Part shown: positions 1 to 64,000 of the stretch, in pieces | Layout of the letters: every line of letters begins with the position of its first letter | Numbering within the stretch: position 1 is the first letter of the stretch | Origin: Bergeyella sp. | Lineage (GTDB): Bacteria > Bacteroidota > Bacteroidia > Flavobacteriales > Weeksellaceae | Direction of reading: 5' to 3' | Assembly (NCBI GenBank): GCA_030263285.1 | Contig: SZYB01000001.1 | Span: 742,911-806,910 of the forward strand | DNA: 64,000 nt | Notes under the pieces: model-generated | What the model was told of the DNA's origin: nothing | Database searches by the model: none | Seen by the model: the letters and a program-made list of their open reading frames with translations, nothing else | Translations under genes and position numbers: made by a program

Positions 1-126
1 AAAATCAGCTTGAGTTTTGATTCTTCAAATTTTGAAGGAAAAATACGGAAACAGGCGGAAGTTTATGCCAATGTGGTCCATTTGCCCATTATACTATCGT
101 TTACGGGGGAAGTAGTCAACCAATAA
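1..126 (+). CDS. C-terminal end of a DUF1573-like protein (partial)
   Basis: The first 41 codons run open from the window edge and end at TAA (124-126). The residues read as alternating beta-strands with the pattern KIRKQAEVYANVV, then LPIILSFTGEVVNQ. This fits the last strands of the Ig-like DUF1573 domain, which usually ends in a short hydrophobic strand and a G-x-V motif. A DUF1573 gene just before yajC is a common Flavobacteriia order, and yajC starts 13 bases later. The start and most of the gene lie outside the window, so the family call is an inference from a short tail. Confidence 0.5.
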   Translation, partial: KISLSFDSSNFEGKIRKQAEVYANVVHLPIILSFTGEVVNQ

Positions 127-138
127 AATCTATATAAA

Positions 139-489
139 ATGTTAAACACCTTATTTTTACAAGCACAAAGCGGTGGAGGATCTCAGATGCTTATTTTATT
201 TGCAGTATTTATTGCCTTTATGTACTTTATGATGATTCGCCCACAGATGAAAAAACAGAAACTGGAAAAAAAATTCCAAGAATCTCTCAAGGTAGGGAGC
301 CGGGTGGTGACCACCTCGGGACTTCATGCCAGGATTGCCCAAATACAAGAAGACGGCGTGGTTTTGGAAACGCTTTCAGGAAAACTAAAATTTGAAAAAG
401 CCGCCATATCCAGGGAGTTTACTGCCAACAGATTTCCGAATAACACAGAGGAAAATGCCTCAGAAAGGAAAGACAAGAAAGAGAAATAA
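139..489 (+). CDS. yajC: Preprotein translocase accessory subunit YajC
   Basis: This 116-residue inner-membrane protein belongs to the SecDF-YajC complex that assists Sec-dependent export. One membrane helix covers about residues 17-33 and is followed by the basic motif RPQMKKQKLEKK, typical of YajC. The cytoplasmic part has the family pattern VGSRVVTTSGLHARI at about 52-66. Length and layout are normal. It starts at ATG 13 bases after the preceding DUF1573-like gene and is probably co-transcribed with it. A long inverted repeat follows before the convergent tRNA gene. Confidence 0.93.
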   Translation: MLNTLFLQAQSGGGSQMLILFAVFIAFMYFMMIRPQMKKQKLEKKFQESLKVGSRVVTTSGLHARIAQIQEDGVVLETLSGKLKFEKAAISREFTANRFPNNTEENASERKDKKEK

Positions 490-528
490 TTATTTTTCAT
501 TAAGCATAGTTTACTTACTAGTGTATAA

Positions 529-562
529 AAAAACAGGGAGGCGTTGAAATTTCAACGCTTCC
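529..562 (-). terminator. Inverted repeat ending the tRNA-His transcript
   Basis: Bases 537-562 form a near-perfect 13+13 inverted repeat (GGAGGCGTTGAAA / TTTCAACGCTTCC, one G:U pair possible). Read on the minus strand, it is followed after four bases by a run of seven T. It lies between yajC (+) and tRNA-His (-). On the + strand the T tract is weak, so it mainly serves the minus strand. Confidence 0.55.
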
Positions 563-597
563 GCCTTTTCGCCTCGATATACAAGGACTTGTATTAG

Positions 598-672
598 GGT
601 GACTGATCGGGATCGAACCGACGACCTCCAGAACCACAATCTGGCGCTCTAACCAACTGAGCTACAATCACC
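598..672 (-). tRNA. tRNA-His (anticodon GTG)
   Basis: Read on the minus strand, all cloverleaf arms are present: acceptor GGTGATTG pairing with the 3' end CAGTCACC, D arm GCTCAGTTGGTTAGAGC, anticodon stem CCAGA/TCTGG with loop TTGTGGT, and T loop TTCGATC. The anticodon is GTG. The extra 5' G (G-1) is encoded and pairs with C73, the identity element of tRNA-His. The 3' CCA is not encoded. It lies 35 bases downstream of bshB1 on the same strand, so it may be read from the same transcript or have its own promoter. Confidence 0.95.
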
Positions 673-707
673 GTCTGCGAGGGCAAATATATACAATTTA
701 AGTAATT

Positions 708-1433
708 CTATAAAACAATCCCCTCAAAATTTTCAAGAGCAATCAACCTCTCACAAGTAAATCCCTCTGCATAATCTACTCCAGAAAGTCTCCCGAGATC
801 CTGCGCTCTGTAGGTAATACTATCAAAAAAACCTACGGAAGAAATGGGCGTTTCGGGCTCCTTTGAATCCGGATCATAAAACTGGCTGGAATATGCCTTA
901 CATGCAGAAATTTTCAACTCCATAAAACGGGAAATGTCTATCACAAAATCCGGACGCACAGACTTCCACTGAATATAATGAAAAACATGTTTGGGTCTCC
1001 ATGCCTTTTGTGCAAAACCCTTTTCATCCAGCGTTTCTACTCTTCTAAGACCCGACAGAAAACAAGCATCAGATACCAGCTTTGCTGCCCTTGCATGGTC
1101 AGGATGTCTGTCGTCCATCGCATTGGCAAGCACAATTTCGGGAGAATATTTTCTGATACTTTGTACAACTTTGAGTTTGTATTCTGCAGAATGATCAAAA
1201 AATCCGTCGGGAAATCTTAAATTTTCCCGAAAAGAAACCCCCAAAATTTCCGAAGCTCTAGAAGCCTCCCTTCTTCTTAGCTCACCAGACCCCCTAGTGC
1301 CCAACTCTCCCTCCGTAAGATCCACCACCGCCACAGACCTGCCCTGGGAAATGAGCTTGGCAACAGTCCCCCCGCACCCCAACTCCACATCGTCCGGATG
1401 TGCTCCGAAAACCAAATAATCTACCTTTTCCAT
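708..1433 (-). CDS. bshB1: Bacillithiol biosynthesis deacetylase BshB1
   Basis: A zinc-dependent PIG-L family deacetylase that removes acetyl from GlcNAc-malate, the second step of bacillithiol synthesis. The N-terminus has the metal motif AHPDD at residues 11-15, followed by VELGCGGTVAKL. A second metal motif HPDH lies near 110-113. Length is 241 residues, usual for BshB1. I start it at the ATG at 1433 (MEKVDYLVFG) rather than at an in-frame ATG nine codons upstream, because the family begins just before the AHPDD strand. bshC lies about 50 kb away at 51358, so the organism probably makes bacillithiol. It follows the TPR gene by 63 bases. Confidence 0.9.
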   Translation of the reverse strand: MEKVDYLVFGAHPDDVELGCGGTVAKLISQGRSVAVVDLTEGELGTRGSGELRRREASRASEILGVSFRENLRFPDGFFDHSAEYKLKVVQSIRKYSPEIVLANAMDDRHPDHARAAKLVSDACFLSGLRRVETLDEKGFAQKAWRPKHVFHYIQWKSVRPDFVIDISRFMELKISACKAYSSQFYDPDSKEPETPISSVGFFDSITYRAQDLGRLSGVDYAEGFTCERLIALENFEGIVL

Positions 1434-1496
1434 AGCCCAAAAATAAAAAACTTCCCTCAAAAAAAGGAAGTTTCGTAACTATCAAACGAATATAAA

Positions 1497-3149
1497 TTAT
1501 GGGTTGAGCTTCTTATTTAAGCTCACGGCATCTGGATAATCGGGTTTTAACTCAAGAGATTTGACTACATATTCCCTCGCTTTCGCCGGATCTGCATTTT
1601 GTAAAATATAAGCCACAATGAAATAGGCAAAGGATAACGAATCTTTATTCTCCTCTATTGTTTCTTTTGGCACTTTAGCTATATAACTCTCATACGCCAG
1701 TTTTGCCAGTTCATTCTTTCTCATCTGCTGATAAGCATAACCCAGACTGTAATAAGCAGGCGCCCAATCGGGAAGAAGATGAATCATTTTTTGCCACGCA
1801 AGCACTGCGCCATCCCAATTTTTGACATTTTGATAAGCCGTCCCCAATTTAAACAGAACATCGGTATCTTCCGGATTCGCCGCTATCTTTGCTTTCAGTA
1901 TCCGTATTTCGTCATTGGTAGGTCCTGCCTCTGCAGCCGCCGTACTCGCTCCCCCGCCACTCAATACCTTAGCAAACTCTTCGTCCCATTTCAGCGTAGT
2001 ATCATTTGCTGCTTTTGCAATGGCAATCTTTTGCTTAGCCTCCTCCAGCAGCTGTTTTTTTATATTCTCATCGGGTTCGCTCTGCGCAAGCCCAGTATCT
2101 ATAAGCCCCATAAGCCCCTCATCTCCAGTACGCACCTTATCCTTGGATACTTTGGAAATAAAAACATCCAAATCCTGTTTAGCATCAGAATATTTGCCCT
2201 CAGAGAAGTCTATATAAGCCTTTAGTTTGTATTTTATAGGATCATCTATCTTATCAAACACTTTATCTAAAGTGTTCTTTGCATTGGAATAATCTTCATT
2301 AATAAAAAACAACTTCGCAATCTCCAGCTGAGTATAAGGATCCTCGTCTGCATATTTTGCATAATTCAGGAGATCTTTGGTCGCAAGTGCATGTTGCTGG
2401 TACCTGATATCAAATGCCGCCTTTGCCTTATACATCGGAGCATAGGTGGAATCTTCTCTCAGTGCTTTTTCTATATTTTCTTTAGAAAGTTTCCATTGTT
2501 TAGCCGCTAACCAAAGGGTAGCCATACGGGTATAGACAGAGGCTTTATTTTCCGCTATGGCAGAAGCTTTCTCATAAGAAGTCATCGCCTTCCCTGGATC
2601 TTTTTTTAGTCTGTATACATCCCCCAAAGTATAATAATAGTAAGCAGGAGCTCCCTTTCTTTCAGATTTTTCTATCGCCTTCGTGAGGTAATCAATGGCC
2701 AAATCAGGAGCATTGTATTTTTCATACATCGTGAGTGCCTCCGCCGCTCTGTACAAAACTTCGGGATCCTTTTCCCTAGAATCTTTCACTATAGACTCTA
2801 TCTTTTTTATGGCCGATAACTCTCCTCTGCCCAGTTTTATGCTCTCCAGCCCTATTTTATTGAGGTAGCTTTTAGGATCCGCGGCAAGACCCTTCTTAAA
2901 GTATTCTTCTGCCTTCTCAAAATTCGGCTCAAACTGAATAATATAGGTATTCCCCATATAAAAATAATTATCTGCCTCTTTGGGAGATTTTTCTATCATG
3001 GAGCTGTAAATCGCCCTAGCTTTTGCATACTTATGGCTATCTACGTTTTTTATGCCTTCTTCTTTTGTTTGTCCGGAGAACATCCCGGAGAACATCCCTG
3101 CTATGAGTATTACAGTAGATTTTTTAGGGAAATGAATAATCGCTTTCAT
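1497..3149 (-). CDS. Secreted tetratricopeptide-repeat protein
   Basis: A 550-residue protein with an N-terminal signal-like segment (STVILIAGMFSGMFSGQ, about residues 11-27), then many degenerate TPR units such as YFYMGNTYIIQFEPNFEKAEEYF and, at the C-terminal end, YYSLGYAYQQMRKNELA. A low-complexity Ala/Gly linker near residues 400-410 separates two TPR blocks. TPR arrays are protein-binding scaffolds; the partner is not known. It lies between the PstS-like lipoprotein and bshB1 in the tonB locus. A PstS-like gene followed by a TPR gene downstream of tonB recurs in related bacteria as I recall, which suggests a periplasmic role. Confidence 0.8.
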   Translation of the reverse strand: MKAIIHFPKKSTVILIAGMFSGMFSGQTKEEGIKNVDSHKYAKARAIYSSMIEKSPKEADNYFYMGNTYIIQFEPNFEKAEEYFKKGLAADPKSYLNKIGLESIKLGRGELSAIKKIESIVKDSREKDPEVLYRAAEALTMYEKYNAPDLAIDYLTKAIEKSERKGAPAYYYYTLGDVYRLKKDPGKAMTSYEKASAIAENKASVYTRMATLWLAAKQWKLSKENIEKALREDSTYAPMYKAKAAFDIRYQQHALATKDLLNYAKYADEDPYTQLEIAKLFFINEDYSNAKNTLDKVFDKIDDPIKYKLKAYIDFSEGKYSDAKQDLDVFISKVSKDKVRTGDEGLMGLIDTGLAQSEPDENIKKQLLEEAKQKIAIAKAANDTTLKWDEEFAKVLSGGGASTAAAEAGPTNDEIRILKAKIAANPEDTDVLFKLGTAYQNVKNWDGAVLAWQKMIHLLPDWAPAYYSLGYAYQQMRKNELAKLAYESYIAKVPKETIEENKDSLSFAYFIVAYILQNADPAKAREYVVKSLELKPDYPDAVSLNKKLNP

Positions 3150-3211
3150 CTTAGTTAATTATTAATATAGTGTATTAAAATAAGTATAAAACTTTTTGAA
3201 GTTATCGCGTT

Positions 3212-4081
3212 TTATTTCATCTGTACCCGTCTTCTGTAGAGATAATAAGGCTGAAGCCCTTCTTTCTCTACCACCATTTGTCCTTTTTGTGTACAAGCAA
3301 ATCTCCTAAAGCCGCTGGCGATACCAAATCCGCCTTCATTAACCAAAAAATACACCCGCCTGGAATAAGGATACTTCATACTCCTAATGTTTTGTATCTC
3401 CGGTACAACCTCCTTTCCGTTTACGGAAACAGGCAAAACCCTAATTTTGGATCTTAATTTTTGGGGTTTTTCCGCATAAGGCCTACTCAAGGTATTCAGA
3501 CTTATTACCCCTATTTTACCAGGGTATACATCCAGTTTCTCCGCTAAATTCTCATTTCCATTAATGACAGCATAGCTAAGCCTCGAAGGCTTTACCCCTA
3601 TCTTTTCTGCCATAAAATTAATGTTACTGGAGTTATTTCCGTCGAATATAAAAAGTTTTTTATTCGAAAGAAGTTTTTGCTTTATCTCGGAAACAGAAAG
3701 AGAAGTAATATTAGAACTCTTTGCCACTACAAACATTACAGCATCGACAGCAAAATAATCTTTTTGAAATTTGAGCTGAGTATGCCTTTCATATTCCTTT
3801 ATCTCTTCCGAAGATAAAGTTTTTGACAAAGCAATAAGTTTTATCTTTCCGGAAATAAGATCATAAAAAGACAAATCCTCCTTCACAGATTTCACAGTCA
3901 ATCTAACGTCCGGATAGTTGGCAGTGTAGGCCTCTGCCAAAGCCTCTACCACACCTCTAAAGGAATCATCTGTGTATATGGCAAGACTACCCTCATTGTA
4001 CCCCCCAGAAGTCCTTTTCTTTTTAGGAAAACAAGAAAAAAAGGACATAAAACAAATACTCCAAAAAAAAATCTTGTTCAC
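3212..4081 (-). CDS. PstS-like substrate-binding lipoprotein
   Basis: A 289-residue protein resembling phosphate-type periplasmic binding proteins: GSLAIYTDDSFRGVVEALAE near the start, VDAVMFVVAKSSNI in the middle, and the C-terminal pattern RRVYFLVNEGGFGIASGFRRF. The N-terminus has a hydrophobic segment ending FFSC, a weak lipobox with the cysteine at residue 17. The start is inferred as GTG at 4081: the upstream gene stops in the string TAATGTG, where the in-frame ATG is followed directly by TGA, so GTG is the first usable codon. No Pst permease genes are nearby, so a role in phosphate import is not implied. Confidence 0.72.
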   Translation of the reverse strand: MNKIFFWSICFMSFFSCFPKKKRTSGGYNEGSLAIYTDDSFRGVVEALAEAYTANYPDVRLTVKSVKEDLSFYDLISGKIKLIALSKTLSSEEIKEYERHTQLKFQKDYFAVDAVMFVVAKSSNITSLSVSEIKQKLLSNKKLFIFDGNNSSNINFMAEKIGVKPSRLSYAVINGNENLAEKLDVYPGKIGVISLNTLSRPYAEKPQKLRSKIRVLPVSVNGKEVVPEIQNIRSMKYPYSRRVYFLVNEGGFGIASGFRRFACTQKGQMVVEKEGLQPYYLYRRRVQMK

Positions 4082-4082
4082 A

Positions 4083-4268
4083 TTAAAATTTTCTAATTCT
4101 ATATATCCCCCTTGCAATCCTAAAAAACCCATACAAAACAAGAACACACCCGAAAAAATAGGCCACCGTGGGATCCAAAAAAACCACGAAAAACTTGTGC
4201 CAAAAAACCAATACCCCAAGAATGATATAAAAAATGCCTGCAAGTATAGATAACCAATTGAAAATCAT
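4083..4268 (-). CDS. Small two-helix membrane protein
   Basis: This 61-residue protein is almost entirely hydrophobic, with predicted helices at about residues 3-22 and 33-52 and a basic C-terminus (RIARGIYRIRKF). It lies between tonB and the PstS-like lipoprotein and its stop directly abuts the GTG start of the latter, which suggests translational coupling. I know of no assigned function. A small membrane protein at this place in the tonB locus seems conserved among flavobacteria, but that is from memory. Confidence 0.7.
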   Translation of the reverse strand: MIFNWLSILAGIFYIILGVLVFWHKFFVVFLDPTVAYFFGCVLVLYGFFRIARGIYRIRKF

Positions 4269-4333
4269 GATTCAGGGAATAAAAATAAAGAGAAGCAAAA
4301 ACTTCTCTTCGCTCTAGTTAAAAGTTTATGAAA

Positions 4334-5158
4334 TTATTCAAAATTCATAGTAATGGGGAACCGGAACTTAGAGTTTACGGGTCTGCCGTTGATCTTCCCG
4401 GGTATCCATTTTCCTTTGATGGATCTTATGGTCTCTTCTGCTTCTCTGTTAAAAGCCTTATTGGGTCCTGCCGCTTTTACATCAGATATAGTGCCGCTGA
4501 TACTGACGGTAAAAGTAACTACCGTCTTTACAGAACCCTCGCCTTCCATAGCATCTGCATCAAAGTTTTCCTGAAACTTCCTCCTAAAAGCGTCAATCCC
4601 ACCATTAGCAAACTCCGCTGCCTGATCTACCTTATCGTATACTTCTTTATCGTTTATCCCCGTATCTACAGCAGTACTTGGAGGAGGTGGAGGCGGGATA
4701 TACTCTTTTATTTTCTCACCCTCCACATTCTGTAATCCCGTAGTGGTGACCACTTGTTCCTCAATTTTAGGAGGCGGGGTTTCTATTTTAGGCTCTTTCA
4801 CAGGCTCTGGTACCACATTCTGAATTACCTCTTGCTGCGGAGGTTCTTCTTTTGGTGGGGGTGGAGGTGGTGTTTCTTCCGGTATAATATCCTCTACCAC
4901 AGACTCATCATCCAATATCTCTATAAGACTTGCATTAACTTCCTTCTTTTTCTCGGCTCCAAGATTTTTTATGGTAATGTATACCAGAGGAACAAGCGCC
5001 AGTAAAAAGAAAATCAGCGTACCTATAACAAATGACCGGGTAAGATATTTTCTGTAGATACTCCTTAGATAATAAGCCCCATACTCTTTATTCCTGTTCT
5101 CAAAGACGATCTCATCTAAAGTAAGATGATCACTCTGTGGGTGTGTATCGTTTGTCAT
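4334..5158 (-). CDS. tonB: Energy transducer TonB
   Basis: TonB couples the proton-motive force, harvested by ExbB/ExbD, to TonB-dependent receptors in the outer membrane. The 274 residues show a cytoplasmic N-terminus of about 40 residues with ENRNKEYGAYYLR, typical of Bacteroidota TonB, one helix at about 42-64, a proline-rich periplasmic spacer with two PPPPPP runs (near 97-102 and 154-159), and a C-terminal TonB domain at about 190-274 ending PVNSKFRFPITMNFE. It lies 30 bases after the second exbD and is probably in one operon with exbB and both exbD genes. Likely clients in this window are the receptors at 43111 and 59352. Confidence 0.92.
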   Translation of the reverse strand: MTNDTHPQSDHLTLDEIVFENRNKEYGAYYLRSIYRKYLTRSFVIGTLIFFLLALVPLVYITIKNLGAEKKKEVNASLIEILDDESVVEDIIPEETPPPPPPKEEPPQQEVIQNVVPEPVKEPKIETPPPKIEEQVVTTTGLQNVEGEKIKEYIPPPPPPSTAVDTGINDKEVYDKVDQAAEFANGGIDAFRRKFQENFDADAMEGEGSVKTVVTFTVSISGTISDVKAAGPNKAFNREAEETIRSIKGKWIPGKINGRPVNSKFRFPITMNFE

Positions 5159-5188
5159 TCTTGCCTTACTTAACTTAAAATATTAATC

Positions 5189-5758
5189 TTAATCTGCATC
5201 AGGGGCAGCCCGACCAGACTCTCCCACCTTCTTTTCGTAAACCGCCTGCTCCCATGGTTTTACGTCAGTTACGCCATATCTACTATTTCCTGTGATGGCC
5301 ATCTCGTCCAGAAGATCAACAAAGTTCTTATACACAGAATCATCAGTAGGCTTAATAATCACAGTAAATATATCCTTATTTTTGGCTCTGCTTTTAGCCT
5401 GGATCACCACTTTACGTATACCCTCCCTATCAAAAGAAGTCTCGTTCAGATCATCTACACCGAGTGATTGCTTATCCTTCTGATGATAGTAAATCTTATC
5501 CTTCTTCCCTAATATAATAGAGATAGAATTCGAAAGATCTATCTCCAGATCCGGAGGTTTTTGTCTCTCATCTTTCGGTTTCGCAGGAAGACCGAGATCC
5601 ATCACGTTAGGTTTGCTAAACGTAGTGGTAAACATAAAAAATGTAATGAGCAAAAAGCCCAAATCCACCATAGGAGTCATATCCACTCTGGTGTTTTGTT
5701 TTTTGGATCGGACTTTTCCTCCTTTTTCACTTTTCTCTTGTACTTGTACTTCTGCCAT
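5189..5758 (-). CDS. exbD: Biopolymer transporter ExbD (second copy)
   Basis: A 189-residue ExbD/TolR family protein. The signature DMTPMVDLGFLLITFFM at about residues 26-42 contains the membrane aspartate (D32) needed for proton conduction, followed by a periplasmic domain. It works with ExbB and TonB in the inner membrane. It lies 19 bases after the first exbD and 30 bases before tonB. Two different exbD genes in tandem are usual for Bacteroidota; the two copies here share the helix but diverge in the periplasmic part. Confidence 0.9.
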   Translation of the reverse strand: MAEVQVQEKSEKGGKVRSKKQNTRVDMTPMVDLGFLLITFFMFTTTFSKPNVMDLGLPAKPKDERQKPPDLEIDLSNSISIILGKKDKIYYHQKDKQSLGVDDLNETSFDREGIRKVVIQAKSRAKNKDIFTVIIKPTDDSVYKNFVDLLDEMAITGNSRYGVTDVKPWEQAVYEKKVGESGRAAPDAD

Positions 5759-5777
5759 TTTTCTTGAGAAAGATTTT

Positions 5778-6386
5778 TTACTGTTCAGGCTTTGTTTCTT
5801 GAGAAGTAATCAACCAAAAAGTAAGAAGATCAATATCCCGAAGACCTTCAAAAAGGTTTTTCATACGGGGATACTTTGTATTCACATCCCCTTTTATTGC
5901 CAGTTTGTACTGATTATTCACCAATAAACTCTGCTCTATCCAATCTATAAGTTCTTTTTTGGTATCCCCCAGAGGCACCCCCACAGGGCTTTTATAATTT
6001 TTCTGCTCATCTTCCGACAAATCCAAAAAACTCTTGAGCTGAGAAATCGGCACTCCCACGGATGAAATCCGTGTAAAGGCCGACTTCTCTTCATCTGTAA
6101 ATGATACGCCATATTTTTTCCCCATTGCGTTGAGAATTTTTATTCTCTCCGAAGCATTTTCTACCGGTTCAAAATAAAACTTACCTTCGGGAGTAACATC
6201 CACGGTCATAAGACTGGCATCAGGAAGAAGTTTTTCTGATATGGAAGAAGGCGGTTGTATCTGTTCCACATCCGGTTTTTTAAACTGTGTAGTGAGGATA
6301 AAAAACGTAAGCAGCAGAAAAGCCACGTCACACATCGCTGTCATGTCGGTAACTATTCCGTGTCTTTTCGGTTTAACTCTCGCCAT
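5778..6386 (-). CDS. exbD: Biopolymer transporter ExbD (first copy)
   Basis: A 202-residue ExbD/TolR family protein with the N-terminal motif DMTAMCDVAFLLLTFFILTT (residues 14-33) carrying the membrane aspartate D20. The periplasmic part is longer than in the next gene and contains a segment (about 85-140) I do not recognise. It is located between exbB and the second exbD. The paralogue pair probably forms a mixed ExbD dimer or serves different TonB partners; that is inference. Confidence 0.9.
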   Translation of the reverse strand: MARVKPKRHGIVTDMTAMCDVAFLLLTFFILTTQFKKPDVEQIQPPSSISEKLLPDASLMTVDVTPEGKFYFEPVENASERIKILNAMGKKYGVSFTDEEKSAFTRISSVGVPISQLKSFLDLSEDEQKNYKSPVGVPLGDTKKELIDWIEQSLLVNNQYKLAIKGDVNTKYPRMKNLFEGLRDIDLLTFWLITSQETKPEQ

Positions 6387-6458
6387 TATTTTATCTCAAA
6401 TTTCACATTATACAATTAAACGGTTACAATACCAAAAATTGAAATTCTAGAGTTTAGT

Positions 6459-7325
6459 TCAATTAAACTCTGCAAAGGACTGCTGAATACTCATTGAAAT
6501 TTCATCTATCCTATAGGTCATGCTATCTATCTTTGAGGTAAAAAAGTTGTAGAGTATGATCGCAATAGCGGAGGTACCGATCCCAAGTGCCGTATTAATA
6601 AGCGCCTCGGAAATTCCTATGGAAAGAGCTGCTGCATCCGGAGTACCTCCTCCTGATCCCAAAGCAAAAAAGGCGCGTATCATCCCAATTACCGTGCCTA
6701 ATAGTGCAACCAACGTAGCCACAGTACCAAGCGTAGAGAGAATCATCATATTCTTTTCTAGCATAGGCATCTCAAGAGTCGTAGCCTCCTCTATGGCCTT
6801 GTTGAGAGCGACCATTTTTTGCTCCTTATTAAGAGTGTTGTCGTTAGAAAGCGCCTTATAAGTAGCAAGCCCCTCTCTCACCACATTCCCCACTGTCCCC
6901 CGCTGATGATCACACTCCTCCAAGGCTTCCTGTATTTTATTTTGTTTCAGTAAACTCCTTATTTTTATCACAAACTTATCCAGATTTCCGTTCCCTTTCG
7001 CCTTATTTAGGATAAATAAACGCTCAAGAGAGAATACAATTACCGTGAGCATAAAAAATACCAAAAAAGGCACTATAAATCCTCCCATATAAATCATCCC
7101 AATAGGACTAGTCGGGTGAAGGTCTTTCGACTCCACAGATGAAAACGCTACCGATAACCCGCTTAAATTCTTGTCATCCTTAAAATTTACAGGATTACCA
7201 AAAATAAATAAAAAAATAACCACCGCCACCACAAAGAGGATAGGCAAAATAGCAACAGGGCTGAGCCCCACACTCCCCCTCGGAGCATCAAACTCTGCAT
7301 GCTCATTTGAAACATTCATTTCCAT
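6459..7325 (-). CDS. exbB: MotA/TolQ/ExbB proton channel protein
   Basis: A 288-residue ExbB-type protein that forms the proton channel of the TonB motor. An extra N-terminal helix lies at about 22-42, a second helix at about 76-101, and the channel pair covers about 195-215 and 240-265 with the conserved LGTVATLVALLGTVIGMIRAF. The ALSIGISEALINTALGI stretch is the usual ExbB/TolQ pattern. It is the first gene of the minus-strand run to tonB. The 250-base gap before it towards leuS must hold the operon promoter, but I see only imperfect promoter boxes there. Confidence 0.92.
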   Translation of the reverse strand: MEMNVSNEHAEFDAPRGSVGLSPVAILPILFVVAVVIFLFIFGNPVNFKDDKNLSGLSVAFSSVESKDLHPTSPIGMIYMGGFIVPFLVFFMLTVIVFSLERLFILNKAKGNGNLDKFVIKIRSLLKQNKIQEALEECDHQRGTVGNVVREGLATYKALSNDNTLNKEQKMVALNKAIEEATTLEMPMLEKNMMILSTLGTVATLVALLGTVIGMIRAFFALGSGGGTPDAAALSIGISEALINTALGIGTSAIAIILYNFFTSKIDSMTYRIDEISMSIQQSFAEFN

Positions 7326-7576
7326 ATCAGTTTAAATTATTAAGTAAATATTCTACAAATTAATTTTTCGCTGGGTAAATTAAAGTCATTTTTTCATTAA
7401 GTGCAAGACCCAGACTCTAGACTTTAAGAAAAATTTATGTCTCAATTTAGGTTGAGTGAAAAAACAGACAAAATCCCTCCCGGTTATCACGTCCTTAAAA
7501 AAAGGAAAACCAATATATTATAGTTTACTCGTATTTTTTTGACTTAAAATAAAAATGCCTTTGTATACAAAAAATA

Positions 7577-10390
7577 TCAAAAAACAATGTTAATCACTTT
7601 TTTGGGAACTACAATCATTTTTTTGGGGATAGCTCCACCCAAATACTGTCGCACCTGATCATTTTCTTTCAATCGTTCTTCTATTTCTGATGAACTCAGA
7701 TCTGCGGGGAGCAAAAACTTAAATCTCATTTTCCCGTTAAAACTCACAGGGTATTCTATCTCATCCTCCATAAGATAATTTTCGTTCAATACAGGGATGG
7801 GCTCGGTCTCTATACTGTTTTTATGACCTAGAAGACTCCAAAGCTCCTCACAAATATGAGGGGCATAAGGAGAAATAATCACCGCTAAAGGTTCTAGTAT
7901 TTTTCTTTTACGACATCTGCATTTCTGCAACTCGTTAACCGTAATCATAAACTGGGCAACAGAGGTATTAAAAGAAAAATGTTCTATATCATAAACAAAC
8001 TTTTTAATCAAACTATGCAATATTTTATGCTCGACCCTGGTAGGCTCTTCATCAGAAACCAAGAATTCATCCCCCTGAAAGTAAAGATTATAAAATTTTT
8101 TAAGAAAACCATACACGCCGGAAAGCCCCTGAGTATTCCAAGGTTTCGACTGCTCCAACGGACCCAAAAACATCTCATAAAGACGTAGACAGTCGGCTCC
8201 ATACTCCTGACATATGTCATCTGGTGTCACTACATTATACTTGGATTTTGACATTTTCTCAACCTCCCGTCCCGTAATATACTTTCCCTCTTCTAGAATA
8301 AACTCCGCATCTTTGTACTCCTCCCTCCATTGCCTAAAGGCTTCTATATCCAACTCATCAGTAGTACCTTTCAGTAAACCTATGTCTATATGAATTTTCT
8401 GTGTGGGGTATTGAGAGACCAGATTTTTTGACACAAACCGCTGTGTGCCCTCTACTCTGTATACAAAAGCACTCATACCCAAAATCATTCCCTGGTTAAT
8501 AATTTTGGGAAAAGGTTCTGTATGAGGGATCCAGCCCCTGTCCTTAAGAAACATATTCCAGAAACGAGAATAAAGTAAGTGTCCAGTGGCATGCTCCCCC
8601 CCCCCTATATAAAGATCCACCTGTCCCCAGTATTCCATAGCTTCCCTGTTTGCAAAGACTTCCTCATTTTTAGGATCCATATATCTCAGAAAATACCAGG
8701 AACTCCCTGCCCATCCCGGCATAGTAGATAATTCTAAAGGAAAAACGGAAACATGATCTATAAGATCCTTACTTACCACTTTGTTATTCTTTTCATCCCA
8801 AGCAAAATTTTTGGCATTTCCTAAAGGGGGATCTCCCTCTTCCGTAGGCAGATACCTCTCTACTTCCGGAAGGAGAAGAGGAAGCGCAGAGAGAGGCAAA
8901 GAATAGGGCATATCGTCTTTGTAGTATATGGGTACGGGCTCTCCCCAATAACGCTGTCTGGAAAAAATGGCATCCCTTTGCCTGTAGTTGACCTTTCCTC
9001 TGCCTATTCCTTTTTTTTCTATTTCTCCTATGCTTTTTGCTAGGGCTTCCTCAAAATTAAGCCCATCCAAAAAATCCGAATTCACACAGAAACTCTCCTT
9101 AGAATCAAAGGATTCCACGAATACATCTTTATCTGTCTCTACTACTTTCAAAATTTCGAGTCCGAATTTTTTGGCAAACCTGTGGTCCCTTTCGTCATGC
9201 GCGGGAACTGCCATTACAGCTCCTGTTCCATATCCCATAAGGACATAGTCCGATACATATACAGGCAATTTTTTTTTTGTAAAAGGGTGGATTACATAAC
9301 TCCCGGTAAAGACACCCGATACAGTTTTTACCTCTGCCATGCGGTCCCTTTCCGTTTTCTTGAGCGTTTTTTCTATATACTTTTCAACTTCCTCCTTTTG
9401 CCGTTCTGTGACAAGACGATCTACCCAAGGATTTTCCGGGGCCAACACCATAAAACTCACCCCAAAAATAGTATCGGGCCGGGTAGTGAAGACCTCTATC
9501 TTCTCGGAAGTATTTTCTATCGGAAAAGAAATAGAGGCGCCTTCAGATTTTCCTATCCAGTATTCCTGTACATCTTTTAAAGACTGCGGCCAGTCCAATG
9601 TAGCTAACCCTTGCAGTAGCCTTTCCGAATACGCAGAAATCCTCAAGCTCCACTGCATCATCTTCTTCTGGTAGACAGGATAACCTCCCCGTACCGATTT
9701 CCCGTCTTTTACCTCATCATTCGCCAAAACGGTACCCAGACCGGGACACCAATTCACACTGGACTCTGCACGAAATGCCATTCTGTAATTGAGTAACATA
9801 GCTTGTTTGTCCGGATAAGACACTCTATTCCACTCTTCTGCGGTAAACTCCAAATTTTCTGTCTGTACCGCTTCCAGTCCCTCCGTTCCGTTTTTTTCCA
9901 AATGATCAACAAGGGTATCTATGGACTCCGCCTTATTCGTTTTTTTGTTATACCAGGAAGAAAAAAGCTGTATGAAAATCCACTGGGTCCATCGATAGAA
10001 GCCGGGATCTGAAGTTCTTACTTCCCGACTCCAATCAAAAGAAAAGCCTATTTTCTTAAGCTGCTCTTCGTATCGGGAGATATTTTCTTCCGTTGTGAGA
10101 ACCGGATGCTTCCCCGTCTGTATGGCATATTGTTCTGCCGGAAGACCAAAACTGTCATAGCCCATGGGATGCAAAACATTGAACCCCTGATGTCTCTTGT
10201 ACCGGGCAAAAATATCACTGGCAATGTACCCCAGCGGATGCCCTACATGCAGACCCGCCCCCGAAGGATAAGGAAACATGTCCAATACATAAAATTTGGG
10301 TTTGTCCGGTAAATCTTCGGAAACATAAGTCCCTTGATCCTGCCAGTATTTTTGCCATTTCCTTTCTATCTTCTGATGATCGTAAAACAC
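7577..10390 (-). CDS. leuS: Leucyl-tRNA synthetase
   Basis: Class I aminoacyl-tRNA synthetase charging tRNA-Leu in the cytoplasm. The 937 residues include the HIGH-type motif HVGH at 48-51 (PYPSGAGLHVGHPLGY), the editing domain with TGAVMAVPAHDERD, the KMSKS motif at about 712-716 and a C-terminal anticodon-binding part. Length is in the upper normal range for bacterial LeuRS. The start is read as GTG at 10390 because the next residues FYDHQKIERKWQKYW match the family N-terminus and no ATG lies close by. A promoter box TAAATTTG lies about 54 bases upstream. Confidence 0.97.
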   Translation of the reverse strand: MFYDHQKIERKWQKYWQDQGTYVSEDLPDKPKFYVLDMFPYPSGAGLHVGHPLGYIASDIFARYKRHQGFNVLHPMGYDSFGLPAEQYAIQTGKHPVLTTEENISRYEEQLKKIGFSFDWSREVRTSDPGFYRWTQWIFIQLFSSWYNKKTNKAESIDTLVDHLEKNGTEGLEAVQTENLEFTAEEWNRVSYPDKQAMLLNYRMAFRAESSVNWCPGLGTVLANDEVKDGKSVRGGYPVYQKKMMQWSLRISAYSERLLQGLATLDWPQSLKDVQEYWIGKSEGASISFPIENTSEKIEVFTTRPDTIFGVSFMVLAPENPWVDRLVTERQKEEVEKYIEKTLKKTERDRMAEVKTVSGVFTGSYVIHPFTKKKLPVYVSDYVLMGYGTGAVMAVPAHDERDHRFAKKFGLEILKVVETDKDVFVESFDSKESFCVNSDFLDGLNFEEALAKSIGEIEKKGIGRGKVNYRQRDAIFSRQRYWGEPVPIYYKDDMPYSLPLSALPLLLPEVERYLPTEEGDPPLGNAKNFAWDEKNNKVVSKDLIDHVSVFPLELSTMPGWAGSSWYFLRYMDPKNEEVFANREAMEYWGQVDLYIGGGEHATGHLLYSRFWNMFLKDRGWIPHTEPFPKIINQGMILGMSAFVYRVEGTQRFVSKNLVSQYPTQKIHIDIGLLKGTTDELDIEAFRQWREEYKDAEFILEEGKYITGREVEKMSKSKYNVVTPDDICQEYGADCLRLYEMFLGPLEQSKPWNTQGLSGVYGFLKKFYNLYFQGDEFLVSDEEPTRVEHKILHSLIKKFVYDIEHFSFNTSVAQFMITVNELQKCRCRKRKILEPLAVIISPYAPHICEELWSLLGHKNSIETEPIPVLNENYLMEDEIEYPVSFNGKMRFKFLLPADLSSSEIEERLKENDQVRQYLGGAIPKKMIVVPKKVINIVF

Positions 10391-10444
10391 CTTGGAGATA
10401 TTTAAACTAAAATTATGTTTGTCTCGTCCCTAATCTCAAAAGCA

Positions 10445-10452
10445 CAAATTTA
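10445..10452 (-). promoter_or_regulatory. leuS: Predicted promoter -7 box for leuS
   Basis: On the minus strand the bases read TAAATTTG, an exact match to the Bacteroidota -7 consensus TAnnTTTG, about 54 bases before the GTG start of leuS. The upstream -33 TTG box is not obvious. Confidence 0.4.
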
Positions 10453-10518
10453 ATATTTTTTATGTTACTTTTATGACGCCTACAAAATAGGTTACAACAG
10501 ACCAACTTATACAAAAAA

Positions 10519-11289
10519 ATGCCAGAAGTATCCATCATTACCCCCTGCCACAATGCCTCCAAATTTATAAGAGAGACCTTTCGTTCTGTACTTGAGCAAA
10601 CTTTCGAGGATTGGGAATGGGTCATAACAGACGATTTTTCTACCGATAAATCTGTGGAAATCATACAAAGCTACAAAGACCCCAGAATCAAATTATTTAT
10701 ATCTGGAGAAAACAAAGGTGCAGGCAATGCAAGAAATATTTCTTTGAAAAATGCCACAGGGAGATACATTACTTTTCTGGATGCAGATGACTTTTGGGAA
10801 CCCAATTTTTTGGAAGAAATACTTTTTTTTGTGAAAAGTGAAAACATGGAACTCGCCTATACAAGCTACGCCCGTTGCGATGAACAACTTATTCCGGTTC
10901 TTGATGATTTTCAAGCAGATAAAATAGTTACATTCGGTAATCTACTCAAAACCTGCAGACTCTCATTGCTCTCTTCCATGTACGATTCCGAAAGAGTGGG
11001 CAAAGAGTTCTTCCCTGTTGAAGGAAAAAGAGAAGACCATGTAATGTGGCTTAATCTTCTGAAAAAGATACCTAAAGGCTACCCCCTTAAAAAGACCCTT
11101 GCCAAATATAGAATGCACAGGGAAAGTGTTTCCAGAAAAAAATATCAGATGGTAACAGATCAGTATCTGGTGTACAGAGATCACATGAGATTCTCTACCC
11201 TAAAATCGCTATATCTCACAGCAAACTGGGCTTTTAACGGTTTCAAAAAATACTCTGGTTTTTTAAAATTAGAACACTTGAGAAATTAA
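10519..11289 (+). CDS. Family 2 glycosyltransferase
   Basis: A 256-residue inverting glycosyltransferase of the GT-A fold. The N-terminus reads EVSIITPCHNASKFI, followed by the nucleotide-binding WVITDDFSTD region and the metal-binding DxD motif in FLDADDFW (D88/D90). The C-terminal HRESVSRKK segment is typical of this family. The acceptor and sugar cannot be inferred. It stands alone on the + strand between leuS and the waaA region, so it may act on the lipooligosaccharide core. Confidence 0.88.
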   Translation: MPEVSIITPCHNASKFIRETFRSVLEQTFEDWEWVITDDFSTDKSVEIIQSYKDPRIKLFISGENKGAGNARNISLKNATGRYITFLDADDFWEPNFLEEILFFVKSENMELAYTSYARCDEQLIPVLDDFQADKIVTFGNLLKTCRLSLLSSMYDSERVGKEFFPVEGKREDHVMWLNLLKKIPKGYPLKKTLAKYRMHRESVSRKKYQMVTDQYLVYRDHMRFSTLKSLYLTANWAFNGFKKYSGFLKLEHLRN

Positions 11290-11661
11290 CATCCGAGACT
11301 AAACTCTATTTAGGCAGAGAAGAATAAATAAGGGTAAGGTAAGGAATGGTCTATAAGTTCTTTTAAAGATACCTTTGACATGCCCTCTGCCCATACGGTA
11401 TTCCGATGCTTTTTGTTCATATGGTATCTCGGCGTAATCTGCATGTAATTTTCTCTCAGTTCTTCAAGACCAAACCGGATCGGTTTTTACATTAAAGCTC
11501 ATTCGGAGCATAAAGCGAAGTAATAAGAAAATTCCCGCCGACCTTGAATACAAGCACGTGCTCACGAAAGGAAAACCTTCTTGTACCTCGTTTACTCAAA
11601 CAATAAAGCTTCAGTTATTCAATTATTTTGCCACCAATTCCTACTTGTTTTGTTCTAGTGA
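11290..11661. other. 372-base gap with a probable gene remnant
   Basis: No intact gene is seen. The left part (11299-11463) carries a minus-strand open stretch listed separately. The right part (11467-11661) has no open frame that I recognise on either strand, although its composition resembles coding DNA. The gap lies between a glycosyltransferase and waaA, so decay of a former surface-sugar gene is plausible. Confidence 0.4.
11299..11463 (-). pseudogene. Possible C-terminal remnant of a glycosyltransferase-type gene
   Basis: On the minus strand 54 codons stay open between a TGA (11464-11466) and a TAG (11299-11301). They read with coding character: HADYAEIPYEQKASEYRMG, then RGHVKGIFKRTYRPFLTLPL and a hydrophobic tail. 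There is no usable start codon at the left edge of the open stretch, and sequence beyond the TGA does not continue it in the same frame. The basic, aromatic end resembles tails of glycosyltransferases, and the neighbours are sugar-transfer genes, but I cannot name the family. It could also be chance open reading. Confidence 0.35.
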
Positions 11662-12915
11662 CTAGGGGATATCACTCAGGACTTTCCCTACAACAAGTGC
11701 ACTGGCGCTGGGCTGGCGCTCCACAAAATCTTTTGACATTAAGGACATGCTCTTCCTCAAAACAGAATCTGAAACGAGTTTTGACACAAAATCCGATGCA
11801 GAAGCCGTATCCGAAAAAGTTTTGGCTCCCCCTGCAGAGATAAGCGCATCCGCCTCGGGGTTTTTCTTATAATGATTCCCGAAAATCACCGGGAGACCAA
11901 ATACCGCCGCCTCTAAGATATTGTGAAGACCTCCAGAATGGAACCCTCCTCCCACTACCGCAATATCTCCATAAGAATACAATCTGGAAAGGAGTCCTAT
12001 AGAATCAATAATGAGCACCCGAAAGTCTTCAGACACGGGTTGCTCCTTCCACTCACTGTATAAAACCGAAGAAAAAAACCTCTTTTTAAGGAGTGCCACC
12101 CTTTTTAAATCATGGGGAGCAATGAGAAGCTTGATCTCCGGATGACGTTCATAAATATTTTGGGCTATTTCGTCTTCACCTTGCCAGGCACTCCCAAAAA
12201 CAATACTCAGTTTTTTGTCACAAAATGCAGAAATCCCCTTAATATGCAAATCTTTGGAGACCGTTTCTTTCACACGGTCCATTCTGGTGTCTCCGGAAAA
12301 AACAGAAGACATCAGACCAATACTCATCGCCAGTTCTTTTGAACGTTCCGTCTGATGAAAAAAAGTATCTACATTCATTTTTAGGTTTTTTACCATCCAC
12401 TTACCATAACTCCTAAAAAAAACCTGCTTATCATAAAATAGAGCAGATACTACATACACGGAAGTTTTTCTTTCCTTCAAGACTGAGAGTAAATGATACC
12501 AAAAATCATATTTTACAGTAAAAAATATCTTGGGAGTAAAACAGGCAACAAAAGCTTTCATGCCATAAAACTCATCATAAGGAAGATAACAAATGACATC
12601 TGCTATATTGGGAGTTTTCCTCTCCACAAACTCATATCCCGAAGGAGAGAAAAAAGTGAGCAACGTTTTACACTGAAAATAATGTTTTTTTAATTGTTCA
12701 AAAACGGGCAGGCCTTGTTCATACTCCCCTAGACTGGCCGCATGCATCCAAAGGACCGAATCTTGAGGATGTAAGATTTTTTTTACTCTATCCAAAGAAC
12801 TTTTTCGTCCTTCATGACCTTTTTTTAGTTTATCGTTAAACTGACTACCCAATGCTATACCTGTCCTTAAAAAGAAGATAAAAAGAGAGTAAAGCCTTTG
12901 AGAAATCATCACCAT
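11662..12915 (-). CDS. waaA: 3-deoxy-D-manno-octulosonic acid (Kdo) transferase
   Basis: Transfers Kdo from CMP-Kdo to lipid A precursor at the inner membrane (family GT30). The 417 residues show an N-terminal hydrophobic anchor (about 8-22), WMHAASLGEYEQGLPVFEQL near residue 56, FTVKYDFWYHLL, and the C-terminal nucleotide-sugar domain with GGGFHSGGLHNILEAA and PVIFGNHYKKNPEA. This pattern is diagnostic. Length is normal. It starts seven bases after the O-methyltransferase stop, so the two form an operon. The presence of waaA means that the organism makes Kdo-containing lipooligosaccharide. Confidence 0.94.
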   Translation of the reverse strand: MVMISQRLYSLFIFFLRTGIALGSQFNDKLKKGHEGRKSSLDRVKKILHPQDSVLWMHAASLGEYEQGLPVFEQLKKHYFQCKTLLTFFSPSGYEFVERKTPNIADVICYLPYDEFYGMKAFVACFTPKIFFTVKYDFWYHLLSVLKERKTSVYVVSALFYDKQVFFRSYGKWMVKNLKMNVDTFFHQTERSKELAMSIGLMSSVFSGDTRMDRVKETVSKDLHIKGISAFCDKKLSIVFGSAWQGEDEIAQNIYERHPEIKLLIAPHDLKRVALLKKRFFSSVLYSEWKEQPVSEDFRVLIIDSIGLLSRLYSYGDIAVVGGGFHSGGLHNILEAAVFGLPVIFGNHYKKNPEADALISAGGAKTFSDTASASDFVSKLVSDSVLRKSMSLMSKDFVERQPSASALVVGKVLSDIP

Positions 12916-12921
12916 ATTTTT

Positions 12922-13569
12922 TTATTTCCTTATTAAAAGATGAAGCCCGTCCCGCAAGGGTAAGATCATGTTTTCAAAATCAGTATCCTGAGTAATGCAC
13001 TGATTGAGCCTTTGTATCACCTGGGTAGATTTGGACTTGGGAGCAATTTCTAAAACCTTTCCATACCAAAGCACATTATCAAAAACCACCACAGAACCTT
13101 TTTTGGTAAAAGGCTTGATAAGAGAAAAGTATTCCACATAATTTTCTTTATCTGCATCTATAAAAATCAGATCAAAGATTTCTTTATTCGTTTTGAGAAA
13201 CTGAGCAGCCTCCTCCAGCTTATACTCTATTTGGTGAGAAAAAGGACTTTTAAGAAAATATTTTTTCGGTAGATAAGCTTGATCCTCATTGATGTCAAGC
13301 GTGATGAGCCGCCCGTTTTCTCTGAGCCCCTCTGCAAGACAAAGCGCCGAATATCCTGTGAAAGTACCTATTTCCAGTATTTTCTCGGGACACAAAATCC
13401 TAGATATTATAGACAAAAGCCTCCCCTGAACAGATCCGGAAATCATATGTGGTTGTGTCGTTTTTTGGTGGGTTTCTTTCCTGAGTTCTAAAAGAAGTGC
13501 AGGTTCCTGAGAGCAATGCGCTTCCAGATAACGATCCATGTCGGGATAAGATTCATCAAAAAAACTCAT
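12922..13569 (-). CDS. Class I SAM-dependent O-methyltransferase (catechol type)
   Basis: A 215-residue methyltransferase of the O-methyltransferase 3 family. The SAM-binding motif ILEIGTFTGYSALCLAE lies near residues 64-80, and FDLIFIDADKENYVEYF near 136-150 holds the metal-binding aspartate. The VVFDNVLWYGKV segment is also family-typical. I start it at ATG 13569 (MSFFDESYPDMDRYLE). A longer in-frame start at 13710 would overlap the tilS start and add a basic, non-family leader. It is transcribed away from tilS; divergent promoter boxes lie in the 92-base gap. The substrate is unknown. Confidence 0.9.
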   Translation of the reverse strand: MSFFDESYPDMDRYLEAHCSQEPALLLELRKETHQKTTQPHMISGSVQGRLLSIISRILCPEKILEIGTFTGYSALCLAEGLRENGRLITLDINEDQAYLPKKYFLKSPFSHQIEYKLEEAAQFLKTNKEIFDLIFIDADKENYVEYFSLIKPFTKKGSVVVFDNVLWYGKVLEIAPKSKSTQVIQRLNQCITQDTDFENMILPLRDGLHLLIRK

Positions 13570-13587
13570 AAACTGTATTAAAGGAAG

Positions 13588-13618
13588 CAAAAATACAACC
13601 CTCAAAAACCCAAAACAA
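13588..13618 (-). promoter_or_regulatory. Predicted promoter of the O-methyltransferase-waaA operon
   Basis: On the minus strand TTG (13618-13616), a 20-base spacer and TATTTTTG (13595-13588) match the Bacteroidota -33/-7 pattern. The start codon follows 18 bases after the -7 box. Confidence 0.5.
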
Positions 13619-13628
13619 GCAAAACTCT

Positions 13629-13636
13629 TATATTTG
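13629..13636 (+). promoter_or_regulatory. tilS: Predicted promoter -7 box for tilS
   Basis: TATATTTG is an exact TAnnTTTG match 25 bases before the GTG start of tilS, divergent from the O-methyltransferase promoter. No clear TTG lies at the -33 position. Confidence 0.4.
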
Positions 13637-13661
13637 TGTGCTTTTCTTATAAAATTTTGTC

Positions 13662-15005
13662 GTGATTTATTTGTCCGATTTTTCCGAATCTCTTTCTTCG
13701 CTTTGCCCAAATTTTGCGCAAAAAAAATATCTACTGGCCGTAAGCGGCGGAGTGGATTCTATGGTCTTACTCACGCTTTTTAAGAACTCGGGGCTGGGGT
13801 TTCAGGTAGCGCACATCAATTACCACTTAAGGGATGAAGAATCTGATAAAGACGAAAATTTGGTAAGACATTATTGTAATCAACATGACATCCTCGTGTC
13901 TGTGTACAATGTCTGCGAAAAAGAAAAAACCAAAACAAATACTCAGATTTGGGCAAGAAAGCTCAGGTATGAGTTTTTTTTTCGGATCATGGAGGAGCAA
14001 CAGCTGGATTTTTTGGTCACCGCACATCATCTCAATGATCAGTTAGAAACGTTTTTCATCAATCTCTCCAGGGGAAGCGGCATTACAGGTCTTAGCGGGA
14101 TTCCAAATGGAGAAAACAGAATATTAAGACCTCTACTTAAATTCAGTAAAAATGATATTTATTCATTTGCAAAAAACATGAATGTCCCTTACAGAGAAGA
14201 TCGCACCAACACAAAAGACGACTACCTGAGGAATAGAATACGAAACCGAATCGTCCCAAAATTTTTGGAAACGATTCCCCATTTTTTGTCGGGTTTTGAG
14301 AAAAGCCTTTCCCATCTAAAAGAGGCAAATTCCTTTATAAGGGGAAGAGTAAAATACTTCCTGGAAACCTCAAAAGAATACAACGGTAAAAATGATAAAA
14401 AAACGGTCCTTTTCAGAAAAGAAAAATTATTGGAAGAGCCCGAAATTGTGCAATACGAGCTACTGAAAACTTTGGGATTTAAACACAAAAAAGAAATAAA
14501 AAAAATGTTTTCCGCCGCCAGCGGAAGTAAATTTTACTCTGACATTTTTGCTCTGAAAATAGAATCCAGTCAATGGAGATTTAGTCCCATTGAGAAAAAA
14601 ACAAAGGGAAAGGAGTCAGCCGAAGAGAAAGAAAATGCCCCCCTTGTGCTTTTGGAGAACAGAACACACGGGCAAGAATCTCGCAAAATATCTTTAAATC
14701 CTTATCTGAAGGAATCCACCATCCCACCAAAGGATAAAGCGTGGCACGTAGACCTGGATAAACTCAATTTTCCTTTGTATATCAGGACATGGAAAAGAGG
14801 AGACATATTTTCTCCGATGGGAATGAACGGAAAAAAAAAGGTAGCCAAATACCTTAGAGAGAAGAAAATACCCGACACGCTAAGAAAAAAAACAAAAGTG
14901 CTTTGCGACGGAAAAAACAGAGTGCTGGGAATTCTGCCCTATAGGCAGGATCAAAGATTTGCCGCAAATAATACGACCAAAAACATACTTACATTCACCC
15001 TATAA
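13662..15005 (+). CDS. tilS: tRNA(Ile)-lysidine synthase
   Basis: TilS modifies C34 of tRNA-Ile(CAU) to lysidine using ATP and lysine, so that it reads AUA. The ATP-pyrophosphatase loop SGGVDS lies at residues 28-33, followed by VAHINYHLRDEESDKDE and VTAHHLNDQLETFFINL. The C-terminal TilS domain contains RTWKRGDIFSPMGMNGKKKV. Length is 447, normal for the family. The start is GTG at 13662; no ATG lies nearby in frame. The gene is essential in most bacteria. Confidence 0.95.
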   Translation: MIYLSDFSESLSSLCPNFAQKKYLLAVSGGVDSMVLLTLFKNSGLGFQVAHINYHLRDEESDKDENLVRHYCNQHDILVSVYNVCEKEKTKTNTQIWARKLRYEFFFRIMEEQQLDFLVTAHHLNDQLETFFINLSRGSGITGLSGIPNGENRILRPLLKFSKNDIYSFAKNMNVPYREDRTNTKDDYLRNRIRNRIVPKFLETIPHFLSGFEKSLSHLKEANSFIRGRVKYFLETSKEYNGKNDKKTVLFRKEKLLEEPEIVQYELLKTLGFKHKKEIKKMFSAASGSKFYSDIFALKIESSQWRFSPIEKKTKGKESAEEKENAPLVLLENRTHGQESRKISLNPYLKESTIPPKDKAWHVDLDKLNFPLYIRTWKRGDIFSPMGMNGKKKVAKYLREKKIPDTLRKKTKVLCDGKNRVLGILPYRQDQRFAANNTTKNILTFTL

Positions 15006-15012
15006 ATTAGCT

Positions 15013-17127
15013 TTGAATAAAACAACGAACACCTCCTCTATAAAAGCAGAAATAAGTAAAAACATTTTCTTTCTCTTTGTTTTTTTAAACGTGTTTTTTT
15101 TCACAAGGGCTCAGATACTCGACCCTGCAAAATTTGCTTTTGAAATAAAGCCATTGGATAACGGAGTGTATGAAGCAATAATCAGCGTATCGCTGGAAAA
15201 AAACTGGCATATCTATTCAAAGGACATCCGGGAAGACACGGGCATCCCTACCCAAATGAAAGTCTCCGGGGATAACCTTACTTTGTTGGGAAATTTTGTA
15301 GAAAAAGGAGAAAAATTAGAAAATTATTCGGAAGTTTTCGGAGACAGTTTGGTGTATTACTCCGACACAGTACTGCTGATACAAAAATTTAAGGTGAAAA
15401 ATCCCGAAAAAGAGACCACCGTCTCTGCAGAACTCACCTATCAGATATGTAACGAAAAAATATGTCTGGCACCCAACACTTTAGAGTTTGAACAAAAGAT
15501 TGAAAAACAGGAACCAAGTATAGTGTCCCCTCCGGAGACAAACAGTACAGAAAAAGCGTTTGATCCCGTTACTGCAAACAACGAGGAGAACAACATCAGA
15601 AACAAACAAAAAATAAATAATTCTGATAAGGATACAGCACAAAATCTAGATCCTAATTCCCTGAAAATACCGACACTGGATCACAAAAACACATTGACCA
15701 ACTGCGGACAGAAAGACAAAAGTGCAGCGGAGGAAAATTTTTTGTCTTATTTCTTATTGGGACTTGCAGGAGGTATTTTGGCTTTACTTACCCCTTGTGT
15801 ATTTCCTATGGTACCACTTACCGTATCTTTTTTTACCCATAAAAAAGGAAAAAAGGCGGCTCTTCTGTACAGCGTGTTCATATTTATTATTTTCGTCTCC
15901 CTTAGCTTGCCTTTCCATCTTGTAGAAGGAATTGCCGGAAATATATTTAACCAAATCTCCACCAGTATTGGTCTGAACCTTTTCTTCTTCTTCGTCTTTA
16001 TCTTTTTTGCAGGAAGTTTCTTTGGCTATTATGATATACGCCTCCCAAACTTCATTCTCAACAGATCGTCAAAGGCAGAAAATGCGGGGGGAATCGTCGG
16101 TTTATTTTTCATGGCACTTACCCTCGTCATCGTATCTTTTTCCTGTACGGGACCCATTCTGGGAAGTTTATTAGGAAGCACGATAACAGGATCATCAGAT
16201 ATTCCTCTGTTGCTTACCTATGCACTGACCGGGTTTGGGTTTTCTTGGGCAGTAATTTTTGGACTCCTGGCACTCTTCCCCCAAACCTTGAACAAAATGC
16301 CAAAATCGGGCAGCTGGATGAATACCCTAAAAGTCACCTTAGGTTTTATAGAGCTCGCACTGGCACTAAAATTTTTGTCAAAAGCAGACTTGGTATCCAA
16401 AACTTTCCTCCTGAAAAGAGAACTTTTTATCGGACTTTGGATTCTTATTTCCCTAGGACTTTTCTTGTATCTACTAGGTTATATAAAATTCCCTTATGAT
16501 AACAAAAAACAAAAAATAGGAATCCCCAGAAAAATAGGAGCTACTGTAACTCTGGGGATAATAGCATACCTTGTGCAGGGTTTATTTCCTTCTCAAAAGC
16601 CTAAACTAGAACTTCTCAGCGGCATATTACCTCCTTTCGATATTAGTTACTATAACAAAGAAAATCAAGGTATAATGGGACTCAAGCCCATACATGATTA
16701 TTTTCAGGCCATAAAACAAGCGAAAAAAGAAAACAAACCCGTGTTGATAGACTTTACGGGATATGGTTGCGAAAATTGCAGGAAAATGGAGGAAAATGTG
16801 TGGAGCACACCCGAGGTATTTGCTATTTTACGGGATGAAGTGATACTTGCCTCTCTATATATAGACGACAGAGAACTACTCCCAAAAGAATTACAGGGAA
16901 AAATAAACATGGGAAATGGACAACTAAAAAAAGTCAAGACGGTAGGAGACCGATGGAGTATATTTCAACAAATAAACTTTGATAACAATTCTCAGCCGCT
17001 TTACGTCCTTGTTACTCCGGATCAAAAAGTCATTAACCCTCCGAGTGCCGGATACACCTCAAAAAAAACCTTTAAAGACTTCTTAGACTGTGGTATCAAA
17101 TATTACAACTCTCTTTACAGAAAGTAA
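15013..17127 (+). CDS. dsbD: DsbD-type membrane thiol:disulfide reductase
   Basis: Moves reducing power from cytoplasmic thioredoxin across the inner membrane. About 704 residues. After a signal-like helix (FFLFVFLNVFFFTRAQ) comes the N-terminal DsbC-like domain (to about residue 150), a low-complexity linker, an eight-helix membrane domain with LTPCVFPMVPLTVSFF and SFSCTGPILGSLLG carrying the redox cysteines, and a C-terminal thioredoxin-like domain with CxxC as GYGCENCRKME. The start is uncertain. An ATG at 14959 overlaps tilS by 47 bases, whereas a TTG at 15013 gives a neater signal peptide eight bases after the tilS stop, and I use that. It probably forms an operon with tilS. Confidence 0.88.
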   Translation: MNKTTNTSSIKAEISKNIFFLFVFLNVFFFTRAQILDPAKFAFEIKPLDNGVYEAIISVSLEKNWHIYSKDIREDTGIPTQMKVSGDNLTLLGNFVEKGEKLENYSEVFGDSLVYYSDTVLLIQKFKVKNPEKETTVSAELTYQICNEKICLAPNTLEFEQKIEKQEPSIVSPPETNSTEKAFDPVTANNEENNIRNKQKINNSDKDTAQNLDPNSLKIPTLDHKNTLTNCGQKDKSAAEENFLSYFLLGLAGGILALLTPCVFPMVPLTVSFFTHKKGKKAALLYSVFIFIIFVSLSLPFHLVEGIAGNIFNQISTSIGLNLFFFFVFIFFAGSFFGYYDIRLPNFILNRSSKAENAGGIVGLFFMALTLVIVSFSCTGPILGSLLGSTITGSSDIPLLLTYALTGFGFSWAVIFGLLALFPQTLNKMPKSGSWMNTLKVTLGFIELALALKFLSKADLVSKTFLLKRELFIGLWILISLGLFLYLLGYIKFPYDNKKQKIGIPRKIGATVTLGIIAYLVQGLFPSQKPKLELLSGILPPFDISYYNKENQGIMGLKPIHDYFQAIKQAKKENKPVLIDFTGYGCENCRKMEENVWSTPEVFAILRDEVILASLYIDDRELLPKELQGKINMGNGQLKKVKTVGDRWSIFQQINFDNNSQPLYVLVTPDQKVINPPSAGYTSKKTFKDFLDCGIKYYNSLYRK

Positions 17128-17157
17128 AATAATAAAGATGTACAGGAAAAATGAAAA

Positions 17158-18039
17158 TTACCTTGGAAGACCAGCCTTCAGGAAACGATTTGCTCTTTTT
17201 ATAGCCAAATTTTCCTTCCAGTTCATGTACCTTTCTTTAAAATATGCCTTCATAAGATTATCGAATTTTCGCTGGATGGTGAGATTCCACAGTGAGTGCG
17301 CTTTTACTGCCCAGGATTTGTCCCATGCCCTGAGGGACAAGGAAAAACTCCCCTCAAGGTATTTCATCCAATGCCACCATCCCATAGGCATAAATAGGGT
17401 ATCTCCGTGCTCCAGAAAACATTCTATCCCCTCCACACCGTCCAAAGCAGGAAACTTACGAAAATCAGGATTGGAAATATCATAATCCTCTATAGAATAG
17501 GTAGTGTATGGGAGCTTATAAAGCCGCTCTTTCCATTTGTAATCAAAAAGAAGTATATGTTTTCTCCCGCTAAAATGCGTATGGAAAATATGAGCCATAT
17601 CAATATCAAAATGGAGAAACGTAACAGAACCCCTCCCTCCAAAAAACATACTGGGATATTTATCCAAAAAACCACCCATCAAGTCCTTGGGAGAAACATA
17701 ATCCTGCAATAACCGCGGTGCATATTTTATGGGATCAAACAAAAAAATTCTAAGATCCGTAGGTTCTCTTTCTATGAGATCTATATACTCTGAAAATTTC
17801 ATTTTGTGAACAGGTGCATTGATGGGAGCTGCAGGATCTGCTTTAGAAGAATCATACAAAGGTACTTCCACATCCCTCACCGTATTTCTCATATAGTCCA
17901 ACGTCCATTTTTTGTAGGCTGGCCATCTTCTGGCCATGTTTTTCAAGATCACGGGTTTTCTCGCTTGTAAGTATTTCTTCTCAAAATTCTCCTTAGAAAT
18001 ATCCTCTACTACGTCTATTGGTTTTAGATGAAGCCCCAT
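17158..18039 (-). CDS. JmjC/cupin-like 2-oxoglutarate oxygenase family protein
   Basis: A 293-residue protein of the cupin-8 (JmjC-like) family, in which Fe(II) and 2-oxoglutarate-dependent hydroxylases of proteins occur. The N-terminal part has KPVILKNMARRWPAYKKW, typical of the family. The iron triad can be placed at H143, D145 (LHFDID) and H223 (MGWWHWMKYL), and the GDTLFMPMGWWH turn is diagnostic. I start it at ATG 18039 (MGLHLKPIDVVEDIS) because the in-frame extension to 18147 is a hydrophobic, non-family leader. It is convergent with dsbD and divergent from the ABC transporter. The substrate is unknown. Confidence 0.85.
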   Translation of the reverse strand: MGLHLKPIDVVEDISKENFEKKYLQARKPVILKNMARRWPAYKKWTLDYMRNTVRDVEVPLYDSSKADPAAPINAPVHKMKFSEYIDLIEREPTDLRIFLFDPIKYAPRLLQDYVSPKDLMGGFLDKYPSMFFGGRGSVTFLHFDIDMAHIFHTHFSGRKHILLFDYKWKERLYKLPYTTYSIEDYDISNPDFRKFPALDGVEGIECFLEHGDTLFMPMGWWHWMKYLEGSFSLSLRAWDKSWAVKAHSLWNLTIQRKFDNLMKAYFKERYMNWKENLAIKRANRFLKAGLPR

Positions 18040-18240
18040 AAAAATTATTTTACACCACAACGACATCAAAACTACAAAAAAGATTTTTCCGGTATGGAGA
18101 ATAATGTATAAAAGAATGAAAAAACAGGTGACAATAATCATTACCAAAATACCAAAAGATGATCTGAGACATAATTCTCAAACACATATCACCCAAATCA
18201 AGAATAAATAATACTTTTACGATGCAATTGTACCACCTCC

Positions 18241-20022
18241 ATGATAGATCACACTTCTACAAAAGGTTTCTTTTTCTATATCAAAGATTTTATAGGCTGC
18301 AGGATTTATGTCTATATGCTTCTCAATTTTCTCATTGGGGTTTTTGACTGTTTGGGACTTGCCCTTTTTATACCCCTTATTTCCGTAGCCACAGGAAATA
18401 TAGAGAGTACGGAGTCTTTGGGAAAACTGGGAATTTTAATTACCCTCTTAGAAAACTGGGGGATTAAACTCACCCTATTTTCTACCCTGCTTGTGATGAT
18501 GATGATGTTTACCATAAAAGGAGGGTTCTACTACATCAAGCAAAACTATCTGAACAACACTACGCTTCTTGTTCAGAAAAAAATAAGGACAAAACTGGTG
18601 GAGGGACTAAGAAATACTTCCTACGAAGGTTTTACAAAGCTGGAAGCTGGCAATTTACAGAACAACATGGTGACCGAAGCAGGAAAACTTGATTATGCCA
18701 TGAATTCCTATTTTATTACCGTTCAACATTTCGTCATGCTCATTACCTATGTAATGATGGCTCTGGTGTCCAACTGGAAATTTTCCATCCTTGTAAGCAT
18801 GGGCGCTTTCATGACCAATTTTTTATATAAGTATCTTAACAAGATTATCAAAATTTATGCTCAACGGCTTACCCTTTTGGGACACGATTTTTCCGGAAAT
18901 CTGATTCAGATGATTCAGAATTTCAAGTATCTGAAAGCCACCAACAACATTAAAGTTTTTGAAAAAAAACTCAAAGACGATATAGAAACCACGAGGCAAA
19001 TTTCCTATAAAATTGGTCGGATTAATTCTATCGCCGAAAGTCTTAAAGAGCCTCTGATTATTGGGGTAATGATCATTGTGATTTATATACAGGTTCAGGT
19101 TTTTGATAATAATTTTAACACCATCTTGGTAAGTCTTTTGCTTTTTTACCGAGCACTTGGCTATCTTATGTCCATGCAAACCTCATGGAGTAGCTTTCTT
19201 AAAGCATCGGTAGGGGTAAACTCCGTGGAAGACCTACTAAAAAAGCTCAACGCTTACAAAGAAAGAGAAAAAACAAAAAAAATAGCCTCCATAGGAAATA
19301 TTGCCATAAAAAACGTCGGCTTCTACTACACGGGTAAAAAAGTATTGAAAAATGTAAGTCTTGACATTCCAAAAAACTCTTCTATTGCGCTTGTAGGAGA
19401 AAGTGGAGCAGGAAAAACCACCCTAGCCAACGCAATTTGCGGACTTATAAAACCTCACGAGGGGGAGATTTTTTCAGAAAATACTGCTGTATATGAAAGC
19501 AACATAGAAGAGTACCGAAAAAAAACGGGGTACATCACGCAAGAAGCGGTAATTTTTGATGATACGATATTTAATAATGTTTCTCTATGGGCAGAAAAAT
19601 CAAAGGAAAATCTGGATAAATTTTATAACGTGATACAAATGGTCTCTCTGGAAAAAATGCTGGAATCTATTCCGGAAAAAGAAGACACCCCTCTCGGCAA
19701 CAATGGCATTCTTGTATCGGGCGGGCAAAAACAAAGAATATCCATAGCCCGTGAGCTCTATAGGGACACAGAGCTTTTGATTATGGACGAAGCTACCTCT
19801 GCACTGGATTCTCAGACAGAAAAATATATAAAAGAAAACATTGATCTTTTACAAGGAAAGTGTACTATAGTGATTATCGCACACCGTCTTTCTACCATAA
19901 AAGATGTAGATATGATTTATCTCTTGGAAAAGGGAAGCATCACGGCGAGAGGAAATTATTCCGAGTTAATAAAAAACTCAGAAAAATTTACTAAAATGGT
20001 AGAATTACAAAAATTGACTTGA
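18241..20022 (+). CDS. ABC exporter, half-transporter of the MsbA/PglK type
   Basis: A 593-residue fusion of an N-terminal six-helix membrane domain (about 25-320) and a C-terminal ATPase domain. The ATPase has Walker A GESGAGKTT near residue 385, the signature LVSGGQKQR near 492, Walker B LLIMDEATSALD near 512 and the H-loop IIAHRLST. It likely works as a homodimer in the inner membrane. It opens a run of glycosyltransferase genes in which no Wzx flippase is visible, so export of a lipid-linked oligosaccharide, as by PglK, is a reasonable guess. Export of another lipid cannot be excluded. Confidence 0.88.
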   Translation: MIDHTSTKGFFFYIKDFIGCRIYVYMLLNFLIGVFDCLGLALFIPLISVATGNIESTESLGKLGILITLLENWGIKLTLFSTLLVMMMMFTIKGGFYYIKQNYLNNTTLLVQKKIRTKLVEGLRNTSYEGFTKLEAGNLQNNMVTEAGKLDYAMNSYFITVQHFVMLITYVMMALVSNWKFSILVSMGAFMTNFLYKYLNKIIKIYAQRLTLLGHDFSGNLIQMIQNFKYLKATNNIKVFEKKLKDDIETTRQISYKIGRINSIAESLKEPLIIGVMIIVIYIQVQVFDNNFNTILVSLLLFYRALGYLMSMQTSWSSFLKASVGVNSVEDLLKKLNAYKEREKTKKIASIGNIAIKNVGFYYTGKKVLKNVSLDIPKNSSIALVGESGAGKTTLANAICGLIKPHEGEIFSENTAVYESNIEEYRKKTGYITQEAVIFDDTIFNNVSLWAEKSKENLDKFYNVIQMVSLEKMLESIPEKEDTPLGNNGILVSGGQKQRISIARELYRDTELLIMDEATSALDSQTEKYIKENIDLLQGKCTIVIIAHRLSTIKDVDMIYLLEKGSITARGNYSELIKNSEKFTKMVELQKLT

Positions 20023-20284
20023 AAATTATCAGAAAAAACGGACTAATTTTTTTTTCACGAAATGTTTTCAATTCAAAAGGTTTATAAAATATTCCATTAC
20101 CACCCTTAAAAACTACAGAAAGACAACCTCCCAAAAATTAATTTTGAAAATCTATACAACGCAAACCTACCCTGCTGACAAAAAATATAAGTAAATACAG
20201 TTTATAAACTTGTTGGATATTTCATAATAATATGATTTCAATATTTAAACTGTACATTCTCTCATCACCCCTACAAAATTATTA

Positions 20285-20302
20285 GGAGGATTTGTACTTT
20301 TG
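20285..20302 (+). promoter_or_regulatory. Overlapping Shine-Dalgarno-like and promoter-like motifs
   Basis: GGAGG (20285-20289) lies ten bases before a TTG at 20300, while TACTTTTG (20295-20302), an exact -7 box, overlaps that same TTG. Both readings cannot be fully right: either TTG 20300 is the start and the box is chance, or the box is used and translation starts further on, for example at TTG 20321. Confidence 0.35.
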
Positions 20303-21424
20303 TCATCTAAGATTGATCTTTTGGAGAAAAAAACGTTACTTTTCGTCGCAGATAGGCCCCACTGGGCTTTCCACAACGTGATTAGAACCTGGGGGGAGGA
20401 GCTGGAGAAGCACTACGATTGTTATCTGACGTTTTCGGAAGATTTTTTACTTAAGGACAAAAAGAAAAATCTCCTACACAAAATACTCCACAATGTTTAT
20501 AACAACCTAAAGGGGATTTTCAAAAACAAGACCCACAGGTACAGCCTATTCGGGAACTATACCTGTCCAAGGTATAAAAAACCTCCGTTATTTTACCTAA
20601 ACGGAGCCCCCAGGCATACAAAAAAAGCTCAACTCAGTTTTGACATAACAATAGAAATGTCCTATTATTTTCAGTATACTGCAGAGCTTCCCTTTTCGGC
20701 CACAAAAAAATTGGTAGGTATATATACAGATTCTTTCCCGCATGATGGACCTTTTTTGGATCTTAAAAAAAAGAGAGATGTAAGGACCCTAAACCGCGCA
20801 GAATTTTATAAGGAATACCTCGAAAAATACGACGGAATTATACTCGGGAATCTAAATCTCGTAGCACAATACAGACCCTTATCGGACAAACTCACTTTTG
20901 CAAATGGAGCCTATAGACAAGAAGACTATATAGAAAATAATGGGGTAGGTATGCATAAGCATCTCACGATAGGCTGGACAGGAAACCCCGACAGACCCAT
21001 GAAAGGATTTAGGGAAGTAATAGAACCTACTATAAAAATTTTACAGGACTCCGGTCTGGACATCAGGCTTAAGACTCAGTTTTCGGGAAGTTTTGAAAGT
21101 CTGCTAAGTTTTTATACCGATGTAGATCTCATCATCATTGCCTCATATGCAGATACCAGTCCTTCTTTGTTTTCTGAGGCTTGTCTTTCTAACGTTCCTT
21201 GTATTTCCACGGAAATCGGCTTCCCCAAAATGGTGATTAAAAATCAAGTGAACGGTATATTAGTCAACAGGGATATCAACGAGATAGTAAAAGCAGTAAA
21301 AGACGTCTATACCGACAGAGAAAAACTCATGAGATTCTCAAGGAGAATCAAAAAAGACTATCTGGAAGTCTTGGACAATAAGATATCCATTAATAACCTG
21401 CTTAACTGTCTCAAATCACTATGA
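20300..21424 (+). CDS. Glycosyltransferase (GT-B fold, GT1/GT4 type)
   Basis: A protein of up to 374 residues. The N-terminal half (TLLFVADRPHWAFHNVIRTW) and the C-terminal half, with HLTIGWTGNPDRPMKGFREV and then SYADTSPSLFSEACLSNVPC, are those of a GT-B glycosyltransferase. The acidic residue in the SPSLFSEA segment corresponds to the nucleotide-sugar contact. The start is either TTG 20300 or TTG 20321 since no ATG is nearby; both keep the catalytic halves. It is the first transferase after the ABC exporter, preceded by 277 bases without a gene. Confidence 0.78.
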   Translation: MSSKIDLLEKKTLLFVADRPHWAFHNVIRTWGEELEKHYDCYLTFSEDFLLKDKKKNLLHKILHNVYNNLKGIFKNKTHRYSLFGNYTCPRYKKPPLFYLNGAPRHTKKAQLSFDITIEMSYYFQYTAELPFSATKKLVGIYTDSFPHDGPFLDLKKKRDVRTLNRAEFYKEYLEKYDGIILGNLNLVAQYRPLSDKLTFANGAYRQEDYIENNGVGMHKHLTIGWTGNPDRPMKGFREVIEPTIKILQDSGLDIRLKTQFSGSFESLLSFYTDVDLIIIASYADTSPSLFSEACLSNVPCISTEIGFPKMVIKNQVNGILVNRDINEIVKAVKDVYTDREKLMRFSRRIKKDYLEVLDNKISINNLLNCLKSL

Positions 21425-21514
21425 ATATAAAACAATTTAACTTTTTATTAACACCTTCAGAAGGTAATTTAAAAGCCCTCTATTTTTTTTAGAAGCAACC
21501 ATATAAACGTAACA

Positions 21515-22414
21515 ATGAAATCCCTTGTGAAATCTTTTTTTTCACGTCTGAGAGAATCATGGTATGTTCTTGTCGGTCAAAAAAAAACAATTCCCAAAAA
21601 AAATAAAAACCGCTTTCCGACTACCATCCTAGACAAAAATGTAACCTACAACATAAAAGACGCAGAGGTAAAAAATTTTGTTAAGAGTCTAAGCATAGAG
21701 TTTATTTTCAGTGAGTTTAATGAAAAGAGGGTGAATGCGGGAGGAGCAGATTTATCTCAGCAAGGAAGACTAGATCCCAGCCTTAGCTCCTTGAAAAAAT
21801 ATTTTCCAAATGCTAAATATACGGTTTACTCGGACTTTAAACTAAAAATTCCCAATGTAGAACTAAAAAAAATAGCCTCACCTGTATTGGAAGAGGACAA
21901 AAGTCACCCGAGACATTTCTATCATTTATCAAATTTCTACAAAATGAAAGGTTTAATCGACTCCGATGCGGACATAAGAATAGCGATAGACTCCGATATG
22001 TTTGTATGGAGTGAAGAAATTTACCGACTGATTTACCTGACGGAAAAATTCGGGTTTTGCGTTCCTAACACACACGGAAATAGCATGAATTTTGAGATAG
22101 AAAATTTTATAGATACACATAAAATAAATGACCATAGCAATGGATATGGAACCGCAACGAACATAACCCCGATCACTCTATCAAAAAAATCCAAACGAGG
22201 AAAATTATTTTATGAAAAATGCTCCTACTATATGGAAAAGGAACCTACCAGAGCTTCCATAGCCCTGTGGAAGGCTGCGTGGGAGACCGGAATCTATCCC
22301 TATGTATTACCGAAAGAATTTTGTGTATGCAGAGGAAATGAGGGAATAGGAAACGAGATCTTACTCCATGTAGGGCACCCTTCTGTGATGAAATACTACA
22401 AAATAAAACTATAA
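21515..22414 (+). CDS. Glycosyltransferase-like protein with a DxD motif
   Basis: A 299-residue protein that I cannot place in a named family. A DxD-type motif in IRIAIDSDMFVWSEEIY near residues 153-169 and the preceding YHLSNFYKMKGLIDSDADI segment suggest a nucleotide-diphospho-sugar transferase fold, like GT8-type enzymes. The C-terminal part has GNEGIGNEILLHVGHPSV. The N-terminus is basic with no signal peptide. It is followed two bases later by the epimerase-like gene, so the two are probably translated together. The sugar is unknown. Confidence 0.62.
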   Translation: MKSLVKSFFSRLRESWYVLVGQKKTIPKKNKNRFPTTILDKNVTYNIKDAEVKNFVKSLSIEFIFSEFNEKRVNAGGADLSQQGRLDPSLSSLKKYFPNAKYTVYSDFKLKIPNVELKKIASPVLEEDKSHPRHFYHLSNFYKMKGLIDSDADIRIAIDSDMFVWSEEIYRLIYLTEKFGFCVPNTHGNSMNFEIENFIDTHKINDHSNGYGTATNITPITLSKKSKRGKLFYEKCSYYMEKEPTRASIALWKAAWETGIYPYVLPKEFCVCRGNEGIGNEILLHVGHPSVMKYYKIKL

Positions 22415-22416
22415 GC

Positions 22417-23115
22417 ATGATTGTAGGAAACGGTCTTATGGCTTCTCTTTTTAAAAATAACGACAAAAAGGAAATCGTTTTCTTCGCCTCCGGAGTCTCA
22501 AACTCTTCTCAGACAAATCCCAATGCATTTGAAAGAGAAAGAAATCTTATTCTGAAAACAATAAACGAACACTCGGAAAAACTACTGATTTACTTCAGTA
22601 CCTGTAGTATTTATGATTCATCGAAAAATAACAGCCCTTATGTTCTTCATAAACTAAAAATGGAAGAACTGATTTCAACTCAGGCAAAAAAATACATCAT
22701 TTACAGAATAAGCAACGTGGTAGGCAAAGGTGGCTCTCCATACCTTTTGATCAATTACCTTATAAAAGCATTAAAGGAAAACAGCACCGTAGAAATTCAT
22801 AAAAAAGCAACCCGCAATCTCGTGGACGCAGAAGACGTAAGATCCATTGTTCTAGATTCTATAGCCAACACTTCCCTCCATAACAAAATTATAAACCTAG
22901 CCTATCCTCTCAACTTTTCGGTACCGGAGATTATAGAGATTATAGAAAATTATTACCAAAAAAAATTTAATTCCCATTTTGTGGAAAAAGGATCCGGATA
23001 CGAAATAAATATCCCAGAAATCGCCTATTGCTTTCTACCCTCAGAAAAACTGGACAAAAAAAAATATCTGAAAAAAATATTAGATAAATATTATACTGTT
23101 TTATACGAAAAATAG
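22417..23115 (+). CDS. NAD-dependent epimerase/dehydratase-like protein (short SDR)
   Basis: A 232-residue extended-SDR-type protein. The N-terminus MIVGNGLMASLF replaces the classical GxxGxxG loop and is shorter than usual. A serine in YFSTCSIYDSS, and YVLHK near residues 74-78 (YxxxK), form the catalytic site, followed by YRISNVVGKGG. The length is below that of typical sugar epimerases (about 310) because the N-terminal Rossmann strands are compressed. It probably makes or modifies a nucleotide sugar for the neighbouring transferases. The reaction cannot be told from sequence alone. Confidence 0.75.
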   Translation: MIVGNGLMASLFKNNDKKEIVFFASGVSNSSQTNPNAFERERNLILKTINEHSEKLLIYFSTCSIYDSSKNNSPYVLHKLKMEELISTQAKKYIIYRISNVVGKGGSPYLLINYLIKALKENSTVEIHKKATRNLVDAEDVRSIVLDSIANTSLHNKIINLAYPLNFSVPEIIEIIENYYQKKFNSHFVEKGSGYEINIPEIAYCFLPSEKLDKKKYLKKILDKYYTVLYEK

Positions 23116-23129
23116 ATAACACTTATGCC

Positions 23130-24125
23130 TCACCTCCCGTATCGGTATCTAAAAAGAAAAAAACCTATACCCACGGGAAGCGAAGTGAAAAAATCCTGTT
23201 TTTTGCTTGTAAAAGAAAAATTGGGAGAGAGATAATTGATCGGGGTCAAAGATTTTAGCTTTTTGTAGGCTTTGTAACTGGACTTCCACAGTTCTTCGTT
23301 TTTCTGTGCCTTCCAGTTCATCTCTAATGTTTGACTTTTAAAGCCCACAAGGTATCGTAAAATGAGATTTTTATAAAAAGTATTTTTGTTCTCCCTGTAA
23401 GCCTTATCAATATATTGGGCAATGGAAATCCAATTTTTGAAGTGCTTCTCCCCTCTGTTATGGATAATGGAATCCTCGTGAAAATAATACCTATAAGTGG
23501 ACTCTCGCAGAAAAGCAATTTTTTGCAGACGCAACGCCGACTGAAAACTCCACAAGACATCTTGCGAAAAAAGATCCTTTACGAAATACAAAGCATTCTT
23601 CCTAATAAAATCCAGACGTACCAGTTTATCACAGGCCATTACCGGATACAGACCATCCACAAATGCACTAAAAATATTCCTGTTTCCTTCCAAGAGAGAT
23701 TGGGAAACCATACTGGGAAAATAATCTTTCTCCCACTTTTCCGCTTCATTGATACAAATCGATTGTCCGACAACAAGATCCGCCTTTGTATTTTCTGCCA
23801 AATTCACCATACCCTCAATAGCCTGAGGAAAAATGGCATCATCGCCGTCCAAAAAATAAATATATTGTCCTTTCGCTTCGTCTATACCCCTGTTTCTCGC
23901 CTCAGAAAGTCCCAAATTAGTAGGCAAATTTACTATCTTAAAAAAAGGGTAATCATGGTTGGAAATAAATTTTTCGGCAAGAGCCATAGAAGAATCCGGA
24001 GTATTGTCATTGACCAAAATACATTCGATGTCTTTATATGTTTGTTGCACAACGGAGAATAAACACCTTTCTATAAATTTTTCCACATTGTATACAGGTA
24101 CCACAATACTCACCAAAGAAGACAT
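23130..24125 (-). CDS. Family 2 glycosyltransferase
   Basis: A 331-residue GT-A glycosyltransferase on the minus strand, the only inverted gene in the glycan island. The N-terminus SLVSIVVPVYNVEKFIERCL, CILVNDNTPDSS and the DxD motif in IYFLDGDDAIFP are family-typical. The C-terminal part holds a basic region ending FFLFRYRYGR. I start at ATG 24125; the seven-codon extension upstream has no support. It is convergent with the epimerase-like gene and divergent from the acyltransferase, so it has its own promoter box at 24144-24151. Confidence 0.88.
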   Translation of the reverse strand: MSSLVSIVVPVYNVEKFIERCLFSVVQQTYKDIECILVNDNTPDSSMALAEKFISNHDYPFFKIVNLPTNLGLSEARNRGIDEAKGQYIYFLDGDDAIFPQAIEGMVNLAENTKADLVVGQSICINEAEKWEKDYFPSMVSQSLLEGNRNIFSAFVDGLYPVMACDKLVRLDFIRKNALYFVKDLFSQDVLWSFQSALRLQKIAFLRESTYRYYFHEDSIIHNRGEKHFKNWISIAQYIDKAYRENKNTFYKNLILRYLVGFKSQTLEMNWKAQKNEELWKSSYKAYKKLKSLTPINYLSPNFSFTSKKQDFFTSLPVGIGFFLFRYRYGR

Positions 24126-24143
24126 AATCCGAAGAATTTCCAG

Positions 24144-24151
24144 CAAATATA
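24144..24151 (-). promoter_or_regulatory. Predicted promoter -7 box for the inverted glycosyltransferase
   Basis: The minus strand reads TATATTTG, an exact TAnnTTTG match, 18 bases before the ATG at 24125. Confidence 0.42.
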
Positions 24152-24181
24152 GCGAATGATAATTTTTAAAATGAATTTACG

Positions 24182-24189
24182 TAATTTTG
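24182..24189 (+). promoter_or_regulatory. Predicted promoter -7 box, possibly for a leaderless mRNA
   Basis: TAATTTTG ends six bases before the ATG at 24196. With the usual -7 placement the transcript would begin at or next to the start codon. Confidence 0.42.
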
Positions 24190-24195
24190 CTCGTT

Positions 24196-24771
24196 ATGAA
24201 TAAATCAAGAGTAATACTGGGGAGTGCAATTTTTAAATTAAAATATTTTAAGGACAAATTAATTTCAGACTACCAAAAATCTCTTTTTGGACAAAATAAA
24301 AACAGCCGCATACACCCGTCTTTTAGATTGGGGTTTGACAATTTTGTTCAGATAGACCCTGAGTTCGAAATTGACATTGCGGAGAATGTTGCCATCAACA
24401 AAAATAATTTTTTAATTTTCAGAAAAAAAGGAAGTTTAAGCATAGGAAAAAATACATATATAACCAACTCTACCATTTCTTGTCGAGGAAAAATAAAAAT
24501 AGGAAAGAACTGTCTTATAGGAGAAGGGGCGAAGATGTTTGATCACAACCACTCATACACACGTAATCCCTTCTCTGTTCTTGCCGATGAGTTCAATATA
24601 GGAGAGATAATTATAGGGGACAATCTATGGACGGGGTCAAACGTAACGATCCTAAAAAATGTAAAAATAGGAGACAATGTCATCATAGGATCGGGGTGTT
24701 TAATCCATAAAGACATTCCTGCCAATTCTATTGTGAAAAACAGAACTGAAGTCATTATTGATAAATTTTAA
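24196..24771 (+). CDS. Left-handed beta-helix acyltransferase (WbbJ/maltose-acetyltransferase type)
   Basis: A 191-residue hexapeptide-repeat acetyltransferase. Repeats such as IGKNTYITNSTISCRGKIKI and IGDNLWTGSNVTILKNVKIG are visible from about residue 75 to 180. The catalytic histidine lies in MFDHNHSYTR. It presumably O- or N-acetylates a sugar of the surface glycan with acetyl-CoA. The start is ATG 24196; an in-frame TTG nine bases upstream falls within the predicted promoter box. It begins the + strand series that follows. Confidence 0.85.
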   Translation: MNKSRVILGSAIFKLKYFKDKLISDYQKSLFGQNKNSRIHPSFRLGFDNFVQIDPEFEIDIAENVAINKNNFLIFRKKGSLSIGKNTYITNSTISCRGKIKIGKNCLIGEGAKMFDHNHSYTRNPFSVLADEFNIGEIIIGDNLWTGSNVTILKNVKIGDNVIIGSGCLIHKDIPANSIVKNRTEVIIDKF

Positions 24772-24866
24772 ACGGCTTTTCTTTTTTCGTCTCCCGTTTG
24801 ATGATTTTTTGCCATATCCATTCATATCAGTTTTTTTCTTGTTCTATAGATTATAAAAAGTCACCC

Positions 24867-25673
24867 ATGCTATTTTCTATTCTTATTGCCCATTATAATA
24901 ATTCTGTGTATTTCACAGATGCCTACAAGAGCATTTTGGCGCAGACGTATCCGAACTATGAAGTGATTATTTTGGATGATGGATCCAGAGAAGAAGATTT
25001 TTTAAAGATAAGTCAGTTAGTACAACATGATGAAAAAGTAAAAATTTACAGAAATACAGAGAACAAAGGCGCAGGATACACAAAAAGAAAATGCATAGAA
25101 TTAGCCACAGGTGATATCTGTGGTTTTTTGGATCCGGATGATGCACTGATGCCGGAAGCGCTGGCGGAGATAGTCAGCCTCTATACACCTGATACCGTGG
25201 CAATATATTCCCAGATCAAAATTTGTGATGAAGCGTTGAAAAATGGCAAAACTTTTCCGAATTCAAAACAAATAAAAAACGGAGATCCTCTTTTCTTTAA
25301 TATCTCCTTTGAGGTGGCACATTTTTTCTCTTTTAGAAGATCTGCCTATTTTAAGACTGCCGGAATCAACCCAAATTTATCTTCTTCCGAGGATCAGGAC
25401 CTTTATCTGAAACTCTATGAAGTAGGCAATTTTAAGTTTATCAAAAAAATCCTCTATCTCTATAGATCACACAATGGAGGACTATCGCAAGACGAAACAA
25501 AAAAGAAAACTCTGCATGAAAACTGGAATACCGTAATTAGAGATACACTCAAAAGGAGGAAGATAAATGAATTGTACGGCAAGAACGTATCAGAAATAAA
25601 AAATCCGACTGCCTATATTTATGAAAAACAAAACACAATATGGTACAAAATCCGGAAAAAACTAAAACAATAG
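24867..25673 (+). CDS. Family 2 glycosyltransferase
   Basis: A 268-residue GT-A glycosyltransferase. MLFSILIAHYNNSVYFTDAY opens the protein, followed by YEVIILDDGSREED and the DxD motif in GFLDPDDALMP. The C-terminal SSEDQDLYLKLYEVG segment carries the ED pair often seen in this family. I start at ATG 24867 because the family pattern begins directly after it; an in-frame ATG 69 bases upstream would add a leader without family likeness. Its end overlaps the next gene by 34 bases. Confidence 0.87.
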   Translation: MLFSILIAHYNNSVYFTDAYKSILAQTYPNYEVIILDDGSREEDFLKISQLVQHDEKVKIYRNTENKGAGYTKRKCIELATGDICGFLDPDDALMPEALAEIVSLYTPDTVAIYSQIKICDEALKNGKTFPNSKQIKNGDPLFFNISFEVAHFFSFRRSAYFKTAGINPNLSSSEDQDLYLKLYEVGNFKFIKKILYLYRSHNGGLSQDETKKKTLHENWNTVIRDTLKRRKINELYGKNVSEIKNPTAYIYEKQNTIWYKIRKKLKQ

Positions 25674-26674
25674 ACATTTTTATCAAGTCACTCAACAGGG
25701 CATACTATCTGGATAGGTGCCTCTCGTCTATAAAAAAAAACATTTCCGGAAACTACAATATTACGGTCCTGGATGATGGAACCCCAGAAAAGTACCTAAA
25801 AAAAATACAAGAAAAGTTTTCCGACATCATCCTGTCCACCTCTCCCAGGTACGATGAAAAAATAAGATTAACAGAAAAAGGAAAAGAAGTCGACGGTTTT
25901 CATATTCCCGCAAAATTTTGGAAAGCATCTGTGGAGGAAGGTAGCGAATACTTTATCATGTTGGAAGATGATGTTTGGTTTACCAAAATGTTAAATCTGG
26001 ACGAAATAGTTCTTGAATGTAAAAAAAATGACATCCAACTACTCAAATTAGGATGGCTTGGCAATCACAGAGAAGATAAATTTTTGGAAACTGAACCCTT
26101 GTCTCCCCTTATAGAAAAGACCATTCCAAAAAATATTTTTCTCCCTCCAAAAAAAATAATAGAATATATTTTTTATAACCGATATAAATTATCTTCTATC
26201 CTCTACCGACTGAAGCAAATAGACAACGAAACCCAAAACCGATATTGGGCGCTCAATTCTATTTCTATGGGATTGTACAGAAAAGAATATTGGCTCAAGA
26301 TATGGGAAGGAATCGAAAATACCGTAGACGAGAAAAGACAACTCGTTAACGCCGCTGCCTTCTATAGAAAACACAAAAATAATTCGTGTTTCGTTTGCAG
26401 ACTTACACAAGAATATCTTAAGACAACTTTCCAAAGTTCTGCAACCAATTCCTATCATATGTACGAAACAAGATTTGACGTTAATGTTTTCAATCACACG
26501 CTTAACGAAGCCTGGTTCAAGGGAAAATTAGAAGCAATGGAAAACTATCCAAAAGATTTTTCTTCTCATTATATGGAATCATTTTTGAATGAGAAAACCG
26601 AAGCCACAGAATGGAAAAAATGGAGAGAAATATTTAAAAAACAATATGCAGATCTCGGCTGTGAGGTAAATTAA
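25640..26674 (+). CDS. Putative glycosyltransferase (GT-A type, unusual family)
   Basis: A 344-residue protein. The first 120 residues have GT-A features: KTIDIFIKSLNRAYYLDRCL, ITVLDDGTPEKYL and an acidic motif EYFIMLEDDVWF near residues 104-115. The rest is unlike standard family 2 enzymes and is rich in aromatic and charged residues. It overlaps the previous transferase by 34 bases in another frame, so the two are co-translated. Function beyond sugar transfer cannot be proposed. Confidence 0.65.
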   Translation: MVQNPEKTKTIDIFIKSLNRAYYLDRCLSSIKKNISGNYNITVLDDGTPEKYLKKIQEKFSDIILSTSPRYDEKIRLTEKGKEVDGFHIPAKFWKASVEEGSEYFIMLEDDVWFTKMLNLDEIVLECKKNDIQLLKLGWLGNHREDKFLETEPLSPLIEKTIPKNIFLPPKKIIEYIFYNRYKLSSILYRLKQIDNETQNRYWALNSISMGLYRKEYWLKIWEGIENTVDEKRQLVNAAAFYRKHKNNSCFVCRLTQEYLKTTFQSSATNSYHMYETRFDVNVFNHTLNEAWFKGKLEAMENYPKDFSSHYMESFLNEKTEATEWKKWREIFKKQYADLGCEVN

Positions 26675-26728
26675 TCTTAGCCACTATTGGGCATTTACTG
26701 AATTGGGAAGGAATAATGATTTTACGCA

Positions 26729-27883
26729 ATGAAAAATAAAAAAATAAAGGTATTGTTCAGAAATCGCTCTCTGGAAATGGGAGGGGTGGAGAGAGTACTT
26801 TTAGGTATTCTTAATAACATGAATTCCAAAAAATTCGATTGTGCTCTTACATTAGACTTATACCAAGGAGAGCTAAGAGAACAAATTCCTGCCCATGTAC
26901 ATCTATCCTATTTGGCAAAAGGGAAGGAAGATATCAAAAAACACTTTTTTTATAAAATTTTGCTCGTATTGAGAAGAATAAAATTATTTCTCCTAAAAAA
27001 AATTCCTGTTGTAGCAGACCGTTGGATTCTGCACAATAATGCAGACATAGAGGTTGCAATGACATACAGCACCTTTGAGACAGTTCTGCGTTCACCCAAC
27101 AAAAAATCAAAAAAAATAGGGTGGTTCCACTCTGATATCACCGTTCCGAAATTACAACCAAGAGTACCCAAAATACTGGAACAAATTCCAAAATTTGATT
27201 ATCTCATATGGTGTTCCCAGCAGACCAAAGATATTTTCATAAAAACCTATCCAACGATAAAATTACCCGAAAATAAGGTGATAGTGAATGCCATTCCTAT
27301 AGAAGAAATCAAAAAAAGGGCAGAAGAATTCATCCCGGATTTTGGAACCGATGAAACCATATTTGTTTCTGTGGGAAGATTACACTCCAGAAAAGGGTAC
27401 CATACGCTGATGGAATCTCACAAAAGGCTTATTACGGAAGGATTTTTTCACAAAATACTTATTATAGGCAACGGAGAAGAAAAAGAAAATCTGGAAAAGC
27501 AAATACGCTCACTTGGGGTGGAGCAGTCTTTTATCCTTTTGGGAAGTAAAAGCAATCCTTTTCCCTATGTAAAAAAAGCCAATTTCTTTATACTCTCTTC
27601 GGAATCCGAGGCCTGGCCACTCGCTATTGCAGAAGCGCTGATTTTACAAAAACCAACCATTGCCACAGACGTTGGAGGAATACGGGAAATGATTGAGCAT
27701 AAAAAAAACGGGTATCTCGTTCCCTATTCCACAGAGGGTATTTACCATGGAATAAAAACCTTTCTTACGGACAAAACATTGATAAGCAGTATAAGGAAAG
27801 AACTCGAATATTCAGAAAGCAGATTTGATAATGAAAAAATATTTCAATCTATAGAGAATGTTTTCATTGGTCTTACCGAATAA
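26729..27883 (+). CDS. Family 4 glycosyltransferase
   Basis: A 384-residue GT-B retaining glycosyltransferase. The N-terminus has RSLEMGGVERVLLGILNNM, typical of GT4 acceptor domains. The C-terminal half contains VGRLHSRKGYHTLMESH and the E-x7-E motif in SESEAWPLAIAEAL, then PTIATDVGGIREMI. It is a close relative of the next gene (same length, same opening and closing pattern), which suggests a local duplication. Confidence 0.9.
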   Translation: MKNKKIKVLFRNRSLEMGGVERVLLGILNNMNSKKFDCALTLDLYQGELREQIPAHVHLSYLAKGKEDIKKHFFYKILLVLRRIKLFLLKKIPVVADRWILHNNADIEVAMTYSTFETVLRSPNKKSKKIGWFHSDITVPKLQPRVPKILEQIPKFDYLIWCSQQTKDIFIKTYPTIKLPENKVIVNAIPIEEIKKRAEEFIPDFGTDETIFVSVGRLHSRKGYHTLMESHKRLITEGFFHKILIIGNGEEKENLEKQIRSLGVEQSFILLGSKSNPFPYVKKANFFILSSESEAWPLAIAEALILQKPTIATDVGGIREMIEHKKNGYLVPYSTEGIYHGIKTFLTDKTLISSIRKELEYSESRFDNEKIFQSIENVFIGLTE

Positions 27884-27965
27884 TCATACATACCCCCCAA
27901 CCTCTGTATCCACACAAACGGAGGTAACAATCCGCACAAGACGAAGCTTAAGCTATAAAAAATAA

Positions 27966-29114
27966 ATGACCAAAAAAAAAATATTGATTCGCATAGGATC
28001 CTTACGGCACGGAGGAGCCGAGAAAACATTGACCACCTTTCTTAAAAAGCTGTCAAGAGACAAATATGACATAGACCTACTCCTGAATCTCTATTCCGGA
28101 AAATATTTGCCGGAAGTTCCAGACTGGATAAATATAGTCTATCTGAATAGAGGGGAAATGATCCCCACAAATTACATCACGGAAATCCCTAAAAAAATAT
28201 ACAGGAAATCGTATCAGGGTTTTCTCAAAATTTTCCCTCGAGTTTTGTACCGGGGAAAACTGAAAAACAAAAAATACGATATAGAAATGGCAGCTATTCA
28301 AGGTCTTAGGGACGAAATCCTGCGCTCCCCGATTAAAACTTCAAAAAAAATAGTCTGGATACACAATGATCTCTCCAAAGTTAGGGGATACGATGACAGG
28401 GAAATTAAAAAATTTTTTGGGTATGACAAAATCTGGGTAATCTCTAGTACAATCGAAGAATTATTCATAAAAAATGCGGGGAACCCGGCCGATAAAAATA
28501 AGATTGTGAGGATCTATAACCCCATAGACAAAGAGGATATCATAAAAAAATCCAGAGAAAAAGTGCGACTTGAACACCGAGAAAAAAATATCCCGACTTT
28601 TTTATCGGTAGGCACGGTCTTTCCACAAAAAGGATTTGACAGACTGCTTAAAGCACACAAACGACTATTGGACGAAGGGCTAAAACACAAAGTCCTCATC
28701 ATAGGGGATGGATATGATTTGAAAAATATCATGAATTTGAGAAATGACCTTAGAGTAAAATATTCGGTAGAGATGCCCGGGTATGTAGAGAATCCTTATC
28801 CCTACTTCAGAAAAGCGGATTTTTATGTCCAAAGTTCCAGATACGAAGGGTTCCCCACGGTACTTTATGAGGCGATCAGTCTAAGGAAAAATATTATTGC
28901 AACAGAAGTTTCCGGAACAAGAGAAATACTAAAAGACGGAAAACTGGGACTCATAGTCCCCAACAGTGAAGAAGGAATCTACAGAGGCATGAAAAAATCC
29001 TTATTGCATCCCGAAATTTTTATAGAAATACAAAAAAACATAGCACAGCATGAAGAAACCTTTTCACTGGAAAATTCGGTAAACTTCTTATCTCAAATGC
29101 TGGACGATTTATAA
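27966..29114 (+). CDS. Family 4 glycosyltransferase, paralogue of the preceding gene
   Basis: A 382-residue GT-B enzyme beginning KKILIRIGSLRHGGAEKTL. The C-terminal nucleotide-sugar domain holds VGTVFPQKGFDRLLKAH and the E-x7-E motif in SRYEGFPTVLYEAI. It shares its layout and several positions with the gene just upstream (LRSP, KK..W.H.D, YPYFRKADF against FPYVKKANF), so the pair probably arose by duplication and then diverged in specificity. It ends ten bases before the following acyltransferase. Confidence 0.9.
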   Translation: MTKKKILIRIGSLRHGGAEKTLTTFLKKLSRDKYDIDLLLNLYSGKYLPEVPDWINIVYLNRGEMIPTNYITEIPKKIYRKSYQGFLKIFPRVLYRGKLKNKKYDIEMAAIQGLRDEILRSPIKTSKKIVWIHNDLSKVRGYDDREIKKFFGYDKIWVISSTIEELFIKNAGNPADKNKIVRIYNPIDKEDIIKKSREKVRLEHREKNIPTFLSVGTVFPQKGFDRLLKAHKRLLDEGLKHKVLIIGDGYDLKNIMNLRNDLRVKYSVEMPGYVENPYPYFRKADFYVQSSRYEGFPTVLYEAISLRKNIIATEVSGTREILKDGKLGLIVPNSEEGIYRGMKKSLLHPEIFIEIQKNIAQHEETFSLENSVNFLSQMLDDL

Positions 29115-29124
29115 AAATTATCAA

Positions 29125-29679
29125 ATGAAAAAAAGAACAATTATACAGAAAGATTTCTACAGGGAATCGGGGCAATGGCTCACTGGTTTACAGATATTGA
29201 AAAAATGCATTCACCCAAATCTCCGGTATATTTTCGTACTGAGAAAATGCCAACAACCTTATCATTTCAGAATATCGGTTTTTTTTTGGAAAATGCTACT
29301 GAAACACTACCAGGTAAAGTACGGATACCAAATCTATCCGGACACGAGAATAGGGGAAGGATTTTATTTGGGACATTGGGGACATGTGGTGATCAATCCC
29401 AGAACAAGGATCGGAAAAAATTGTAATATTGCTCCCGGCGTTGTGATAGGTCAACAGAACCGCGGAGAGAAAAAAGGAGTTCCGGACATCGGGAATGATG
29501 TATGGATAGGGGCAAATGCTGTTATTGTAGGTAAAATAAAAATCGGGGATAACGTACTTATTGCCCCTGCCTCTTATGTGCACATGGACATCCCTTCCAA
29601 CAGCGTAGTCTCCGGAAATCCCGCTTCTATTTTTATGCAAGATGAGGCTACGGAGGGATACATCAACCACAGAGTCTAG
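29125..29679 (+). CDS. Serine acetyltransferase-like hexapeptide-repeat protein
   Basis: A 184-residue left-handed beta-helix acyltransferase. A helical N-terminus is followed by TRIGEGFYLGHWGHVVINPR, which includes the catalytic-type HWGHVVI segment of serine O-acetyltransferases, then VPDIGNDVWIGANAVIVGKI and the closing loop SNSVVSGNPASIF. It lacks the long N-terminal domain of CysE, so it more likely acetylates a sugar or serine-like group for the glycan. It closes the glycan island. Confidence 0.82.
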   Translation: MKKRTIIQKDFYRESGQWLTGLQILKKCIHPNLRYIFVLRKCQQPYHFRISVFFWKMLLKHYQVKYGYQIYPDTRIGEGFYLGHWGHVVINPRTRIGKNCNIAPGVVIGQQNRGEKKGVPDIGNDVWIGANAVIVGKIKIGDNVLIAPASYVHMDIPSNSVVSGNPASIFMQDEATEGYINHRV

Positions 29680-30093
29680 CGCTTTTTTGGTCCCTCTATT
29701 TTATGTACACTACTATTAAATTTTGTTAAAGCATAAAAATATTAAATCTGATCTTTTTATCTTCGCTGGCAGCCAATTCCTAAGCAACGGTATGATACGT
29801 TTTTTGAAAGACAAACATTTTTTGAGATGTGTCGTGGTACTCACTTCTGAGCAGATGTATTTTTTTCAATAAATAACTCATGTATGACAAAAAACATTAT
29901 TTTTATTGAATATTCATTAAATAAGACACAGAGTATATAAAAATATAATACATATATTGCATAACTTTTGATAGAGAAATTAAACTGTAATTTTTATCAA
30001 AAATATTATGGTGCCATGCACTTGGTTTAAAAAAATTTATACCGCAATACCAAAAAAATAAAGGAAAAACACCCTATACGAAATACATAAAAC
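29680..30093. other. 414-base AT-rich gap before the SulP gene
   Basis: No intact gene is seen. The first part holds a possible gene fragment (29726-29872, listed separately). The second part (about 29880-30093) is very AT-rich and must contain the SulP promoter, but I found only boxes that miss TAnnTTTG by a base, for example around TAACTTTTG (29962-29970). Confidence 0.4.
29726..29872 (+). pseudogene. Possible fragment of an NAD(P)-binding protein
   Basis: Forty-eight codons on the + strand are open up to TAA (29870-29872) and read IFAGSQFLSNGMIRFLKDKH, then FLRCVVVLTSEQMYFFQ. This resembles the first beta-strand, turn and helix of a Rossmann-fold epimerase, with the glycine loop replaced. 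There is no good start codon (only TTG 29723). As the tail of a sugar gene cluster, a decayed epimerase is plausible, but the stretch is short and the call is weak. Confidence 0.28.
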
Positions 30094-31710
30094 ATGAATA
30101 AGACCACCATAGTAAAACAAGTAAAAGAAAACTTTCCTTCCGGTTTAGTTGTATTTTTGGTAGCGCTCCCACTGTGTTTGGGTATTGCCTTAGCCTCCGG
30201 GGCTCCACCACTTTCCGGTATTATTGCGGGAATTGTGGGAGGAATTGTAGTGGGGTACCTTAGCAATTCCAACATTTCTGTAGCAGGTCCTGCAGCAGGA
30301 ATCGTTGCCATAGTTCTAGGAGCCATTACAGAACTAGGCTCTTTTGATCTCTTTCTGTGCACAGGGATAATAGCCGGAATCATCCAATTACTACTTGGCG
30401 TTTTTAGAGCAGGAAGTATTTCGAACTTTTTTCCAAACAACGTCATAGAGGGTATGCTCGCAGGTATCGGAATCATTATTATTTTTAAACAAATACCTCA
30501 CGCCATAGGTCTAGATGAAGATTATGAAGGAAATCAAAGGCTGTTTCAACATGGACTTGGTGTCGATAAGTATTTTTTTCGGCATATCATGGAGTCTGTA
30601 GAAAATTTATTCGGCTCCATACATCCGGGAGCAATTATAGTGACTTTGGTTTCTATGGGTATTTTGCTCATGTGGGATCATATAAACATTCTTAGAAAAA
30701 TAAAATTGTTGCCCGGTGCATTGGTGGCTGTAATTATAGGAATTCTGCTCAACGAAGTATTTAAGGCTACCGGAAGTAAATTTGCAATAGGAAGAGAGCA
30801 TTTGGTAACACTTCCTGTCCCTAAAACACTCGGTGACTTTAAAAACTTGATTGATTTCCCTAACTTCAAAGGATTTTTAATTCCAAGAGTTTGGGTTATT
30901 GGTGCCACTATAGCGGCAGTCGCCTCCATAGAAACCCTACTATCCATAGAAGCCGCGGATAGAATAGACCCCAAGAAAAGAATCACAGATACCAATCTCG
31001 AACTGAGAGCTCAAGGAATAGGCAACATGATCAGTGCACTAATCGGAGGACTTCCTATGACCTCCGTGATAGTAAGAAGTTCTGCAAATGCCACCGCAGG
31101 GGCTACATCAAAAGCCTCTACCATTATCCACGGGATTTTGTTGCTAATATGTGTACTCACCATACCCATGATTCTCAATCTGATTCCTTTGGCTACTTTG
31201 GCCGCCGTACTTATCCTTGTAGGATATAAGCTGGCTAAACCTTCTACTTTTTTACATTTTTGGAAATATGGCTGGTATCAGTTTATCCCTTTTATAGCCA
31301 CGGCTTTGGCAGTTGTCTTTTTAGACTTGTTATACGGAGTAGGAATCGGTCTTGCTATTTCTATTTTTTATATTTTGGAAGGAAACATGAAGAGAGCTTA
31401 TTATCTGAGCAGGGAAGAGCTGGATGATACAAAAGAACTTACCATAAGACTCGCGGAGGAAGTTTCTTTTCTCAATAAGGCAGCAATCAAAAAGACCTTG
31501 AAAAATATAAAACCTAACTCTGTTGTAACCATCAATGCAGAAAACAGCTCTTATATCGACACTGAGGTTTTAGAAATCATTCAGGATTTTACCAATGTTT
31601 TGGCAAAAGAAGAAAACATAACGGTAAACTTGGTCGGATTCGAAATTTATGAGAAAAAATCTCACGATAATATCTCCAGAGTAAGTGTCAAACACAAGAA
31701 TACGATATAG
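30094..31710 (+). CDS. SulP/SLC26-family anion transporter, probably for bicarbonate
   Basis: A 538-residue inner-membrane transporter. The N-terminal membrane domain begins KENFPSGLVVFLVALPLCLG, and contains AGPAAGIVAIVLGAI and the family segment GLPMTSVIVRSSANATAGA. A cytoplasmic STAS domain follows at about residues 445-530 with INAENSSYIDTEVLEII. The beta carbonic anhydrase gene 83 bases downstream suggests that bicarbonate rather than sulfate is the substrate, as for the BicA-type members; that is inference from context. Length is normal for the family. Confidence 0.88.
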   Translation: MNKTTIVKQVKENFPSGLVVFLVALPLCLGIALASGAPPLSGIIAGIVGGIVVGYLSNSNISVAGPAAGIVAIVLGAITELGSFDLFLCTGIIAGIIQLLLGVFRAGSISNFFPNNVIEGMLAGIGIIIIFKQIPHAIGLDEDYEGNQRLFQHGLGVDKYFFRHIMESVENLFGSIHPGAIIVTLVSMGILLMWDHINILRKIKLLPGALVAVIIGILLNEVFKATGSKFAIGREHLVTLPVPKTLGDFKNLIDFPNFKGFLIPRVWVIGATIAAVASIETLLSIEAADRIDPKKRITDTNLELRAQGIGNMISALIGGLPMTSVIVRSSANATAGATSKASTIIHGILLLICVLTIPMILNLIPLATLAAVLILVGYKLAKPSTFLHFWKYGWYQFIPFIATALAVVFLDLLYGVGIGLAISIFYILEGNMKRAYYLSREELDDTKELTIRLAEEVSFLNKAAIKKTLKNIKPNSVVTINAENSSYIDTEVLEIIQDFTNVLAKEENITVNLVGFEIYEKKSHDNISRVSVKHKNTI

Positions 31711-31792
31711 AAAATCACCACATTTAATCCAATTTTCTCAAATAAAAGAGGTCATGGTCAAGGGCTTGAGGAAATAAAAAATACACTCTATT

Positions 31793-32425
31793 ATGGCATT
31801 AACCGCTGATTTACAAGCATCCCTAACACCCGAAGACGCACTTGACATGCTCAAAGAGGGAAATAAAAGATTTGTAAAAAATCTCAACTCAAACAAAGAT
31901 CTGCTCACACAAGTAAACGAGACCTGCGACGGACAATGGCCTTTTGCCGTAATACTGAGCTGCATAGACAGCAGAACGTCGGCAGAACTTATTTTTGATC
32001 AAGGGTTGGGAGATATATTTAGCGTAAGGATTGCCGGAAATTTTATCAACCAAGATATTTTAGGCTCTATGGAATACGGTTGCGCGGTGGCAGGGTCAAA
32101 ACTTATTGTAGTACTTGGGCACACCAAATGTGGAGCGCTAAAAGGAGCTCTGGACAGAGACACCCTGGAATCTCTAGGGATGGATAATCTCAACCATCTC
32201 ATACAACATTTTGATGTGAGTTTGGACAGAGTATACATAAAAGGCGAAAAAAAATCCTCAGAGAATGAAAATCTTCTGGAAAGGCTTAATCATCAAAATA
32301 TTTATAAATCCATAGAAGACATACGCAGGAAAAGTTCTGTGTTGAGAACTATGGAAAAAGACAAAAAAATAAAAATTGTGGGGGCCAATTACAATGTGAC
32401 TTCCGGCGTTGTAGAATGGTTATAA
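31793..32425 (+). CDS. Beta-class carbonic anhydrase
   Basis: Interconverts CO2 and bicarbonate in the cytoplasm. The 210 residues carry the zinc ligands C57 and D59 in SCIDSRTSAELIFDQGLGD, and H110 and C113 in LGHTKCGALKGA. The dyad residues D59 and R61 are present. It follows the SulP transporter on the same strand and is probably expressed with it, so the pair can take in and equilibrate inorganic carbon. It converges on pth, 18 bases away. Confidence 0.93.
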   Translation: MALTADLQASLTPEDALDMLKEGNKRFVKNLNSNKDLLTQVNETCDGQWPFAVILSCIDSRTSAELIFDQGLGDIFSVRIAGNFINQDILGSMEYGCAVAGSKLIVVLGHTKCGALKGALDRDTLESLGMDNLNHLIQHFDVSLDRVYIKGEKKSSENENLLERLNHQNIYKSIEDIRRKSSVLRTMEKDKKIKIVGANYNVTSGVVEWL

Positions 32426-32442
32426 AAATATTGTACAAAAAT

Positions 32443-33006
32443 TTATTTTCCATTAAATACCGACATGGTATTCCCTATACCTGAAAATACAAAAGATAAA
32501 GCCGCATCAGAAAACTTTTCAATCATTTCGGAAAGTTTTTCTTTTTCTTCTTCGCTCCACTCTCCCAGTACAAAATCTACCTGCTTTCCTTTCTCAAAAT
32601 CTGACGAAATCCCGAATCTTAATCTGGCGTAACCCTGTGTACCCAAAACCTCTTCAATGTTTTTGAGACCGTTATGACCCGCAGCAGATCCTTTGGGTTT
32701 AAGCCTCAAACTTCCAAAAGGAAGTGATAAATCATCCGTAATGACGAGGATATTTTCTAATGGTAACGCCATTTTTTGTTTCCAATACACCAACGCGAAA
32801 CCGGAAAGATTGACAAAGGTATCAGGTTTGAGCAAAAAAACTTTACGCCCTTTGTATTTACCTTCTGCAAGGCTTCCAAAATGAGAAGAAACAAAATGAA
32901 CCCCTATTTTTTCTGCTATACCATCCAGAATCTTAAAACCCACATTATGCCGGGTATTTTCATACCGCTCTCCTTTGTTGCCTATTCCTACGATAAGATA
33001 CTTCAC
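32443..33006 (-). CDS. pth: Peptidyl-tRNA hydrolase
   Basis: Releases tRNA from peptidyl-tRNA that drops off the ribosome. The 187 residues start MKYLIVGIGNKGERYENTRH with the catalytic H20 and N10, followed by LLKPDTFVNLSGFAL, the aspartate of VITDDLSLPFGSLRL and the GSAAGHNGLKNIEE motif. Length is normal. It ends the minus-strand run mfd-lipoprotein-pth; the gap to the lipoprotein gene is 17 bases. Confidence 0.95.
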   Translation of the reverse strand: MKYLIVGIGNKGERYENTRHNVGFKILDGIAEKIGVHFVSSHFGSLAEGKYKGRKVFLLKPDTFVNLSGFALVYWKQKMALPLENILVITDDLSLPFGSLRLKPKGSAAGHNGLKNIEEVLGTQGYARLRFGISSDFEKGKQVDFVLGEWSEEEKEKLSEMIEKFSDAALSFVFSGIGNTMSVFNGK

Positions 33007-33023
33007 CTCAAGGAGTAAAAAAA

Positions 33024-33860
33024 TTACTGTTTTCCTAATTTGGAATAGAGAAACTTAGAATAATAAGCGTTACCAGACTTCTGATAAGTAAGATAGTTAT
33101 CTGTATCATAAAGACTTGACATAGTGAGTTTATTGACCACTTCACCATTATATTTTATCTCAAGCGTAAAAGAATTATTAGCCGATAAGGCATATCCCCC
33201 AATATGCTCTATCGTACACAAAAAGAGGATAAACTCTTTAGGAAAAAGTTTAAACGGAGAGTTTTTTTTGTCGTAAGCATAAGTTGAAACCACATACTTA
33301 TTGCTTACGTTGATACCGTCCGCTACTTTTGTTTTACTCTCTATCTGCAAAATATTTTTACCCGACTCGTCATAAGTAAAATTATCCATTTCAGACAACA
33401 CATAACCACTTCCCCGGGTAGATTTTTTGGAAATACTGATAGGAGAATCACCTGCATCTGAGTAAAACAGACGGACTACATCCTTATTTTCACCTGAGGT
33501 TCTCTGTATACTCAAAAGCCTGTTATCTTTATCGTAGGTAAAATCAGAATAAGCCCCGTCCTGGGCCGTTATTTTTGTTATCTTTTTTGCCTGATTATAT
33601 TCTATTTTACTCTCAAATCCGGTCTTTTCTTGCATATAAGAAGTAAGTTTCTCCCCAGAATACTTAAAGTTCAAATTGACATAAGAAGATCCGTTCGGGT
33701 AATATTTTGAATATATTTCTAGGTTTTTGAGAAACTTTACTTGAGTTACAGCAATACCCAAACCCTCAAGCCTGTCCCCCATCTCATCTTTGGAGGGTGA
33801 ACAAGAGTACAAAAACAAAAAACACACAAGCGAAGCAGCACTTCTTCCCAGTCTGACCAT
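33024..33860 (-). CDS. Putative outer-membrane lipoprotein with YD-like repeats
   Basis: A 278-residue predicted lipoprotein. The signal sequence ends LVCFLFLYSCSPS, with the lipobox cysteine at residue 20. The mature part is beta-rich with motifs resembling short Rhs/YD units (DFTYDKDNRLLSI, NFTYDESGKNILQI), which suggests a repetitive extracellular strand fold but not a toxin. I start it at ATG 33860 so that the signal peptide sits at the N-terminus; an in-frame start at 33911 adds 17 residues. I recognise no enzyme motif. It lies between mfd and pth. Confidence 0.68.
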   Translation of the reverse strand: MVRLGRSAASLVCFLFLYSCSPSKDEMGDRLEGLGIAVTQVKFLKNLEIYSKYYPNGSSYVNLNFKYSGEKLTSYMQEKTGFESKIEYNQAKKITKITAQDGAYSDFTYDKDNRLLSIQRTSGENKDVVRLFYSDAGDSPISISKKSTRGSGYVLSEMDNFTYDESGKNILQIESKTKVADGINVSNKYVVSTYAYDKKNSPFKLFPKEFILFLCTIEHIGGYALSANNSFTLEIKYNGEVVNKLTMSSLYDTDNYLTYQKSGNAYYSKFLYSKLGKQ

Positions 33861-33924
33861 TTTATTTCCAAAATTTGGGACAAAGGTAACATTTTTCAGT
33901 TTCTGCCCCAACTCTATAAAATTA

Positions 33925-36900
33925 TCAAGACATTATTTTCAAAAGAAGTTGATTAATATCCTGTATGCTTTCTATCCCTTCTTTTCTCATAAACAGCTGA
34001 CGGGTTTCTCCCTGTAATTTTTCCTTTAATGAGACCTCTGCAGGATGAGAGGTGAGGTAAGTAATTATCTTATGAAAACGTTCACTTTGATAGAATTTAT
34101 CCTTAGGGCTGGAAGGAAAGTAGCCTAAAAATACTTTATTTTTTACCACTAATTTTTCAAAACCAATGGCACTTGCCAACCACTTAAGCTCAATACTCCG
34201 CAAAAGATCTCTCATCTGTTGAGGAATTTCTCCAAATCGGTCAGTCAGTTCATTTTCGAAGGCCCGTAATTTTTCTGCTGTTTCCACCTGAGATAACCGC
34301 TGATAGAGAACCAAACGCTCTTCCGTACTTTGCACATAAAAATCTGGAATCATGAGTTCCAGATCAGTATCTATATTTACTTCTTTTTTTGTACTAATAA
34401 GAAGAAGTCTTTTACGTTCTTCATCATGAGCAAAAATGGACTCCACCGTAGGATCGTCCTGTAATTCCTCTACCGCCTCTTGCAATATTTTTTGATAGGT
34501 ATCAAAACCCATTTCATTAATGAAGCCTGTTTGTTCTGCTCCCAGCAAATCCCCTGCGCCCCGTATTTCCAGATCTTTCATTGCAATTTGGAAACCGCTT
34601 CCCAGATCCGAAAACTGTACAATGGCCTCCAAGCGCTTTCTAGCAGCAGAACTCATTCTATCTATCGGAGGAACAATGAGATAACAAAAAGCCTTACGGT
34701 TACTACGCCCCACTCTCCCCCTTATTTGGTGTAAATCTGCCATCCCAAATTTTTGTGCGTCATTGATGAACAGGGTATTTGCATTGGGTACGTCTACCCC
34801 ACTCTCTACAATGGTGGTAGAAACCAACACATCATACTTACCCTCCATAAAATCAAGGATAATCTCTTCCAGCTCTTTACCCTCCATCTGCCCATGTCCC
34901 ACCGCTACCTTGGCATCAGGCACCAAGTGCTGAATAATTCCCGCAATTTCTTTAAGATTCTCTATACTGTTATGAATAAAATAGACCTGACCATTTCTTT
35001 CCAGTTCATAAAAGATTGCATTTCTCAATATTTCTTCCTCAAAAGAAATGAGATAAGTCTCTACAGGCAAACGGTTAGGCGGAGGGGTCTTAATCACAGA
35101 CAAATCCCGGGTTGCCATGAGAGAAAACTGCAAGGTTCTCGGGATGGGGGTGGCAGTAAGGGTGAGGGTGTCTACATTTTTTTTGAATGTTTTCAGTTTG
35201 TCCTTTACAGAAACCCCGAATTTATGCTCCTCATCTATAATAAGAAGCCCCAGATCCTTGAACTGTATTTTTTCTGATGCAAGTTGATGGGTACCTATAA
35301 TGATGTCTATCTTTCCTGTTTTTAATCCCCGTATAATTTCTGATTTTTGCCTGGCAGTACGGAATCTGTTAAGATAAGAAATCGTCACGGGAAAGTCTTC
35401 AAGACGCTTGGAAAAACTTCTATAATGCTGAAAAGCCAAAACCGTGGTAGGTACCAAAACAACTACCTGTTTTCCATCGGTAACAGCTTTAAAAGCGGCC
35501 CGTATAGCTACCTCTGTTTTCCCAAATCCTACATCCCCACAGATAAGTCTGTCCATTACGGTTTCTGACTCCATATCTCTTTTCACGTCTCGTACCGCTT
35601 TTTCCTGATCGGGAGTATCCTCATAGATAAAACTCGCTTCTAGTTCGTTTTGTAAATAAGTATCCGGCGAAAAAGCAAACCCCTTCAGTAATTTTCTTTG
35701 TGCATAGAGCTGTATAAGATCAAAGGCTATCTGCTTTACTTTAGATTTTGTTTTCTGCTTCAGTGATTTCCATGCACCGGATCCCAGAACACTCAGACGG
35801 ATTTCTTTGCCTTCGGGACCATTATATTTTGATATTTTGTGCAGAGAGTGTATACTCACGTAAAGTAAATCTCCGTTTTTATACGAAAGTTTAAAGCACT
35901 CTTGGGTTTTTCCGTCATTATTTATTTTTACAAGCCCCATAAATTTTCCTATTCCGTGATCTATGTGAGTGATATAATCACCTACCTTTAGAGACATCAT
36001 ATCTTTTAGGGTAATTTGCTGAGATTTTGCAAAAGAATTTTTGGAGTGAAATCTCTGATACCTATCAAAAATCTGGTGGTCCGTGTATACCAAAATTTTT
36101 CTCTCAATATCTATAAAACCCTCATGAAGTTGGGATTTAAAAAACTTAAAGGAAATCTCTCTACCCAACTGAGAAAATATTTTTTCCAGCCTGTCTTTCT
36201 GTAAATCCGAAGAAAAAGATATCCAAAGATCATATCCCAACTGCTTTTTTTCTTCTAAATCCTCTATCAAAAGTTCAAAATTTTTATGAAAATTAGGCTG
36301 GGGGTTTTGTTTGAAGAAAATCTGTAATTTATTTTCTTGAGAAAAAGCATCCTCTTTATTAACAGAAGAACTCAGACAAAAATCTATTTTTCTGAACTTG
36401 TCACAGCACCTTGTAAAAGTTTCTTCTGTAACAAATAAATGTTCCGGAAGAGAATGTCTCGGATCCTCGTGCAAAGTTGGGTAAACTTCTTGTGATCTTA
36501 AAAAAAACTTATGAATTATTTTTTTTGTATACGCAATATTTTTACTCACGATAAAGCTGTCATCCTCCAGCAAATCCATAAACACGGCTTTTTCTTCCCT
36601 CCGTATTCTCGTCATATCAGACATTAGCTCACAGTGTTCCAGTTTTTGTACAGAAAGTTGGGTCTCCAGATCAAATTCCTGAATATTCTCTATAACGTCT
36701 CCAAAAAAAGTGAGGCGAAAAGGCCTTTTATGAGCATAAGAAAAAACGTCCAAAATCCCGCCACGCAGAGAAAACTCTCCCGGTTCTGACACAAATTCCT
36801 GCATCTTAAATCCATACCTTAGGAGAAGATTTTCCGCAAAATCGAGGCGAAGCGTATCCCCCAGTTTTACAGAATAAAAAATTTTATTAAAATCATCTTT

Positions 36901-37311
36901 CAGAATAACCTTCTCACAGAGGGAACAAGCATGCGTTACTATGATCTTAGGATCTTTATTCTTGTAAAGCTGATGCAGAACCTCCGTCCTCAAGACAAGA
37001 TTTGCTTTTTGCGTTTTTTCTTTCTGATAAGGCTCCAGGTAAGATTCTGGATAATAATATACATGAGGTTTGCCCACCAATTCTTCCAGCTCTGTACAAG
37101 TATACAAGGCAGACTCTTTGTCATCTAAGATATAAAGCAGTGTCTTTTGTAATTTTAAAAAAAAATCTGCAACAAAGAGCGAAGGGAAAGATCCCGCACA
37201 ACCATGTAGAGAAGTGTCCGGATAGCTTGATACAGAAATAAATATGTTTTCATTAAACGCCTGATGTTGCCAATGAGGAAGCAGAGCCTGAGAGATATTT
37301 TTCAATTGCAT
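33925..37311 (-). CDS. mfd: Transcription-repair coupling factor
   Basis: Mfd removes stalled RNA polymerase from lesions and recruits UvrA. The 1128 residues include the UvrB-homology N-terminus, the RNA polymerase-interacting domain with VGDYITHIDHGIGKFMGL near residue 438, the translocase with Walker A GDVGFGKTEVAIRAAF near 585 and the DEEH box LLIIDEEHKFG near 690, then IRGRVGRSNRKAFCYL and the C-terminal domain. Length is normal. I start at ATG 37311 (MQLKNISQALLPHWQH); an upstream in-frame start at 37383 adds an unlikely leader. Pseudo-operon: the lipoprotein and pth follow. Confidence 0.96.
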   Translation of the reverse strand: MQLKNISQALLPHWQHQAFNENIFISVSSYPDTSLHGCAGSFPSLFVADFFLKLQKTLLYILDDKESALYTCTELEELVGKPHVYYYPESYLEPYQKEKTQKANLVLRTEVLHQLYKNKDPKIIVTHACSLCEKVILKDDFNKIFYSVKLGDTLRLDFAENLLLRYGFKMQEFVSEPGEFSLRGGILDVFSYAHKRPFRLTFFGDVIENIQEFDLETQLSVQKLEHCELMSDMTRIRREEKAVFMDLLEDDSFIVSKNIAYTKKIIHKFFLRSQEVYPTLHEDPRHSLPEHLFVTEETFTRCCDKFRKIDFCLSSSVNKEDAFSQENKLQIFFKQNPQPNFHKNFELLIEDLEEKKQLGYDLWISFSSDLQKDRLEKIFSQLGREISFKFFKSQLHEGFIDIERKILVYTDHQIFDRYQRFHSKNSFAKSQQITLKDMMSLKVGDYITHIDHGIGKFMGLVKINNDGKTQECFKLSYKNGDLLYVSIHSLHKISKYNGPEGKEIRLSVLGSGAWKSLKQKTKSKVKQIAFDLIQLYAQRKLLKGFAFSPDTYLQNELEASFIYEDTPDQEKAVRDVKRDMESETVMDRLICGDVGFGKTEVAIRAAFKAVTDGKQVVVLVPTTVLAFQHYRSFSKRLEDFPVTISYLNRFRTARQKSEIIRGLKTGKIDIIIGTHQLASEKIQFKDLGLLIIDEEHKFGVSVKDKLKTFKKNVDTLTLTATPIPRTLQFSLMATRDLSVIKTPPPNRLPVETYLISFEEEILRNAIFYELERNGQVYFIHNSIENLKEIAGIIQHLVPDAKVAVGHGQMEGKELEEIILDFMEGKYDVLVSTTIVESGVDVPNANTLFINDAQKFGMADLHQIRGRVGRSNRKAFCYLIVPPIDRMSSAARKRLEAIVQFSDLGSGFQIAMKDLEIRGAGDLLGAEQTGFINEMGFDTYQKILQEAVEELQDDPTVESIFAHDEERKRLLLISTKKEVNIDTDLELMIPDFYVQSTEERLVLYQRLSQVETAEKLRAFENELTDRFGEIPQQMRDLLRSIELKWLASAIGFEKLVVKNKVFLGYFPSSPKDKFYQSERFHKIITYLTSHPAEVSLKEKLQGETRQLFMRKEGIESIQDINQLLLKIMS

Positions 37312-37384
37312 GAAAGTGTTAGGATTTCTTTTTTTAAGAACAAAAACGGAAAAAACAGACACTTCCAGTGCCGTTCTTACCACA

Positions 37385-37392
37385 CAAAAGTA
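37385..37392 (-). promoter_or_regulatory. mfd: Predicted promoter -7 box for mfd
   Basis: The minus strand reads TACTTTTG, an exact TAnnTTTG match, 73 bases before the mfd ATG. Confidence 0.4.
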
Positions 37393-37434
37393 TAAATTAT
37401 AATTTTTTCTGCAGAATTTTAAAAAAACACTTTG

Positions 37435-37442
37435 TATATTTG
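37435..37442 (+). promoter_or_regulatory. Predicted promoter -7 box for the small secreted repeat protein
   Basis: TATATTTG is an exact TAnnTTTG match 66 bases before the ATG at 37509, back-to-back with the mfd box. Confidence 0.4.
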
Positions 37443-37508
37443 GCCACCGTATTCTTTTTTTACAAAAAAAGCGGACGGGGGGGTATCTCCTAAAAAATTT
37501 AAATTACT

Positions 37509-37844
37509 ATGAAAAAATTCTTATCCACGTTTGCTTTGCTTGCAGGTTTGGGCTTTACTTTCGCACAACAAACTCAAGTCACTTTGCCAGATAAAGCCAG
37601 AGCGGCGGCAATACAGAGTACAAAGAATAAAACCAATGACTCTAAGGCAAAAAGGCAAAAGACAAATAAAGAGATAAAAAAGAAAACTGTTGAAGATAAA
37701 GAAAACAAAAATGCAAACAGAACCAACGAGACCCTCAAAGGCTATAAACTAAAAAAGGATGGAACACCGGATAAAAGATTTAAGTCTAACAGAAGACTGA
37801 AGAAAGACGGAACACCGGACAAAAGGTATAAGGTAAACCGATAG
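37509..37844 (+). CDS. Small secreted basic protein with KKDGTPDKR repeats
   Basis: A 111-residue protein with a signal peptide (KKFLSTFALLAGLGFTFAQQ, residues 2-21), a lysine-rich charged middle and two C-terminal copies of LKKDGTPDKR followed by an aromatic residue and K (about residues 81-92 and 97-108). The repeats are also visible in the DNA, as ggaacaccggataaaag and ggaacaccggacaaaag. Function is unknown; the basic repeats could bind nucleic acid or an anionic surface polymer. It has its own terminator. Similar small repeat proteins occur in flavobacteria as I recall, so it is probably real. Confidence 0.72.
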   Translation: MKKFLSTFALLAGLGFTFAQQTQVTLPDKARAAAIQSTKNKTNDSKAKRQKTNKEIKKKTVEDKENKNANRTNETLKGYKLKKDGTPDKRFKSNRRLKKDGTPDKRYKVNR

Positions 37845-37862
37845 GTTACTTTTTTTAATTCC

Positions 37863-37894
37863 AAAAAGCACTCAAATTTCTGAGTGCTTTTTTT
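37863..37894 (+). terminator. Intrinsic terminator
   Basis: A 12-base stem (AAAAAGCACTCA / TGAGTGCTTTTT) with a six-base loop ends in a T run. It lies 18 bases after the small repeat gene and its tail merges with the GH3 promoter box. Confidence 0.8.
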
Positions 37895-37895
37895 A

Positions 37896-37903
37896 TAAAT
37901 TTG
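37896..37903 (+). promoter_or_regulatory. Predicted promoter -7 box for the GH3 gene, possibly leaderless
   Basis: TAAATTTG is an exact consensus match that ends four bases before the ATG at 37908, directly after a terminator. The transcript would begin at or just before the start codon. Confidence 0.42.
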
Positions 37904-37907
37904 CGAT

Positions 37908-39407
37908 ATGTTTTGTTTTTTAAAAAAAATAATCTTCCTCCTGTGGGCAAGGTGGGAGGTGTGTCTCTCAGAAATCAAATTCAAAAATGCAGAAAAAGAA
38001 CAGGAAAAGCTTTTACTCACACTTGTAAAAAAAGCGGAAAAAACACTATTTGGGAAGATTCATGAGTTTCAGAAAATACGTTCTGTAAAAGACTTTCAGG
38101 AAAAAGTAAAAATTACAGATTATGAGGGGCTAAAAAACTATATAGAAAAAATAAAACACGGTGACAGAGACATATTATATCCCAAAATTCCCGAATATTT
38201 GGCCAAAACTTCGGGTACCACCTCCGGAGCAAAATACATTCCCCTAAGCAAAGAGGGAATCAAAAGCCAAATCAATGCAGCGAGGTTGGCTCTTTTTTAC
38301 TACGTTCACAAAACAAAAAAAACAAATTTCTTAAGCGGAAAAATGATTTTTTTACAGGGTTCCCCAAAACTTGAAGAAAAAAACGGAATAAAAGTGGGGC
38401 GCCTCTCCGGAATCGTAGCCCACCATATCCCCGGATACTTAAGAAAAAACAGACTTCCAAAATTTGAGACCAACTGTATAGAAGACTGGGAAAATAAGGT
38501 AGACGAAATAGTAAAAGAAACACAAGGAGAAAACATGACTCTCGTTTCAGGAATTCCTCCGTGGCTTATTATGTATTTTGAAAAGCTTTCCGATAGAAAC
38601 AAAAAAAAAATAAAAGAACTTTTTCCCAATCTGGAGCTGATCATTACAGGGGGAGTAAATTATGAACCCTACCAGGACAAAATGGAAATGCTGTTGGGAG
38701 GAAAAGTGGATATTTTACAAACCTTTCCTGCCTCAGAGGGTTTCTTCGCCTTTCAGGACAAAAAACAGGAAGAAATGCTACTCCTCACCCATCATGGGAT
38801 ATTTTATGAATTCATCCCCCTGGAGAAACTTAAAGACCCTTCTCCTCCCCGACTCATACTAAAGGAAATCGAATTGAATAAGGATTATGCTATGGTCATT
38901 ACCACAAATTCCGGATTATGGGCCTACTCTATAGGAGATGTGATACGCTTTGTTTCAAAAAAACCTTACCGAATTACAATATCCGGGAGAACCAGACACT
39001 ATACTTCTGCTTTTGGCGAACATGTTATCGGTCATGAAGCGGAAGAATCCCTGAAGGAAACGTGCAAAAAATATCCCTGCCGGATCACAGAATTTCATTT
39101 GGCTCCTCAGGTAAATCCTGATAACGGGCAACTCCCCTACCATGAATGGTTTATAGAATTTGAAAAAGAGCCGGAAGATATAGTCGGCTTTAGAACCACA
39201 CTTGATCTTGAACTGAGAAAAAGAAACTCTTATTATAACGATCTTATTACCGGAAATATCTTACAAGAGCTCGTCATCACAAAATTTCCCAAAAACACTT
39301 TCCTGAATTATGCCCGGATAAATGGAAAGTTAGGTGGACAGAACAAAATCCCCAGACTGGCAAACGACAGAAAAATAGCCGATCAACTTTTAGAATCTCA
39401 ACCTTGA
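37908..39407 (+). CDS. GH3-family acyl-adenylating protein
   Basis: A 499-residue protein of the GH3 family, whose plant members join auxin or jasmonate to amino acids through an acyl-adenylate. Visible motifs are LAKTSGTTSGAKYIPLSKEG near residue 103 (the ATP loop), ITGGVNYEPYQDKM, FPASEGFFAF and the C-terminal SGRTRHYTSAFGEHVIGHEAEES. Length suits the family. Bacterial members are widespread in Bacteroidota but lack a firmly known substrate. An MFS transporter follows 13 bases later, so the two may handle one small molecule. Confidence 0.88.
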   Translation: MFCFLKKIIFLLWARWEVCLSEIKFKNAEKEQEKLLLTLVKKAEKTLFGKIHEFQKIRSVKDFQEKVKITDYEGLKNYIEKIKHGDRDILYPKIPEYLAKTSGTTSGAKYIPLSKEGIKSQINAARLALFYYVHKTKKTNFLSGKMIFLQGSPKLEEKNGIKVGRLSGIVAHHIPGYLRKNRLPKFETNCIEDWENKVDEIVKETQGENMTLVSGIPPWLIMYFEKLSDRNKKKIKELFPNLELIITGGVNYEPYQDKMEMLLGGKVDILQTFPASEGFFAFQDKKQEEMLLLTHHGIFYEFIPLEKLKDPSPPRLILKEIELNKDYAMVITTNSGLWAYSIGDVIRFVSKKPYRITISGRTRHYTSAFGEHVIGHEAEESLKETCKKYPCRITEFHLAPQVNPDNGQLPYHEWFIEFEKEPEDIVGFRTTLDLELRKRNSYYNDLITGNILQELVITKFPKNTFLNYARINGKLGGQNKIPRLANDRKIADQLLESQP

Positions 39408-39420
39408 TACCACCCAAAAG

Positions 39421-40656
39421 ATGCCTAAGGTAAAATCGCTGGAAACACTAAAAAATAAGGAATTTAGGAATCTGCTCACGGGAAGAGTTTTTATGATACT
39501 CGCCTTTAGGATGTTGTCCACACTTTTGGGATGGTGGGTATTTACCCTCACCAAAGATCCTTTCTCCATCGGGCTTATAGGTTTATCAGAAGTCATCCCT
39601 GCTGTAGCAAGTGCTTTTTACGCAGGATATATAATTGATATGAATGAGAAAAAAAGACTGCTTCTCACCTGTTGTTTTGCCTATCTTGTTCTTATAGGAT
39701 GTTTGTTTGTTCCCTCCTACCTTCACAATTACCAAAAGATCAGCGGATACCATACCGCCTATTTTATTTATGGAATCGTTTTTTTTACCGGTATTGCCAG
39801 GGCGTTTATAGGTCCTCTTATCCCTACCATGATCCCCAAAATCGTAAACAAAGAAAGTTTACCCAATGCCATAACACTTAACCAAGCTACTTTTCTTACT
39901 TCATCGGTATCGGGTCATGCCTTAGGCGGGTTTTCTATTGCTTCCATTGGCATCACAAAAACGCTTTTGGTTATTGTTTTACTTATCTGTGCTTCTACCT
40001 GTTTTTTCTTTTTTCTTAGAAAACAACCTTCGGAAAATATCAAAAGCAAAAACAAGGTACTTAGCAGCATAAGAGAAGGGCTCTCGTACATATACAAAAC
40101 CAAAGAAATACTGGGAGCCCTTTGTCTTGATATGTTTGCCGTTTTATTCGGCGGTGCAGTGGCCATGATAGTGGTATATGCACAGGACATTCTAATGGTA
40201 GGAGCACTGAAATATGGTCTGCTCAATGCAGCAGCAGATATAGGATCTGCATGTATCATTATTACCCTTTCTATCGTTCCGCTCAGAAAAAATCAAGGAA
40301 AAATACTGATCGCTGCAGTAGCAGGGTTTGGTCTTTGTATTATAGGGTTTGGTCTTTCAAAAGTGTATTGGCTTTCCTTTTTGTTCTTGGTACTCAGCGG
40401 AATGCTAGATGGAATTTCCGTAGTAATAAGGGGAACGATAGTACAATTAAAAACGCCCGACCGTATAAGAGGGAGGGTGCTGAGTGTCAACTCTATATTT
40501 GTAATGTCTAGCAATGAAATGGGGCAATTTGAGAGTGGTTTGTTTGCCAGAATCTTCGGTACGGTAAAGTCTGTGGTTATTGGCGGAAGCCTTACCGTAT
40601 GTATTGCACTGGCTACAGGAATCATGAATAAAAAATTAAGAAATATGGAATACTAA
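39421..40656 (+). CDS. Major facilitator superfamily transporter
   Basis: A 411-residue protein with about 12 membrane helices and the layout of the EntS-like/MFS_3 group (GRVFMILAFRMLSTLLGWWV, then LTKDPFSIGLIGLSEVIPAV near the start, and DRIRGRVLSVNSIFVMSSNE in the second half). The direction of transport is probably outward, as in EntS and related exporters, but the substrate is unknown. It lies 13 bases after the GH3 gene and likely forms an operon with it. A perfect terminator follows. Confidence 0.86.
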   Translation: MPKVKSLETLKNKEFRNLLTGRVFMILAFRMLSTLLGWWVFTLTKDPFSIGLIGLSEVIPAVASAFYAGYIIDMNEKKRLLLTCCFAYLVLIGCLFVPSYLHNYQKISGYHTAYFIYGIVFFTGIARAFIGPLIPTMIPKIVNKESLPNAITLNQATFLTSSVSGHALGGFSIASIGITKTLLVIVLLICASTCFFFFLRKQPSENIKSKNKVLSSIREGLSYIYKTKEILGALCLDMFAVLFGGAVAMIVVYAQDILMVGALKYGLLNAAADIGSACIIITLSIVPLRKNQGKILIAAVAGFGLCIIGFGLSKVYWLSFLFLVLSGMLDGISVVIRGTIVQLKTPDRIRGRVLSVNSIFVMSSNEMGQFESGLFARIFGTVKSVVIGGSLTVCIALATGIMNKKLRNMEY

Positions 40657-40780
40657 CCCCAACCGAGTAAAGTGACCGTTAGGATTGAAAAAATTAATCC
40701 CCCGATTAAGAAGGGTTTTTATTATTTTTTCCACAGTATTTTATTGTATAAAGCACTAAAAATCATACTATTATTTTATA

Positions 40781-40808
40781 AAAAAGAGTTTGTTAACAAA
40801 CTCTTTTT
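40781..40808 (+). terminator. Intrinsic terminator after the MFS gene
   Basis: A perfect inverted repeat of 14 + 14 bases (AAAAAGAGTTTGTT / AACAAACTCTTTTT), followed by further T residues. Located 125 bases after the MFS stop and 57 before dnaB. Confidence 0.7.
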
Positions 40809-40852
40809 TACTTTTTTTCTCAATCCGGAATCAATGAATATTATAATTAATT

Positions 40853-40860
40853 TACCTTTG
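40853..40860 (+). promoter_or_regulatory. dnaB: Predicted promoter -7 box for dnaB, possibly leaderless
   Basis: TACCTTTG matches TAnnTTTG and ends four bases before the dnaB ATG at 40865, which would give a leaderless or nearly leaderless transcript. Confidence 0.42.
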
Positions 40861-40864
40861 CAAC

Positions 40865-42460
40865 ATGTCGCAAAAACAACCACTTTCTACACTGATCAAA
40901 GGTAATTTTGCCAAAGAGCTTTCCATATCACAGGGCAAAATACCACCGCATGCTGCCGAGATTGAAAAATTAGTCATCGGGACTTTCTTGATTGACAAAA
41001 AGGGGCTTGACTATTCTATAGACTTACTGGCACCGGAGGTATTTTATGACCCAAGACATCAGACTATTTTTGCGGCAATCATCACACTCTATGAGACCAA
41101 TCTCCCGGTAGATCTCATGACTGTAATACAAGAGCTAAAAAAGACTGAAAAACTAGGGTTGGCTGGGGGCGATCACTACATCATCGGTCTGACCATGGGA
41201 ATATCTTCTAGTGCACATATAGAATACCATGTAAGGGTAATACTGGAAAAGTACATTCTACGAAGTCTGATCAATGTATCAGCCCACGTGATAGACAGCT
41301 CCTACAAAGAGAGCACCGACGTATTTGAATTATTGGATAAGGCGGAACAATCCTTTTTTGAAATTACAAACGGAACCATAAAAAAAGGATTTGATACAGC
41401 CAACTCGCTGGTAAAACAAGCCATTGACACTATTGTAAGTCTGAAAGACAAAGGGGGTCTCTCGGGCATTCCTTCGGGATTTAAGGCACTAGACAGGGAG
41501 ACCGGAGGATGGCAAAATTCGGACCTTATAATTGTGGCAGCCAGACCCGCTATGGGTAAAACAGCGTTTATCCTCTCCATGGCCAGAAATATTGTAATTG
41601 AACATAAAATTCCCTTGGCATTATTTTCTTTAGAGATGGCCTCTGTACAACTCATCACCAGAATGATTGCTTCAGAAACAGGAATCTCTTCAGAAAAACT
41701 CCGTAAGGGGACCCTTACAGATGAGGAATGGCAAAGGCTTTTTGCCAACGTAACAGAATTGGAAAATGCCCCCCTCTACATAGATGAAACTCCCGCTCTT
41801 TCTGTTTTTGATTTCAGAGCCAAGTGCAGGAGGCTGGTAATGCAGCACGGCGTAAAAATCATTATGGTAGATTATTTACAGCTCATGACGGCCAGCAACG
41901 GAGGGAAAAATATAGGAAACAGAGAACAAGAAATCGCTGCTATCTCCAGATCTCTAAAAGCCATAGCAAAAGAGCTCAACGTCCCCGTAGTTGCACTTTC
42001 TCAACTCTCCAGAACAGTGGAATCCAGACCCGGAAAAAGACCTCAGTTATCAGACCTTAGAGAATCTGGCGCCATAGAGCAGGATGCAGATATTGTTTCT
42101 TTCATATTCCGTCCAGAATATTATAAAATTACCCACTGGGATAATGACCCTGAAGGAGAAGAAACCCCCACAGAAAATCAAGCCGAGATTATCATTGCAA
42201 AACACAGAAACGGCGCCACAGCAGACGTACGATTGTCGTTCCTGAAAAATATTGCAAAGTTTGGAGATTTGGAAATGCTCTCAAATCGGTTCTTTCACCC
42301 CACCCCCACCACTGAGAACACCAACGATGATTTTTCCAAAATTACAACTACCATAGACCCCTCGGCAGCGTTTGATCTTCCCAGTCCTGATAAACAGAAT
42401 AAACTAAAAGGATCTTCCATGAATGATATCAACTACGACGATGACGAAATGCCCTTTTAA
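40865..42460 (+). CDS. dnaB: Replicative DNA helicase DnaB
   Basis: The hexameric helicase that unwinds DNA at the replication fork. The 531 residues show the N-terminal domain (PPHAAEIEKLVIGTFLIDKK, about 30-130), the RecA-like domain with Walker A ARPAMGKTAFILSMARN near residue 225, LALFSLEMASVQLITRM, Walker B IIMVDYLQLM and ALSQLSRTVESRPGKRPQLS, DLRESGAIEQDADIVSF. A hydrophilic C-terminal tail of about 50 residues ends DDDEMPF, an acidic-aromatic ending like those that bind SSB partners or SSB-type clients; that is inference. Confidence 0.97.
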   Translation: MSQKQPLSTLIKGNFAKELSISQGKIPPHAAEIEKLVIGTFLIDKKGLDYSIDLLAPEVFYDPRHQTIFAAIITLYETNLPVDLMTVIQELKKTEKLGLAGGDHYIIGLTMGISSSAHIEYHVRVILEKYILRSLINVSAHVIDSSYKESTDVFELLDKAEQSFFEITNGTIKKGFDTANSLVKQAIDTIVSLKDKGGLSGIPSGFKALDRETGGWQNSDLIIVAARPAMGKTAFILSMARNIVIEHKIPLALFSLEMASVQLITRMIASETGISSEKLRKGTLTDEEWQRLFANVTELENAPLYIDETPALSVFDFRAKCRRLVMQHGVKIIMVDYLQLMTASNGGKNIGNREQEIAAISRSLKAIAKELNVPVVALSQLSRTVESRPGKRPQLSDLRESGAIEQDADIVSFIFRPEYYKITHWDNDPEGEETPTENQAEIIIAKHRNGATADVRLSFLKNIAKFGDLEMLSNRFFHPTPTTENTNDDFSKITTTIDPSAAFDLPSPDKQNKLKGSSMNDINYDDDEMPF

Positions 42461-42478
42461 TATCTTACTTAGGTTGCT

Positions 42479-42955
42479 TTGAGAGTTGACATTTACACCG
42501 ATGGAGCCTGTTCTGGCAATCCTGGAAAGGGAGGATACGGTATACTTATGAAAGTAGCTGAAAAAGGACTGGAAAAAAAAATATCAGAAGGCTATAGAAA
42601 AACCACCAATAACAGAATGGAGCTTCTCGCAGTCATTGTTGCGCTGGAGAACATGAAAAATGGTTCCCACGAAATTCACATCTACACAGATAGTAGATAT
42701 GTCTCAAATGCAATTACCAAAAAATGGCTGTACGGCTGGAAAGAAAAGGGGTTCTCCAAAATAAAAAATCCGGATTTATGGAAACGGCTCTTCCCCCTGT
42801 TAGAAAAATACCAACCTCAGTTTCACTGGGTAAAAGGGCATAACGGTCATCCCGAAAACGAAATAGCAGATTGGCTCGCCGTGAAGGCTACGAAAAACGC
42901 TCTTCTCAAAGCAGACACTTTTTATGAAAAACAGGACAAAAACTCTCTGCTCTAG
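42479..42955 (+). CDS. rnhA: Ribonuclease HI
   Basis: Degrades the RNA of RNA-DNA hybrids. The 158 residues carry the four catalytic acids: D8 in VDIYTDGACSGNPGKGGYG, E50 in NNRMELLAV, D72-74 in IYTDSRYV, and D near 136 in NEIADWLA. HNGHPENE supplies the usual histidine. The start is TTG at 42479: no ATG or GTG lies upstream in frame, and the family N-terminus begins two codons later. It follows dnaB by 18 bases. Confidence 0.95.
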   Translation: MRVDIYTDGACSGNPGKGGYGILMKVAEKGLEKKISEGYRKTTNNRMELLAVIVALENMKNGSHEIHIYTDSRYVSNAITKKWLYGWKEKGFSKIKNPDLWKRLFPLLEKYQPQFHWVKGHNGHPENEIADWLAVKATKNALLKADTFYEKQDKNSLL

Positions 42956-43008
42956 CCTTTCTTAATCCTTTTTTATTAGGAAAAGATAATAGAGCTCTTT
43001 ATAAATAT

Positions 43009-43030
43009 TAATATTAACTTAATATTAACT
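43009..43030 (+). repeat. Two tandem 11-base direct repeats before the TonB receptor
   Basis: TAATATTAACT occurs twice in perfect head-to-tail order (43009-43019 and 43020-43030), about 80 bases before the receptor ATG at 43111. The 11-base period places both copies on one face of the helix, as in binding sites for dimeric OmpR/PhoB-type regulators. It may instead be chance in AT-rich DNA. Confidence 0.45.
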
Positions 43031-43110
43031 TACACAGGATTTATTTACTTCGTGCTTTTATTAAGAGGTTAGTTTTTTCCAAAATCATACTTGTTGCAAA
43101 TTTTACTGTA

Positions 43111-45720
43111 ATGAAGAAAACAATTGATATTTTTTTTGTCGCCCTTTCGTTGTGTTTCGGTCCCATGTTGTTTGCCCAAGCTGACTCTTTAGAAAAATCT
43201 ACAGAAATAGAACAGCTGGTAATTACAGGAGTAACGGACATAGCAAAAGACAGAAAAACTCCGGTAGCCGCAACCACCGTAAAAGAAGCTAAAATCGTAG
43301 AGAGATTAGGAAATCAAGAGTTTCCGGAAATCCTCAACACCACCCCCTCAGTGTATGTTACGAAAACAGGTGGGTTTGGGGCTTCGGAGATTAAAATTCG
43401 TGGGTTTGGAAACCAAAACATCGCAGTGATGATTAACGGAATCCCCGTAAACGACATGGAAAATGGAACGGTGTATTGGTCAAACTGGGCAGGGTTATCA
43501 GATGTTACTTCTTCTATGCAAATCCAAAGGGGACTGGGTTCCTCAAAACTCGCAATATCTTCTGTAGGCGGTACCATAAATATCCTCACCAGAGCAGCAG
43601 ACAAAAAAAGAGAAGGAAACGTAACGGTAAGCATGGGAAATAATGGATACCTAAAGACGTTATTTTCTTACAATACAGGAAAAAACGAAAAAGGCTGGTC
43701 TACTTCTATTCTCATGGCCAGAACAGCAGGTGCGATGTATGTAGACGGAACAGATTTTGAGGGTTACAACTACTATCTAGCACTAGGGTATCGTCCCACT
43801 AATAAAAAACATGATTTTCAGTTTACCTTTACGGGAGCCCCGCAATGGCACATGAACAGCTATCAAAGCACTATTTCAGACTACATGAAATATGGAGAAA
43901 ACGGAAAACCCAACAGGCGATATAACCCCAGCTGGGGATACCTAAACGGCAAAAAGTACAGTCGATACAATAATTTTTATAGCAAGCCCATCGCTTCTTT
44001 TAACTGGGACTGGAATATGAGTTCACAATCAAAATTATCTACCGTAGCATATGCCTCATGGGGAAGGGGAGGAGGTACCAATACCAACGGAAAAATAAAT
44101 GGAAAGACTCTAGATCAATTACCCAGAACATCAGATGGACTGATAAGATATGACGATATTTTTGCGTGGAACCAGGGACAGATCATCCCAGATTTTACCA
44201 ATAATTCGGGTATAGCAATTGCTAATAACACTCCGGGCATTGCCAGCAGCAATAACGGAATCGTAGGTGGAGCCAACCTCAATGCCCATGACTGGTACGG
44301 TCTGCTTACCAATTTTCAGCACAAAATAAATGAGGAACTTAACTTCTCCGTAGGTGTAGACACCCGATACTATTATGCCTACAGACCGGGAGCAATTTAT
44401 GATCTCTTAGGAAATTCTCGGTATATAGAAAAAGGAGATGCAAACCGACCCGATGGATACCCCGTCACCAATACAATAGAAGCAAGACCTTCTGCAAATC
44501 CCTTTGTGAGCCCCCTGAAAGACAACTCAAAAATTGCTTATAGAAACATAAATGGAGAAGTTTTTTGGTATGGGGGGTTTGGTCAGCTGGAATATTCCAA
44601 AAATAATTTTACCGTCTTTACCCAAGGAGCCATTTCAAACCAAGGAGTTCAAAGAATTAACAATTGGGTAATAGATGGGATTACAGAGCAACAGGGCAAA
44701 AAGGTAAACAGAAAAACCGGCTTTAAAAATGTACTGGGATATAACATAAAAGGAGGAGGTAATTATAATATCAACGAAAGGAACAATGTTTTTGCAAACA
44801 TAGGCTATTACTCCAGACAACCCTATGCCGCTGCAATATACCCTAATAACCAACAAATACTTAACCCCAACCTTACAAACGAGAAAGTTTTCAGTATAGA
44901 GGCAGGGTATGGATATCGCTCTCCCAGACTAAAAATACATCTTAATGCCTACAGGACAATGTGGAAAGACCGTTTTCAGAGAAAGTCGGGACTGGACGTT
45001 ACGGATAACTCTGGTAATCTTTATAGCAACGCTTTTGCAGAGGTTTCGGGCATCACCCAACTTCATTACGGAGCCGAAATAGAAGCTTTGTACAAACTGC
45101 ATAAAAAAATAGAGCTGGAAGGGATGGTTTCTTTGGGAAATTGGAAATATGTAGGAAATTCAACAGGTACTATCTATGACCAAAATTATCATCCCATTAA
45201 TGTAAGAGAAAATAATAATGTTACCCGGCTTGCACTGGATGGAGTAAGGGTAGAAAATGCCCCACAGTTTACCACCTCTTTTACCTTGAATATAAAACCA
45301 GTAAATAGATTTAAAGTATTTGCAAACTGGAGATATGTGGATTTATTATATGCTAATTATAATATAAATGATTTTGACATCTCACAAAACACTACTACTT
45401 ACACCTCTCCGGGATCAGAATATGGGGCACTGAGACTTCCCGGTTATAATCTGTTTGATCTGGGTATCTCCTACAGGTTCAAAATAGGCTCAGGAGAAAG
45501 TATAATACTGGGCGCCAATGTGTATAACATCTTGGATACCGAATATATTTCTAAATCTATGACTAATATTCAATCTAATCTTACCAGAAAAAATTTTAGG
45601 ACAGACACAGAGTATCAAAATTATCTCAATGTCCCACTGTATAAGGGAATAAAACAGAGCAATTCTGTGTATTTTGGCTTTGGCAGAACTTGGGCAACGT
45701 CTGTATCTTTCAGATTTTAG
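43111..45720 (+). CDS. TonB-dependent outer membrane receptor
   Basis: An 869-residue beta-barrel receptor with a signal peptide ending MLFAQA (about residue 25), a likely TonB box near EIEQLVITGVTDI, a plug domain with GFGASEIKIRGFGNQNIAVM and INGIPVNDMENGTVYWSNWA, and a barrel ending in an aromatic strand WATSVSFRF. It has no N-terminal carboxypeptidase-like domain. No SusD gene is beside it, so siderophore, vitamin or metal-complex uptake is more likely than glycan uptake. It depends on the TonB-ExbBD motor at 4334-7325. Tandem 11-base repeats lie upstream. Confidence 0.92.
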   Translation: MKKTIDIFFVALSLCFGPMLFAQADSLEKSTEIEQLVITGVTDIAKDRKTPVAATTVKEAKIVERLGNQEFPEILNTTPSVYVTKTGGFGASEIKIRGFGNQNIAVMINGIPVNDMENGTVYWSNWAGLSDVTSSMQIQRGLGSSKLAISSVGGTINILTRAADKKREGNVTVSMGNNGYLKTLFSYNTGKNEKGWSTSILMARTAGAMYVDGTDFEGYNYYLALGYRPTNKKHDFQFTFTGAPQWHMNSYQSTISDYMKYGENGKPNRRYNPSWGYLNGKKYSRYNNFYSKPIASFNWDWNMSSQSKLSTVAYASWGRGGGTNTNGKINGKTLDQLPRTSDGLIRYDDIFAWNQGQIIPDFTNNSGIAIANNTPGIASSNNGIVGGANLNAHDWYGLLTNFQHKINEELNFSVGVDTRYYYAYRPGAIYDLLGNSRYIEKGDANRPDGYPVTNTIEARPSANPFVSPLKDNSKIAYRNINGEVFWYGGFGQLEYSKNNFTVFTQGAISNQGVQRINNWVIDGITEQQGKKVNRKTGFKNVLGYNIKGGGNYNINERNNVFANIGYYSRQPYAAAIYPNNQQILNPNLTNEKVFSIEAGYGYRSPRLKIHLNAYRTMWKDRFQRKSGLDVTDNSGNLYSNAFAEVSGITQLHYGAEIEALYKLHKKIELEGMVSLGNWKYVGNSTGTIYDQNYHPINVRENNNVTRLALDGVRVENAPQFTTSFTLNIKPVNRFKVFANWRYVDLLYANYNINDFDISQNTTTYTSPGSEYGALRLPGYNLFDLGISYRFKIGSGESIILGANVYNILDTEYISKSMTNIQSNLTRKNFRTDTEYQNYLNVPLYKGIKQSNSVYFGFGRTWATSVSFRF

Positions 45721-45733
45721 TCTCCTAAAAAAC

Positions 45734-45771
45734 AAAAACACCGAGGATATGATATATCCTCGGTGTTTTTT
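45734..45771. terminator. Bidirectional intrinsic terminator
   Basis: A 16-base stem (AAAAACACCGAGGATA pairing with its complement at 45755-45770) around a five-base loop, with A and T runs on either side. It lies between the convergent TonB receptor (+) and pckA (-) and can serve both. Confidence 0.85.
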
Positions 45772-45797
45772 GCCTTACTTATAAAAAGATGCTATAT

Positions 45798-47405
45798 TCA
45801 ACATAACCGAGGTCCTGCAGAAACAAGACATTTACCTTCTTCTGTGTCACAATATTGTTCAAAATTTTGGATGTATTTTTTTGCCAAATCTCTGGCTTTA
45901 GCCTCCCACTGTTCCGGATTCTGATAGGAATTTCTAGGATCCAGAATCTCTTGAGACACACGAGGAAGCACTGTAGGAATTTCTAAATTCAGAATAGGGA
46001 TTCTCATTCGAGGGGATTTCTCTATTTCCCCCCCGAGAATAGCATCAATGATGATCCTCGTGTCTTTCAAGGAAATTCTTTTTCCTGTTCCGTTCCACCC
46101 CGTATTTACCAAATAGGCTTTGGCACCATATTTTTTCATTTTTCCTATAAGCGTCTTAGAATAAATGGTAGGATGGAGTGTAAGAAACGCCTCCCCAAAA
46201 GCAGGAGAAAAAGACGGCTGCGGCTCTGTAATTCCACACTCTGTACCTGCAAGTTTTGAGGTATATCCACATAAAAAATGATATTGCGCCTGATCCTCAT
46301 CCAGTATAGATACAGGAGGAAGAACCCCGAAAGCATCTGCAGAAAGGTAAATAATTTTTTGGGCATGTCCCGCCTGGGAAGGAAGCACTATCTTATTTAT
46401 GTGATATATCGGGTAAGAAACCCTTGTATTTTCCGTAATGGAAGCATCTGAAAAATCAATTTTTCCCCTCTCATCTACCACTACATTTTCCAGAAGCGCA
46501 TCTCTTTTTATCGCTTTATAAATATCAGGCTCTCTCTCGTAAGACAAATCAATGACTTTGGCGTAGCACCCTCCCTCATAGTTAAATACCCCTTTGTCAT
46601 CCCAGCCGTGTTCATCATCTCCTATCAGATATCTTTTAGGATCTGCAGAAAGGGTCGTTTTTCCCGTGCCCGAGAGCCCGAAGAAAAGAGCAACATCCCC
46701 ATTTTCCCCTACATTTGCAGAACAGTGCATAGAAGCTATTCCTTTAAGAGGAAGATAATAATTCATGATGGCAAACATACCTTTCTTCATCTCTCCACCA
46801 TACCATGTACCCCCTATGATCTGCAATTTTTCTGTGAAGTTGAACATCACAAAATTTTCGGAATTGAGATTTTGCCCCTTCCATTGCGGATTGGTCGTTT
46901 TGGAACCATTAAGCACCACAAAATCAGGCTCTCCATAATTATCTAATTCGTACTGTGAAGGACGGATAAACATATTGGTCACAAAATGAGCCTGCCATGC
47001 CACCTCCATCACAAACCGAACTTTCAATCTGGAATCCGGATGTGTCCCGCAAAATGTGTCTACTACAAATATTTTTTTTGAGGAGGAAATTTGGTCGATG
47101 ACCAAATTTTTACAATGCGTAAAAACCTCCTGAGTGGTGGGAAAATTTACTTTATTGTCCCAATGAACAGTACCCTTCGTAATCGCATCCAAAACAATGA
47201 ACCTATCCTTGGGAGACCTGCCCGTAAATTTACCTGTCTTTACTGCGACCGCCCCCAGTTCTGTGAGGTCAGATCTTTCAAATCCTTCGTTTTTTAAAGA
47301 GATTTCTTCCTGAAAAAGTACCTCGTAAGAGGGGTTATGAACAATAGTATAACTTCCCTTAATACCCAACTTTTCCAGAGATTCCAATATGTTCTTGTTA
47401 TTCAT
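45798..47405 (-). CDS. pckA: Phosphoenolpyruvate carboxykinase (ATP)
   Basis: Converts oxaloacetate and ATP to phosphoenolpyruvate in gluconeogenesis. The 535 residues contain [20 protein letters not shown] with the P-loop near residue 245, then [20 protein letters not shown] with the metal-binding aspartates, and the N-terminal [10 protein letters not shown] motif. Length is normal. Starts at ATG 47405. It stands alone, 119 bases downstream of the GHMP kinase on the same strand. Confidence 0.97.
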
Positions 47406-47524
47406 AGATATATTATTTCTTAAGTATCAACTCCCGTATCTTTGGACACAAATCATAGCAGGGAAAATACAGATTATAGACAAAAGAATCAAAACTGATT
47501 TTATGTAAATAAAAAGTCTTATAA

Positions 47525-48436
47525 TCAGTAAACTACGTCATCCCATGCTAGAACGCTAGAAAATCCACGCTCCGAAAACCATTTCTCACATCCCTCAAAT
47601 TTTCTTGTAAGCACAAAATCTCCACCCCAGGCACCCAAACTTTTGACAAAAACAGGAATTCCGGAAAAAAATTTTTCTCCCACACTCGGAATTTTAAGAA
47701 AAGAAGAAAGTAAGTTTTCATGATGCATCATAAGATCAGAAAAAGTATTTATATCACTAGTATGTAAAACTTTTTGGGTAATGGCGCTCATCTCTTCCAA
47801 AAGGAAAAGAGAGGGAGGACGGGACCTATACAGCCTTATCCCCTCTCGAGAATCTTGTTTTCGAGCCAAATGAACAAGTAATAGTTCAGAACTAAATTCC
47901 GGAGAAAACCGGACTTTTTTTATCTCGCGTTCTCTGCTTTTCAGCCTATAGAGAATGGAGCTCTGTGACTGCGCTACGGCAATATCATAAGCAGAACCTC
48001 CCAAAGAAATCTCATTGAGCATAAAAGGATCTACTCCAAAACATAGGGATAGATTATTGATAAGGGTAGAACTGCTTCCCCACCCATAATTTCTAGGAAA
48101 CTCAAGCCGAGTACTAAAAAAATAAGAAAACCCTCTACGAAAATACCGAGCCCCGGAAAGAGTATGTACATTCTTAAGTATCTGCAAAACAAAACGGGCA
48201 GAAGGAGGATCGTTGGTCTTCATCACAGTCCAGGAAGTAAAATCAATCTGCGCCTCCAGCCATTTTTCTTCCTGACAATAAGCTTTCCAAAATATGACCT
48301 CGCAAGAAGACCTTTCATCCTTGTACGAAAGAAACTGCCCTCTCTTGGTGGGAACAGCCAAAGCAAGAGCTCCGTCCAAAACCAGATACTCTGAGGTAAG
48401 AAGAAGTTTCCCCCGTGAAAAAAAATGTTTCTGCAT
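47525..48436 (-). CDS. GHMP-family kinase, GYDIA subgroup
   Basis: A 303-residue small-molecule kinase fold protein. The N-terminus FFSRGKLLLTSEYLVLDGAL and the central LEFPRNYGWGSSSTLINNL (ATP loop, GWGSSST) are typical of GHMP kinases. GGSAYDIAVAQSQSSILY gives the subgroup its name (GYDIA). The substrate of this Bacteroidota group is not firmly known; mevalonate-type kinases are the nearest relatives. It starts at ATG 48436, five bases after the fabD stop, so it is in an operon with fabD. The context suggests a link to lipid or isoprenoid precursors, which is inference. Confidence 0.8.
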   Translation of the reverse strand: MQKHFFSRGKLLLTSEYLVLDGALALAVPTKRGQFLSYKDERSSCEVIFWKAYCQEEKWLEAQIDFTSWTVMKTNDPPSARFVLQILKNVHTLSGARYFRRGFSYFFSTRLEFPRNYGWGSSSTLINNLSLCFGVDPFMLNEISLGGSAYDIAVAQSQSSILYRLKSREREIKKVRFSPEFSSELLLVHLARKQDSREGIRLYRSRPPSLFLLEEMSAITQKVLHTSDINTFSDLMMHHENLLSSFLKIPSVGEKFFSGIPVFVKSLGAWGGDFVLTRKFEGCEKWFSERGFSSVLAWDDVVY

Positions 48437-48441
48437 CACTC

Positions 48442-49317
48442 TTATACAAAATAAGCCGTTTCTACGGAAGGATCAATTTTTTTGACCAACCCCTGCAGAG
48501 TTTTCCCAGGACCTACTTCCACAAAAGTATATGCGCCGTCCTTTATCATGTTTTCTACAGATTGTGTCCATTTTACCGATTCTGTAAGTTGTTCCATCAA
48601 ATTCTTTTTGATTTCCTCCGGATCTTCTACCGCCACAGCAGTAATATTTTGATAGATTGGCATTGTGGGTTTTCGGAATTTTGCCTTCTCTATAGCAATA
48701 GCCAGTCTTTCCTGAGCAGGTTGCATAAGCGGCGAATGAAAAGCACCGTTCACAGGAAGCATAAGTGCTCTTTTTGCTCCGGCTTCCTTCAATTTTACAC
48801 AAGCTTCCTCCACAGCGGGGGTCTCTCCAGAAATTACCAACTGCCCGGGACAATTATAATTGGCCGGCACTACCACTCCGGAAACAAAGGCACATACCTC
48901 CTCCACCTTTTCGTCCGAAAGACCCAAAACTGCCGCCATAGAACCAGGGTTTTTATCACAAGCTTCCTGCATTGCGTCGGCCCTTTCTGCCACCAATTTA
49001 AGCCCATCTTCAAAGGATAGAACATTATTGGCTACCAAAGCAGAAAACTCACCTAAGGAATGTCCCGCCACCTTTGATACCCCGGAAGCATCCAAAAGCC
49101 GCACTGCCGCAATAGAATGTAAAAAAATAGCCGGCTGGGTGATTCGAGTTTTTTTAAGCTCGCTCTCAGACCCTTCAAACATTACAGAAGTGATTCTAAA
49201 GCCCAAGACTTCATTGGCAAACTCCATAAGATCTTTTACATCTTTACGAGACTCATACAGTTCCTTCCCCATTCCTACATACTGGGAACCTTGTCCCGGA
49301 AATATAAGCGCTTTCAT
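48442..49317 (-). CDS. fabD: Malonyl-CoA:ACP transacylase
   Basis: Loads malonyl groups on acyl carrier protein for fatty-acid synthesis. The 291 residues show FPGQGSQYVGMGKEL at the start, the catalytic serine in GHSLGEFSALVA near residue 89, and the catalytic histidine in NGAFHSPLMQPA near 197-199. Length is near normal. It is transcribed with the downstream GHMP kinase. Confidence 0.96.
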   Translation of the reverse strand: MKALIFPGQGSQYVGMGKELYESRKDVKDLMEFANEVLGFRITSVMFEGSESELKKTRITQPAIFLHSIAAVRLLDASGVSKVAGHSLGEFSALVANNVLSFEDGLKLVAERADAMQEACDKNPGSMAAVLGLSDEKVEEVCAFVSGVVVPANYNCPGQLVISGETPAVEEACVKLKEAGAKRALMLPVNGAFHSPLMQPAQERLAIAIEKAKFRKPTMPIYQNITAVAVEDPEEIKKNLMEQLTESVKWTQSVENMIKDGAYTFVEVGPGKTLQGLVKKIDPSVETAYFV

Positions 49318-49377
49318 ATAAAATTAATAACAAAGCATATGTTCTGAAAAAATGAGAAAACGACAAAAGAAAAAATT

Positions 49378-51297
49378 CTACTGCCTCACAACCCTAAACC
49401 CCATATTGACAAACGCTCCCTTCTTCTTGATTCTAGAAAACTCATATTGGGTAGCTAACTGATTCTGAACTACGTTCATCTTCTTAAAAAGATTTCCTTT
49501 CTTATTTTCTCTCATAAGAATATCATTTACCACGTCAAAACCAATAACCGCATATCTGGTCATATCCTTGCAATACCTCCCCTTATACTGTCTCAAAATT
49601 TCTTTCTCAAAATCTCCCTGAGTATTGATCTTCCTGTCCATAAGATAAACCAAACCATACCCAGAGAAATCTGAACTATTTTTTTCAAAACTCGGAGAAT
49701 AACACAGACTATAAGCCTTTGTTCCTTTCAAATCTTGAGAGAGATGGTTGAGTCTCCTTATAAAATCTCGGGCTGTTTTTTCTTGCTTCGAAGCAAGTAT
49801 TGCCATAATGGGAGATTCTTTTAGGTCGGCGGGAGATCCCATGCCTATTTTTTCTGCACTTTCCACGATCGTAATCTCTGGATTTTTAAGCTTTTTCTCT
49901 AATCCTTTACTGAGAAGCCGGGATATATTTTTCCCATTTTTGTCATCTGCCAAAATATAAATCTTTTGATTGTCATATTCTCCGGATATCTCCTCTATCA
50001 TCCTGTCTACATAGACCTGCTCTGCGGGCTCCATAATCACAAGGTTGCTGTATTTATACAGATCTTCCGAATTTGCAAACGGAGAGACAACGGGTATCTT
50101 TTGGGAATCTACATACTCCAATACATCCAGAATACCGGATTTGAATAAAGGACCTATGATAAGATCCGTGTTATTCTGGTTAATCTGAGAGAGAGAAGAC
50201 CTAAAACCGCTTTCATTGCCTGCATCAATTATCTTCACATCCATTTTTAACCCTCTCTTTACATTCTGCTCTATGGCCAACTGGGCACCGGTGAGAAAAT
50301 CCGCTGCGATAGACCGGTACGTTTTGTCTCCTGAATTAAATCCGAAAGGGAGCATAATGGCCACCTGAAGGGCACCCTCCGTAATTTTAGAATACTCTTG
50401 TGTATCTATCTTCTTGATTCTCACCACCATTCCCTCGACAAGCCCATCCACAACCTTGGGATTAAGTTTCAAAAACTCATCCAGACTAATCCCATATTTA
50501 TGGAGTATCCCAAAAACCGTATCGCCCCGTTTTATCCTATATACGATATACCCCTCCTCTTCAACTCCCGGTTTATTAGGTCTACACAATGAATTTTCTG
50601 CGTCTAAATCCTCCATATTCTTCGCAGAAATTGAAGAAAAATATCCGTCTTTTCTGATTCTTATTTTATCTCCTGCCTGCAGTCCTCTCTCTTTCAACTC
50701 AGGATTGAGTTTCAGCAGAATCTTTCTGGAAATTCCCATTTTTTTTTCAAGTCCATAATAGGTGTCTCTGGGCTGAACTTCATAAAAAACCTCATCCAAT
50801 AAAGATTCCCTGGGGGAACTTCCTTCTTTTTCCGAAGAATTAGAAGACCCAGCAGGTACGCTCCGTGTCGGGAAGGGATCGGACATAGACACCAGTACCT
50901 TATCCCATTTTTTATTGGGCAATACAATTTCTTCTCCTACCTGCATTTTTAGATCAGGATTGAGTTTTTTTAGTTCCTCTTCAGAAATTCCGTATTTTCT
51001 CGTGATGCTGTACAACGTTTCTTTGGGCTTCAAAACGACCTTAACATACTGATTTTTATTTTTATCTTCCACTGTTAAAGTCTTTTTATTTTTTATACCA
51101 GTAAAGTATATTGAATCTCCTACCTTCAGATTACCCTTTTGTAGTTTGGGATTTAATCTGTAAAGCTCTTCAAGAGATATGTTATGTTTCTTGGAAATGC
51201 TATAGGCGGTATCTCCCGAAGAAACCACATACATATCTTGAGAAAAAATACCAGAAAAGAGAACCAAACCAGATAATATGAATATCTTCTCAATCAT
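49378..51297 (-). CDS. LysM repeats fused to a periplasmic ligand-binding (PBP1-like) domain
   Basis: A 639-residue secreted protein. After a signal peptide (FILSGLVLFSGIFSQ) come four LysM modules, each with a D/T-x-x-Y-x-I core: near residues 23-68, 84-128, 169-212 and 252-296. From about residue 310 to 635 there is a type 1 periplasmic binding-protein fold (LQVAIMLPFGFNSGDKTYRS, LTGAQLAIEQNVKRG, IIGPLFKSGILDVLEYVDSQ, IPVVSPFANS). LysM modules bind peptidoglycan; the binding-protein half may sense or present a ligand at the wall. No ABC transporter accompanies it. The promoter at 51339-51368 is convincing. Confidence 0.85.
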   Translation of the reverse strand: MIEKIFILSGLVLFSGIFSQDMYVVSSGDTAYSISKKHNISLEELYRLNPKLQKGNLKVGDSIYFTGIKNKKTLTVEDKNKNQYVKVVLKPKETLYSITRKYGISEEELKKLNPDLKMQVGEEIVLPNKKWDKVLVSMSDPFPTRSVPAGSSNSSEKEGSSPRESLLDEVFYEVQPRDTYYGLEKKMGISRKILLKLNPELKERGLQAGDKIRIRKDGYFSSISAKNMEDLDAENSLCRPNKPGVEEEGYIVYRIKRGDTVFGILHKYGISLDEFLKLNPKVVDGLVEGMVVRIKKIDTQEYSKITEGALQVAIMLPFGFNSGDKTYRSIAADFLTGAQLAIEQNVKRGLKMDVKIIDAGNESGFRSSLSQINQNNTDLIIGPLFKSGILDVLEYVDSQKIPVVSPFANSEDLYKYSNLVIMEPAEQVYVDRMIEEISGEYDNQKIYILADDKNGKNISRLLSKGLEKKLKNPEITIVESAEKIGMGSPADLKESPIMAILASKQEKTARDFIRRLNHLSQDLKGTKAYSLCYSPSFEKNSSDFSGYGLVYLMDRKINTQGDFEKEILRQYKGRYCKDMTRYAVIGFDVVNDILMRENKKGNLFKKMNVVQNQLATQYEFSRIKKKGAFVNMGFRVVRQ

Positions 51298-51338
51298 TGC
51301 AAGTAAAATAAAAATGAGGGCGTATAAAAGCCACAGTG

Positions 51339-51368
51339 CAAAATTAAGATTTTGAATTTAAATCTCAA
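51339..51368 (-). promoter_or_regulatory. Predicted promoter of the LysM fusion gene
   Basis: On the minus strand TTG (51368-51366), a 19-base spacer and TAATTTTG (51346-51339) match the Bacteroidota -33/-7 consensus well. It lies within and after the end of bshC, 42 bases before the ATG at 51297. Confidence 0.55.
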
Positions 51369-52944
51369 CGACCGCAAGCTCGGAGTTTTCCACATCAATA
51401 ATCCGATAAACATGCGCCAACCAATCGGTTCCATAATTACTATAAAAAACGCTAAAATTCAGGCTACGCTCCTGCCAGTTCTTTTTTGGATGCACTGCAT
51501 AAAAAAGATTCTCTACACGCTCCACAAGTTCTTTCTGCTTTATCCTTTCTGCACGCAAAAGCCGCTTCTGCATCTTGCAGAACGATTTCAACTGGCGTTT
51601 TTCTTCTGCCTCCACCAGATTTCTGAAAGTAATATCCGTAAGAGCGGCTTGGGTTTTCAGATCCTCGAACGCCCGACGGATGAGTCTTTTTTTGTCGTTT
51701 ATTTCGTCTTTCAAAGGATGATTCTCCAAAAGTATATCGGTTATTATATCTGCAAAATTTCCAAAAAAATCCGAAATCCGTAAATGAAGTTTATCTATCT
51801 TTTTAAAGGTTTTTTCCTCAAGAAAAAGCAGTGAATTTCTGGGAATAAGAAGTGGAAAAGGAAGACGGAGATAGGCAAAATACTCTTTTAGTTCTAACCA
51901 ATACATAATCTCTGCATTACCCCCCACATAGGCGATATTAGGTAGAACAGACTCCTGAAAAACAGGACGCATCAACACATTGGGACTAAATTTTTCCGGA
52001 TGTTTCTCCAGGATTTCCAAAATTTCTTCCTGAGTAAAAAAAATTTCTTTATCCAAAACGGAAAACTGCACTCCATCAAATACAATCCTATCTCTTGTAT
52101 CTGTGAGATAAAAGAGATTAATCTCTCTGGGCTGAACCTGTACCTTATGATATGCTTTTTTTATAAATTCCCGTGTATTCCCCGTAGTTTTTTTAAGCGT
52201 ACAAGAAAAAATTTCATCACGAAAAACAGATTTCATTTCGGCTTTCAACAAAACATCATCCCCATCTAGACACAAAAGCCCGTAACGAGAAAATATTCTT
52301 TGGGTAAGCTTGCGTATTGCCTCACTTAACGAGTTTCCTTTTTTATAAGCCTCTTTCATCCACTCTATAAGCTCTGTGCCGTAAATGCAGTCTTGAAATT
52401 CTTTCTCAAACGCCGAAATAAAATAGTCCTCCTGCACCAAAATTTTACCTACCGCTCCTCCGGAAGCTCCCCCTAGTTCATAACGATGATTTTCTGTCCA
52501 AAAATGATTAATCTCTTCAAAATCATGATCTTCCGTAGCCATCCAAAAAACAGGGACAAAGGAATAATCGGGATACCGTTTTTTAAGATGGTCTGCCGTT
52601 TTTATGGTTTGCAGTATCTTGTAAATAAAAAAAACAGGTCCCGTAAAAAGATTAGGCTGATGTCCCGTAACCACAGTAAAAGTCTTTGCATCTCTCAGCA
52701 ACTCTAAATTTTCCTCCTGACTCGAATCCAAAGAATACCCTCTGTACTGTTTTTCTAGGGCACGACAAAGAAGTGTACGAGTTTTGTGAGAAAATGACTC
52801 TTCTTTTCTTAAGAGCGCGGGCAGAATATTTTTTTTATTAAAAATTAAATGAGAAAAACCTTCAATCTTTCCTTCAACAAAATCCTTTATGAGCCGAGGC
52901 ACCCTATCAATCTTTCCAAAAGGAATACGTGTATCTACCTTCAT
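51358..52944 (-). CDS. bshC: Bacillithiol biosynthesis cysteine-adding enzyme BshC
   Basis: Joins cysteine to glucosaminyl-malate in the last step of bacillithiol synthesis. The 528 residues carry TVVTGHQPNLFTGPVFFIYK near residue 90, then PVFWMATEDHDFEEINHF, the MRPVFQESVLPNIAYVGG stretch and a C-terminal coiled region with EAEEKRQLKSF. This is the full BshC pattern at normal length. With bshB1 at 708-1433 it indicates bacillithiol as a cellular thiol; bshA is not in this window. It starts one base after the porin gene stop. Confidence 0.93.
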   Translation of the reverse strand: MKVDTRIPFGKIDRVPRLIKDFVEGKIEGFSHLIFNKKNILPALLRKEESFSHKTRTLLCRALEKQYRGYSLDSSQEENLELLRDAKTFTVVTGHQPNLFTGPVFFIYKILQTIKTADHLKKRYPDYSFVPVFWMATEDHDFEEINHFWTENHRYELGGASGGAVGKILVQEDYFISAFEKEFQDCIYGTELIEWMKEAYKKGNSLSEAIRKLTQRIFSRYGLLCLDGDDVLLKAEMKSVFRDEIFSCTLKKTTGNTREFIKKAYHKVQVQPREINLFYLTDTRDRIVFDGVQFSVLDKEIFFTQEEILEILEKHPEKFSPNVLMRPVFQESVLPNIAYVGGNAEIMYWLELKEYFAYLRLPFPLLIPRNSLLFLEEKTFKKIDKLHLRISDFFGNFADIITDILLENHPLKDEINDKKRLIRRAFEDLKTQAALTDITFRNLVEAEEKRQLKSFCKMQKRLLRAERIKQKELVERVENLFYAVHPKKNWQERSLNFSVFYSNYGTDWLAHVYRIIDVENSELAVVEI

Positions 52945-52945
52945 A

Positions 52946-54838
52946 CTAGTGAAATAAATTCCAATAAATCCCGATATTTACCCTAAAATCATAAAAGGGA
53001 TAATAAGGGGCGGTGTAGGATCTGTTCTTCATAAAGGTCGTAGAAAAATTCTGCAGATCTAAATAAACCTGAAAAGTTTTCACCCTTAGATTGACATAAA
53101 AATCGGCAATGGGCTGCCCGCCTATCTCGTAACCTTTGGCAGAAGGAAGAATAAATTCATTAAGTACGGGAGAATATTCCCGGGAAGAAAATCGGGAAAA
53201 ATAATACAACCTAACTCCCGTAATGATCTCCGCTGCCCTATCGAATAGCTTAGACTGCCAAAAAAAGTTACTTCTGCCTATAAAATTGGGTACAGGATAT
53301 ACCTCCCTCTGGGTGAGATTGTACTGAAATTGTGTCCGAAGGTTAAGGTGAAATTTCCCGAAATTAAAAGTACTCTCCCCTCCTGTTTGTACGATATTAA
53401 GTGCGGTTTTGGTTTGCAGTATCTGCACATTGCTGTCGACATACGTAAAGTGATCTATCCTGTAAAACCGAGTAAAAATTTTTGTAGAAAACCCTGCAAA
53501 CCCCAGAGCTCCGCCTATATTCAGAATATTTTCGTTCTTAAGATTAAAATTTTGAAAATCAAGATGTCTCACAGGAGACGCGTTGATAAGGTAATTAAAA
53601 TTCGGAGCAGAGGTCTGTAACAAGAAGTTTCCACTCAGAGAAAAATCTTTTGCAAAATTCCATTGTGCGGCATTATAAGAGCGAAAATAATTTCCAAAAG
53701 TACTACCATAAGAATAATCAAAATCCGATTCCAGAGACAACCAATTCCCCAACGTACCTCTAAAATTTCCCACAAGCCCCAACCGTGATTCTGAATATCG
53801 TGTTTTATTGATATTGGAAACGGAAGCACCCGAAGTCCCCAGACTAAGTGTGCTGTATTGCGTCCCAATATCCAACAAAAATCCGGAAGTTTCCCAAGAA
53901 AGTCCCACGATATTTTTAAGGGTATTCAAATCCTTTCTGCTAGAATTCCCAAGTCCGGAAACATAATCCTCCCTAAAAAATGCAGAATCTCCACTTCCTA
54001 TCACAAATGAATACCGATTCATTTGGTAAGAGAAAGTATGCTGAATCTTCAACGGAATTTTCTCATCAAAAGGAGAAAAACTCTGCCTGAAATAATACCT
54101 TCTGTATAAAAATTTTGAATAAGAATCATTGAGATTTACGGGAATATTCTGCCGGTTACTGAAGCGTGAGTCGGATCCCACAAAGTAAGATAAATCCCGA
54201 ATGCCTCCATTCTCAGAATTATTTACATTTTGGTTTAAAAAATGTCCCAAAACAGAATATTTACCCCCGAGAGAACGATACCTTGCAGAAATAAGCGTAT
54301 GGTTATTAGACGCCAAACTATTGGTGTAATATCCCTGGGACCTCAGACCCTTGTACTCCAGAGCGAAATTAAAATTCTTTCCTACATTCTGCGTATAGCG
54401 TGATTGTAAAACTCCACCCGATCGCATGGCAGAATGATAAATGAAAGAAGTGGTAGGAGTTTTTACGTCATAATATTTTATGTCGCCCTCCCCCAGAATT
54501 ACGTACGACTTATTGGTCGGGATAAGACTGAGAGATTTTTTAGTGTCTACAGAAAAAATAAGATCCTGAAATCCGGATCCTATGTTGGCAAACATGATTT
54601 TCCCAAAGTTATCCCGGGTATTATACTGAGAAAACCTGTATCCATTTTGGAAGCTGAAAGTGGTATCTATAGAGGTATAGGCCGTATGTTCTGTTTTATA
54701 CAAATAATCTGATATGGAAGGGCGAAAAATTTTTACAGAATCTTTTTCTAGGACAGTATTTTTTTGATTATCATGGACTTTCTGAGGATAAATCCCTGCA
54801 TAAAAAAAAAGGAATGATAAAAAGGATAAAAATCTCAT
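52946..54838 (-). CDS. Putative beta-barrel porin
   Basis: A 630-residue outer-membrane protein with a signal peptide (MRFLSFLSFLFFYAGIYPQ), many alternating aromatic strands and the Bacteroidota putative-porin pattern (GEGDIKYYDVKTPTTSFIYH, SAMRSGGVLQSRYTQNVGKN). The C-terminal strand YDFRVNIGIYWNLFH ends in an aromatic residue pair usual for barrels. I start it at ATG 54838; the in-frame TTG at 54844 is less likely. It is probably transcribed from the TACTTTTG box upstream and leads into bshC. Substrate unknown. Confidence 0.82.
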   Translation of the reverse strand: MRFLSFLSFLFFYAGIYPQKVHDNQKNTVLEKDSVKIFRPSISDYLYKTEHTAYTSIDTTFSFQNGYRFSQYNTRDNFGKIMFANIGSGFQDLIFSVDTKKSLSLIPTNKSYVILGEGDIKYYDVKTPTTSFIYHSAMRSGGVLQSRYTQNVGKNFNFALEYKGLRSQGYYTNSLASNNHTLISARYRSLGGKYSVLGHFLNQNVNNSENGGIRDLSYFVGSDSRFSNRQNIPVNLNDSYSKFLYRRYYFRQSFSPFDEKIPLKIQHTFSYQMNRYSFVIGSGDSAFFREDYVSGLGNSSRKDLNTLKNIVGLSWETSGFLLDIGTQYSTLSLGTSGASVSNINKTRYSESRLGLVGNFRGTLGNWLSLESDFDYSYGSTFGNYFRSYNAAQWNFAKDFSLSGNFLLQTSAPNFNYLINASPVRHLDFQNFNLKNENILNIGGALGFAGFSTKIFTRFYRIDHFTYVDSNVQILQTKTALNIVQTGGESTFNFGKFHLNLRTQFQYNLTQREVYPVPNFIGRSNFFWQSKLFDRAAEIITGVRLYYFSRFSSREYSPVLNEFILPSAKGYEIGGQPIADFYVNLRVKTFQVYLDLQNFSTTFMKNRSYTAPYYPFYDFRVNIGIYWNLFH

Positions 54839-54854
54839 GTACAAAAAACCTTCA

Positions 54855-54862
54855 CAAAAGTA
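54855..54862 (-). promoter_or_regulatory. Predicted promoter -7 box for the porin-bshC unit
   Basis: The minus strand reads TACTTTTG, 16 bases before the porin ATG, in the same 88-base gap as the pncB box. Confidence 0.42.
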
Positions 54863-54899
54863 GTCAAATGAAAGAAAACAAAAAACTGAATTAATTTTT

Positions 54900-54907
54900 T
54901 ACTTTTG
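54900..54907 (+). promoter_or_regulatory. pncB: Predicted promoter -7 box for pncB
   Basis: TACTTTTG is an exact consensus match 19 bases before the pncB ATG and is a mirror of the divergent porin box. Confidence 0.42.
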
Positions 54908-54926
54908 AGCCAAACAATCCGTTCTT

Positions 54927-56108
54927 ATGCCCATAGTACAACTTCGATCTATCCTGGACAATGATTTCTATAAAATTACCATGCAAAATGCGGTGGTAAA
55001 AATTTTCCCTCACCAGAAGGTAAAATATAAGTTCATCAACAGAGGAAAACATAAGTTCCCTGAAGGTTTTGGAAAATCTCTGAGAAAGTCTGTGGATAGC
55101 ATGAGCTATCTCAGACTAACAAAGGCAGAAAAAAAATTTATGATCAAAACGTGCCCCTATATAGATCTTCCGTATTTGGATTTTCTGGAGGGATATCGGT
55201 ATGATCCCTCGGAGGTGAAGATAAGGCAAATGGGGAATGATCTTGACGTGAGTGTAGAGGGTCTTTGGTACAGAACCATTTTGTGGGAAGTTCCCCTTTT
55301 GGCACTTATCTCAGAGTTGCATTACGTGATGAACCATCTGGAAAGAGACGCCAATAACATCGTGATAGAAAAAACCATAGATAAAGCCAATTTTCTCAAT
55401 CTCTTGGGGGTCAATTTTGCAGAATTTGGCACGAGAAGGAGGCATTCTTTTAACGTACAGGATATGGTAGTAAAGGCTCTTTGCAATAAATGCGACACTA
55501 CATTTATCGGGACTTCAAACGTATATTTTGCCATGAAATATCATATAAAGCCTATCGGTACCCATGCCCACGAGTGGTTTATGTTTCATGCGGCGGAATA
55601 CGGATTTAAAATGGCCAATGCTATTGCCCTGGAGCATTGGGTGGATGTGTACAGAGGGGACTTGGGAGTGGCGCTCTCGGACACTTTTACTACAGAAGTT
55701 TTCTTTCGTCAGTTTGATAAAAAATTTTCCAAGCTTTTTGATGGTGTGCGACATGACAGTGGAGATCCTTTGGAATTTGCAGACAAAACCATCGCCCACT
55801 ATACAGAAAACGGCATCAATCCGTTATTCAAATACATTATTTTCTCGGATGGGCTCAATCTAGAAAAAGTAGAAGAAATCACAAAATACTGCAAAGGAAA
55901 AATAGGCGTCTCTTTCGGAATAGGTACCAACCTTACCAATGACGTAGGTCTCAAACCCATGAACATTGTAATAAAACTGGTGGGCGTACAGGCACAAAAC
56001 AGAGAGTGGATCCCTACGGTTAAACTCTCAGACGAAAAAGAAAAATATACCGGAGAAAAAAAAATGATAGAACTGGCAAAAGAATTTTTGAGCATAAAGG
56101 ACCATTAA
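54927..56108 (+). CDS. pncB: Nicotinate phosphoribosyltransferase
   Basis: Makes nicotinate mononucleotide from nicotinate and PRPP in NAD salvage. The 393 residues start IVQLRSILDNDFYKITMQNA, contain LGVNFAEFGTRRRHSFNVQD, the phosphorylated-histidine region IGTHAHEWFM and DGVRHDSGDPLEFADKT, and IFSDGLNLEKVEEI near the C-terminal end. Length is normal. It is the last intact gene before the decayed patch at 56.1-57.9 kb. Confidence 0.95.
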   Translation: MPIVQLRSILDNDFYKITMQNAVVKIFPHQKVKYKFINRGKHKFPEGFGKSLRKSVDSMSYLRLTKAEKKFMIKTCPYIDLPYLDFLEGYRYDPSEVKIRQMGNDLDVSVEGLWYRTILWEVPLLALISELHYVMNHLERDANNIVIEKTIDKANFLNLLGVNFAEFGTRRRHSFNVQDMVVKALCNKCDTTFIGTSNVYFAMKYHIKPIGTHAHEWFMFHAAEYGFKMANAIALEHWVDVYRGDLGVALSDTFTTEVFFRQFDKKFSKLFDGVRHDSGDPLEFADKTIAHYTENGINPLFKYIIFSDGLNLEKVEEITKYCKGKIGVSFGIGTNLTNDVGLKPMNIVIKLVGVQAQNREWIPTVKLSDEKEKYTGEKKMIELAKEFLSIKDH

Positions 56109-56705
56109 AAAAATTGAGTTCCCAAACTTTAATAAAAGAGGAAACTTAATTTATTTTTGGCAATTAATCGGTTAGTTTTTTAAAAATCGGGGGATTATAT
56201 ATAATTCTACACATAAATAAAAATTATGGTAATTATAAAGCAGTTGACACCATTTAGTTAAAATCTAATTTTAGGTCAAAGTATTTTTGTCCTAAAAATT
56301 TCCGATATTTTTTTATTTTTTTCGCTTATTACCCACCATATTGGTAATCATTTGTTCAAATGGAGTTTTATGTTCCAAATCTTTAAACCTTATCACGGGT
56401 TCTTTTTTGTGATATTTTATTCCATCAAAATTAACGATCTTTACTTCGGATTATTTTTCTGTCACATCTTTAATATAAAATATAAAAATAATATTCGTTA
56501 TTGATTAAAACATGCTTTATATTAGCAACTATACACAAAAACGAAAAAATTTTTATTCAATTTTGTCTCATGAAGATTACAAGGAACCGTGCACCTCATC
56601 AAAGACCTCGAATCTTTTTCTAAATGCGTGTGTGTTGTATGCCGTTTTATGTTGAATAAGGTGAGGATTGAAAAAAGACACTTCCATACTGGAGAGGGTG
56701 TAGTA
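56109..56705. other. AT-rich gap with small degraded open stretches
   Basis: No intact gene is visible across about 600 bases. Two short minus-strand open stretches with coding flavour occur: 56313-56450 (listed separately) and 56577-56687, a 36-codon frame beginning MEVSFFNPHLIQHKTAYNTH that I cannot assign. The rest is AT-rich without recognised structure. Confidence 0.45.
56313..56450 (-). pseudogene. Short remnant of an unknown small gene
   Basis: The minus strand reads SEVKIVNFDGIKYHKKEPVI, then RFKDLEHKTPFEQM and a basic end, with a TAA at 56313-56315. Immediately upstream an in-frame TAA (56451-56453) interrupts a frame that otherwise continues (YIKDVTEK before the stop). One nonsense change in a small gene would explain it. 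I do not recognise the family. Confidence 0.35.
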
Positions 56706-57127
56706 TTATCTGTTTCTATGACTCTTTGTAACCTTTGCTAAAAAAGTTGAAACTATTGCAACCATTATAATTCCTCCAAATATACTCCCTAATATTTCAT
56801 GACCTTCATGTATTTAGATATGCGGAAAAACCCATACCTGCCAATACAATTATAAAAGAAAATACTAGACCCATGGAATTAACCATTCGATCCCCTTTTT
56901 CCGTTTTTTGTACCAAGTCAACTTTTTTTTCCAAACGCTTCATGTCTGAATTTTTGTTCTTTTTCAGCACATGATTTAAGCCAATCTAAAATATTAGGAT
57001 CTATTTTATGTAACTTTTCTATCTCACTGGCATCAGGTAGCAAGTTATCATCAAAAACCTCCTCTACAACATGGCCTTGACCATGTTGGCTTCTTACTAA
57101 TTGTTGCTTTCTTTGTTGTTTAGCCAT
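56706..57127 (-). pseudogene. DUF2335 membrane protein broken by two frameshifts
   Basis: The first 69 codons from ATG 57127 read a soluble head with LPDASEIEKLHKIDPNILDW and EKEQKFRHEAFG, the DUF2335 signature. The frame ends after a run of eight A on the coding strand (+ strand T run 56923-56930). Shifting frame there recovers VDLVQKTEKGDRMVNSMGLV and a membrane helix (FSFIIVLAGMGFSAYL); a second shift near CTAAATACATGAAGG recovers HEGHEILGSIFGGIIMVAIV and STFLAKVTKSHRNR up to TAA at 56706. Together these give one complete two-helix DUF2335 protein of about 135 residues. Sequencing error at the poly-A run is possible, but two lesions favour decay. Confidence 0.75.
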
Positions 57128-57349
57128 TACAAAGATATTTTTCCAAGGCAGCGTTTAAATCATTCGCTGCTTTATTTCTATCTCTTTGGAGATTTTCCCT
57201 ATCATCCTTAGTGCTAGATATGTCTAGGTTCTTGATTTCTTTTTTAATATTAAATAACCTTCACTTTTAGAAGAATATTCACCTAAACACCCATGTTGTA
57301 TATTTTCCAAAACCAAAAATGAAGTTTTAAGAAGGCTTATAATTTTCAT
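57120..57349 (-). pseudogene. Small gene with one frameshift, coupled to the DUF2335 gene
   Basis: From ATG 57349 the minus strand reads MKIISLLKTSFLVLENIQHG and on to a TAG in the first frame; a shift within a T/A-rich run near 57240-57250 recovers NIKKEIKNLDISSTKDDREN and LQRDRNKAANDLNAALEKYL ending at TAA 57120-57122. The last eight bases overlap the DUF2335 start (ATGGCTAA), a layout of coupled genes. The C-terminal half is helical and charged. No family is recognised. The length of 230 bases is not a multiple of three, which fits a one-base lesion. Confidence 0.55.
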
Positions 57350-57415
57350 TTTGATACTTTTTTCAGTTTAATAAAGATATTCAAATCTACACAAATTTTA
57401 TGCCTGTCAAAAATG

Positions 57416-57925
57416 GCTCCTAAAAATATAACAAATTTTAATTGTGGCGAATTCGCCACAATTAAAAATAAATAGGGAGAAAATTCATATAAGATAGGCA
57501 CTAAAGAATAGACACAATCAACTAATTCGATAGTTGTAATTGCGAAAAAAGATAGATACGGAGTAATTTATGCACATAAAGATATCGCTTTTAATTTCGG
57601 AATGTAAATCAGTCCAACCTTTCAGTTATATATACTAAAAAAAGCCAAAGACTGAAAGAATATAGAAACCAATCAATATGGATCAGAATGAAATGTAAGG
57701 AGATATTGAGTAAATCGAACTACTTAATTTACATACTGAGCAATTAAAAAGTATATCATTCCAAAAGCCAATCATACCACAAAACCCACCTACTTCCAAT
57801 TCCGACAAAAAAACCTTAAAAAAGGTAGACTATGACCCTAATATGGAAAAACAACAAAACAAATGCTTCACAAACTTATGTAAGACTTAAATGTTATGAA
57901 AATTGGAAAATTGTACGTAAGTCAC
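57416..57925 (+). pseudogene. KilA-N domain protein remnant with many in-frame stops
   Basis: The + strand frame of 57434 reads NFNCGEFATIKNK, stop, GENSYKIGTKE, stop, TQSTNSIVVIAKKDRYGVIY, AHKDIAFNFGM, stop, ISPTFQLYILKKAKD, and further on AIKKYIIPKANHTTKPTYFQ. This matches, in order and spacing, the Bacteroidota KilA-N proteins I know, with the core RYGGTYAHKDIAFEFG and WISPEFQLYL. About eleven stop codons interrupt it with no frameshift over about 480 bases. At three of the stops the family normally has tryptophan. The N-terminal part of the domain is missing. The remnant runs into the 3' end of the SusD gene. Confidence 0.75.
57436..57467. repeat. Perfect 32-base palindrome inside the KilA-N remnant
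   Basis: TTTTAATTGTGGCGAA followed by its exact complement TTCGCCACAATTAAAA. The bases encode the conserved residues FNCGEFATIK of the KilA-N remnant. No T run follows on either strand, so it is not a normal terminator. Confidence 0.85.
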
Positions 57926-57936
57926 CAAACATTTTT

Positions 57937-59346
57937 CTAATACCCCTGATTTTGAGTCAGGTTTGGGTTTGTGGACATATCTACATTCGGAATAGGAAAG
58001 GCCAGCCTGGGATCACCGTAAGGTATAGAGCCCTTAAATGTTTGCCTTACATCCACATAAGGAATCTCCTTTCCTGTTCTTACCAGATCGTCAAATCTAA
58101 ACCCTTCAAAAGCCAGCTCCTTCCTTCTCTCCAGAAGAATATTCTCCAGAGTTGCCTCTGTATAGCCTTTTGCCCTTCTGTTCTTCGGTATTTTGTTAAG
58201 CCATGTGAGCGCTTCGGCGGCTTTCCCATTGTATAAAAGCGCCTCCGCATAGATAAGCAACACCTCTTCATAACGTATAAGCGGAATATCATCCCTAAAA
58301 TTTATAGTATCCGGATATTTTCCCTTGTTATAAAACTCTCCATAATTGTTATCCTGATAGGGAGCTATCATCTCGGCACGCACATCTCCCGCATCATATG
58401 CTTCGTACAAATTTCTGAGCACTGCAATATCACCATATCCTGCTCCGGAAGGTGTTAAACGGTAGATATAGGACAGGCCATTGATCCCCAAATTATCTGT
58501 CGCACTTTTTGCTATCGCAAAAATAACATTGGGCTGTTGTTTGGCGCTCCACACCGCAGAAAAATTGTTTGCATCGGCTATGGTATACTTCCCTGCCTCT
58601 ATAATTTTTTTTGCCGCAGATTCCGCCAAGGCGTAATCCTTAAAGTAAAGGGCCACTCTTGCCTTTACGGCGAGTGCCGCATAAGAAGAAAAAAAGTTGT
58701 TGGAAGTTTTGTCCAGCTTCGGATCCATGAGCTGTAACGCTTGGTCTATATCAGAAATGATCTGGTCATAATTTTCCTGTACTGTTCCTCTTGCAGGGTA
58801 CAAGCTGTTATCTGTCTTAAACTCTTTTACATAAGGAATTCCTTTTGCCTGCATGCCTTCACTCCCTACATAATATTGCCCATAAAACCTCAACAAGTCA
58901 AAATGGGCAAGCGCCCGCATAAGGTAAGCCTCCCCTATGACGTATTTGACTTTTGAAATATCTCCAGAGATCGTAGTAATATCCCTATTTATCAGGAGAT
59001 TAGCATTTAAAACCACTTTATAAATTCCTCCCCAAGTGCCTCCAGCATATCCGTCATTATTCGTCATTGCAAACATTCCGGGAAATACAAACCTATTGGA
59101 TCTGCCATTCGCATAGGTGTTGTCCGAACGCACCTCACTATAAATAATTACATTTCTACCGTAGTATGCACTTCCCCCCATGCCTTCGTACCCCCCTAAG
59201 ATAAGGGACTGCAAATCTTCCAATTTTTTAATACTTCTATCCAAATCTTTTGACTGCTCCAACGTAGGATCCAGATTACAAGAATGAAGACTGAAAAATC
59301 CAAAAAATCCGAGAACAACCGTGATGTATATATATTTCCTTTTCAT
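57937..59346 (-). CDS. SusD/RagB-family nutrient-binding lipoprotein
   Basis: An outer-surface lipoprotein that caps its SusC partner. The 469 residues have a signal peptide ending FFSLHSC (lipobox cysteine C23), the SusD helical core (EAYLMRALAHFDLLRFYGQY), SSYAALAVKARVALYFKDYA and the C-terminal pattern NILLERRKELAFEGFRFDDL, VRTGKEIP. Length is at the short end for SusD. It lies five bases after SusC, the usual order. No glycoside hydrolase or regulator gene is nearby, so the ligand cannot be inferred. Confidence 0.93.
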   Translation of the reverse strand: MKRKYIYITVVLGFFGFFSLHSCNLDPTLEQSKDLDRSIKKLEDLQSLILGGYEGMGGSAYYGRNVIIYSEVRSDNTYANGRSNRFVFPGMFAMTNNDGYAGGTWGGIYKVVLNANLLINRDITTISGDISKVKYVIGEAYLMRALAHFDLLRFYGQYYVGSEGMQAKGIPYVKEFKTDNSLYPARGTVQENYDQIISDIDQALQLMDPKLDKTSNNFFSSYAALAVKARVALYFKDYALAESAAKKIIEAGKYTIADANNFSAVWSAKQQPNVIFAIAKSATDNLGINGLSYIYRLTPSGAGYGDIAVLRNLYEAYDAGDVRAEMIAPYQDNNYGEFYNKGKYPDTINFRDDIPLIRYEEVLLIYAEALLYNGKAAEALTWLNKIPKNRRAKGYTEATLENILLERRKELAFEGFRFDDLVRTGKEIPYVDVRQTFKGSIPYGDPRLAFPIPNVDMSTNPNLTQNQGY

Positions 59347-59351
59347 CTTAC

Positions 59352-62243
59352 CTAAAGTTTTATATTAACTACAAAGAGAATCGATTTTACCGGAGGAGTA
59401 GTAAGGCTAGTAAATCCGCTTGCAGCCACCTCCGGATCTAGCTTCAGGCGTTTGTCTTTCACCCACGTTAGGAGATTGGTCCCTCTTACAGAAAGAGAAA
59501 GCATCTCTATACCCGTGCTTTTCAGAAAATCACCGGACAAAGAATACCCTACCTGCAAGTCCCTTAGCCGAAGATAATCTCCCTGATATAAAAAACGCGT
59601 AGAGGGTCTGGTAGAAAAATCATTGTTGCTGTAGCTGAGTTTAGGCACATCGGTAACATCCCCAGGTTTCTGCCAACGACCCAAAAGTTCTTGATATCCA
59701 TTACCGGATGCCAATGCAGATTTATCATTAGCCATAAAAAAACGCCCGTAGTAATCATATATCTTATGTCCTCCTGCAAAAGAAAACAGAGCCTTCAAGA
59801 ACCAGTCTTTATATTTAACGTCAGTCCCAAAACCTCCCGTATATTTCGGGATGGGTGACCCCTGCAACGCAAGCTCCGCCGTATTATAATTACCGGTAGT
59901 CTCTCCATCTACCCCGTTCTTATACCAGAGCGGTGCCCCTGTAGCCGGATCCACCCCCGCCCATTTTCTTAAATACCAAGAACGTATAGGTTCCCCCACT
60001 CTTGTAGATCTATAAGCGCTGCCCGCGTTGGGGTCAATGTCACGACCCTGAGCATCTTTTGCAAGTTGGGTAACTTTATTGCTTAACGGACTTATCTGCT
60101 GAAAAAGCGACCAACTAAAATTTTCGGTTTTTATAACCTGCTGGGATAACTGAATCTCAAGACCGGAATTCACTACAGTACCCACGTTCTGATACTGGGA
60201 AGAAAACCCCGACGTAGTGGGCAAAGGAACACTCATCAGCAGGTCATAGGTTTTTTTGTTAAAATATCCTATAGATCCCGAGAGTTTACTTTCAAAAAGA
60301 CTAAAGTCTACCCCCAGATCAAACATCCTTTGTTTCTCCCAGGTAAGGTTCGAATTTCCGTACAGAGAAGGGTAAGCCCCTCCCCGCCCTGCATAAGTCG
60401 AATTATAAGAGAGAAAACTCTGATAAGAATTGAGCGTTATATTTGAGTTTCCACTGGTACCATAGGACGAACGGAGCTTTAACTCATCAAAGATATCCCC
60501 AAAAAAATCTTTATGCAGATTATAAGCAGCCCCTAGGGAAGCAAAACTACCATACCTCTTCCCTGGAGCAAACCGAGACGATCCCTCCCTCCTGAATGAG
60601 GCATTAAGAATGAGTTTGTTATCATAAGAATAGTTGAGCAATCCCAGAAAAGCGATGTTCTTCCAGTCAAACATCCGAGACCCTGCTTGATAGTTGGCAG
60701 CGGCATTATCTATGTTGGTAAGACCATCGGTAGCAAAGGTAGTCCCATAACCATACAAATAATCTTGTCTGAATTTCTGGTACTCCATAAGTCCTGTGGC
60801 ATCAAATCTGTTTTTGTCCCCCATGTTCCAAAAATAGTGCAAACCAGACTGAGACACATACGTAAAGTTTTGGGTAAAAGATCGAGTGGATCCTCCTCCT
60901 TGAGGGGCTTCGTCCCCCATCACCCTATTGCCGTAATATTTATAATCGCTATTGGAATAATCTAAATTGATAGTCTGGGAAAAAGTAAGCCGATCCCACA
61001 CCTTCCATTCTAGCTTATTAACAGTAAAAACCCTTGCCACCTTTACCCAAAAAACATCATTTTTTAGAGTATACAGAGGGTTAAAGACATCGGAAAAGCC
61101 CGCGATATACGGATTGGGTGAACCATCTGATAAATAAGGACTTGCCCACGGAGATATCATATACATGGCTAAATAAGGATTAGCATAATAAGCGGCTTGA
61201 TCATAAATGGGATTTTGCCGGGTATAAGACCCGTTAACACTGGTCTCCAGCTTCACCTTATCAGAGAGGGTAGAAGTATACCTTAGCATCCCGGACATTC
61301 TCTGGAATGAGGGGCCTATGGCAGTCCCTTGCGTATCATTGTATCCCAATGAAGCATAGTAAGTATTTTTATCGCCCCCCCCCGCTGCAGAAAAATTATA
61401 CGACTGCAACGGTGCATTTTTTCTGCGAATCGCGTCTTGCCAGTTATAATTCCTTTTTCCCCCAGCTTCCCACACGTTATAATTTCCCACATTGTTCTGA
61501 CGAATAAAGTTCAGTGCCTCTTCAGACTTGGTAATTCCTGCATAATTCTGGTTTACCAACCCTTCCTGCAGCAACATAAGGCGCTGGTCTCCAGTAAGGG
61601 GTTTTAATTCGTTGTACGCATCATTCTGGAAACCGACAGTACTCTCAAAACTGTACCGTGCCTTCCCTTTTTTCCCTCTCTTCGTGGTAATAAGAATCAC
61701 CCCGTTGGCTCCCCTCGCTCCGTACTGAGCCGTAGAGCCCGCATCTTTAAGCACCGTTACGCTCTCTATGTCCTCATTATTAATGGAGGCCAGACTGGAG
61801 AAGCTAGATCTTGACTGTGTAGCACCCTGTGTAGCATCTACCAAAGGTTCATTAAGATCCTGATCTATCATAGGCACTCCGTCAATTACGTAAAGCGGCC
61901 TGGCAGAGGCATTAATAGACCCTACTCCCCTTATTCTCACATCCTGTACCGCGCCCGGATTTCCGGAGGTAGCCGTAATCTGTACCCCTGCCGCACGGCC
62001 CTGTAGCGTAGACTCTACCGTCTGAGCCGCAGGTGAATTGATTTCCGCTGTTTTTAGCTTCTGAACGGATCCCGTAAGTTCGGAAACCTTTCTTTTCTGG
62101 TAACCTACCACCACCACCTCATCTATTTCTTTTACCTTTTCGGTCTTTATGCGTACCGTATCCTTCTGTGCAAACAAGACCTGACTAGAAAAGAAAATGA
62201 CAAACGGAACCCCACTGCGAAGCAACCTACCAAGATATTTCAT
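59352..62243 (-). CDS. SusC/RagA-family TonB-linked outer membrane transporter
   Basis: A 963-residue outer-membrane barrel for import of a ligand delivered by SusD. After the signal peptide (MKYLGRLLRSGVPFVIFFSS to VLFAQ) the TonB-box region VKEIDEVVVVGYQKRKVSEL follows almost at once, so the N-terminal carboxypeptidase-like domain found in most SusC proteins is absent. The plug has RGVGSINASARPLYVIDGVP, and ANGVILITTKRGKKGKARYS is diagnostic. The start is ATG 62243; an in-frame start at 62267 would place a basic leader before the signal peptide. The promoter box at 62265-62272 overlaps that longer start, which supports the shorter one. Confidence 0.93.
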   Translation of the reverse strand: MKYLGRLLRSGVPFVIFFSSQVLFAQKDTVRIKTEKVKEIDEVVVVGYQKRKVSELTGSVQKLKTAEINSPAAQTVESTLQGRAAGVQITATSGNPGAVQDVRIRGVGSINASARPLYVIDGVPMIDQDLNEPLVDATQGATQSRSSFSSLASINNEDIESVTVLKDAGSTAQYGARGANGVILITTKRGKKGKARYSFESTVGFQNDAYNELKPLTGDQRLMLLQEGLVNQNYAGITKSEEALNFIRQNNVGNYNVWEAGGKRNYNWQDAIRRKNAPLQSYNFSAAGGGDKNTYYASLGYNDTQGTAIGPSFQRMSGMLRYTSTLSDKVKLETSVNGSYTRQNPIYDQAAYYANPYLAMYMISPWASPYLSDGSPNPYIAGFSDVFNPLYTLKNDVFWVKVARVFTVNKLEWKVWDRLTFSQTINLDYSNSDYKYYGNRVMGDEAPQGGGSTRSFTQNFTYVSQSGLHYFWNMGDKNRFDATGLMEYQKFRQDYLYGYGTTFATDGLTNIDNAAANYQAGSRMFDWKNIAFLGLLNYSYDNKLILNASFRREGSSRFAPGKRYGSFASLGAAYNLHKDFFGDIFDELKLRSSYGTSGNSNITLNSYQSFLSYNSTYAGRGGAYPSLYGNSNLTWEKQRMFDLGVDFSLFESKLSGSIGYFNKKTYDLLMSVPLPTTSGFSSQYQNVGTVVNSGLEIQLSQQVIKTENFSWSLFQQISPLSNKVTQLAKDAQGRDIDPNAGSAYRSTRVGEPIRSWYLRKWAGVDPATGAPLWYKNGVDGETTGNYNTAELALQGSPIPKYTGGFGTDVKYKDWFLKALFSFAGGHKIYDYYGRFFMANDKSALASGNGYQELLGRWQKPGDVTDVPKLSYSNNDFSTRPSTRFLYQGDYLRLRDLQVGYSLSGDFLKSTGIEMLSLSVRGTNLLTWVKDKRLKLDPEVAASGFTSLTTPPVKSILFVVNIKL

Positions 62244-62264
62244 GATTCTAAAACGTTTTGTAGA

Positions 62265-62272
62265 CAAATATA
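62265..62272 (-). promoter_or_regulatory. Predicted promoter -7 box for susC-susD
   Basis: The minus strand reads TATATTTG, an exact TAnnTTTG match, 21 bases before the ATG at 62243. Confidence 0.5.
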
Positions 62273-62279
62273 AAAAAAT

Positions 62280-62301
62280 TTCGTAATGTTAACATAACGA
62301 A
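62280..62301. promoter_or_regulatory. Operator-like inverted repeat in the susC promoter
   Basis: The arms TTCGTAATGTT and AACATAACGAA form a 22-base inverted repeat with one mismatch. It lies just upstream of the -7 box and would cover the -33 region, where a dimeric regulator could block or assist RNA polymerase. The regulator is not in this window. Confidence 0.5.
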
Positions 62302-62352
62302 TGTTAAAAAATAAGCAGGAAGCCAGAAAAAAATTAACTAGATAGAAAAAAG

Positions 62353-62392
62353 CGAAGAGCCATTTTCAGTACTTCTGAAAAATGGCTCTTTA
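62353..62392 (-). terminator. Terminator after the RND pump gene
   Basis: A perfect 12-base stem (AAGAGCCATTTT at 62355-62366 with its complement at 62379-62390). On the minus strand it is followed by TCGC and a T run. It lies between the stop of the pump gene and susC. Confidence 0.7.
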
Positions 62393-62443
62393 TTCCATTA
62401 GAATTATGACACCTTCTAATTCAAGGCGGTGTTTTCTCGGTTT

Positions 62444-64000
62444 TTATTTTTCATATTTCTTCTTATAAGCGTAATAGAAAACATGAGGCAAAACGGTAAA
62501 AGACAACAGCATGCATACCAGAAGGCCCCCTACAATCATAATGGCCAGAGGTTTTTGTATCTCGGATCCCATCCCGTTTGAGAGCGCGGCCGGGAACAAT
62601 CCCATAGACCCCATAAGCGCAATCATCACCACAGGACGTATTCGGCTTTTTACTCCATCTGTAACAGCATCTTTCAAAGGAATTCCGTTGATGAGGTTCT
62701 CCTTCATCACCCCGATAAGTACAATTCCGTCTATGGTGGCCACACCGAAAAGGATAATAAAACCTATCCCCGCAGATATGCCAAAGATAGTACCCGTAAG
62801 CCAAAGAGAGATAAAACCTCCCACAAAAGCAAAAGCAAGTGTGATGGAAGAAATAAGGGTATCCTTTATATTTCCAAAATTAAAGTACAGCAACATAAGA
62901 ATGAGCAATAAGGATATAGGAATCACTGTGGAGAGTTGTTTTGCCGCTCTTTCCTTGCTTTCAAACTCCCCTGCCCACACCATTTTATTTTTTTTCGGCA
63001 ATTTCACCTCTCCAGCCACTTTGGCTTTGGCTTCTTCTATCGTACTGCCCAGATCTCGTCCCTCTATATTAAACCCTACGGCCACATACCGGCTATTCCC
63101 CTCCCTGTAGACAAAGGAAGGTCCCGTCCTGTAGCGAATAGTGGCTATTTCTTTGAGTGGGACTTTCTTATCTCCCTGCGTAGGGATAAGAATGTCGCCT
63201 ATCTTGTCCGGAGTATCCCTGTATTGCTTGTCAAATCTCAACACCACATCAAAAACCCTTTCCTCTTCATAAAATTTTGTTGCCCCTTGACCCCCTATCG
63301 TCATTTCGATCACCGCCTGTGCATCGGAAGTAGAAACACCATATCTTGCCATTTTTGAGTCATGAAGCTCAATTCTCAGCTCGGGCAGCCCTATATTCTT
63401 GAATACGTTAACCTCCGTAATGCCAGGTACCGACTGTACCGACTGAGCCACCTGATTTGCATAATTCTCTAGCCGGAATAGATCACTTCCGAATATCTTG
63501 ATCACCAACGGAGCCTTCACTCCTGCCACATATTCTTCCACATTATCCTGAATAGGCTGGCTAAAACCGAAAGTAATTCCCGGATAATGCTCCAGAGAAT
63601 TTTTTATCTCCTCAACAAGCTTTTCCTTAGAAATACTTCTCTTCCATTCTTGTTGTGGTTTCAGCTGGAGATGAAACTCTATATTGAAAAATCCCGTGGG
63701 ATCTGTCCCGTCATTAGGTCTTCCTGTTTGGGTCAACACAAAATCTACTTCTTCAAATTTTCTAAGGGCCTCCTTCATTTCTTTGGTGAGCCGAACCGAT
63801 TCATCCAAATTGACGCTGTTTGGGAGTGTCGCTCTCACATAGATCGCCCCCTCATTGAGCTTTGGCAAAAATTCTGACCCGTAAGAAACAAATCGTAAAA
63901 CACACAAAAAAAATACAAGAACAAAGCCCGCCAGAAATGCTCTCTTATGTCTGGCACTAAAAGCATAAAGACTGTAAATATTGTTTCTGAAAAAAAGAGA
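62444..64000 (-). CDS. CzcA/CusA-family heavy-metal RND efflux pump (C-terminal part)
   Basis: The last 518 residues of a proton-driven RND transporter; the frame stays open to the window edge at 64000, so the N-terminal half is missing. Visible features are a helix (AFLAGFVLVFFLCVLRF) followed by SEFLPKLNEGAIYVRATLPN, the porter domain, EGRDLGSTIEEAKAKV and the C-terminal membrane helices with GISAGIGFIILFGVATIDGI and GMGSEIQKPLAIMIVGGLL. The LNEGAIYVRATLPNSVNLDE pattern is typical of the CzcA/CusA branch (divalent or monovalent metal ions) rather than the drug-exporting AcrB branch. Partner genes (CusB-like, CusC-like) should lie beyond the window. Confidence 0.9.
   Translation of the reverse strand, partial: SLFFRNNIYSLYAFSARHKRAFLAGFVLVFFLCVLRFVSYGSEFLPKLNEGAIYVRATLPNSVNLDESVRLTKEMKEALRKFEEVDFVLTQTGRPNDGTDPTGFFNIEFHLQLKPQQEWKRSISKEKLVEEIKNSLEHYPGITFGFSQPIQDNVEEYVAGVKAPLVIKIFGSDLFRLENYANQVAQSVQSVPGITEVNVFKNIGLPELRIELHDSKMARYGVSTSDAQAVIEMTIGGQGATKFYEEERVFDVVLRFDKQYRDTPDKIGDILIPTQGDKKVPLKEIATIRYRTGPSFVYREGNSRYVAVGFNIEGRDLGSTIEEAKAKVAGEVKLPKKNKMVWAGEFESKERAAKQLSTVIPISLLLILMLLYFNFGNIKDTLISSITLAFAFVGGFISLWLTGTIFGISAGIGFIILFGVATIDGIVLIGVMKENLINGIPLKDAVTDGVKSRIRPVVMIALMGSMGLFPAALSNGMGSEIQKPLAIMIVGGLLVCMLLSFTVLPHVFYYAYKKKYEK

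Follow-up and report, generated by a model that had tools for sequence, protein, structure and literature searches.

We report that the promoter of a susC–susD operon, in the 64-kb window examined here (the whole stretch of 64,000 nucleotides that was analysed), carries a 22-bp inverted repeat over its expected -33 region, and that part of this repeat is shared in register with a conserved promoter dyad found before one class of susC genes in the same family. The repeat may be a rewired operator, at which an unlinked regulator dedicated to this locus would bind over the -33 region, probably to repress it, a reading suggested by the sequence comparisons below which we hold tentatively, with confidence just short of an even balance.

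The basic layout had been described in a first-pass annotation as a 22-base inverted repeat with one mismatch, standing above an exact -7 box and over the -33 region, and this description is borne out (Table 1). The promoter reads TTAACATTCGTTATGTTAACATTACGAAATTTTTTTATATTTG on the susC strand, where the two arms of 11 bases (TTCGTTATGTT/AACATTACGAA) adjoin without a spacer and 7 bases separate the repeat from the -7 box downstream. Sigma-A promoters of Flavobacterium psychrophilum have TAnnTTTG at -12 to -5, as given in the accessible part of PMC9723704, which places the predicted transcription start near 62260 and hence the repeat at -41 to -20; the window promoter has the same TAnnTTTG, and that part of the source mentions no palindrome over -33. 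Promoters of the ECF type have, according to the same part, a CGT -10 element instead of TAnnTTTG, and an ECF sigma/anti-sigma promoter is not what is seen here, given the exact TATATTTG. With the susC ATG at 62243 the leader would be 17 nt long, and the TTG start at 62267 given in the list of open reading frames falls within the -7 box and does not begin the gene. Sigma-A promoters are expected to have a -33 TTTG 19–21 nt above the -7 box. The window has the -7 element but reads TATG at the 20-nt spacing, in the position where relatives have TTTG, so that its -33 box is weak and lies within the repeat.

Table 1. Positions, in window coordinates, of the susC promoter elements and of the genes and signals around them.
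Feature	Position	Strand	Remarks
22-bp inverted repeat TTCGTTATGTTAACATTACGAA	62280..62301	minus	one mismatch; predicted -41 to -20
-7 box TATATTTG	62265..62272	minus	exact TAnnTTTG match
Predicted transcription start	62260	minus	placed from the -7 box position in the accessible part of PMC9723704
Expected -33 box	62293..62296	minus	TATG where the consensus has TTTG; spacing to the -7 box 20 nt, counted by hand
GTTATGTTAA, half-site shared in register with family susC promoter	62289..62298	minus	same distance from ATG
Cluster of three ATGTTAA half-sites	62286..62307	both	plus 62286-62292, minus 62295-62289, plus 62301-62307
susC	59352..62243	minus	963 aa; ATG start; signal peptide MKYLGRLLRSGVPFVIFFSSQVLFAQ; TIGR04056, 648 bits
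susD	57937..59346	minus	PF07980 and PF14322
Terminator-like hairpin of upstream czcA-type gene	62355..62390	minus	-18.5 kcal/mol; separates czcA-type gene from susC
CzcA/CusA-type efflux pump gene, end part	62444..64000	minus	TIGR00914; runs past window edge
Porin_10, BshC and LysM genes	49378..54844	minus	mark the conserved susCD locus in relatives

Both susC and susD are predicted to be transcribed from the palindrome-bearing promoter, and the best solved relatives of their products are RagA for SusC and the 'putative sugar binding protein' 3kez for SusD. The efflux pump gene that lies only partly in the window is complete at L091 855-3947, and upstream of it on the same strand, all beyond the window end, are genes for an adaptor, an outer-membrane partner, a histidine kinase and an OmpR-type response regulator. 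The first-pass remark that no such regulators are seen next to susCD is correct for those genes that were read within the window; past its edge, the response regulator and kinase genes lie 6–8 kb from susC. No Rfam family matched 56000-64000 with an E value of 1 or below.

Given the position of the response regulator and kinase genes upstream of susC and on its strand, the repeat could be a site of this OmpR-type response regulator, encoded upstream of the czc-type genes, which would then co-switch susCD and metal efflux; CusR-type boxes can be 22-bp palindromes, as here. We consider this very improbable, as the efflux genes are preceded by a direct repeat of 11 bp, TCAAATTCTAA x2, which is perfect and is found nowhere else in the 77 kb examined, and a strong hairpin intervenes between czcA and susC. 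The direct repeat, a tandem with an 11-bp period, occupies L091 6441-6464, past the window end (it would be 68030-68053 in window coordinates), between the histidine kinase gene, which it closely follows, and the gene for the outer-membrane efflux protein; no such repeat is present at the susC promoter. It is a candidate response-regulator site for the czc-type operon, and would be a more natural one than the susC palindrome. Control by metal through the upstream two-component system is accordingly disfavoured, its candidate site being different, and the link to metal or iron genes raised in the first-pass annotation gains nothing from the genome search, which found no other copy of the repeat. 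The hairpin also bears on the idea that the repeat is itself an additional, weak intrinsic terminator, catching transcripts that run on from the efflux operon, with a TTAA loop followed by a T tract. The fold, at -5.2 kcal/mol, is equalled by only 3 of 200 shuffles and is followed by U7; its stem is nevertheless weak, lacking the stable G+C-rich character expected of such a terminator and missing from the terminator scan, a hairpin of -18.5 kcal/mol already stands approximately 54 bp upstream, and the T tract serves as spacer in a promoter with an exact -7 box, which together leave this explanation with hardly any credibility.

How far the repeat exceeds chance was assessed in several ways. 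Gapless 22-mer repeats with at most one mismatch number 5 in the window, where order-2 Markov sequence gives 1.35, and when the 200-bp gap was shuffled by mononucleotide, a gapless repeat arose in 13 of 3000 shuffles, or in 88 of 3000 with a spacer of 0–8 allowed. On these shuffle and Markov counts the symmetry by itself is suggestive only, being moderately beyond chance and not compelling. The 1.68-Mb genome contains no second copy of the 22-mer within 3 mismatches, and its 10-base core ATGTTAACAT occurs once, the same letters reversed occurring 3 times; a genome-wide regulon of the palindrome is ruled out by this single copy and unique core. The heptamer ATGTTAA occurs 8 times in the window, with 3 of these in the cluster at the promoter (Table 1), and a comparable cluster was found in none of 200 order-3 Markov windows, a count that is partly redundant as two of the three half-sites are the palindrome core itself.

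A wider context is provided by one susC class within the same family (Weeksellaceae), which has a conserved promoter of the form TTTG-N4-TGTTAA-N6-TTAACA-N2-TTTG, a pattern derived from the upstream regions of relatives and not fitted to the window. The TGTTAA-N6-TTAACA-N2-TTTG portion is matched exactly 20 times, in 17 of 59 genomes, whereas a reversed control is matched 3 times, and the next gene is susC in all but one of these matches (19/20, the exception being L036), as judged from N-terminal sequence together with SusC-match coordinates where listed. In relatives the usual distance between this TTTG and the -7 box below it is 20 nt, so that the dyad fills the -33/-7 spacer. Genes with the dyad also share a MNVKLRVLTAGVLFF-type signal peptide and a conserved AT-rich leader; L008 and L104 have genes of this signal-peptide class without the dyad. 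Mainly the right arm TTAACA and the -7 box are kept in L159, L160, L162 and L022, and since these divergent relatives keep mainly that arm, it may be part of the promoter. Additional copies of TGTTAA are found in the 100 bp above -33 of 19 family promoters (9 against 3.3 expected). A further dyad of similar form, TATTAA-N6-TTAATA, is present in the leader of relatives (L037–L055) and runs up to the ATG; it could serve as another operator or form a structure at the start codon. A literature search, drawn mostly from the beginnings of abstracts, found no earlier description of the family dyad.

To score this promoter a family matrix was applied to 22 genes of the signal-peptide class, 10 of which are training sites (training sites score 33.8–41.6, out of 42.8). 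Four of the 12 held-out rows had been found with the matrix itself (L159, L160, L162 and L166_10169); the remaining 8 genes include 3 with scores of 15 or more and 5 with an exact TTAACATATTTG. A further 42 susC genes include 2 with scores of 15 or more, as well as 6 whose upstream DNA was too short for scoring; L121 was without a start. One of the two high scorers is the G030 gene, the closest SusC orthologue of the window gene among 59 related genomes at 51% identity (the next best by score reach 35–37%), whose promoter contains a TGTTAACA palindrome and a lone TGTTAA and scores 19.5. The window promoter scores -3.1. Loosening the family pattern to 3 mismatches let chance matches swamp the signal in all 5 genomes tried, and the contigs of named close relatives yielded only 4 SusC loci, of 26–28% identity, which were useless for footprinting.

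Despite the low matrix score, the window promoter has kept a recognisable part of the family element. When anchored on the ATG it matches the family consensus at 21 of 32 positions at offset -59, an offset also found in several relatives, with GTTATGTTAA identical; this level of match was reached by 29 of 20000 shuffles (offsets -62 to -56). Within it, TATGTTAA at 62296-62289 has the joint best left half-site score in the window. Alike are the locus, the strand order of susC and susD, the position of GTTATGTTAA and the sigma-A-type -7 box, whereas the window is without the right half-site (no TTAACA two bases above TTTG, the right part ranking 125 at best at this promoter), the old -7 box position, the -33 TTTG, the conserved leader and the MNVKLRVLTAGVLFF-type signal peptide. 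The half-sites of the family dyad face each other across 6 bp and those of the window overlap. Aligned directly with 39 family promoter entries, some of which are the same promoter under two locus ids, the 22-mer has 12–16 identities, the best at about -58 from the ATG. Exact membership of the window promoter in the family element is ruled out by its matrix score and by the lack of any element within 2 mismatches; indeed no full family element was found within 2 mismatches anywhere in the window's genome, so that the family regulator may have been lost there.

These losses form the basis of the main rival explanation, a functionless relic, in which the family promoter has left the half-site behind, the other arm arose by accident in AT-rich DNA, nothing binds, and susC is constitutive. 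The relic accommodates the missing leader and right arm, a genome with no other family element, a palindrome present as a single copy and not conserved in relatives, and the frequency with which local shuffles give such repeats (13/3000, or 88/3000 with a spacer). It accounts less readily for half-site clustering beyond the Markov expectation, a core unique in 1.68 Mb and the placement of the repeat exactly over -33, and we regard it as doubtful but a serious contender.

The chromosomal setting is also shared. Most family-dyad matches occupy the same place as the window susCD, above Porin_10-BshC-LysM, and the window's arrangement recurs in G025, for example, where a susCD array is followed by Porin_10, BshC and LysM genes. 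The synteny count covers 25 of the 35 other same-family genomes, with the first 19 loci preselected for the motif or a good SusC match, and finds susC and/or susD directly above Porin_10-BshC in 20 of the 25 (15 from one survey, including L142 via SusC-match coordinates, and 5 from another). They are absent there in 3 (G002, G024 and G030), and 2 are without a call: G018, on a short contig, and G022, with coordinates only, which are suggestive of synteny. The window susCD lies above the same genes with a NAPRTase gene and approximately 1.8 kb interposed (56109-57936, without long ORFs), and thus differs from most relatives examined, in which susD and Porin_10 are adjacent. This interval includes a 30-bp perfect palindrome, TTTAATTGTGGCGAATTCGCCACAATTAAA, at 57437-57466, some 470 bp past the susD end (-18.6 kcal/mol); another intergenic 30-bp perfect palindrome, at 40780-40809, is centred on GTTAAC with a T tract at its end and looks like a terminator. 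Tandem susCD pairs at one fixed locus are seen in G025, G010, G022, G031 and at other susC loci, where promoter and signal peptide are conserved and the receptor sequence has strongly diverged, giving the appearance of an exchangeable expression site.

Conservation of the repeat in relatives had been set as a test in the first-pass annotation, and here the outcome is negative for the intact palindrome, the half-site alone being shared. The 22-mer occurs within 3 mismatches in 44 of 296 same-family genomes, its own included, and a reversed control is no less frequent, as judged by eye from the tabulated hits, without summing the columns; at fewer than 2 mismatches no genome besides its own contains it, and the full palindrome is not conserved across the set. 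The genomes compared for SusC orthologues and for the 22-mer include no congener. One look-alike, in G073, lies within a 1519-aa ORF rather than in a promoter.

The palindrome might instead be an operator that this lineage acquired for an unrelated regulator, for example one like TetR, GntR, NrtR or Fur/Zur, the match of the half-site to the family then being coincidental. Its outer arms, TCGTAAT/ATTACGA, recall the half-sites of Bacillus Zur, although the 7-1-7 spacing of Fur-type sites differs from that of the window repeat. Against acquisition stand the half-site match in register and the lack of a second genomic target, and we judge it improbable, even though palindromes of approximately 21–22 bp are typical of such dimers. 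The accessible part of PMC4666351 describes one of these, BtAraR of the NrtR family, which binds a 21-bp near-palindromic (semipalindromic) operator as a dimer in a Bacteroides promoter and so exemplifies palindromic dimer sites at sugar genes of that genus; the type of palindrome is as in the window, and its sequence and targets differ. The operators of SusR and of the HTCS of Bacteroides thetaiotaomicron likewise precede susCD operons, but as presented in the accessible part of PMC3878776 they consist of direct repeats set far apart (by 21 bp or 67/77 bp, compared with 15 bp for the TTAACAT copies in the window), so the inverted repeat described here is no typical member of either, and no SusR/HTCS-type regulator gene was seen among the susCD neighbours read.

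Returning to the rewired operator, the mechanism that we infer begins from the form seen in the family, a sigma-A promoter in which two facing ATGTTAA half-sites 6 bp apart fill the -33/-7 spacer and would be bound by a dimeric regulator whose gene lies elsewhere and which serves the susCD locus alone. The window genome would have retained the left half-site at the old start-codon distance while losing both the right half-site and the earlier position of the -7 box, with a new -7 box arising 6 bp downstream of the old one and extra half-sites building a compact palindrome over -33. A regulator bound to this palindrome would block access of sigma, and repression might be lifted by a signal linked to the imported nutrient. 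A repressor is favoured because binding over -33 should block sigma, and since the overlap with -33 is combined with a normal 20-nt spacer, such blocking is likelier than activation of the MerR type, where untwisting suits this arrangement less well. The first-pass proposal of a distant regulator with an operator over -33 is thus supported in part: it fits the relatives' dyad at the same promoter with its left half kept in register, and it is not helped by the palindrome, which is not conserved intact. The strongest counter-evidence to the rewired operator is that the intact palindrome is conserved nowhere, together with the absence here of the very arm that persists in the most divergent relatives. 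Moreover, a protein accepting both the overlapping half-sites of the window and the family's facing pair would be unusual, and no intermediate between the two arrangements was seen in the genomes compared.

To our knowledge, SusC/D systems outside Bacteroides often have no regulator genes linked to them. A broader picture, which we think unlikely in its entirety though worth stating, is of one fixed SusC/SusD expression site in which diverse, often tandem pairs are placed behind a near-invariant promoter, leader and signal peptide, and one dedicated regulator reads paired ATGTTAA; the window would then be a natural rewiring, its half-sites moved from the -33/-7 spacer to -33 and its -7 box shifted to compensate. 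A promoter dyad conserved at one locus across many genera is a bait with which the regulator may be fished out, and the window variant would serve as a natural mutant telling which half-site and which spacing matter.
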